The translations under genes were made by a program, and so were the position numbers. 24,099 bases of DNA from a virus. How positions within the stretch are numbered: the stretch's first letter is position 1; every line of letters starts with the position of its first letter. The stretch covers positions 1 through 24,099 of IMG/VR virus record IMGVR_UViG_3300030406_001326; one strand, given 5' to 3'. Of the stretch, positions 1 to 24,099 are shown one piece after another. The notes under the pieces were generated by a model. The model was given only the letters and a program-made list of their open reading frames with translations, was not told where the DNA came from and searched no databases.

Positions 1-483
1 ATAATCACGAACTCGCCTTGCTTGGTCTTCTAATTCTTCTGTAGGTTCTCCAACAATAGTTGTTTTAACTGGACCACCTGATGGATATAGTTCTGCAATG
101 GCTTTCGCATTAAATTGTGTGGCGGCTTCCGCTATCATAGGGTGTACAACTGTACTTAAACCTCTAGTGGCTCTTTGTTCTTCTTCTTCTGTTAGACCAC
201 CATCAGGCTCTAATGTTTCTAAACCTTGTTTGTATCTACTTTCCCACTCTGAACGAGCCTCTTTATCACTTTCATATGCCTCTAATAAATCTTGGGCTTT
301 TCGTGAAAGTTCCTGTTCATCTATTTCCTCTGCAATGTTAGAATCATGTTCATCTGTTATTTCTACAATATCATCTAATGATTTATCTCCTATTAGAACT
401 TCATTGTTTTCTATTTCTTCAACTTCTAAGTTATCAGGTGGAGCACCTTCTTGAAATGGTATTACGTTTGGTTGTTTAGCCAT
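1..483 (-). CDS. Phage portal protein, N-terminal 161 residues (runs off the window)
   Basis: The gene starts at 483 (ATGGCTAAACAACC) and is still open at base 1, so only the N-terminus is present. The portal is the dodecameric ring at the capsid vertex through which DNA is packaged and ejected, and to which the tail attaches. After an acidic, probably disordered N-terminus (about residues 10-60) comes a segment characteristic of podovirus-type portals: an EEEEQRATRGLS stretch, then HPMIAEAATQFNAKAIAEL and YPSGGPVKT (about residues 107-147). The ATG lies inside the last codons of the large terminase gene (8-base overlap), the usual TerS-TerL-portal order. The assignment rests on recalled family resemblance plus synteny. 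Fold family and total length cannot be judged from this fragment. Confidence 0.82.
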   Translation of the reverse strand, partial: MAKQPNVIPFQEGAPPDNLEVEEIENNEVLIGDKSLDDIVEITDEHDSNIAEEIDEQELSRKAQDLLEAYESDKEARSEWESRYKQGLETLEPDGGLTEEEEQRATRGLSTVVHPMIAEAATQFNAKAIAELYPSGGPVKTTIVGEPTEELEDQARRVRDY

Positions 484-1984
484 ATAATGTTAACCTCTTT
501 TGTTCAGTATATTCATCATCTTCTGCATCACTTGAATGTGTGATAAACCAACCTTTTCTTAATCTTAACCATGCTTGTGTACATGTATCAACTATATCAT
601 CATTCTCACCAGTTGGAAAGGCAGAACATATATCTATTAAATCCTTTGCCCATCTTCTATTCTTTGGATACCATATTCTACCATCTTCTAACAAGGCAGA
701 ACTTGAATGTGCTCTTGCTTGTTTATCTCTATCAGGCATATATTCTAAAACAGGTATTCCTGCCATTCTTAAATCTTGTATCAAACTTTGACCACTTGCT
801 TTCTTTTCTATTAACACAATATCAGGTTCGTAATCTTCATAACTTTCTTGCGCTATTCTCCTGAGTTCAGGGTATGAAACCCTATCATACCACATATCAA
901 CAACGATAGCATTAAAATATCCATCTTGTTTAAATACTCCCCATGTTGTTCTTGCACTATAAGAACTGTTTTCCTTTGTAGAAAAAGCAGTATCATATGA
1001 TTGTATAAGATATTCTATATTAGGTAAATCATCATTTTCCCATGGTGACCACCATTCAGCTTTCAATATACCACCACCTTTTGGCATTGGTCTTTGTTGC
1101 AATTGACCAGATGCACCATAAGAACCTAAACTTTTTTCTAAATTCTGTAGTGTTGTTTCATCTATTCTATCTTTCCATAATAATTCGCCATCTTCTTTTC
1201 TTGGGTCTACAAAGCCTAATGTAGATTTTACTGGTGTAGGGTGGTTGTATTCATATCTAGCTGGTAAACATAAATGGTCCCAATCTTTGTATTCATTTGC
1301 TAAAATATGTCCTGTTAAGTCATTTTCATGTACTCTTTGCATTATAATTATAAATGCACCATTTTTAGGGTCATTTAATCGTGTTTGCATGGCTTGGTCC
1401 CACCAATCTAAAACACCTTGTCTTACAATACCTGATTCTGCTTCTCGTACATTGTGTGGGTCATCTATAAGAATAATATCTCCACCTTCTCCTGTTAATG
1501 CACCATCAACTGATGTAGCTATTCTTTGACCTGTTTGGTCATTTTCGAATCTTTGTTTTTGATTTTGGTCAGTTGTAAGATTGAATGTGCCACCAAAATA
1601 TTCTTTGTACCATTGACTTTCTATTAATCTTCTGCATTTAACACTATCTCTTATTGACAAAGACAAAGCATAACTTGCAAATAAAAACTTTTTTGTTGGG
1701 TCAATTGTCCATGTCCACGCAGGTAATGCTACAGATACAGATATGGATTTCATATGTCTTGGTGGTATATTTATAATTAATCTTTTAATATCGCCATTCA
1801 CGATTGCTTGTAAATGGTCTGATATAGCATCTATATGCCAATTATCATTGTATAATCTATTTGGCTCTATTGTTGACCATGCTTCTTTGATGAACAATTT
1901 GAGGGACCGTCGCATCTTCTCGGCTCTCACTTGGTTCAACGACAGCATGTTTAAGCACTCGTTCAATGGTGTTGAGGTCATCAT
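476..1984 (-). CDS. terL: Terminase large subunit (packaging ATPase and nuclease)
   Basis: This motor protein pumps DNA into the prohead and cuts concatemers. The N-terminal ATPase has the variant Walker A seen in this branch of terminases (IPPRHMKS, residues 73-80) and a Walker B ILIDDP (171-176). The C-terminal RNase H-like nuclease has candidate acidic residues at D331 (QSYDTAFS), E393 (IEKKASGQS) and D462/D463 (NDDIVDT). At 502 residues it has the normal length for the family. It overlaps the terS gene by 128 bases if the ATG at 1984 is used. Internal ATGs at 1948 and 1915 are alternatives, and 1915 has GAGAG upstream. I keep 1984 because the overlap is unusually G/C-rich, as expected if both frames are constrained. 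The start is uncertain; the function is not. Confidence 0.93.
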   Translation of the reverse strand: MMTSTPLNECLNMLSLNQVRAEKMRRSLKLFIKEAWSTIEPNRLYNDNWHIDAISDHLQAIVNGDIKRLIINIPPRHMKSISVSVALPAWTWTIDPTKKFLFASYALSLSIRDSVKCRRLIESQWYKEYFGGTFNLTTDQNQKQRFENDQTGQRIATSVDGALTGEGGDIILIDDPHNVREAESGIVRQGVLDWWDQAMQTRLNDPKNGAFIIIMQRVHENDLTGHILANEYKDWDHLCLPARYEYNHPTPVKSTLGFVDPRKEDGELLWKDRIDETTLQNLEKSLGSYGASGQLQQRPMPKGGGILKAEWWSPWENDDLPNIEYLIQSYDTAFSTKENSSYSARTTWGVFKQDGYFNAIVVDMWYDRVSYPELRRIAQESYEDYEPDIVLIEKKASGQSLIQDLRMAGIPVLEYMPDRDKQARAHSSSALLEDGRIWYPKNRRWAKDLIDICSAFPTGENDDIVDTCTQAWLRLRKGWFITHSSDAEDDEYTEQKRLTLYG

Positions 1985-2366
1985 CAGACAATTTGCTAAT
2001 ATCTAGCACCTTTCTTTCTTCTATGTTAATATCTTGAGTTATTTCGTGTCTATCTGTTTGTCCTAATATTTGTTTACCAAGCCATATTGCCATTGGTGTT
2101 GAATTGGTGTCATTCATTATTTGTATTTGTTTTCTTCTTAATGATAACATACCTTGAGCACGACCTTTTTGTATTGTTTTTCTTACATCTGCATCATTTG
2201 TATATTTATCTTCTAATGTTCTTAGTGGTATATCAAAATAATATGCTATCTCAGGCATTGTACAATTTAATCTGCATACCTTTTCTAATTCTATTAAATC
2301 TATTTCTGTTTTAGGTCTGCCGACTTTTTTCTTTTTAGATTTTTTTATTGGCTTAATTTCATTCAT
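1857..2366 (-). CDS. terS: Terminase small subunit
   Basis: A 169-residue DNA-recognition subunit of the packaging terminase, inferred from size, composition and position immediately before terL. The N-terminus is very basic (KKSKKKKVGRPK, about residues 8-19). It is followed by a helix-turn-helix-like part (LEKVCRLNCTMPEIAYYFDI, 27-46) and a helical segment with RRKQIQIMNDTNSTPMAIWL (77-96), which resembles the oligomerisation region of TerS proteins (GKQILG.TD is typical). The start at 2366 overlaps the stop of the upstream oxygenase-like gene as ATGA. The C-terminal tail (about 40 residues) is encoded in the region shared with terL. Confidence 0.8.
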   Translation of the reverse strand: MNEIKPIKKSKKKKVGRPKTEIDLIELEKVCRLNCTMPEIAYYFDIPLRTLEDKYTNDADVRKTIQKGRAQGMLSLRRKQIQIMNDTNSTPMAIWLGKQILGQTDRHEITQDINIEERKVLDISKLSDDDLNTIERVLKHAVVEPSESREDATVPQIVHQRSMVNNRAK

Positions 2367-2872
2367 ATTGCAAATATATCTTGGCTGTTTTCATTACATC
2401 TTAATTCCATGTTAAATGATATTCTTCTTTTATCTTCTGATATTCTAGGTAAATGATTAAGAAAATCAGGGAATATTAAAAAATCATAATCTTTTGGCTC
2501 TATGTAAAGATATTCTCCATTGTTTTCAAATTCTATGCCTTTTCCTTTTACTGTTTCTAAATATAAAACACTATTAATTGTAGAAGTGCGAATGTGATTA
2601 TGCCATTTGTTACCTTTTGCATAATCTTTATTTGTATAATAACACCATAATTCAAAATTTTTATCTCTTAATGTAAAATCATTTAGATGTTCTTTGCATT
2701 TATTTATAAACATATCATATAAAATGTTTGAATATTTAGAAAATACTTTGAAAGAATAATTTTGTGTTTTTGTTACAAGATGTATGTCTTTATATTGTAA
2801 TACATCAATAATCAAATCATCTATAATAGGTTTTAAATATTCTTCTACATTTAATTTTTTTATTGGTATCAT
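2363..2872 (-). CDS. Putative 2OG-Fe(II) oxygenase (PF13759-like)
   Basis: A 169-residue protein resembling the small phage and marine-bacterial Fe(II)/2-oxoglutarate oxygenases of the 2OG-FeII_Oxy_5 type. Visible hallmarks are KWHNHIRTSTINSVLYLET (residues 89-107), with H91 and H93 as candidate iron ligands, then FLIFPDFLNHLPR (131-143), where H140 would be the distal histidine, and DKRRISFNME (147-156), where an arginine would bind 2-oxoglutarate. I start at the ATG at 2872 because it forms an ATGA junction with the stop of the preceding gene; an in-frame ATG lies six codons upstream. It sits between another oxygenase-like gene and terS. The substrate is unknown: protein, nucleic acid or a small molecule are all possible. 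Confidence 0.62.
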   Translation of the reverse strand: MIPIKKLNVEEYLKPIIDDLIIDVLQYKDIHLVTKTQNYSFKVFSKYSNILYDMFINKCKEHLNDFTLRDKNFELWCYYTNKDYAKGNKWHNHIRTSTINSVLYLETVKGKGIEFENNGEYLYIEPKDYDFLIFPDFLNHLPRISEDKRRISFNMELRCNENSQDIFAI

Positions 2873-3459
2873 TTGTAATGAAAATCCCATAAATGACTAA
2901 ACCAACCTGTTGCTATAAATTTTTCTTCTTTGTCTGTAACTTGTCCACAATGTGCATGTGTCCAATCCGCAGGCCAAATTATAGTTTTTCCTTTTTCTGC
3001 TTTCTCTATGTGATTGTAATATTTAAATTTTGTACCACCATCTTCTACATCATTTAAATATGTCATAAACACTAAACATCTTTTCATTGAATCATTAAAT
3101 ATTCCTACTCTTTCACAATGTTCCTCTTTATAACCTTCTGATTTTTTATACCATTGTATGTTAAATGGTTCTATTAGTGCGAATGGGTGTATGTGTTTAA
3201 CTGATGGATATAATTGTGCATAATTGTCCATTGATTGTTCTAAATGTAAGGCATAATCTTTAAAAACATTAACTTTATTAATTGTAATGTCCTCAAGGTG
3301 TGGTAAATAACATACTAAATCTGTAGATGTTTTAATGTGTTCATTTAGTCCTGTTGCAGTATGTCCCTTAGCATGATTTTGTTTTTCTAACCAAAAAAAT
3401 TCTAACATTGCATCTACAATAAAATCAGGACATTGAGTTCTTCCAATAAAATCTACCAT
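2869..3459 (-). CDS. Putative prolyl-4-hydroxylase-like 2OG-Fe(II) oxygenase
   Basis: A 196-residue protein with the layout of P4H-like oxygenases. It has GYKEEHCERVG (residues 109-119), giving an H114-x-E116 metal motif in place of the more common HxD. The strand RCLVFMTYLNDVEDGGTKF (127-145) is typical of this family. WTHAHCGQVTDKEEKFIATGW (166-186) supplies the distal histidine (H168 or H170) and a basic residue (K180) for 2-oxoglutarate. It begins at 3459 after GGGAAATAA and ends in an ATGA overlap with the second oxygenase gene, so the pair is probably translationally coupled. The glycosyltransferase gene lies just upstream. The substrate cannot be told from sequence. Confidence 0.72.
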   Translation of the reverse strand: MVDFIGRTQCPDFIVDAMLEFFWLEKQNHAKGHTATGLNEHIKTSTDLVCYLPHLEDITINKVNVFKDYALHLEQSMDNYAQLYPSVKHIHPFALIEPFNIQWYKKSEGYKEEHCERVGIFNDSMKRCLVFMTYLNDVEDGGTKFKYYNHIEKAEKGKTIIWPADWTHAHCGQVTDKEEKFIATGWFSHLWDFHYK

Positions 3460-3489
3460 TTATTTCCCTTTTTTTATATACCACGAAAA

Positions 3490-4848
3490 TTATTGCATTT
3501 TCAACCAAAATGCTTTGTTTTTATGAAATTTTTGCCTATATCCTAATTCATATAATGCAAGATTAGCCTTAAACATTGGCATAGATTGTGTTTTACTAAG
3601 ACCACAATCCCTTATCATCTTTTCTACATCTTCTAATTCTAATTCTTTTCTGTTATTAATTACCTTTAGGAAACCCTGTTTGTTATGGTCTTTCATGCCT
3701 GTAAATACAGTTTTTCTTATTTGTGATTGAAATAACTCATGTAATTTATCCACATAATCATCTACATTGAATGTTTTTGCTCTCTCTTTATTTTGTTTGC
3801 CATATTTTTCATTAACATCTTTATTTTTAATAAGATGAATTAATTTTTCTTTCTGTTCATTTTCAGTATTAAATAATTGCCAATTATCTTTACCTAATAA
3901 TTCAGGCATGGTTGTCCTATTTGGAACTATTGTAGATAAACCATAAAACATACTCTCTAATATAGATATACAAAATGTTTCATGTTGCGAATTAAATGTA
4001 TTTGCATGACATTTAGGTATTTCATCAAGATATAATTGTTTTGTAGGTAAATCTTTGACCATAACATAAGGCTTTTCATTAATAATATTAATTCTATCGC
4101 CTCCTGCCTTAGTAACTAATACATTAAAATCATGTTTTTCTGCATATAATTGGTCAAATATTTCAAATGTAGTTCTCCAATTTTTATAATCTTGAAATCT
4201 ATGATTAAATATAAATGTAAATTTTTTATATTTTTCTACATTTTTATATTTATAATTTTTGTCAAAGAAACCAAATTTTAATACTTTCCTTTTTTCACTA
4301 ATCTTTTTTTCTAAACTTGGTAAATATTCTCTTATATTATCTAATGTCATATTCCAACAATGGTCAGAATTAAATAAATTTACATCAGCACAATAATCTC
4401 CACATAATTGCATAAATACAAAATGCAGATTTGGTTCTAATGGATATGGTAGGCTTTCATGTAATATATAATGATGTTGATTAACAACAGTAGGAACCAT
4501 ATGAAAATTTGCCATGAAATATTTTAATTGTGGTGCTAATTCAGGTATTTGGTTCCAAATCAGGTATGGTCCATATGTATCATATATTTTTTTAATAACA
4601 AATGTATCAAAATGGATATTATTTTGTTTTTTACCTTGTGGTATATTTTGAGGTATTCTCATTATATTTGGTAATTTAAAAAACCCATCATCATAATATC
4701 TAAAGCCTTTTGACGCAGGAAATGGCATTAAAAATGAATATTCAGGATATTTTTCATTAAATTTTGTAATTACAGAAGATAAGAACACATAATTACTATC
4801 AGAATTAATTGTTTGTACTGACCACATAGGGTTTACAAATATAATCAT
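3490..4848 (-). CDS. GT-B glycosyltransferase with a C-terminal extension
   Basis: A 452-residue protein with the signature of retaining GT-B (GT4-like) glycosyltransferases. It has FIFNHRFQDYKNW (213-225), an LVTKAGG-type strand (244-250) and an E-x7-E nucleotide-sugar motif (E290 and E298, HETFCISILES), followed by YGLSTIVPNRTTMPELLG (302-319). These enzymes transfer a sugar from a nucleotide donor to an acceptor. Residues from about 391 to 452 lie beyond the catalytic domain and look like a small winged-helix: helices, then MFKANLALYELGYR and a basic KFHKNKAFWLK hairpin. That tail could bind nucleic acid, which is inference. The gene lies between an unknown gene and two oxygenase-like genes, suggesting a shared modification pathway. 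Confidence 0.75.
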   Translation of the reverse strand: MIIFVNPMWSVQTINSDSNYVFLSSVITKFNEKYPEYSFLMPFPASKGFRYYDDGFFKLPNIMRIPQNIPQGKKQNNIHFDTFVIKKIYDTYGPYLIWNQIPELAPQLKYFMANFHMVPTVVNQHHYILHESLPYPLEPNLHFVFMQLCGDYCADVNLFNSDHCWNMTLDNIREYLPSLEKKISEKRKVLKFGFFDKNYKYKNVEKYKKFTFIFNHRFQDYKNWRTTFEIFDQLYAEKHDFNVLVTKAGGDRINIINEKPYVMVKDLPTKQLYLDEIPKCHANTFNSQHETFCISILESMFYGLSTIVPNRTTMPELLGKDNWQLFNTENEQKEKLIHLIKNKDVNEKYGKQNKERAKTFNVDDYVDKLHELFQSQIRKTVFTGMKDHNKQGFLKVINNRKELELEDVEKMIRDCGLSKTQSMPMFKANLALYELGYRQKFHKNKAFWLKMQ

Positions 4849-4851
4849 AAT

Positions 4852-5556
4852 TTATTCCACTAATTCTTTTTTTATTTCTTTTATTACAAGTTTGTTTGTT
4901 TTTGTTTCGATAAATCTATTATATTTCTTTATTAATGGTATATTTTTCCACCACTCATTTGTTGTAGCACATGTATTTGCTATTTTTTTCAATGTCTTGT
5001 TTAAATTAAATCTTTTTAATTTTATTTTGTCATCTGTTAAAAATATAAAATATGCCATATGTTCATGTTCTTTTATTTTAAAATAGTTTCTTTGATTAAT
5101 TAATAACATTTCAAGATTTATCGGTCTAAACCACTTTGATATGTTAAATTTGCCGGGTATGACCAAACCGTAATCTGTATAATTTGTTTCTGAGAAAAAT
5201 GGAGATGTTAACATTATTTGTAAATCTTCTTCACAAAAGAAAATATAACTATTGCCATAAATCATTGTGTCATCAATGTATGTTATTACGTTTGAATTTT
5301 CAGATAAAAACTTAATCTTTTTATTTTGTATCTCAAATTCTGTAGATATAGGATTTTCTACATAATAAATATTTTTGGCTAAATTTGAAAATGCAGGACA
5401 TCTTGTTAAATTTTTAATTCTAACACCATTTCTGTTTGATACATCATTACTAATTTTGTTCAATAATTTATTAGGCTCTAAAAACATTATATTACAATGA
5501 TGAGTATCATCTTCATAACCAATTACTGGTGCCCAATAAACTGTTTTTGTACTCAT
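4852..5556 (-). CDS. Unknown phage protein (234 residues)
   Basis: I cannot assign a function. The protein begins MSTKTVYWAPVI and has a conserved-looking NLTRCPAFSNLAKNIYYVE stretch (about residues 49-67). A similar short block (RCPAF...N.Y.) appears, as far as I recall, in uncharacterised proteins of other marine phages. There is no signal peptide or membrane segment; the C-terminus is lysine-rich (about 185-234). It overlaps the ParB-like gene by four bases (ATGA) and ends three bases before the glycosyltransferase start, so the three are almost certainly cotranscribed. Being sandwiched between these enzymes suggests a role in the same cassette, for example as an accessory or acceptor-binding subunit, but nothing in the sequence shows this. 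Confidence 0.7.
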   Translation of the reverse strand: MSTKTVYWAPVIGYEDDTHHCNIMFLEPNKLLNKISNDVSNRNGVRIKNLTRCPAFSNLAKNIYYVENPISTEFEIQNKKIKFLSENSNVITYIDDTMIYGNSYIFFCEEDLQIMLTSPFFSETNYTDYGLVIPGKFNISKWFRPINLEMLLINQRNYFKIKEHEHMAYFIFLTDDKIKLKRFNLNKTLKKIANTCATTNEWWKNIPLIKKYNRFIETKTNKLVIKEIKKELVE

Positions 5557-6143
5557 TGATTCAACAATCTTTCTAGTGCTTCCTCATTTGTAGATACACT
5601 TGAATTGTCATCTATATATTGATTTAATTTTGCCATAATTTCTTGATATTTATCTAAATCTTCCCATGAAAACACAATTGATTTTGAATATTTATCTTGT
5701 TCAACCACTAAATCATTAAATTCTAAATCATCATTTTCTGTATCAAAATCTAATAAATTTTCTAATTCTGATTTTTCAAAGCCTGTTAATTCTAAATCAA
5801 ATTGTAAGTCTAAAAGTTCTTTTAATTCATCTCCTAGCAGGAAATAATCCCATTCTGAATCTTCATTTAATCTATTATCAGCAATTCTTAATGCTTTTAT
5901 TTGTTCATCATTTAATTTTTGTGTAACAACTGGTACATTTTTTAAACCTAATTCTTTTGATGCCATTAATCTTGTATGACCAATTATTACAACATCTTTT
6001 TCATCAACAACAATTGGTTGTGTAAATCCATATTCTTTTATTGATTGTGCAATCTTTCCAACTTTCTGATTTTTTCTTGGGTTTTTTTCGAATGGTATTA
6101 ATTCATTAATAGGTCGCATTTTAACTTGCATATCAATGTTCAT
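5553..6143 (-). CDS. ParB/Srx-fold protein (stand-alone ParB N-terminal domain)
   Basis: Residues 7-97 form a clear ParB-like domain: MRPINELIPFEKNPR at the start, SIKEYGFTQPIVVDE (34-48), the signature VVIIGHTRLMASKELG (51-66), then VPVV and DEQIKALRIADNRLNE. In phages this domain often precedes a DNA methyltransferase; here the protein stops at 196 residues with an acidic tail (about 100-196) and no methylase motifs. ParB/Srx-fold proteins can be CTPases, nucleases or kinases, often acting on DNA. The start at 6143 is fixed by a leader GGAGAAAACAG immediately before the ATG, a variant of the motif shared by many genes here. It is coupled to the unknown gene downstream by ATGA. Confidence 0.8.
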   Translation of the reverse strand: MNIDMQVKMRPINELIPFEKNPRKNQKVGKIAQSIKEYGFTQPIVVDEKDVVIIGHTRLMASKELGLKNVPVVTQKLNDEQIKALRIADNRLNEDSEWDYFLLGDELKELLDLQFDLELTGFEKSELENLLDFDTENDDLEFNDLVVEQDKYSKSIVFSWEDLDKYQEIMAKLNQYIDDNSSVSTNEEALERLLNQ

Positions 6144-6379
6144 CTGTTTTCTCCGTTTTCTTCATAACACATTGTATTTATTATATAATCTGATGGCATT
6201 TCAAATTGATCATAAATGCTTTTTGCAACAAATTCTTCGTATCTTTTTATGTTTGATTCGCAAGCATACATGCTTGAATATTGTATTTCCGCTTTGTGCA
6301 TACCACATTGCACTTCTCCACCATCATAAAAACTACCTTCTATCCATATTATGCAAGTCATAACAATCATTGAAAACAT
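6140..6379 (-). CDS. Small cysteine-containing protein with hydrophobic N-terminus
   Basis: A 79-residue protein that I do not recognise. It begins MFSMIVMTCIIWIEG, a short hydrophobic stretch that could be a weak signal sequence or membrane anchor but lacks the usual basic residue after the start. Cysteines at positions 9, 25, 40 and 71 would allow disulfides if it is exported. The start at 6379 has AGGA eight bases upstream, just after the stop of the preceding gene, and the end overlaps the ParB-like gene start by four bases. Placement inside the leftward replication operon with good ribosome-binding spacing argues for a real gene. The function is unknown. Confidence 0.6.
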   Translation of the reverse strand: MFSMIVMTCIIWIEGSFYDGGEVQCGMHKAEIQYSSMYACESNIKRYEEFVAKSIYDQFEMPSDYIINTMCYEENGENR

Positions 6380-6388
6380 TTTGCAATC

Positions 6389-6613
6389 CTAAAAAAGATT
6401 ATATTGTCCATCTTCTATTCTAATCATTTTCTTTTGTTCTTTACTGTTTCTAAGTTTATAAACATCTTCTATACTTAATTCATTTTCTCTTAATCTTTCA
6501 TAAAGAGTTAAATCTATAACTTTTACCTCAGACATAAGAGCCTCATATGCATCGTCCATAACCTCTTGTTGTTCAGGTGTAAGACCATTATGTAAAAATT
6601 CAATTTTGTTCAT
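6389..6613 (-). CDS. Small hypothetical protein (74 residues)
   Basis: A short, largely helical, charged protein (EQQEVMDDAYEALMSEV near residues 14-30, later RLRENELSIEDVYKLRNSKE) with no recognisable domain. It overlaps the 3' end of the primase-helicase gene by 14 bases and has the same orientation, so it is probably coupled to it. Its size and position, directly after the helicase, would suit a replication accessory factor, but this is guesswork. The next gene starts ten bases after its stop. Confidence 0.6.
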   Translation of the reverse strand: MNKIEFLHNGLTPEQQEVMDDAYEALMSEVKVIDLTLYERLRENELSIEDVYKLRNSKEQKKMIRIEDGQYNLF

Positions 6614-8336
6614 AACATCTAGTTTTAAAATTGAAAAAGAATTCTCTTTGTCCTATTTCTCCATAAACTCCTTGTTCTCTAATTTTTTTAGTTATAATTT
6701 TTGTAGTGTTATCTTCAAAATCTCTATGTATTACTAAACCTACATCTGCCATATTTGCCCAATGAGCAGAACCACTTACTTGATATAGATCAGGTGGTGG
6801 TATTACTCCTGCATCATTTCGGTGTAATTTATGAGGGTGTGCAACCATAAATATAATTATTTCATGGTTTCTAGCAAATTGCTGACATTTTGCTATTATA
6901 TCTCTAATGTGTTCATCTTCTCTTTTATGTGCATCTCTATCGGTACTAATTTGATTAAATGGATCAATTATTAATCCTTTTATGCCATGTCTTTGTTTAG
7001 ATGCTTTTGCTTTTGATAATATGTAATCAATAGTTGGTATGTCATCTTTTGCTTCAAGAAACTTAAAATGTGTATTTAAAAAATCAATACCAGCATTTAA
7101 TTGTTCCTGTGTCATTCTCTCATAAACACCTATATCAAATGGCTTTTTACATCTTTTTTCTAACAATCTTCTTATATGATTTGGTGTTGAATGTTCAGGT
7201 GAATATAATAAAAATCTCCAACCCTGTTGTTCTGCTAAATTCATCAATATTTGATCGAGAAAATTACTTTTCCCATGATTTGGTATACCTGTAATTAAAT
7301 TAAATGTACTTGGCATTATTTTATATATTTCATCTAATTTTTCAAAACCTGTTGAAATGGCTCTTTGTACATTGCCATCATACATATTCTGAACTTGATC
7401 ACGATATTCTATTGCAGAATGTAAATCTTGAATTGGAAATTCTTTTGCATTTTCAATTGATGTTTTTAATACATCTTCTCCATATATGATAAGACAATCA
7501 TTAGCATCTTTGATTTGTTTTTCTTCATCTGTTGTCATATCTTTGTAGGTAGGAAAATTAACAACTTTACAAACATCACGACCAAATCTATGTATCAACT
7601 CAAGTCTAAGAGCCTTTCCTGCATCATCATTATCTGTGGCAAGGATTACCTCTTCAGCATTCCATATCCATTCAGTAGGCTCAAACGCAGTAAATCTTTT
7701 ATCTTTCATATCAAATTTTGGTGTTTTAGGTGCACCATCTGGTAAAGATACAACATCATTTATGCCAATTTGCATAAGAGAAAGGACATCCATTTCGCCT
7801 TCTACGAATATAACTCTCTTTTTAGAATTAGGGTTTTCTTCCCAAACTTTCTTTAAATTATCTACATTGTATAAACATTTCATTGCATCTTTTTCTTGAT
7901 GAAAACGTTTATCTTTACTTCTATGTTTTATATTTACAATTTTACCATCAAGATAATATGGAAAACAAAGTTTCTCATTATGAGAATATAATTTCATTCT
8001 TGTTATAACTGTAGGGTCAATTTGTCTTTTTATTAACCAATTATATGCTTCATCGGATAATGTTTGTTGTTTTGGAACAAATGGCATCACATTTTCTTTT
8101 TTTGGTTTAAATTTTGAAAATTGATTTGGTTGAATCACATTATCATAAACTGCACCTTTCCAATCACAATGATGACAATGCCACATTGCAATGTCATTTT
8201 GTAAATTTACAGAAAGACAAGGCTCAGTTCTATTCTTAGTTCTTAAATGTGAACATTTTGGACAAGTAACTTTTTGTTGTTCTTGTTGTGAATTAACTCT
8301 AATGCCTTCTTGAATTAATTGTTCGTGTATATTCAT
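6600..8336 (-). CDS. Bifunctional DNA primase-helicase (T7 gp4-like)
   Basis: This replicative enzyme makes RNA primers and unwinds the fork. The N-terminal zinc-binding domain has CPKC (C25, C28) and WHCHHC (C54, C57). A TOPRIM primase core follows with VEGEMD (178-183) and ATDNDDAG (233-240). The C-terminal RecA-like helicase has Walker A GIPNHGKS (350-357), Walker B LIIDP (455-459) and a switch segment VAHPHK (498-503). At 578 residues it matches T7-type fused primase-helicases. The start at 8336 has a strong leader, GGGAGAAAACATCA before ATG. It lies directly downstream of the O-like initiator gene, so initiation and elongation functions are adjacent. Confidence 0.95.
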   Translation of the reverse strand: MNIHEQLIQEGIRVNSQQEQQKVTCPKCSHLRTKNRTEPCLSVNLQNDIAMWHCHHCDWKGAVYDNVIQPNQFSKFKPKKENVMPFVPKQQTLSDEAYNWLIKRQIDPTVITRMKLYSHNEKLCFPYYLDGKIVNIKHRSKDKRFHQEKDAMKCLYNVDNLKKVWEENPNSKKRVIFVEGEMDVLSLMQIGINDVVSLPDGAPKTPKFDMKDKRFTAFEPTEWIWNAEEVILATDNDDAGKALRLELIHRFGRDVCKVVNFPTYKDMTTDEEKQIKDANDCLIIYGEDVLKTSIENAKEFPIQDLHSAIEYRDQVQNMYDGNVQRAISTGFEKLDEIYKIMPSTFNLITGIPNHGKSNFLDQILMNLAEQQGWRFLLYSPEHSTPNHIRRLLEKRCKKPFDIGVYERMTQEQLNAGIDFLNTHFKFLEAKDDIPTIDYILSKAKASKQRHGIKGLIIDPFNQISTDRDAHKREDEHIRDIIAKCQQFARNHEIIIFMVAHPHKLHRNDAGVIPPPDLYQVSGSAHWANMADVGLVIHRDFEDNTTKIITKKIREQGVYGEIGQREFFFNFKTRCYEQN

Positions 8337-8354
8337 TGATGTTTTCTCCCATAA

Positions 8355-8984
8355 TTAACCAACTAATTGATTTAAATTTATTTTTCTTTTTTCGTCAACT
8401 GTTTCCCATCTTCTTTGATTTAACCATGTTGTGGCATGAGGTATAAATTTTTGGTCTTTGTCTTTTACACTTTGTTTATATTTTACAGTAAAACTATACA
8501 ATTCATCAAAATTTAAAATTTTATCAGTTACCTTTTCAAATAGATCAAATGCCTTTTTCTTTGAACCATCTTTTCTTGGATATAAATTCCACCACTCATT
8601 AAAATCATCTGTGTATATAATATGTTTATTATTATTGGTTATATGGGGTTTCGGTGTGATACTCTCGTGAGTGTCAATCTGATACTGATGAGTGTCTGTA
8701 TGACACCCTACCTGTAAATAATACATATTTGAAGTTTGTCTTTGTGTGTCATTTAAATAATTTTCATATCTATCTTTTACAATTATAAATTCTTTTTCTT
8801 TTAATGTTTTAATACACCTTATTATTGTTGAACGACTTAATTCTGTAATTTTCATAAGTGTTTTAAAACTTGGAAAACATTTATTTTCATCATCACAAAA
8901 GTTCGCCAATGTAATAAGAACTAATTTTAAATTACCGGAGCCTGTTTTTTGTTTTGATGCCCAATCTAATGCAGACCAACTCAT
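8355..8984 (-). CDS. Replication initiator-like protein with N-terminal helix-turn-helix (lambda O-like)
   Basis: A 209-residue protein. Residues 1-85 look like the winged HTH found in phage O-type replication proteins: LDWASKQKTGSGNLKLVLI, then CFPSFKTLMKITELSRSTII, then RCIKTLKEKEFIIVKDR. Residues about 128-200 form a second domain (FNEWWNLYPRKDGSKKKAF and HATTWLNQRRWE), which resembles the C-terminal part of such initiators. Between them is a low-complexity linker rich in His, Thr and Asp, encoded by a direct-repeat cluster resembling iterons. The RBS is GGAGATATT before the ATG at 8984, overlapping the end of the DUF1064 gene. Probable job: bind the origin and load the adjacent primase-helicase. 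Function is inferred from domain order and context. Confidence 0.75.
   Translation of the reverse strand: MSWSALDWASKQKTGSGNLKLVLITLANFCDDENKCFPSFKTLMKITELSRSTIIRCIKTLKEKEFIIVKDRYENYLNDTQRQTSNMYYLQVGCHTDTHQYQIDTHESITPKPHITNNNKHIIYTDDFNEWWNLYPRKDGSKKKAFDLFEKVTDKILNFDELYSFTVKYKQSVKDKDQKFIPHATTWLNQRRWETVDEKRKINLNQLVG
8657..8707. repeat. Direct-repeat (iteron-like) cluster inside the initiator gene; candidate replication origin
   Basis: On the plus strand, TGATACT (8657-8663) and TGAGTGTC (8668-8675) are repeated as TGATACT (8680-8686) and TGAGTGTC (8689-8696), then partly as TGACACC (8701-8707). TGATACTC and GAGTGTCA also form a near-perfect inverted repeat around TCGT. The cluster falls in the linker between the two domains of the O-like initiator gene, which is where lambda carries its ori iterons. 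Repeat spacing is 23 then 21 bases, about two helical turns. Binding by the initiator is inference. Confidence 0.5.
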
Positions 8985-9304
8985 AATATCTCCGTAATAA
9001 CAATAGGTGGATTATATGTTGATAATATTTTCTTTCTCAAAATATAATCTCGTGTTTTAGTTATTTTTGATTTTACATCTTCAATGATGGTTTCGCCTTT
9101 TCTATTTTTATATTTAAAATCGGCAGTATATCTACCTATTTTTGTGCCATTTACAATTAAAGGAAATTGTGGGTGTATTTCTAAATTAAAAATCATTCTT
9201 TGTTTTTCCATCTTTTCTAATATTAAATATCTTTGAAATTCTTTTTTAGAATCAAACCTCATTCCTTTGTAATATTGTTTTTTGGCGTGATATTTGTTCG
9301 GCAT
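8981..9304 (-). CDS. DUF1064 family nuclease-like protein
   Basis: A 107-residue protein matching the compact DUF1064 phage family, thought to be PD-(D/E)XK-type endonucleases possibly acting on recombination or replication intermediates. The start NKYHAKKQYYKGMRFDSKKE (residues 3-22) is characteristic. E22 lies in the first helix, D62 in RYTADFKY and D76-V-K78 in IIEDVKS, giving the catalytic pattern. I choose the ATG at 9304 (MPNKYHAK) over the upstream one at 9313 because the family begins with this motif and AGGAAGTG lies upstream. It overlaps the regulator gene by 53 bases and the initiator gene by four. The substrate is not shown by sequence. Confidence 0.8.
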   Translation of the reverse strand: MPNKYHAKKQYYKGMRFDSKKEFQRYLILEKMEKQRMIFNLEIHPQFPLIVNGTKIGRYTADFKYKNRKGETIIEDVKSKITKTRDYILRKKILSTYNPPIVITEIL

Positions 9305-9482
9305 ACAAATCACTTCCTGTTACTTGATTATCTGTAAATATAAAAATTCTTTCTGCATCTTTCCATCTTGGCAATCTATCGCCTTTCGCCCATGACTCAA
9401 CATTTCTATAATGTGTGCCAAATTCTCTTGCAAAACTTTTATAATTATAACCGTTTTTTCGTATGTATTCTTTTAATGTCAT
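9252..9482 (-). CDS. Small Cro/CI-like helix-turn-helix regulator
   Basis: A 76-residue protein starting at 9482 (MTLKEYIRKNGYNYKSFARE). Residues 1-45 look like a lambda-repressor-type HTH: YKSFAREFGTHYRNVESWAKG is the two-helix core, and RLPRWKDAERIF follows as in Cro/C1-type folds. It lacks a dimerisation or cleavage domain, so it resembles Cro more than CI. It is the first leftward gene and directly faces the first rightward promoter across a palindromic element repeated at two other promoters, making it the best candidate for the protein that binds there. An in-frame ATG upstream at 9539 would read through that palindrome and is unlikely. Binding is inference. Confidence 0.72.
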   Translation of the reverse strand: MTLKEYIRKNGYNYKSFAREFGTHYRNVESWAKGDRLPRWKDAERIFIFTDNQVTGSDLYAEQISRQKTILQRNEV

Positions 9483-9511
9483 ACTTATTTGTATAACAAA
9501 AAAAATAAAAT

Positions 9512-9555
9512 GTAAACACATTAAGTGTTGACTAAACAAAATAAATCCATATTAT
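9512..9555 (+). promoter_or_regulatory. Rightward early promoter with overlapping palindromic operator
   Basis: AACAC (9515-9519), five bases ATTAA, then GTGTT (9525-9529). Outer bases extend the symmetry: GTA before the left arm, and GAC after the right arm where perfect symmetry would give TAC. The -35 TTGACT (9528-9533) overlaps the right arm, and a -10 TATTAT (9550-9555) follows after 16 bases. It would drive the recombination genes from 9589. On the other strand, TTTACA beside the same palindrome with TATACA 15 bases on is a weaker candidate for the leftward promoter. Confidence 0.65.
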
Positions 9556-9588
9556 CAATATTAATGAAGAACGAAGAATGAGGTAAAA

Positions 9589-10353
9589 ATGAATAGAAAT
9601 AACCCTTTTGAGATACATGGAATAAATCATCTATCTCACAGTTCAATAAACACTTGGCTACAAGACCCAGCAAAATTTATTGCAGATAAATTATTTAATA
9701 TAAGAGATATAGGTAGTGCGTCTATGCATAGAGGTACTGCAATTGAATTTGGTTTATCAAAGAAATATGAAGATATGGCTTGGGAAATTGACAATACAAT
9801 CGTTGAGCAAAAATTTGAACAATTATGTCAAGATGATTTAATTGATGTTACAGATGAAAAAAGAATTAAAGAAAAATCACAATTAAAAGAATATACAAAT
9901 AAATTAAATCAAGAATTTAAATATGACAATCTTGTTGAATATCAAAAAAGAATAGAAATATCTTTTGAAGATATACCTGTTCCTTTTATTGGATTTGTAG
10001 ATTTTGTTTTTGAAGAAGCATTTATTGATTTAAAAACTACTGCAAGAATGCCATCTAAAGAAACAGAGTCAAACAAAAGACAAATGGCTTTATACTCAAT
10101 GGCATATCCAAATCATAAAGCAAATCTTGTTTATGTATCGCCAAAAGCCTATTCAAAATTTCTAATAAGTGAAAAAGATATAGAATATTACCAAAAACAA
10201 ATAAAATCAGTTGCTTTTGGTCTAATGAAATTCCTTGCTATCAGTAATGATAAAGAGGAATTAGCATCCATAATCCACCCTAATTATGATTCGTGGACAT
10301 GGAGCGAAAATCTTAAAGAAAAATCAAAATCAATCAAACAATGGAGCTATTAA
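9589..10353 (+). CDS. PD-(D/E)XK exonuclease (RecB/Cas4-like) of the recombination module
   Basis: A 254-residue nuclease of the PDDEXK_1 type. Key residues follow the family order: MHRGTAIE (46-53) with H47; GFVDFVFEEAFIDLKT (135-150), with D138 and D147-L-K149 as metal and catalytic residues; and KRQMALYSMAYP (163-174), the RecB/Cas4-type helix motif. It probably resects dsDNA ends to make single strands for the annealing protein encoded next. The first rightward gene, it starts at 9589 after GAGGTAAAA. Its stop overlaps the erf start as TAATG, so the two are coupled. The precise polarity of digestion cannot be deduced. Confidence 0.85.
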   Translation: MNRNNPFEIHGINHLSHSSINTWLQDPAKFIADKLFNIRDIGSASMHRGTAIEFGLSKKYEDMAWEIDNTIVEQKFEQLCQDDLIDVTDEKRIKEKSQLKEYTNKLNQEFKYDNLVEYQKRIEISFEDIPVPFIGFVDFVFEEAFIDLKTTARMPSKETESNKRQMALYSMAYPNHKANLVYVSPKAYSKFLISEKDIEYYQKQIKSVAFGLMKFLAISNDKEELASIIHPNYDSWTWSENLKEKSKSIKQWSY

Positions 10354-10937
10354 TGAAGAAAGAAGAATCAAAAAAAATATATACTGGTCCAATTACTGGT
10401 GCTAGTGGTTATGCTAGAGGTGGTGTTGACAAAACACCGAAAGGTGCAGAATTAACTGAAACATTAACTGAAGCATTAAATAAATTTCAACAATTAAATA
10501 TTAATGCAGTAAAAGCTAATGATAATCCATTTTTTAAGAGTACATATGCTGATTTAACATCTGTTATCAATGCTGTTAATCAAGGTGCAAAATTTGGTTT
10601 ATGTTTTTCCCAACAAGTTCACTATAAGAATTTGATATTAGACAAACAAATAAATGAAACATATAAAGATGGAACAGTAAAGACTACAAGTGGTCAATCT
10701 GTAACACGAGATATATATGTTAAAACATCAATCTATCATGTTAAAGATGAAATGCAGATTGAATGTGATGTTCCTGTTCTTATAAACAATGCTGAGAAAG
10801 ATAATCCACAAAAGATGGGTTCTGCTATCACTTATGCAAAAAGGTATGGTCTACAAGCCTTATTTGGTCTTGGACAAGATGATGATGCAAATGAAGCAAC
10901 TGGTCTAAATGATAAGAAAGGTAAACAAAATGGATAA
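10353..10937 (+). CDS. erf: ERF-family single-strand annealing protein
   Basis: This recombinase anneals complementary single strands during phage recombination or concatemer formation. ERF hallmarks are visible: TETLTEALNKFQQLN (35-49), NPFFKSTYADLTSVINAV (about 59-76), and the conserved GSAITYAKRYGLQALFGL block (about 155-172) followed by DDDANEA. I choose the ATG at 10353, giving 194 residues, because GGAG sits six bases ahead of it and it overlaps the exonuclease stop as TAATG; an ATG twelve bases upstream is in frame. The 3' end overlaps the next gene by eight bases. The neighbouring nuclease and possible ssDNA-binding protein make a complete synaptase-exonuclease module. Confidence 0.92.
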   Translation: MKKEESKKIYTGPITGASGYARGGVDKTPKGAELTETLTEALNKFQQLNINAVKANDNPFFKSTYADLTSVINAVNQGAKFGLCFSQQVHYKNLILDKQINETYKDGTVKTTSGQSVTRDIYVKTSIYHVKDEMQIECDVPVLINNAEKDNPQKMGSAITYAKRYGLQALFGLGQDDDANEATGLNDKKGKQNG

Positions 10938-11370
10938 TGTTAAAAAATTTGATGAAACAAATAAAGGTGTGCTTTTCAGCATACCTAAAAGTACAAGTCC
11001 TGATGGCGAAGAAAAGAAACCTGAATGGGAACTTATTCAACAAGGCAAACTTAATATCAATGGTGACCAATTAAGAATTATTGGTATTAAACGTCTAAAT
11101 CAAAAAGGCGAGGAAATTGTTGAATTATATAGAGCAATGGGAACTTTGAAAAAAGCAGAACAAATAAATGAGAAAGACCCATATGCTAAAGGTGTTGTAA
11201 ATGCTCTTGTTGATAAAGGTGCTATGATTATCTCAGGTTGGAAAGAAAAATCTGAAAGAGGTAATGCTTACATATCTTTAAAATTAAGAGAATTTGCCGA
11301 TAATATTGGAGATGAACCTAAAAAAGAAGAAAAAAAGGAACACTCTGAATTAGAAGATTTAGACTGGTAG
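10930..11370 (+). CDS. Possible single-stranded DNA-binding protein with acidic tail
   Basis: A 146-residue protein without a family I can name. A probable beta-rich core (KPEWELIQQGKLNINGDQLR, about residues 27-46, to AYISLKLREFADN) is followed by a Lys/Glu-rich linker and the acidic-aromatic C-terminus HSELEDLDW. A core plus flexible linker plus acidic tip ending in an aromatic residue is the layout of ssDNA-binding proteins, and its place straight after erf supports that. No OB-fold motif can be proved by eye. The start at 10930 follows AAAGG at usable spacing; an upstream in-frame ATG at 10909 lies within erf. The stop abuts the leader of the next gene. Confidence 0.65.
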   Translation: MDNVKKFDETNKGVLFSIPKSTSPDGEEKKPEWELIQQGKLNINGDQLRIIGIKRLNQKGEEIVELYRAMGTLKKAEQINEKDPYAKGVVNALVDKGAMIISGWKEKSERGNAYISLKLREFADNIGDEPKKEEKKEHSELEDLDW

Positions 11371-11380
11371 GGAGAAAACA

Positions 11381-11599
11381 ATGGCAGAAAAATCACAATA
11401 CACACAAATCAAGGAATATCTTGAAGATGGGAACAAGATTACTGGTCTTGATGCATTAAGAAAATTTGGTTGTTATAGATTAAGTGCTGTCATATTCAAA
11501 TTGCGACAAAATGGATATCCTATTGAAACTCACGATAAAAAAGTCAAAAAGGGTACTATTATTGCTGAATATGAAATGACTTATGATAAAACAGTTTAA
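11381..11599 (+). CDS. Small winged-helix/helix-turn-helix protein
   Basis: A 72-residue protein resembling the phage helix-turn-helix families near HTH_39. QYTQIKEYLEDGNKITGLDA (5-24) supplies the first helices, LRKFGCYRLSAVIFKLRQNG (25-44) the recognition helix, and YPIETHDKKVKKGTIIAEY (45-63) the wing. Such proteins are usually short DNA-binding factors in early phage operons and may be regulators or nuclease accessories. The start is unequivocal: the full leader GGGAGAAAACA (11370-11380) directly precedes ATG. It overlaps the HNH-type gene downstream by 17 bases. Confidence 0.75.
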   Translation: MAEKSQYTQIKEYLEDGNKITGLDALRKFGCYRLSAVIFKLRQNGYPIETHDKKVKKGTIIAEYEMTYDKTV

Positions 11600-11912
11600 G
11601 ACAAAAAGGATAAAGAGCAAAAAGTTTTTAGAATTTGTTTCTAAACATGAATGTTGTTTATCTGCTCATTCTTCATACCCTTGTCATGCAAATGTACAAG
11701 CACACCATCTTTTAAAACCCTATGATGGTGTGAGAGGTATGGGAATGAGAGCATCAGATAATAATACTGTGCCACTTTGTTATTATCATCATGCATTATT
11801 ACATGATTCTCATGGCAATGAAGATATGTTTTGGGAATCATTTAATTTATCGGCAGATTATGGTCGTAATGTAGCCAAAAAATATTGGGAGAAATTTAAT
11901 GGAAAGAATTGA
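11583..11912 (+). CDS. DUF968-like HNH-type recombination nuclease
   Basis: A 109-residue protein matching the DUF968/HNH endonuclease pattern used in phage recombination, functionally comparable to lambda ninB/ninG-region enzymes. The C-rich start (C24, C25, C34) pairs with VQAHHLLKP (38-46), where H41/H42 are candidate catalytic histidines. RASDNNTVPLCYYHHALLH (56-74) follows with C66, H69, H70 and H74. NEDMFWESFNLS and ADYGRNVAKKYW at the end are also typical. It begins inside the preceding gene and ends 14 bases into the next. Together with the exonuclease and Erf it completes a recombination block. Confidence 0.82.
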   Translation: MIKQFKTKRIKSKKFLEFVSKHECCLSAHSSYPCHANVQAHHLLKPYDGVRGMGMRASDNNTVPLCYYHHALLHDSHGNEDMFWESFNLSADYGRNVAKKYWEKFNGKN

Positions 11913-12228
11913 TGAAGAAAAAATACATAATGCAGTTGCATGGTTAAAAGATTCTGCAACTCATTGTGCAGAAACTAAGGCAACAAGAATGTATTTAGAA
12001 GCATTTACAAAATCTTTGAAAGCAATTTTAATGAGTAAAAAAATGGAATTGCCAATATCTGCTCAAGAACGAGATGCATATGCAAGTCAAGAATATCAAG
12101 ACCATTTAAAAGCATTAAAGATAGCTATTGAACGAGATGAAAAAAATAAGTACCGTAGAGAAAGTGCTTTAGTATTAATTGAAACTTGGAGAACTCAAGA
12201 GGCAAATTTACGAGCAATAAAACTCTAG
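11899..12228 (+). CDS. Conserved phage protein of unknown function (109 residues)
   Basis: A helical protein whose C-terminal half (AQERDAYASQEYQDHLKALK, then RRESALVLIETWRTQEANLR) resembles uncharacterised small proteins next to recombination genes in other phages, as far as I recall. The conserved feel of ERDAYASQEY and IETWRTQ suggests a shared family with a role in recombination, but no motif identifies an activity. The start at 11899 is preceded by GGGAGAAATTTA, a variant of the leader shared by many genes in this window, and lies within the end of the HNH-type gene. Confidence 0.7.
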   Translation: MERIDEEKIHNAVAWLKDSATHCAETKATRMYLEAFTKSLKAILMSKKMELPISAQERDAYASQEYQDHLKALKIAIERDEKNKYRRESALVLIETWRTQEANLRAIKL

Positions 12229-12236
12229 GGTGTTTT

Positions 12237-12461
12237 ATGGAAGAAGAAAGATTTGAAGATTGTCCTAAAGCAGTTGCAGAATATGAATCTGAGGTTGGTA
12301 TTCGAAATGTTAAAAGAAAACCTTATTATGAATATTTTGTAAATTCATTAAATACAAGTGACAATTTTGATGTAAGATTACCAACTGGTGTAACTGCTGA
12401 TTATAGAGGTTATTCAGATTTATCTTATGTAAAAAAAACTTTTATAAATATAAAAAAATAA
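12237..12461 (+). CDS. Small hypothetical protein (74 residues)
   Basis: I do not recognise this protein. It has an acidic N-terminus (MEEERFEDCPKAVAEYESE) and a mixed C-terminus ending YVKKTFINIKK, with no membrane segment. I start at 12237 because AGGG is correctly spaced (six bases) and the ATG falls just after the stop of the preceding gene; an in-frame ATG at 12186 lies within that gene. A gap of about 60 bases follows, with a possible weak promoter. Confidence 0.55.
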   Translation: MEEERFEDCPKAVAEYESEVGIRNVKRKPYYEYFVNSLNTSDNFDVRLPTGVTADYRGYSDLSYVKKTFINIKK

Positions 12462-12462
12462 G

Positions 12463-12492
12463 TTGACCTGTTTCCTACCTGTGCAATTATAA
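12463..12492 (+). promoter_or_regulatory. Possible weak promoter
   Basis: TTGACC at 12463-12468 is followed at a spacing of 18 by TTATAA (about 12487-12492), in a 63-base gap before the leader of the gene at 12525. It lacks the AACAC-N5-GTGTT element found at the other three promoters, so if real it would be regulated differently. The region is too A/T-rich for the -10 match to mean much. Confidence 0.3.
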
Positions 12493-12524
12493 AATTATCA
12501 TTTATTCAAATATGGGAGAAAACA

Positions 12525-12728
12525 ATGATAACAGAACTTTACGAAGACGTTGATAATCTTGAAAAGATTAAACATTCTATAAAACTTATTAAAGGTAATT
12601 CATATATAGTTAAAAAAATACTTTATCTGATAAATGCTATAATAAGACAAAAAAATCAAGAAATCGGTAAAATACAAGATGAACATAATAAAAGATGTTT
12701 AGAAGATTTATTAGGGAGGTCAATATAA
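12525..12728 (+). CDS. Small coiled-coil-like hypothetical protein (67 residues)
   Basis: A short, lysine- and isoleucine-rich, probably all-helical protein (LYEDVDNLEKIKHSIKLIKG, then AIIRQKNQEIGKIQDEHNKR). The heptad-like spacing of hydrophobics suggests a coiled coil. The start at 12525 carries the complete leader GGGAGAAAACA (12514-12524), strong evidence that it is translated. Its last codons contain GGGAGGT, the ribosome-binding site of the next gene, which starts in a TAATG overlap. No function can be assigned. Confidence 0.65.
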   Translation: MITELYEDVDNLEKIKHSIKLIKGNSYIVKKILYLINAIIRQKNQEIGKIQDEHNKRCLEDLLGRSI

Positions 12729-12940
12729 TGGGTATGAGTTCATATATTTTAGACCTTGATGATAAATTTATTGAAGAAAAATTACCTTCTATTTGTCTTA
12801 ATTCTGAAAGCCTTTTAGAAGCAATAGACAAGGCAAAAAAATTAAGAGATAGAGAATATTCACATTTATGTTCAGAAGAAGAACTTTGTGAATATATGCC
12901 TGATGTTTGGAATATTGTATGGGAGAAATATAATGTCTAA
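12728..12940 (+). CDS. Small hypothetical protein (70 residues)
   Basis: An acidic, soluble-looking 70-residue protein (MGMSSYILDLDDKFIEEKLP, later CSEEELCEYMPDVW). It starts at 12728 in a TAATG overlap, with GGGAGGT (12715-12721) at good spacing, and its 3' end overlaps the start of the large unknown gene by eight bases. The repeated coupling means 12525-14177 is probably one translational unit. There is no known domain and no transmembrane segment. Confidence 0.65.
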   Translation: MGMSSYILDLDDKFIEEKLPSICLNSESLLEAIDKAKKLRDREYSHLCSEEELCEYMPDVWNIVWEKYNV

Positions 12941-14177
12941 GCCTATTTTATGTTCTGAAATAATATCAGCATTTACTCAACCAAAAAGAGCACTTGCCCT
13001 CTATCAAGGGGGCAGGATTGCTGATGATATGATTAGAAAAAAACAAGCAGATTTAGTTAAATCTCAAAAATTTGTTTTAAGTAACTCATTAATAGAAAAT
13101 GCGTTTGATGTATCTATGCAAAAACCCTCTATTTTATTAGAGATGATGGAAAGTGTTAAGATGCCTTTTGATAATATCTTTATAGAATGGAATGAAGAAC
13201 ATAGACAACAATATATGAAACATTTTTGGAAAGATAAGACAAATGCTTTCAAATTCGACCCTACTGAGGATTATCCTGAGAGAGTTGGTTATCATATAAA
13301 TAAATATACAGACCCAATGGACGATAGTTATTATTTATATGAGTCTTATTTCTTCATTAAAGATTTACATGGAGAAGATTATCATAAATACATCAACAAC
13401 AAATTCTATTCTCCTACTATGTGTATGATTATACATGAAGAAGAACCAAATTTTGAAGATGAATTTGCAAAAGTAGAACTTCTTGATGAAATACCAAAAG
13501 ATTCAAGAATATCTGACCCACTTGAATTAAAAGCAAAATGTATTGGGTTAGGTGCTCAATTGTTAGGAAATTGGTATTTTCTAAAATATTGTCCTGAATC
13601 TTTGCATCTTAAATATGCAATAGAAAAAGAAAATCATATGCCACATTTAATTAAAATGATTAATTATAATAAATCGCATGAATTTAATTGTTTTAAAGAA
13701 ATTTGTTACAGATTATCCTCTGCTCAATCTGCATCAATGCATTGGCAATTACCTGAATGGAAATTCAAAGAGGGTTATACTGGTGAAGAAATGGCATTGC
13801 ATGAACAACAATGGGTTACTTCAACTCAAGGAGATGCTAGATTTATGATTGCTTTGTTTTCATTGTTAAATCAAAATCTTACAACACAAACTATAATAAG
13901 ACCTGATAATAAAATTATACATACAAAATTAGGAAAAAGAGTACCTAGAAATGATTATAAGGTTCTTAATATTGATTTGACAAAGAATAAGATTAGAAAA
14001 ATTTATAAATCTACATTCAAAGGCAAAGGCAATCCTAAAAGACAGCATGAAAGACGAGGTCATTTCAGACATTTAAGAGATATACATGGTAATCTTAAAA
14101 GAAAGATATGGATTAAATCATGTATTGCCGGTTCTGCTGAACATGGTGTTCTAATGAAAGATTATAACCTTAAATAA
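12933..14177 (+). CDS. Large uncharacterised early phage protein (414 residues)
   Basis: The largest gene of the rightward block, and I cannot assign a function. The start at 12933 (MSKPILCSE) has the leader variant GGGAGAAATATA. The body (1-340) is mixed alpha/beta without catalytic motifs that I can see; residues 201-260 carry scattered cysteines (C203, C220, C253, C258). The C-terminus (about 366-412) is a basic module: KRQHERRGHFRHLRDIHG, then KRKIWIKSCIAG and HGVLMKDY. Similar HxxRGHxR...W modules end many uncharacterised phage proteins, as far as I recall, and would suit nucleic-acid or ribosome binding. It is followed by a non-coding gap with a promoter. It could be a host-takeover or replication factor. 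Confidence 0.75.
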   Translation: MSKPILCSEIISAFTQPKRALALYQGGRIADDMIRKKQADLVKSQKFVLSNSLIENAFDVSMQKPSILLEMMESVKMPFDNIFIEWNEEHRQQYMKHFWKDKTNAFKFDPTEDYPERVGYHINKYTDPMDDSYYLYESYFFIKDLHGEDYHKYINNKFYSPTMCMIIHEEEPNFEDEFAKVELLDEIPKDSRISDPLELKAKCIGLGAQLLGNWYFLKYCPESLHLKYAIEKENHMPHLIKMINYNKSHEFNCFKEICYRLSSAQSASMHWQLPEWKFKEGYTGEEMALHEQQWVTSTQGDARFMIALFSLLNQNLTTQTIIRPDNKIIHTKLGKRVPRNDYKVLNIDLTKNKIRKIYKSTFKGKGNPKRQHERRGHFRHLRDIHGNLKRKIWIKSCIAGSAEHGVLMKDYNLK

Positions 14178-14207
14178 ATAAAAAAACTCTTTATAATTGT
14201 AAAAAAA

Positions 14208-14249
14208 GACATTATATGTGTTGACATTTATGATTATAAAGGGTAATAT
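14208..14249 (+). promoter_or_regulatory. Promoter with degenerate copy of the shared operator
   Basis: TTGACA (14221-14226), 17 bases, TAATAT (14244-14249): a near-consensus sigma70-type promoter in the 110-base gap after the large unknown gene. Immediately upstream, GACAT-TATAT-GTGTT (14208-14222) corresponds to AACAC-N5-GTGTT at the other two promoters, with the right arm intact and the left arm changed at two positions. It would drive the gene at 14288. A degenerate arm could mean weaker control. Confidence 0.72.
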
Positions 14250-14287
14250 AATTATATAAAGTTATTTAATTTCATGGGAGAAAACAA

Positions 14288-14647
14288 ATGAATAACAATT
14301 TAAAAAGATACATAGAAATTACAAGACAATCTAAATTAACAGATTTTGAGATTAATTTTTATGATGAAATTGGTATTAAAACAATCAATGATTTTAAAAA
14401 ATCTGAGCAATATCAAGCTATTAGTGACATGTCTAAAGAATTACATGGTTCAAGATTAAGACTTGATATTGATGAATATTCTCTTGAAGAATTAGTAGAA
14501 ATGACAAATGATTTTGCAAGTCAAATCATTGAAAGAAATGATAGAAGAGCAAATAAATCAACTGAGGATTTTGTTAATAATAAATTATTAGCAGAAAGTC
14601 TAGGTGTTACAATTGAAGACCTAGAAAGGTGGGAAGTGGCTTATTAG
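14288..14647 (+). CDS. Phage protein of unknown function in a single-gene transcription unit (119 residues)
   Basis: A helical, acidic protein. SDMSKELHGSRLRLDIDEYS (about 46-65) and LEELVEMTNDFASQIIE (66-82) recall a family of small phage proteins that I have seen only as hypothetical. The start has the full leader GGGAGAAAACAA (14276-14287). It is bracketed by its own near-consensus promoter and by a strong hairpin terminator that overlaps its stop codon, so it can be expressed alone and probably abundantly. That isolation is the main clue: a regulator or a protein needed in bulk early on. No DNA-binding motif is obvious. Confidence 0.72.
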   Translation: MNNNLKRYIEITRQSKLTDFEINFYDEIGIKTINDFKKSEQYQAISDMSKELHGSRLRLDIDEYSLEELVEMTNDFASQIIERNDRRANKSTEDFVNNKLLAESLGVTIEDLERWEVAY

Positions 14648-14662
14648 TCACTTCTTTTTTTT
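14633..14662 (+). terminator. Rho-independent terminator overlapping a stop codon
   Basis: GAAGTG (14633-14638) pairs with CACTTC (14649-14654). Adding an inner G-T wobble and a C-G pair gives an 8-bp stem with a six-base loop, TTATTA, followed directly by eight T residues (14655-14662). The TAG stop of the preceding gene (14645-14647) lies in the loop. This is the clearest terminator in the window. Confidence 0.85.
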
Positions 14663-14683
14663 AACTTAAATGGGAGAAAATAA

Positions 14684-15595
14684 ATGTTAGATACTAAATT
14701 ACAAGAAAGTCTAGCTAATCAAATAGATAAGGTTTCTTTTCCTATATCTATAGAAAAGATTGATGGCATACCTGTAGAAATGGGTAAGAAATTAATCAGA
14801 ACAGATACGAAAGTGCCATTAGGCATAATCAAATCTAAATATAAGCCTATATTACATAAAGATGCTTTTTGTGGTGCATTAATAGAAATGAAGAAAGGTG
14901 GATTAACATTAGATGATGCTGAAATTACTATAGACTCATATGAGAATGGTGCTATGGCTAAAATGGAAGTATTATTGCCTGAGAAACAAACACAAATAGG
15001 TAGTCATAATTTGTTTCTTAAATATGTTGCTAGAAATTCATATAATGGCAGATGGAAATTTCAATCATTCTTTGGTTGGCTAAATCAAGTTTGTTTCAAT
15101 ACATTGGTTACTGGTCAGAAATTAGCATATACATCAAATAGACATACAAAATCTTTTGATATTGACCAATCAAACAAAAAGATTGTCAATGCAGTTAAGG
15201 CAGTTACTGATGAAACAGAAAGATTTAAGAAATGGTGGAATACACCTGTTGAAGATGAACAGATAAAGAAATTGTTTGAAACCACTATTGCAAAACAACA
15301 TCTTTCAAAAGGCAACAAAATTGCAGGTATAAATGAAACAAATAAAAAGCAATTAGCTATTTTAATGGGTTTATACAACGAAGAGGTAACACAAATACAT
15401 GGAGGTGGTGATTATGGCAGAAATGATGCTAAAGGCTCTCTATGGTGTGCCTATCAATCAGCAACAGCATGGTCTACTCATTTATCAGATGTAAATAAAG
15501 ACAATACAAAAAAATACCTTGTTCAAGCTGATAGACAAAAGCAAGTTGCAGATATGGTTGAAACATCAAAATGGAAGGAATTAGAAAATGCTTAG
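14684..15595 (+). CDS. DUF932 / TIGR03299 phage-plasmid protein
   Basis: A 303-residue member of the DUF932 family, found in phages and plasmids but without an established biochemical role. Visible hallmarks are GKKLIRTDTKVPLGIIKSKY (about 34-53), where the protein refers to a template-like element, LFLKYVARNSYNGRWKFQSF (about 109-128), FGWLNQVCFNTLV (129-141), and a C-terminal helical part. The start at 14684 has the leader GGGAGAAAATAA. It comes only 22 bases after the terminator, with no promoter of its own, so it must be transcribed by readthrough. The stop overlaps the lipoprotein start. Confidence 0.85.
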   Translation: MLDTKLQESLANQIDKVSFPISIEKIDGIPVEMGKKLIRTDTKVPLGIIKSKYKPILHKDAFCGALIEMKKGGLTLDDAEITIDSYENGAMAKMEVLLPEKQTQIGSHNLFLKYVARNSYNGRWKFQSFFGWLNQVCFNTLVTGQKLAYTSNRHTKSFDIDQSNKKIVNAVKAVTDETERFKKWWNTPVEDEQIKKLFETTIAKQHLSKGNKIAGINETNKKQLAILMGLYNEEVTQIHGGGDYGRNDAKGSLWCAYQSATAWSTHLSDVNKDNTKKYLVQADRQKQVADMVETSKWKELENA

Positions 15596-15848
15596 ATTAA
15601 TAATTCTTATAATAATAATAGGGTTGATTACTGCTTGTAGTGGTAATCAATCTAAAGATACTGTTAAAATGGTCTTAAATAAAGAAATGTATCAGATGAA
15701 TAGGCAAGAAGTAATAAATGCCATTGAAGATTGTCGTTCTGTTAAATTAAGACCTGTTTTATATCATGGTAGAATCAAAGTAACTGAAAGATATGTACCT
15801 ATTGTAGTAGATGTACAATGTGCTCCTACCTACAAAGATTATAACTAA
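15588..15848 (+). CDS. Small phage-encoded lipoprotein (86 residues)
   Basis: It begins MLRLIILIIIIGLITACSGN: a basic residue, a hydrophobic run and the lipobox LITAC, with C17 as the predicted lipidated cysteine after cleavage. The mature part (about 70 residues) has two more cysteines (C33 in EDCRS, C78 in VQCAP) that could form a disulfide outside the cytoplasm, and a beta-rich RHxRIKVTERYVPIVVDV-like region. The start overlaps the DUF932 stop by eight bases and a hairpin follows the stop. A membrane lipoprotein in an early operon could block superinfection, as known phage lipoproteins do, but a lysis (spanin) or envelope role is not excluded. Lipidation is predicted, the function is not. 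Confidence 0.75.
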   Translation: MLRLIILIIIIGLITACSGNQSKDTVKMVLNKEMYQMNRQEVINAIEDCRSVKLRPVLYHGRIKVTERYVPIVVDVQCAPTYKDYN

Positions 15849-15855
15849 ATATATG

Positions 15856-15883
15856 GGATTGATAGCCTTATTGTTATCAATCC
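15856..15883 (+). terminator. Hairpin, probable terminator after the lipoprotein gene
   Basis: GGATTGATA (15856-15864) pairs perfectly with TATCAATCC (15875-15883) around a ten-base loop, and is followed by an A/T-rich TTAATAAATT stretch. It is not a run of T, so termination may be partial. It sits between the lipoprotein stop and the next promoter. Confidence 0.5.
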
Positions 15884-15905
15884 TTAATAAATTAATTTAA
15901 AATAA

Positions 15906-15946
15906 AACACAATATGTGTTGACTTATATGGTGGATAGTGTAATAT
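15906..15946 (+). promoter_or_regulatory. Promoter with perfect copy of the shared operator
   Basis: AACAC-AATAT-GTGTT (15906-15920) is a perfect match to the element at the first rightward promoter. The -35 TTGACT (15919-15924) overlaps its right arm, and TAATAT (15941-15946) follows after 16 bases. It drives the last plus-strand genes (15977-16871). Confidence 0.7.
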
Positions 15947-15976
15947 AATTTTATAACGTTTTTATGGGAGAAAACA

Positions 15977-16213
15977 ATGATACAAGAAGAAATAAATTAC
16001 AATCAATATCTTATAGATAATATAACACATTATCTAGTCACTACATTTCTTGGCAGAGGTCAATATGCAAAAGTTGAATTTCAATCTTTTGATAAAGCAA
16101 AATCATATTATTTAGACCTGAAAGAGAAAAATCCATGTACCAAAACTGTTGTATATGGCATTTCACAACCTAAAGAAAAATCATATCCTATTAATGTAAT
16201 GATGGAGATATAA
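15977..16213 (+). CDS. Small hypothetical protein (78 residues)
   Basis: A soluble alpha/beta-looking protein (FLGRGQYAKVEFQSFDKAKS, then NPCTKTVVYGISQPKEK). The pattern of a residue stretch followed by a strand VVYGIS is seen in many small phage proteins of unknown role. The start has the complete leader GGGAGAAAACA (15966-15976). It is the first gene of the promoter unit that begins at about 15919, so it is probably strongly expressed early or under repressor control. Confidence 0.65.
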   Translation: MIQEEINYNQYLIDNITHYLVTTFLGRGQYAKVEFQSFDKAKSYYLDLKEKNPCTKTVVYGISQPKEKSYPINVMMEI

Positions 16214-16378
16214 ATGGAAAATAGATATTACGTTAAGATAAGATTATTTGATAATCTACCTGACATGCCTGAACATGGTGTTTATAAAACAATTATGGTT
16301 GAATGTGATTCAACGGAAGAAATTGAAATGTTAATTGATGATAGACATAAAATTACTATGATTAGTATGGTTGATTAA
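16214..16378 (+). CDS. Small hypothetical protein (54 residues)
   Basis: A short protein starting MENRYYVKIRLFDNLPDMPE, directly after the stop of the previous gene, and ending in a TAATG overlap with the next. The ribosome-binding site is GGAGATATAA before the ATG at 16214. The mixed strand/helix pattern (KTIMVECDSTEEIEMLI) and junctions typical of coupled genes support a real gene. The function is unknown. Confidence 0.55.
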   Translation: MENRYYVKIRLFDNLPDMPEHGVYKTIMVECDSTEEIEMLIDDRHKITMISMVD

Positions 16379-16623
16379 TGAAGATAGAGAAAAATATACC
16401 AATACCACCTCAAAAATCTCATGAGGTTGGTCTTGTTGAAAAAATGCAAATAGGAGATAGTATTTATTTTGAGGGCAAATATCTTGGTAATACTGAGGTA
16501 CAAAGATATGCAAGAGCTTTTAAAAAGATAGGTTATAAATATACTAGCAGACAAATTTATGATTATGATGCAATCTATCCTAAAAGGAAAGTAGTTGGTA
16601 TTAGATTATGGAGAATAGAATGA
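16378..16623 (+). CDS. Small phage protein with basic C-terminus, possibly DNA-binding (81 residues)
   Basis: The start MKIEKNIPIPPQKSHEVGLV, with QIGDSIYF soon after (about 24-31), resembles a common family of small phage proteins beginning KIEKxIPIP that I know only as hypothetical. The rest (ARAFKKIGYKYTSRQIYD, then KVVGIRLWRIE) is basic and ends in a winged-helix-like strand pair. Weak DNA binding is plausible but unproved. The gene overlaps both its neighbours by a few bases (TAATG before, ATGA after). Confidence 0.65.
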   Translation: MKIEKNIPIPPQKSHEVGLVEKMQIGDSIYFEGKYLGNTEVQRYARAFKKIGYKYTSRQIYDYDAIYPKRKVVGIRLWRIE

Positions 16624-16871
16624 CTATTATGAATATCATAAAAGGCAAAAACACCATTTATGATTTTCTATTAGATGCATATGATACTTCAGATTATAAA
16701 AGAGGTTATTATTTAATAGAATTAATGGTTAAATGTAATGTCAATCTTGATGAATTTGTTAAATTTTTAGCTAAAAATAGATCTGTAGAATTACATAAAC
16801 ATACTTGTTATCATCAGTTTTTTAGAAATACTTTTGCAAAATTTATCAGACAATGTAGAATGGCAAAATAA
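16620..16871 (+). CDS. Small hypothetical protein, last gene of the rightward block (83 residues)
   Basis: A mostly helical protein (MTIMNIIKGKNTIYDFLLDA, then NVNLDEFVKFLAKNRS) with a basic, His- and Cys-containing C-terminal stretch (HKHTCYHQFFRN). I start at 16620, which overlaps the previous stop as ATGA; an ATG twelve bases earlier is in frame. It terminates the plus-strand operon just before the convergent junction. No family recognised. Confidence 0.55.
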   Translation: MTIMNIIKGKNTIYDFLLDAYDTSDYKRGYYLIELMVKCNVNLDEFVKFLAKNRSVELHKHTCYHQFFRNTFAKFIRQCRMAK

Positions 16872-16893
16872 CAAGTTTGGGTCGCCTTGGAAA

Positions 16894-16956
16894 ATTATTG
16901 TTTTCTCCCAGCCCCACCACACATTTGGTAAGATAAGCTAGGCGAATAGTCTTACC
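16894..16956. other. Convergent-operon junction: orphan leader copy and hairpin
   Basis: In the 87-base gap between two converging genes lies a minus-strand copy of GGGAGAAAACA (about 16899-16909), the leader found before many starts here, but followed by ATA in place of ATG. Nearby, GGTAAGA (16927-16933) and TCTTACC (16950-16956) form a 7-bp inverted repeat with a 16-base spacer. It lacks a T-tract, so it is not a clear terminator. The sequence is also locally richer in G/C (CCCAGCCCCACCACAC) than the surroundings. Confidence 0.5.
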
Positions 16957-16958
16957 AT

Positions 16959-17714
16959 TCAATCTTTTATACTTCTCAAACTTTCCATAACCTTGTCAAT
17001 GTCAGGCATTTCTCCATTGGGATTATACTCACATTTAAATTTTTTTGGACACCAAGTTTCTATCATCATTTCATATGTGCTATTACCACCCTCATAAATA
17101 CATGCTTTTTTATTTGTATATTTTGATGTAATTCGTTTTTTTAATCTACATGTAGTATATTTCTTTTGTTCTATTTTACCTTGATGTATCTTTTGTTTTT
17201 TTGTGTAATCTCTTGGTTTATATTCATAAGAAACTTCATATGCAAATGCTTTAACATACAAGGCTATAACAATGCCTATAACAGCAATAACACAAAAAAC
17301 TATACCCATTGTTTGAATAGCATCTATTATATCTTTTTGTCTTTGTCTTGCTTCTACTTTGGCTAATCTTTGTTGTTCTTTTGCTTGATTTATTCTATCA
17401 GCTCTTTCTTTTAGTATTTCGTCCCATGCAGTGGGTCCGAATCTCATATTTATTATAGTCTTTAACTCTTGCCTTTTTTCCTCAAGTAATTTTCTATCTA
17501 TAAAATCTGTTGCACTAGATTCAATGCCAAATTGTTCTTTAAGACCAAGACCTTTGCCTTGTTTCTTATTCATTTGTGCTTCGCCCTCAAAAAAACCATC
17601 TATTTGTTGAGCAATGCCTTTTATATCATTTACTGTGCTAATATTTTCTTTTATGAAATCTACGGATTTTTTAACTAATGCAATGCCTGTAAGTGTGGCT
17701 GTTACAAATTCCAT
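16959..17714 (-). CDS. Membrane-anchored phage protein of the late module (251 residues)
   Basis: The last gene of the leftward late block. Residues 1-45 are a helical segment (ATLTGIALVKKSVDFIKENI) resembling proteins at the end of tail modules in marine podoviruses. A charged coiled-coil-like region precedes a single transmembrane helix (about 136-154, GIVFCVIAVIGIVIALYVK). The C-terminal part (about 160-251) is basic with cysteines (C193, C209, C227, C233), so it could lie outside the cytoplasm. The start at 17714 overlaps nothing, four bases after the previous stop. A role in lysis or DNA ejection is possible but not shown. Confidence 0.65.
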   Translation of the reverse strand: MEFVTATLTGIALVKKSVDFIKENISTVNDIKGIAQQIDGFFEGEAQMNKKQGKGLGLKEQFGIESSATDFIDRKLLEEKRQELKTIINMRFGPTAWDEILKERADRINQAKEQQRLAKVEARQRQKDIIDAIQTMGIVFCVIAVIGIVIALYVKAFAYEVSYEYKPRDYTKKQKIHQGKIEQKKYTTCRLKKRITSKYTNKKACIYEGGNSTYEMMIETWCPKKFKCEYNPNGEMPDIDKVMESLRSIKD

Positions 17715-17717
17715 TCA

Positions 17718-17885
17718 TTACCTCAATAGCAAACCAATCAATAAAACAATCGCAGTTCCCGAAGTTGCTATCATTATATGTTCAATACGTTTAATTCTTA
17801 ATATTGTTTCTATCCATCTTTCCTCAGTGACAGCAATATGTTTCTCTAATGTTACATGTATTTCCTGTACTGATGGTTTCTTCAT
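17718..17885 (-). CDS. Small protein with C-terminal transmembrane helix, XhlA/holin-like (55 residues)
   Basis: A short ORF: a charged helical N-terminus (VQEIHVTLEKHIAVTEERW, then ETILRIKRIEHI) and a C-terminal hydrophobic helix (MIATSGTAIVLLIGLLL) ending at residue 55. Small size, amphipathic coiled coil and a terminal membrane helix recall XhlA/hemolysin-type proteins that accompany holins. It starts at 17885, where its ATG overlaps the stop of the upstream gene (ATGA), and stops just before the start at 17714. Translation is supported by both junctions. The lysis role is inference. Confidence 0.65.
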   Translation of the reverse strand: MKKPSVQEIHVTLEKHIAVTEERWIETILRIKRIEHIMIATSGTAIVLLIGLLLR

Positions 17886-20149
17886 TCAAAATCTCCAGCT
17901 TCCAATATTTTTTTTCTAGCTGATTGACTTAAATCTTTAACAAAATCTGGTATTGCATCATTATCATCTTGCACAGTTTCTTGTTTTGGCTCAGTTAACA
18001 ATGCTTGTAATTCTGATTCTATCAAAATTGGTTGTCTACTTTTCATTATATAATTTTTTGTTAAATCTACTGCTCTATTTTGAGCAATAGCACCCTGTAC
18101 TTCTCTTATTACATCAGGAACAAAAGGTGTTGCCGCTTGTGCCACTTTTGCAAAATTTAAAAGTCCTGCTCTTTGCATGGAGGCTAAGATAGTATATGAT
18201 GTGCCAGATTGATTTGATTTAATTTCAGCAAATAACGTTGGTATGACATTTTTTCTGAATTGTTTTATTTTTGATATTTCTTTTGGTGTAAATAATTGAT
18301 TAACAAAAAATGCATTTCTTTCAAATATTTCATTAAAATTATTTACAATATTTGTTCTTGTAATATCAGATTTTCCTTTACCACTAAATGCTCTTTCTAA
18401 AACTGCATCTTTTATTAAGGCAAAAACCTCTGCTCTTTTTTCTTCAGGAATATTCTTTTTGATTGTATCTAAAACAGTTTTCATAACTGGACTTGGGTTA
18501 AATTTTGTATGTCCAATAAATTGATTAACAAGAGCTTTTGGGTCTAAATCTTTATCTACAATATTTCTTAATATTGCCATTGCTCTTTTGTTTTTGTTAC
18601 CACCTTCTCCAGATAATTGTATATATTTTCTATATGCATCTTTTGATTTTTTTAGAGTATTGATTATATTGTCGTTTCCTGTGATGAATCCTTTTTTTAT
18701 TCCATTAAAGACAAAATTATCTACAATTCCTTTTAATTGACCTGCTCTAAAAGCATCTTGACTTCCTCGTTCTGCACTTAATACAACTGTATTTATATCT
18801 GATTGCAGTTCTTGTAGTTTTCTAAAATCAATTGATTTACCATCTTTGATAAACAAATCTAAAGTTTCTTTAGTAGTATTTAAAATATCATTTGTTTTAG
18901 GCAAATTTCTTTGTTTCATTGGCGATAATGTTACATTAGGTCTATCAAATGTTTTTCTTAAATTTTTTAAACCTTCAATAGATACAAACGGTACATCATT
19001 TGCTAATTCAATTTCTTTATAACCTTTTTTAGCAATATTTTTTAATTGATCTGCTTCACTTGCAATAATATTTTTAATATCTATCATGCTACTTGTATCT
19101 ATATTAGCACTGATTGCATCATCTACTTGATTAATTTTTTTGCCAAATTCTCCAGTTCCAAATGTATCTGCTAATTCTATTGCATCATTTCTAATGGCTT
19201 GCATTTGTTTATTGTCAAATGCTCTAATTACACTTTGTCCTCTAAATTTTGGATCTGTTTCTTGTGCAAATCTAAACATTTCTTCTTCTTGCAAATCAGG
19301 ATTCATTTTATTAGCTGTTGGTATACCGCCTTCTAAATCTGCCTGTGCTTGACCTGACGATAAATCATATTTTGAAGTTTGTTTTATTTGTTTTTGTGCA
19401 AATTTTGGCACTTCTTTTCCTGACACTTTTGCACCTGCTCTTACTGTTCCCTTTACTATTTCTGATGGTATTCTTAAAAAAGGAGGTGTTACAATATCTA
19501 CACCAGTTGCTATCGCACCCATTTTCCCTGACTCTGATAATATATCAGTTGCAGTTTGATTTTTTGCTTTTGCAGTTTGTGGTGCCATAAATCTTTCAAT
19601 ACCCTCACCTGCAAGTTCTGTAGCAGTGTAACTTGGCAAACCTGCACCAATTTTGCCTTTTACACCACGAGCTTGATTTACTAATTTTGATGCTGGTAAA
19701 AATTTAATTACTTCTCCAACAAATGTTCCAATATCTTGTTCAGTAAGACCGGGTTTATTTACATAAAAAGGATTATTATTCCATACAATCATTGGATTAT
19801 TAAATTTATCAACAAACACACCACCAAATCTTTTGTCTTTTTTAAATGTATTTGCAATTATTTCTGCTTTACTAAAATCATCACGAGCAAACATCAATTT
19901 TAAACTCGGAGCTATTGATTCTATAAAACCAATATCTGTATTTTGTGTTAATTCAGGAACATTTTCAAATTCAATATCTTTATCCTCACCTGTAAATGCC
20001 TTAATAACTTGTCCGGGAAAATTTACAACACCATCAATAACAGAATCTACAAGATTACTATCTTCATCTTGTTTTATGTTTTGAGGTACTGGTTTTGGTT
20101 TTGGTTGATTAGTACCACTTTGATTTACATATCCATCAAAAAGACCCAT
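17882..20149 (-). CDS. Large probable virion/ejection protein (755 residues)
   Basis: The largest gene in the window. The sequence is helical and low in cysteine, without enzyme motifs. A Pro-rich N-terminus (NQPKPKPVPQNIKQ, about 14-27) precedes a long helical body, e.g. RKLQELQSDINTVVLSAERG (about 448-467). The C-terminus is charged (QDDNDAIPDFVKDLSQSARK). Size, helicity and position at the distal end of a virion operon suit an internal virion or DNA-ejection protein of a podovirus-like phage, by analogy with internal core proteins. It begins three bases after the previous stop. The family is not named. Confidence 0.7.
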   Translation of the reverse strand: MGLFDGYVNQSGTNQPKPKPVPQNIKQDEDSNLVDSVIDGVVNFPGQVIKAFTGEDKDIEFENVPELTQNTDIGFIESIAPSLKLMFARDDFSKAEIIANTFKKDKRFGGVFVDKFNNPMIVWNNNPFYVNKPGLTEQDIGTFVGEVIKFLPASKLVNQARGVKGKIGAGLPSYTATELAGEGIERFMAPQTAKAKNQTATDILSESGKMGAIATGVDIVTPPFLRIPSEIVKGTVRAGAKVSGKEVPKFAQKQIKQTSKYDLSSGQAQADLEGGIPTANKMNPDLQEEEMFRFAQETDPKFRGQSVIRAFDNKQMQAIRNDAIELADTFGTGEFGKKINQVDDAISANIDTSSMIDIKNIIASEADQLKNIAKKGYKEIELANDVPFVSIEGLKNLRKTFDRPNVTLSPMKQRNLPKTNDILNTTKETLDLFIKDGKSIDFRKLQELQSDINTVVLSAERGSQDAFRAGQLKGIVDNFVFNGIKKGFITGNDNIINTLKKSKDAYRKYIQLSGEGGNKNKRAMAILRNIVDKDLDPKALVNQFIGHTKFNPSPVMKTVLDTIKKNIPEEKRAEVFALIKDAVLERAFSGKGKSDITRTNIVNNFNEIFERNAFFVNQLFTPKEISKIKQFRKNVIPTLFAEIKSNQSGTSYTILASMQRAGLLNFAKVAQAATPFVPDVIREVQGAIAQNRAVDLTKNYIMKSRQPILIESELQALLTEPKQETVQDDNDAIPDFVKDLSQSARKKILEAGDFE

Positions 20150-20151
20150 AA

Positions 20152-21468
20152 TTATCTACCTAAACTTGAAAATGCTGGTTTACCTTCTTGAGATGGTAAT
20201 TTTATAATATAAGTACCTAAATCATCTTGTAATTTAAAACCTCTTGAATCTCTATTTAGAAAAACATCACCAACTTCTAAATTATTAAACCATTTATCAA
20301 ATGCTATTTTTTGTTCATCTTCATCATCATAAAGCGCTTCAAATTCATTGAATTTATTTTTTTTATGTGTTTCAAATTTTTCATAAATACCATTGTCAAA
20401 TTTTGCAATTCTAGCGGCAATTACATCATCTGGTAAATTTTCATCTGCTAATAATCTCTTTTTATAATCAAGTAATTTCATAGAATTTTCAGTAATCTTT
20501 TTCAAAGAATATAAATTTAAATAATTAGCATATTTACCTTGACCAATATCCAAAATAGCCTTTCTATATGCATCAAATTCTAAATCTGAGGTAGAACCTG
20601 AACCTGCTGGTCTCATTAATGGTGCTAATTTATTAGAAGTAGATTGTAATAATTGCAAATCATCTAAATCCTCTCTATCTAAACCAAATGTTTCAACCAA
20701 AAATTGTCTAACTGGTAAAAATTTACCTGCAAAAAATCCTGTTTCTACATTTGGGTCTAATAAAATAGGTAGAACTGAATTTATATTTGGTATTAGATTA
20801 GTTAATTTTGGAAGTTCTTCGGCTGAATATTTATTTAATTTTTTTATTTCATCAAGTCTTCCTGTGAATGATAAACTTTTACCACCTGTTGTAAAAGGTA
20901 AAACAGAACCATCAACAACTTCACCAGCTTTTGTTATCAATTGAAATCCTACTGGACTTCCATCTTGTCTAATAGGTTTACCAATCATACTTTTATTATC
21001 AGTAGATAATTTATCCACTAAATAATTAAATGTTGGAGCACTTGCTGGTAGACCTTTATTTTGTAAAAATTGGACAGCTTGTGCTTTTGTCATATAATTA
21101 ACAAGTGTAGGTTCTCCTGAACCTTTAATTGTTGTTGATTTAGGCTTTGCAACTTGTCCTAAAAATTTAATTAGGTCAGATCTACTACTTTGATCTGCTT
21201 TCCTTTCAGCAAGGTCTGATGCCAATTTAATTTCTCCAGCTTTTAAAATACCAGAACCAAATCCTCCTAATGCTGTGGCTCCCGGCACACTTGATGCTCT
21301 AGTCATTTCAGCAGATGCAATTAGTCCTAATAATGCAGGGTCAATTGTTTTGTTTTCTTGTCTAAATAAAGATGCCAATGCACCACTATCCATATTTTGC
21401 AAATTTGTATTAGATGCACCGTATAGAGATTTAATTTGATCTATAAATTTTTCATCTGCTGTTGCCAT
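20152..21468 (-). CDS. Probable virion protein (438 residues)
   Basis: Begins MATADEKFIDQIKSLYGAS with an early helical part (LGLIASAEMTRASSVPGATA). A block near residues 265-310 (QLLQSTSNKLAPLMRPAGSG, then SDLEFDAYRKAILDIG) recalls a region conserved in internal virion proteins of several podovirus-like phages, as far as I recall. There are no catalytic motifs or membrane segments. A very strong ribosome-binding site (AGGAGGGTATA) lies before the start at 21468, encoded by the last codons of the upstream gene, with a TAATG overlap. Probably part of the DNA-ejection apparatus or tail; inference. Confidence 0.68.
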   Translation of the reverse strand: MATADEKFIDQIKSLYGASNTNLQNMDSGALASLFRQENKTIDPALLGLIASAEMTRASSVPGATALGGFGSGILKAGEIKLASDLAERKADQSSRSDLIKFLGQVAKPKSTTIKGSGEPTLVNYMTKAQAVQFLQNKGLPASAPTFNYLVDKLSTDNKSMIGKPIRQDGSPVGFQLITKAGEVVDGSVLPFTTGGKSLSFTGRLDEIKKLNKYSAEELPKLTNLIPNINSVLPILLDPNVETGFFAGKFLPVRQFLVETFGLDREDLDDLQLLQSTSNKLAPLMRPAGSGSTSDLEFDAYRKAILDIGQGKYANYLNLYSLKKITENSMKLLDYKKRLLADENLPDDVIAARIAKFDNGIYEKFETHKKNKFNEFEALYDDEDEQKIAFDKWFNNLEVGDVFLNRDSRGFKLQDDLGTYIIKLPSQEGKPAFSSLGR

Positions 21469-22655
21469 TATACCCTCCTACTTAAAGCATAAAGACTAGC
21501 TAATGTACCAAGACCACCTAATGTTTGACCATAAATACTCGGTTGTTGCATAAATTGGTTACCTTGTGCCTGTTGTCTTGTTAATGTTTCATAAGGAATA
21601 CCTTGCAAAGCACCTAATGCAAAATTTAACATTTCAAATGGAAATTGTTGTTGTGCAAGAAAATCATTATATGCCAAATCTAAGGCTCTTTGATCTAATT
21701 CTCTTTCTGCTTGTCCTGCAGTAATCATACCTGATGCAACTTGTTCATTTAGTCCTTGAGCTAATGGAGCCAATGCACTCAATGTTTCTGTGGCTCTTAA
21801 TTTACTTGCTTCATCTGTTTCGAAACCTCTTAATCTTGATGCCTCACCAGTTTCAAATCCTGCTCTTCTCTCTGCTTCTCCAGCAAACCTTGCCTGTCTA
21901 TCTGCATCAAATCTACCTGCATCAAAGGCTCTATCTGCTTCAAAATTTCTTCTATCTGTATCAAATCTATTGGCATCAAACATTCTATCAGTATCAAATC
22001 TTTGTGATGCAAATTGTAAAGCCTCTCGTCCTGCCTGTTTTCTCAAATCAGACCCTGCTTTTGCAATTTCAGAATCAGTTAATGCTTCTCTAATACCTAA
22101 TCTTGAACCACCAAATGCACCTGCTCTAATGGCATCACTTGCATTTTGCATTTGTCTTAAATCTCTTTGTCTGTTTAATTCATCAATTGCTGGGTCTATA
22201 GATGTTTGAAATACATCTTGATATTGTCCTGCTCTGTCAGCATCAAAATCACCAAATTCAAATGTTCTATCAAATTTTGGTGCCTCAAATGAATCACCAA
22301 CTATTTGTGTTGTTGCAGTAGGTATAAATTCTCCTGCTGTAAAACCACCTCCAAGAGTTCCTGCCATTTCAGTTGCATCATCTAAAATACCTTGAAAAGA
22401 GTCAGCACCACCTGCTAATCTTTGTAGTCCACTTCTTTCTGTTTCAGTCATTCTAAGTGGATTGCCTTCATCATCTGTACCGTAAGTGGCTATTCTTTCT
22501 CCTTGAAATTGTGGAAATGGAGATTTAGATAATTCTCTTGCTTGTTCATAAAGTTCTTTACCACCAGCGGCAACAAAACCCGGCAGTTGTGTACCACTTA
22601 CAGTTTCCTTATAATCAGGTAATTGAATAGGTTGATTTGTACATACTGCACCCAT
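21468..22655 (-). CDS. Probable virion protein with central R-F-D repeat (395 residues)
   Basis: The N-terminus (MGAVCTNQPIQLPDYKETVS) is followed by a Gly/Ala-rich part (GGGFTAGEF), a helical section with NRQRDLRQMQNASDAIRAGA (161-180), and a repeat region at residues 219-290. There, RFDTDR/RFDADR units at 219, 230 and 248 are followed by shorter RxxFET-E-AS units. The C-terminus has a hydrophobic stretch (FPFEMLNFALGALQGIP). I take it for a structural protein located with the tail or internal core, by context only. The RBS GGAGG lies before the start, which follows the acetyltransferase stop without a gap. Confidence 0.68.
   Translation of the reverse strand: MGAVCTNQPIQLPDYKETVSGTQLPGFVAAGGKELYEQARELSKSPFPQFQGERIATYGTDDEGNPLRMTETERSGLQRLAGGADSFQGILDDATEMAGTLGGGFTAGEFIPTATTQIVGDSFEAPKFDRTFEFGDFDADRAGQYQDVFQTSIDPAIDELNRQRDLRQMQNASDAIRAGAFGGSRLGIREALTDSEIAKAGSDLRKQAGREALQFASQRFDTDRMFDANRFDTDRRNFEADRAFDAGRFDADRQARFAGEAERRAGFETGEASRLRGFETDEASKLRATETLSALAPLAQGLNEQVASGMITAGQAERELDQRALDLAYNDFLAQQQFPFEMLNFALGALQGIPYETLTRQQAQGNQFMQQPSIYGQTLGGLGTLASLYALSRRV
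21786..22001 (-). repeat. Degenerate intragenic repeat encoding R-F-D-(T/A)-D-R units
   Basis: Residues 219-290 of the virion protein above are built from short charged repeats. RFDTDR or RFDADR units at 219, 230 and 248 are spaced 11 and 18 residues apart, giving way to RAGFETGEAS and RGFETDEAS units near 264-284. The DNA shows recurring atcaaatc/gtatcaaat strings. It is probably an elongated helical or coiled-coil segment. Confidence 0.6.
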
Positions 22656-23090
22656 TTATGCCTCCACGAATATTGAGCCTGCTTTTACAAAACCCAATCT
22701 TTCAAAAAATTTATCTTTTCTATTTAAATCTCCAGAAAAAATATGACCTAATCTTATTTTTAGTTTAACATCTTTTGCTGTTTTGATATAGGTTTGTAAC
22801 AATTTTTTTGCTACATCACTTTTCCTTTGTTCTTTAAATACATAAAACCAAGTATCTGCTATATATTTATCTTCACTCCACCAATCTTGACATATTTGTC
22901 CTGCAATAGAGCCTTGAATTTTGTTGTCTTTTACACATACAAAAACTAAACCATTATGAACTAAATCATTAATCTTATTTATTAATTTTAATGTGTTAAT
23001 TTTTGGCACTTCTATTTCTGTCTCCTTATGCATTTGATCTAACATTAATGCCAATGCAGAAATATCTATAACTGTGGCTCGACGTATCAT
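22656..23090 (-). CDS. GNAT-family N-acetyltransferase
   Basis: A 144-residue acetyl-CoA-dependent acetyltransferase. The fold order is clear: MIRRATVIDISALALMLDQM (helix after strand 1), FVCVKDNKIQGSIAGQI (50-66, strands 2-4), YVFKEQRKSDVAKKLLQTYI (83-102; QRKSDVA stands for the acetyl-CoA pyrophosphate loop, normally Q/RxxGxG/A, here with a serine where the first glycine normally lies), then KFFERLGFVKAG (127-138), the typical GNAT end. It has ATGA coupling with the preceding gene and its stop abuts the next start. GNAT genes among virion genes are known in marine phages; the acceptor is unknown. It could acetylate a virion or host protein. Confidence 0.85.
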   Translation of the reverse strand: MIRRATVIDISALALMLDQMHKETEIEVPKINTLKLINKINDLVHNGLVFVCVKDNKIQGSIAGQICQDWWSEDKYIADTWFYVFKEQRKSDVAKKLLQTYIKTAKDVKLKIRLGHIFSGDLNRKDKFFERLGFVKAGSIFVEA

Positions 23091-23413
23091 GCAATATCTT
23101 TCAATGCTCCCATTGTTTCTTCAGGTGGCGTTTCTTCTTTTTCCATTGGCTTTGTATCTTCCATCGGTTCTTCTTGTTCAGGTTGTTCTCTGACTTCTGC
23201 AATTCTAGATATCAAAATTTCCAATTCAGGAAGAAATTTCATTAATACATTCATTACCTTAGGTGTAATTGCTTCATCTAATGCATTAAGTTCCTCTTCT
23301 GTCATTTCTGCAAGTCGTGTCATTAAAACAGTTTGCATCTCCTCAGATGGATTAAATATCATTTTTCTTGCTTCTTCGTTTGGCGGTTCTATGCCTACAT
23401 CTTCTAATGCCAT
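23087..23413 (-). CDS. Acidic small protein, possible virion accessory (108 residues)
   Basis: A strongly acidic protein. The start MALEDVGIEPPNEEARKMIF is followed by a helical part (LMTRLAEMTEEELNALDEAI) and ends in a Pro/Glu/Met-rich low-complexity tail (QPEQEEPMEDTKPMEKEETP). I start at 23413 because GGAGAAACTTT precedes the ATG, which overlaps the upstream stop as TAATG; a longer upstream frame to 23479 lies inside the preceding gene and has no good site. Such acidic proteins can be chaperones or scaffolding-like factors, but nothing specific is visible. Confidence 0.65.
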   Translation of the reverse strand: MALEDVGIEPPNEEARKMIFNPSEEMQTVLMTRLAEMTEEELNALDEAITPKVMNVLMKFLPELEILISRIAEVREQPEQEEPMEDTKPMEKEETPPEETMGALKDIA

Positions 23414-24099
23414 TAAAGTTTCTCCTTTAAAAAATATTGATAATCTCGTTTTTTGACAAATATACCAATGATGTAACAAATAGGTTCAAAAATATGACGA
23501 TATAATTTACCTAAATAATCAGGTTTTTTTCTTACACCCATAATATATTGTATTTCATTACTTCTATGTTGTGCAATGTGATGCCAAAATTTTACATTTT
23601 TTCCTTTTCTTAAACCTAAAACAACTTCTGGTGCCCAAAAATGATAACCTTTGATGTGTCTTGGCTTTAAATATTGCATTGTAAATTTATAATCAATTGT
23701 TACATCTTTTGTTTTCATTAAACCTTGTTTGCGTAATTCATTACATATCACTCTACCACCAATTGTTCCTCCTACAGTTGCTCCAACAACTGCACCAACA
23801 GGTCCACCCAAAGAAAGACCTATATAAGTTCCTGCGGCAGTTCCTGCTCCTTTTTTTGCAGATTTTACTGGGTCTTTACCTTTTGTAAGAAATAGATCAG
23901 TTAAAAAAGATGTAACACCAGCACCAGCACTTGCATAAACTGTTGACCTTGATGTTGCATCATTTTTTACTCTTTGCCAGTATGGTTTTTCTGCTGTTGG
24001 TATAGTTTTAGATGAATAAGTTTTATAAGGTTCTCCAGTTGCTGGATTATTACCTTTTATATCTAGATCTGCTTTTGCTGTAATAATTTTACCAGTAGA
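23413..24099 (-). CDS. Late-module protein with glycine-zipper segment, partial (N-terminus outside the window)
   Basis: The frame is open to base 24099 with no start, so at least 228 residues, C-terminal, are present. After a soluble segment (KIITAKADLDIKGNNPATGE) comes a Gly/Ala-rich hydrophobic zipper-like stretch: ASAGAGVTSFLTDL, then GAGTAAGTYIGLSLGGPVG and AVVGATVGGTIGG. This could insert in or cross a membrane, as glycine-zipper proteins do. The C-terminus is basic and aromatic (HIKGYHFWAPEVVLGLRKGK, then CYIIGIFVKKRDYQYF). Such membrane-active segments occur in ejection proteins, but this is inference. The stop at 23413 forms TAATG with the next gene. Confidence 0.7.
   Translation of the reverse strand, partial: STGKIITAKADLDIKGNNPATGEPYKTYSSKTIPTAEKPYWQRVKNDATSRSTVYASAGAGVTSFLTDLFLTKGKDPVKSAKKGAGTAAGTYIGLSLGGPVGAVVGATVGGTIGGRVICNELRKQGLMKTKDVTIDYKFTMQYLKPRHIKGYHFWAPEVVLGLRKGKNVKFWHHIAQHRSNEIQYIMGVRKKPDYLGKLYRHIFEPICYIIGIFVKKRDYQYFLKEKL

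Follow-up and report, generated by a model that had tools for sequence, protein, structure and literature searches.

A ParB and glycosyltransferase gene pair before the terminase genes of marine phages, a probable DNA-glycosylation module

Two origins of glycosyltransferases acting on phage DNA have been named (PMC13216743). One is that of the alpha- and beta-glucosyltransferases of T4 (PF11440 and PF09198), which are GT-B-type enzymes. The other is TAGT (PF20691), a phage DNA glycosyltransferase family to which the T6 beta-glucosyl-HMC-alpha-glucosyltransferase belongs; it has a GT-A fold (PMC13216743). Phage genes for cytosine hypermodification are known to be accompanied by the ParBc domain (PMC12783734). 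ParB is also found fused to DNA methyltransferases (phrog_498). Other glycosyltransferases of marine phages have received a different interpretation: they are often read as surface-glycan enzymes, and those of pelagimyophages are interpreted as O-chain modifiers (PMC7029224). Marine T4-like phages also have clusters with a Trp halogenase, a carbamoyltransferase and several 2OG oxygenases, described as glycan or metabolite decoration (PMC7824862).

Here we analyse a stretch of 24,099 nucleotides of viral DNA (IMG/VR record IMGVR_UViG_3300030406_001326), which we call the window. Its terL is 73% identical to that of roseophages CRP-901/902, which puts the window phage near them, as judged from this gene. 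Five genes lie between a Toprim/DnaB primase-helicase on one side and terS/terL on the other. Their order on the minus strand is ParB, D, GT, 2OG-B, 2OG-A, terS and terL (Table 1). The five ORFs, their coordinates and their location between replication and terminase genes are all as given in the original prediction. They are closely packed: ParB and D overlap by 4 bp, B and A by 22 bp, A and terS by 4 bp, with gaps of 3 bp between D and GT and about 30 bp between GT and B.

Table 1. Features of the ParB-to-terminase region of the window
Feature	Positions	Strand	Description
ParB (E)	5553..6143	-	196 aa; PF02195 E 2e-10, phrog_620 E 4e-49; first gene of module
D	4852..5556	-	234 aa; phrog_17480, without assigned function; optional
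GT	3490..4848	-	452 aa; PF00534 E 2e-8; GT4-type, core of the putative module
GT EX7E motif, residues 290-298	3955..3981	-	alignment of relatives
GT C-terminal winged helix (predicted), residues ~383-452	3493..3702	-	AlphaFold and structural matches
B, P4H-like 2OG-Fe(II) oxygenase	2869..3459	-	196 aa; PF13640 E 2e-7, phrog_61 E 5e-27; optional
A, PF13759/phrog_81-like 2OG-Fe(II) oxygenase	2363..2890	-	175 aa; phrog_81 E 1.5e-10; optional
terS	1857..2366	-	phrog_309 E 2.5e-5; directly downstream of A
terL	476..1984	-	PF17289, phrog_38

GT matches the Pfam profile Glycos_transf_1 (PF00534) with 34.3 bits, over a cut-off of 26.4. The EX7E motif (E290-E298) and residues R217/K222 are invariant in an alignment of 8 GT relatives. 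On these features we class it as a GT4-type retaining glycosyltransferase with an intact EX7E. Its dN/dS values of 0.04-0.19 correspond to purifying selection, so that it is not a chance ORF. Profiles PF20691, PF11440 and PF09198 do not match it: the Pfam matches at E up to 1 are solely of GT4 type, and by sequence GT falls in none of the known phage DNA glycosyltransferase families. Its sparse sequence matches are GT4 enzymes for sugars, lipids or malate and, weakly, the tRNA-queuosine mannosyltransferase (QTMAN); the nearest NCBIfam models are BshA, PglJ and EpsE. Membership of the QTMAN family was rejected, as the QTMAN_N profile scores 17.5 bits, below its curated cut-off of 25. Close relatives of GT were not matched in the phage collection, none was confirmed in 84,980 bacterial and archaeal genomes, a search of PDB sequences gave no significant match, and a wider IMG/VR profile scan found nothing past the loci already known.

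The C-terminal block (pLDDT 62-86) is the one part of GT that is well predicted in the AlphaFold model. The original prediction had raised a possible winged helix on this protein, and the model supports it: the order of helices and strands is that of a winged helix, and winged-helix DNA binders are among the best structural matches (Z about 5). A Pfam search with the isolated domain gave no match. Outside this domain the model (pLDDT 42) is too poor for a fold comparison with DNA glycosyltransferases.

ParB also matches phrog_498 (DNA methyltransferase, E 4e-45), and it has relatives in 455 phage records, many of them labelled DNA methylase. Phage ParB-DNA methyltransferase fusions have an N-terminal domain of this kind, and we class the window protein as a standalone relative of it. 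The ParB domain and the genomic position are shared with the fusions, but ParB stands alone here and its partner is a glycosyltransferase.

The two oxygenases differ in how well they can be assigned. A scores 19.1 bits against PF13759, under the cut-off of 27; its HxH ... H ... R motif was read by eye, and among the 14 loci that have a GT of this type it was seen in the window alone. B is above the cut-off for PF13640, and its alignment has the iron triad H114-x-E116...H170 together with K180, the basic residue that anchors 2OG; we class it as a P4H-like 2OG-Fe(II) oxygenase with intact iron-site residues. The Tet_JBP profile (PF12851) matches neither A nor B, with E up to 1, nor anything else in the window, which confirms the earlier statement that these oxygenases are not TET/JBP-like. 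B diverges or gets replaced far faster than the surrounding genes: its relatives differ between phages whose terL are 97% identical.

D had no match in Pfam. Its AlphaFold model (pLDDT 81) gave only dUTPases among the 50 PDB matches listed, with Z just 7.7-8.6, and in BFVD it matched viral dUTPases (E about 1e-4). Among 18 D relatives a single one weakly matches PF00692 (E 0.016). However, motif III of dUTPases, GxIDxxY, with the catalytic Asp, is absent from all 17 relatives in a pattern check, and D has a helical C-terminal extension beyond the dUTPase fold. The family has its own signature, PGKFNISKWFRP. We describe D as a predicted dUTPase fold without the canonical motif III. Relatives of D and B are found elsewhere in the marine T4-like halogenase/carbamoyltransferase/2OG clusters, which differ from our locus in having neither ParB nor a GT of the window type.

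The comparison set is formed by 13 other IMG/VR contigs with a window-type GT, 14 loci with the window. Wherever a locus extends far enough, ParB comes directly before GT (or before D-GT), and terS is always next after the module. L012 keeps ParB-GT with a terS just 35% identical. The 2OGs and D are present in some loci and missing from most that keep ParB-GT: there is no 2OG at the locus in L003, L004, L007-L011, L012 and L015, a B-like 2OG lies right behind GT in four other loci, and a D next to GT is limited to two loci, those of the window and one sister contig. G001, a relative of 53 kb which is apparently complete, has neither 2OGs nor D at the locus; Tet_JBP, thymidylate synthase and TAGT were searched for in it and none was found. 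A thymidylate-synthase homologue, which could supply 5hmC/5hmU, was absent from 7 records, TET/JBP from 5 records of the window lineage, and TAGT (PF20691) from the window and its close GT relatives.

We collected 28 non-redundant loci with a standalone ParB: 4 end at ParB, 6 pass straight to terS and 18 have another gene. In 16 of these 18 the gene next to ParB is of a DNA-modification type, a count which takes in near-identical sister contigs and in which the FkbM-, queuine-transglycosylase- and TAGT-like families are assigned by sequence only. The genes found are C5 or N6/N4 methyltransferase, Mom, Tet_JBP, TAGT, and queuine-transglycosylase-like plus Vut_1. As a control, the upstream side of ParB has replication and nuclease genes, with a single ArdC as the only modifying enzyme. 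The order is ParB-Mom-terS-terL in Psychrobacter Y8A and ParB-FkbM-Tet_JBP-terminase in cyanophage MED4-117; ParB-methylase fusions are also located before the terminase in named phages. ParB relatives mark the pre-terminase position of DNA-modifying enzymes in many unrelated phages.

Two cases bear comparison with the window. In L073 and L121 the slot between ParB and terminase has a TET/JBP and glycosyltransferase pair, similar in having ParB, an oxygenase and a glycosyltransferase before the terminase; in the window, in contrast, the oxygenases are PF13640-/PF13759-like, dispensable and downstream of GT, and homology between GT and the GT-like protein of L121 was not detected. The second case is that of the sister phages L091, L092 and L094 (terL 85-87%, terS 70-71% and primase-helicase 79-80% identical to the window), with ParB, TAGT and terS: TAGT occupies the place where the window has GT, in L094 as assigned through its sequence cluster. 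Tet_JBP was not found in these contigs. The two enzymes have the same position, but GT is of GT4 type (presumably GT-B), with a predicted winged helix.

ParB and GT probably work together as a module for the glycosylation of phage DNA, with a new glycosyltransferase family and optional accessory genes; the context points to DNA as its target. The pair sits in the ParB-marked position of exchangeable DNA-modifying enzymes. GT would attach a sugar to the DNA of the phage itself at a late stage of replication, shortly before it is packaged, and the sugar would protect this DNA from host nucleases. In acting on phage DNA GT would be like the T4 glucosyltransferases, but no gene for making 5hmC was found in the relatives of the window. 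ParB may bind DNA or a nucleotide and help GT to find its substrate or travel along it. A, B and D would be optional accessories, from a marine-phage pool of 2OG, halogenase and dUTPase-fold genes, and they may further alter the base or the sugar. DNA had been one of the targets originally predicted; the enzymes of the ParB slot and the exchange with TAGT give it strong contextual support.

A more specific form of this proposal is tentative: GT could be a class of DNA glycosyltransferase that arose independently, with a GT4 core, a winged-helix reader of its own and ParB as a partner, working without the phage TET/JBP or 5-hydroxymethyl-pyrimidine pathway. The acceptor would be an unmodified base or one hydroxylated by an unrecognised enzyme. 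Some observations count against a DNA module: none of the acceptor-making genes searched for was found in G001, GT is outside the known DNA glycosyltransferase families and its few matches are GT4 enzymes with other substrates, marine phage glycosyltransferases are often read as surface-glycan enzymes, and position in the slot is guilt by association.

It is rather unlikely that GT acts on a surface glycan or protein of the host or virion, in superinfection exclusion, receptor masking or virion glycosylation, with its place beside ParB due to an insertion hot spot and not to a common pathway. The GT4 family has mostly glycan and lipid enzymes, as the nearest NCBIfam models illustrate; the interpretation of the pelagimyophage enzymes (PMC7029224) and the negative search for an acceptor-making enzyme also favour it. 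Yet GT is strictly paired with ParB, is substituted by TAGT in sister phages and has a predicted C-terminal winged helix, and the genes found in the slot are of a DNA-modifying and not of an envelope kind.

We find improbable the full pathway of the original prediction, in which one or both of A and B would add a hydroxyl to a DNA base and GT would then attach a sugar to it, here extended by a role for D in guarding the nucleotide pool. The overlapping genes, the iron site of B, the B-like 2OGs directly after GT and the TET/JBP pairs of L073 and L121 are in its favour, but A and B are not TET/JBP, most ParB-GT loci have no 2OG, and B varies rapidly, with relatives otherwise in halogenase/2OG clusters. 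Since the 2OGs and D are missing from most relatives, G001 among them, hydroxylation followed by glycosylation is unsupported as a general scheme, and we have abandoned a single pathway of five genes as that scheme. Glycosylation of a modified, queuosine-like tRNA is very unlikely: the QTMAN_N match (residues 118-192, E 0.0039) is one of several weak GT-B matches, and the relatives show no tRNA-modification genes beside GT.

If GT does act on DNA, as we favour, it would represent a further independent origin of phage DNA glycosyltransferases, beyond the alpha/beta enzymes and TAGT, and one that lies in uncultured marine relatives of isolated roseophages. A natural experiment is offered by one lineage, in which GT and TAGT replace each other at one site. 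G001 has no recognised acceptor-making gene and solitary TAGTs also occur elsewhere, so that the identity of the acceptor is a directly testable question. The interval from ParB to terminase has so far yielded methyltransferases, Mom, TET/JBP with partners, TAGT and queuine-transglycosylase-like genes: it looks like a place to find new DNA-modifying enzymes from position alone.

All five ORFs of the original prediction are present and contiguous on the minus strand, in the order ParB (ParB_N fold), D (a phrog_17480 protein), GT (a GT4-type glycosyltransferase) and the 2OG-Fe(II) oxygenases B and A, followed by the terminase genes terS and terL. The 24-kb window comes from an IMG/VR virus record; its terL is 73% identical to those of roseophages CRP-901 and CRP-902, whose hosts belong to the Roseobacter CHAB-I-5 lineage (PMC10149686). 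Neither ParB nor GT is annotated in these two phages, which have a DNA methyltransferase between primase and the (circular) terminase side. The window also has a 429-aa early protein (12888-14174), conserved throughout the lineage with no Pfam/PHROG match, and a GNAT acetyltransferase among the virion genes (22656-23090), kept in CRP-901 and in a 53-kb relative.

When viral contigs were searched with GT, 14 loci besides that of the window were found (L002-L015; L013-L015 are cut, L007 and L022 are one contig). ParB lies upstream of GT in every contig showing both, and terS follows GT wherever the contig extends to it. In L012 ParB (53% identity) and GT (71%) are retained, while terS is only 35% identical. 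D accompanies GT in just two contigs, the window and its sister L007/L022, and A has no counterpart in any of the 14 loci. A B-like oxygenase follows GT only in L002, L005, L006 and L014 (about 54% identical to B, with terL 97% identical); no oxygenase of any kind lies between GT and terS in L003, L004, L007-L011, L012 and L015. The record behind L010 (53,013 bp) is treated as complete, since its ends overlap each other (608 bp, 90.7%) and the order of its structural genes matches that in CRP-901. There ParB-GT stands immediately before terS, with neither D nor a 2OG oxygenase at that site; a single PF13759 oxygenase is found in the virion module. The window gene set is two things, not one: most ParB-GT loci lack A, B and D, and the single hydroxylate-then-glycosylate cassette that had been proposed is not supported as a general scheme.

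Relatives of D are located in other marine phages (32 loci, L016-L047). Their neighbourhoods contain tryptophan halogenase (PF04820), NodU-type carbamoyltransferase (PF16861), several PF13759/PF13640 2OG oxygenases and heme oxygenase; in some loci B-like oxygenases adjoin D. Neither ParB nor a window-type GT was found with the D relatives of the halogenase/carbamoyltransferase clusters. Clusters of this kind have been read as polysaccharide or secondary-metabolite decoration (PMC7824862). D gives a good AlphaFold model (pLDDT 81), predicted to fold like a dUTPase. The 50 PDB entries listed as matches are without exception dUTPases (Z 7.7-8.6, about 115 residues, rmsd about 3.5), and viral dUTPases are among the BFVD matches; as the Z values are middling, this predicted fold is likely, not certain. 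Ordinary dUTPase activity is unlikely, because none of 17 relatives has the canonical motif III (GxIDxxY). The family (phrog_17480; PGKFNISKWFRP), a predicted dUTPase fold without the catalytic motif, carries no name. A second protein in its clusters (L034:15265-16002 and relatives) resembles D by eye.

GT scores above the PF00534 cut-off. The GT4 hallmarks EX7E (E290, E298) and R217/K222 are kept in all eight aligned relatives, and its dN/dS of 0.04-0.19 indicates a working protein. The body is poorly modelled (AlphaFold, eight sequences, mean pLDDT 42). Residues 383-452 are modelled as helix-strand-helix-helix-strand-strand (block pLDDT 62-86), and structural matches of the C-terminal part include the winged helices of Fur, MecI, BlaI, FoxP and Sso10a (Z about 5). 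Both support a predicted winged helix, as suspected earlier.

Three contigs belong to the window's lineage (L091, L092, L094; terL 85-87% and terS 70-71% identical, primase-helicase 79-80% in the last two) and have the gene order ParB, TAGT, terS. TAGT (PF20691) is a DNA glycosyltransferase with a GT-A fold, and solitary TAGTs of unknown substrate occur in 288 of 753 phage genomes (PMC13216743). The L091 protein matches TAGT with E 8e-42 and phrog_842, a beta-glucosyl-HMC-alpha-glucosyltransferase, with E 3e-45; L092 was identified by its own TAGT match, L094 by sequence cluster. TAGT occupies the same site as GT, after ParB and before terS, but GT is a PF00534/GT4 protein with a predicted winged helix and no match to PF20691, PF11440 or PF09198. 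The lineage therefore alternates at one place between GT and an unrelated, known phage DNA glycosyltransferase family, always with ParB.

A tblastn search with ParB gave 455 phage records; many best matches are annotated as DNA methylases with ParB as N-terminal domain. ParB lies a few genes upstream of an annotated terminase gene in 9 of 11 named phages inspected, but not in the other two, a Rhizobium and a Ruminococcus phage. The gene after ParB is Mom in Psychrobacter phage Y8A (PF25680, E 2e-55); in cyanophage MED4-117 ParB is followed by a methyltransferase of FkbM type and by a protein whose Tet_JBP match (E 3.5e-6) stays below the Pfam threshold. Viral contigs were also searched with a ParB profile, and the 80 best-scoring loci form a non-random sample which includes near relatives. 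ParB has at most 240 aa in 29 of them, 28 after removal of L071, which is L012. Four of these end at ParB and six go straight to terS; in the remaining 18 a different gene follows, of DNA-modification type in 16. As a control, 43 ORFs upstream of ParB yielded replication and nuclease families; apart from a single anti-restriction domain of ArdC type, modifying enzymes were absent.

Genes of the window, and genes next to ParB in the loci (L-numbers) of other viral contigs
Feature	Location	Strand
ParB	5553-6143	minus
D	4852-5556	minus
GT	3490-4848	minus
2OG-B	2869-3459	minus
2OG-A	2363-2890	minus
C5 methyltransferase after ParB	L072, L123	
N6/N4 methyltransferase after ParB	L103, L135	
Mom after ParB	L076, L080	
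Tet_JBP after ParB	L073, L121, L125, L142	
TAGT after ParB	L082, L091, L092, L094, L117	
Queuine-transglycosylase-like protein and Vut_1 transporter after ParB	L095	
PAPS reductase after ParB	L077	
No family assigned, after ParB	L130	

Tet_JBP is accompanied by TAGT in L073, by a GT-like protein in L121 and by an amidotransferase in L125. The L121 protein (3671-4642) has no Pfam or PHROG match and is possibly another unnamed DNA glycosyltransferase family. In L125:5507-8382 and L142:2911-5142 ParB and Tet_JBP precede a GATase_6 amidotransferase and further uncharacterised proteins, a candidate amide-bearing base modification. In L095:1535-2967 ParB is separated from terS by the queuine-transglycosylase-like protein (phrog_887, E 9e-31) and a transporter of Vut_1/YhhQ type; the locus is a candidate for 7-deazaguanine modification of DNA, for which the precursor would be imported. 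In L077:4590-6525 the genes between ParB and terS encode the PAPS reductase, another ParB-like protein and a GNAT. A short ParB (about 151-155 aa) stands directly before terS with no partner enzyme in L078, L085, L087, L088, L114 and L116; it may have its own role near the terminase, or the slot may be empty.

ParBc proteins also adjoin phage cytosine carboxymethylation genes, in a role which the authors call unknown (PMC12783734). The slot and its link with ParB belong to a known type; no description of the GT4/winged-helix family at this place, or of its exchange with TAGT, was found in the limited selection of literature surveyed. The main rival explanation is that GT glycosylates a surface glycan or a protein. 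The data show the linkage of ParB with GT, the conserved motifs and the exchange of GT for TAGT, which is the strongest single point for DNA, and we consider it fairly probable that ParB-GT glycosylates phage DNA. Tet_JBP, thymidylate synthase and TAGT are all absent from the complete 53,013-bp relative. Either a host activity is borrowed to make the acceptor, or an unrecognised gene makes it, or the base on which GT acts is unmodified. In the window phage a hydroxyl could come from A and B, but they cannot be its source in general. In the reading that we favour, with DNA as the target, GT would add sugar to the phage DNA with the help of ParB, and this glycosylation would protect it.

Follow-up and report, generated by a model that had tools for sequence, protein, structure and literature searches.

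A candidate intragenic replication origin of the lambda type in the initiator gene of a marine phage

In this work, we describe a segment of DNA that is a candidate lambda-type replication origin lying inside the initiator gene of a marine phage, a reading to which we give a probability of roughly 0.88. The earlier note had inferred such an intragenic origin by analogy with lambda O, and our analysis supports that inference once the register of the repeats is corrected. The segment contains three imperfect palindromes of 19 bp that encode the disordered linker of an O-like protein and share, on the coding strand, the consensus GGGTRTCA-nnn-TGAYACCC. The window that we analyzed comprises 24,099 nucleotides (positions 1 to 24,099 of record IMGVR_UViG_3300030406_001326) and is part of a larger virus genome. 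Its terminase shares 73% identity with those of the Roseobacter phages CRP-901 and CRP-902, which are the nearest terminases. No O-like gene is named in the examined stretch of CRP-901; the annotation there gives a primase/polymerase and a helicase instead. A nucleotide search of the region among phage records gave no match, and a scan of genome contigs returned only distant or partial relatives. The segment offers a testable candidate origin for an uncultured marine phage group with a terminase nearest to those of these Roseobacter phages.

The gene that carries the palindromes (8355..8984, minus strand) encodes 209 amino acids. The earlier note, made from the letters of the window, had taken it for a replication initiator, and profile matches agree: the protein is O-like by its matches to HTH_36 (E 3.4e-13) and to phrog_270, a replication initiation protein family, which is its best PHROG family (E 9e-35) and covers residues 1-198, that is, most of the protein. 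The predicted model has two folded domains, a winged HTH (residues 1-90) and a helical domain starting at about residue 121, and pLDDT falls below 50 in the linker at residues 94-119. The iterons encode residues 93-113; the model thereby places them in an unstructured linker between the N-terminal HTH and the C-terminal domain, where they had been located before. The lambda O family, phrog_277, is absent among the 25 listed PHROG matches of the protein, and a profile-profile comparison with lambda O (hhalign) gave no meaningful match, direct homology not being found. The only matches common to both proteins are weaker ones, to phrog_391, phrog_678 and phrog_345. A sequence search of the PDB returned only a marginal match to TubR, and Foldseek against the same database returned only weak winged-helix matches (best E 2.8e-3), which include the DnaD N-domain and a Rep-DNA complex.

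The three iterons, listed on the minus strand, were placed in register by alignment with relatives. On the plus strand, iteron 1 (8690-8708) reads GAGTGTCTGTATGACACCC, iteron 2 (8669-8687) reads GAGTGTCAATCTGATACTG and iteron 3 (8646-8664) reads GGGTTTCGGTGTGATACTC; on the coding strand they read GGGTGTCATACAGACACTC, CAGTATCAGATTGACACTC and GAGTATCACACCGAAACCC, respectively. The spacing is 21 from the first to the second and 23 from the second to the third. Repeats had been reported before at 8657-8707, as two copies with a third partial one at a period of 23 bases. Repeats are indeed present there, but in another register, since the unit then chosen combines the right half of one palindrome with the left half of the following one. 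All three copies are complete, and the array starts 11 bases before 8657. The period of 23 is correct for the short element TGATACT (8657 and 8680) but not for TGAGTGTC (8668 and 8689), which repeats at 21; a further short element, TGACACC, is found at 8701.

Beside iteron 3 lies an AT-rich stretch (8614..8643), a candidate unwinding element. No other 30-mer of the gene is less stable (rank 0 of 601), and in the window only 0.1% of the 30-mers are. The effect is weaker in the genes L028, L029 and L120, with 33-35% of the windows of the gene being less stable. In nearly every gene, no other stretch as long as the iteron block is as rich in GC. In a comparison of 12 genes, amino-acid identity was 0.57 in the iteron segment, 0.52 in the segment downstream and 0.64 elsewhere, whereas synonymous codon identity was 0.72, 0.86 and 0.63, respectively. 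After correction for the amino acids, the ratio of observed to expected synonymous conservation reached 1.57 at iteron 3, the highest value, and 1.27 in the AT-rich segment (codons 114-127). Codons 103-123 form the most synonymously conserved run of 21 codons in the gene, with lower protein conservation in this run than in the rest. The earlier note had suggested looking in relatives for DNA that is more conserved than the protein. This pattern is found at iteron 3 and in the AT-rich stretch beside it; iterons 1 and 2, in the 12-gene comparison of distant relatives, have no synonymous conservation beyond expectation.

Relatives were collected from viral-contig scans at 97 to 47% identity, plus a few more. 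A matrix built from the three copies of the window alone was run on both strands of the relatives' loci (4-12.6 kb), and its best sites fell in the O linker, at gene nucleotides 274/277, 295/298 and 318/321. Both this matrix and the aligned linker sites indicate that the position and spacing of the repeats are common to the relatives, which bears out that part of the earlier reading. With the window-only matrix, the second site is weak in the L020, L024-type, L027, L030 and L040 genes, the second site of L034 is outside the top six matrix sites, and a single site was found in L109, whose iterons differ. The L046 gene carries four iteron copies. In each of six viral records of 32-53 kb, the motif (with three mismatches at most) is confined to one pair of sites, about 20-45 bp from each other, with the same sequences as the linker sites.

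Three natural recombinants (L020, L022 and L109) have a C-terminal domain of different origin, with the HTH and the iterons kept together. L020 matches L040 in its HTH (95% of amino acids) and iterons (97% of nucleotides) and the window in its C-terminal domain (91%), with a switch at codons 113-121 (Fisher p 1.4e-5 and 1e-10). L022 matches L043 in its HTH (85%) and iterons (84%) and the window in its C-terminal domain (78%); the Fisher p is 5e-8 against L043 but only 0.096 against the window. Between L109 and L046, the C-terminal domains are 98% alike, the HTH domains 66% and the iterons 49% (p 2e-9). Iteron likeness tracks HTH likeness given the C-terminal domain (partial Mantel p 0.0015), and it also tracks the C-terminal domain, more weakly. 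As far as sequence comparison goes, such joint inheritance would fit a matching of HTH and iterons; adjacency alone could keep both together. The recombinants provide ready pairs for matching HTH residues to the iteron bases that they read. In L109 (742-1395), the half-site differs (TAGTCA-nnn-TGAC) and so does the recognition helix, and the C-terminal domain is nearly identical to that of L046. The C-terminal exchange in all three recombinants lies around codons 113-121, at or near the conserved AT-rich stretch that follows iteron 3.

The palindromes could alternatively be operators rather than origin iterons, bound by a repressor that would be either the small HTH protein encoded at 9252-9539 or O itself acting as a regulator. 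Inverted repeats of this size are typical of operators, and the HTH gene, two genes upstream of the O-like gene, is conserved in relatives. We consider this reading very unlikely, because the sites lie about 275-340 nt within the gene rather than at a promoter, no comparable site occurs elsewhere in the six 32-53 kb records, the three evenly spaced copies adjoin unstable DNA, and the sites vary together with the HTH domain of O.

A candidate correspondence between the type of C-terminal domain and the primase-helicase was rejected, as the types do not follow each other. Compared with the window, L004 has 93% identity in the C-terminal domain and 69% in the primase-helicase, and L040 has 56% and 86%. 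L130-L140 and L075 (HTVC112P gp14) carry a C-terminal domain of the same type on an unrelated N-terminal domain (NKFHALQLFTDTF...), and these fusions suggest that the C-terminal domain may be a portable module. A broader scheme for these marine phages is possible, and we advance it tentatively, leaning somewhat against it. The HTH domain and the iterons would form a single exchangeable cassette, joined by recombination at the conserved AT-rich stretch to interchangeable C-terminal domains; origin specificity and helicase recruitment would evolve independently, and O would load a fused primase-helicase without a loader like lambda P.

As an origin, the segment would be bound by dimers of the O-like protein, whose N-terminal winged HTH would contact the three palindromic iterons of 19 bp, and the resulting complex would open the adjacent AT-rich stretch at 8614-8643. 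The C-terminal domain may in turn recruit the replicative helicase, which is the weakest step of the scheme. This helicase is probably the phage's own enzyme: the next gene downstream of the O-like gene (6600..8336, minus strand) encodes a primase-helicase with profile matches to TOPRIM and DnaB_C, the likely helicase to be loaded. A protein with a ParB N-terminal domain (PF02195, E 1.9e-10) is encoded near the replication genes, at 5553-6143 of the window, and also in most relatives.

The GC skew at fourfold sites, computed for the minus-strand genes on the two sides, was -0.25 and -0.26. Because the two values do not differ, there is no replichore signal, and this check, one of those proposed in the earlier note, gives no independent support for a start at this gene. 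This result, and the fact that the window covers only part of a larger genome, would accommodate a reading in which the functional start is at another place in the genome and the binding of O to the iterons serves to restrict initiation or set its timing. The adjoining stretch, unstable and synonymously conserved, nevertheless fits a start site, and we regard a start elsewhere as most improbable.

The evidence that the repeats constitute a DNA signal comes from tests of chance and of coding constraint, and the array stands far above the chance level. The motif with three mismatches at most is expected 0.07 times in the window and was found four times, three of them at the linker. The motif consensus from the alignment with relatives was built from the sequences that it scores; the motif-free recoding test and the window-only matrix avoid this for the relatives. 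The motif-free score rates how alike three 19-mers are when spaced 21 and 23, their reverse complements included. It is 87 at the array, the next best value in the window being 65 and the window mean 35 (sd 5.9). When codons were redrawn from the gene's own usage with the protein fixed, none of 5000 tries reached the combined score of the window gene. At fixed geometry, p was 0.002 or lower in 15 of 16 genes, the exception being L046 (p 0.058). In these 15 genes, coding for the protein does not by itself account for the repeats. A generic test for the best direct repeat over whole genes missed even the window's own repeats, being too weak because the iterons are palindromic and imperfect. In the distant O-like genes L049, L051, L071, L072, L080 and L083, direct repeats in the linker (codons ~97-121) also exceed synonymous recoding. 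That the repeats merely mirror a repetitive protein linker and have no role as DNA is scarcely credible: the linker does repeat every seven residues at the protein level (TDTH/IDTH), but synonymous recoding rarely or never yields the same repeat and palindrome, palindromy is not a property of proteins, and synonymous sites are conserved where the protein is less so.

The arrangement resembles that of lambda, in which the origin sits midway along gene O and the four annotated iterons are spaced 20, 24 and 23. The lambda iterons are described as 19-bp inverted repeats to which O dimers bind, beside a 40-bp A+T-rich region (PMC5043065; PMC7466680), and lambda O is said to have a DNA-binding N-terminus and a P-binding C-terminus with a flexible linker (PMC6022878). 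In the window, iterons of about 19 bp with inverted symmetry likewise lie in the middle of the initiator gene and are followed by an AT-rich tract, at spacings of 21 and 23 that are similar to the 20-24 bp of lambda. Unlike in lambda, the iterons have a different sequence and are three in number (four in L046) instead of four, homology with lambda O is found only through intermediate PHROG families, and a primase-helicase follows the O-like gene, with no P gene recognized.

P22 and phage L carry differing repeats within their initiator genes (gene 18), and the module includes a phage helicase gene (PMC8022706). The window shares with both an O-like initiator with its own intragenic repeats and the presence of such a helicase gene, but the repeats differ and the helicase is fused to a primase. 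In the case of ORF49 of the Lactococcus phage BK5-T, the best PHROG family is phrog_270 as well, and a repeat region is annotated in the middle of the gene; it consists of two identical direct repeats of 37 bases, 45 bases apart, whereas the window has three palindromes of 19 bp. As direct homology with lambda O was not found and the design is shared, the candidate would belong to an origin type already known, on another branch of O-like proteins. It would be a further example of the intragenic design of lambda, P22, phage L and probably BK5-T, and it would add phages with a primase-helicase to those that have lambda-like intragenic origins.
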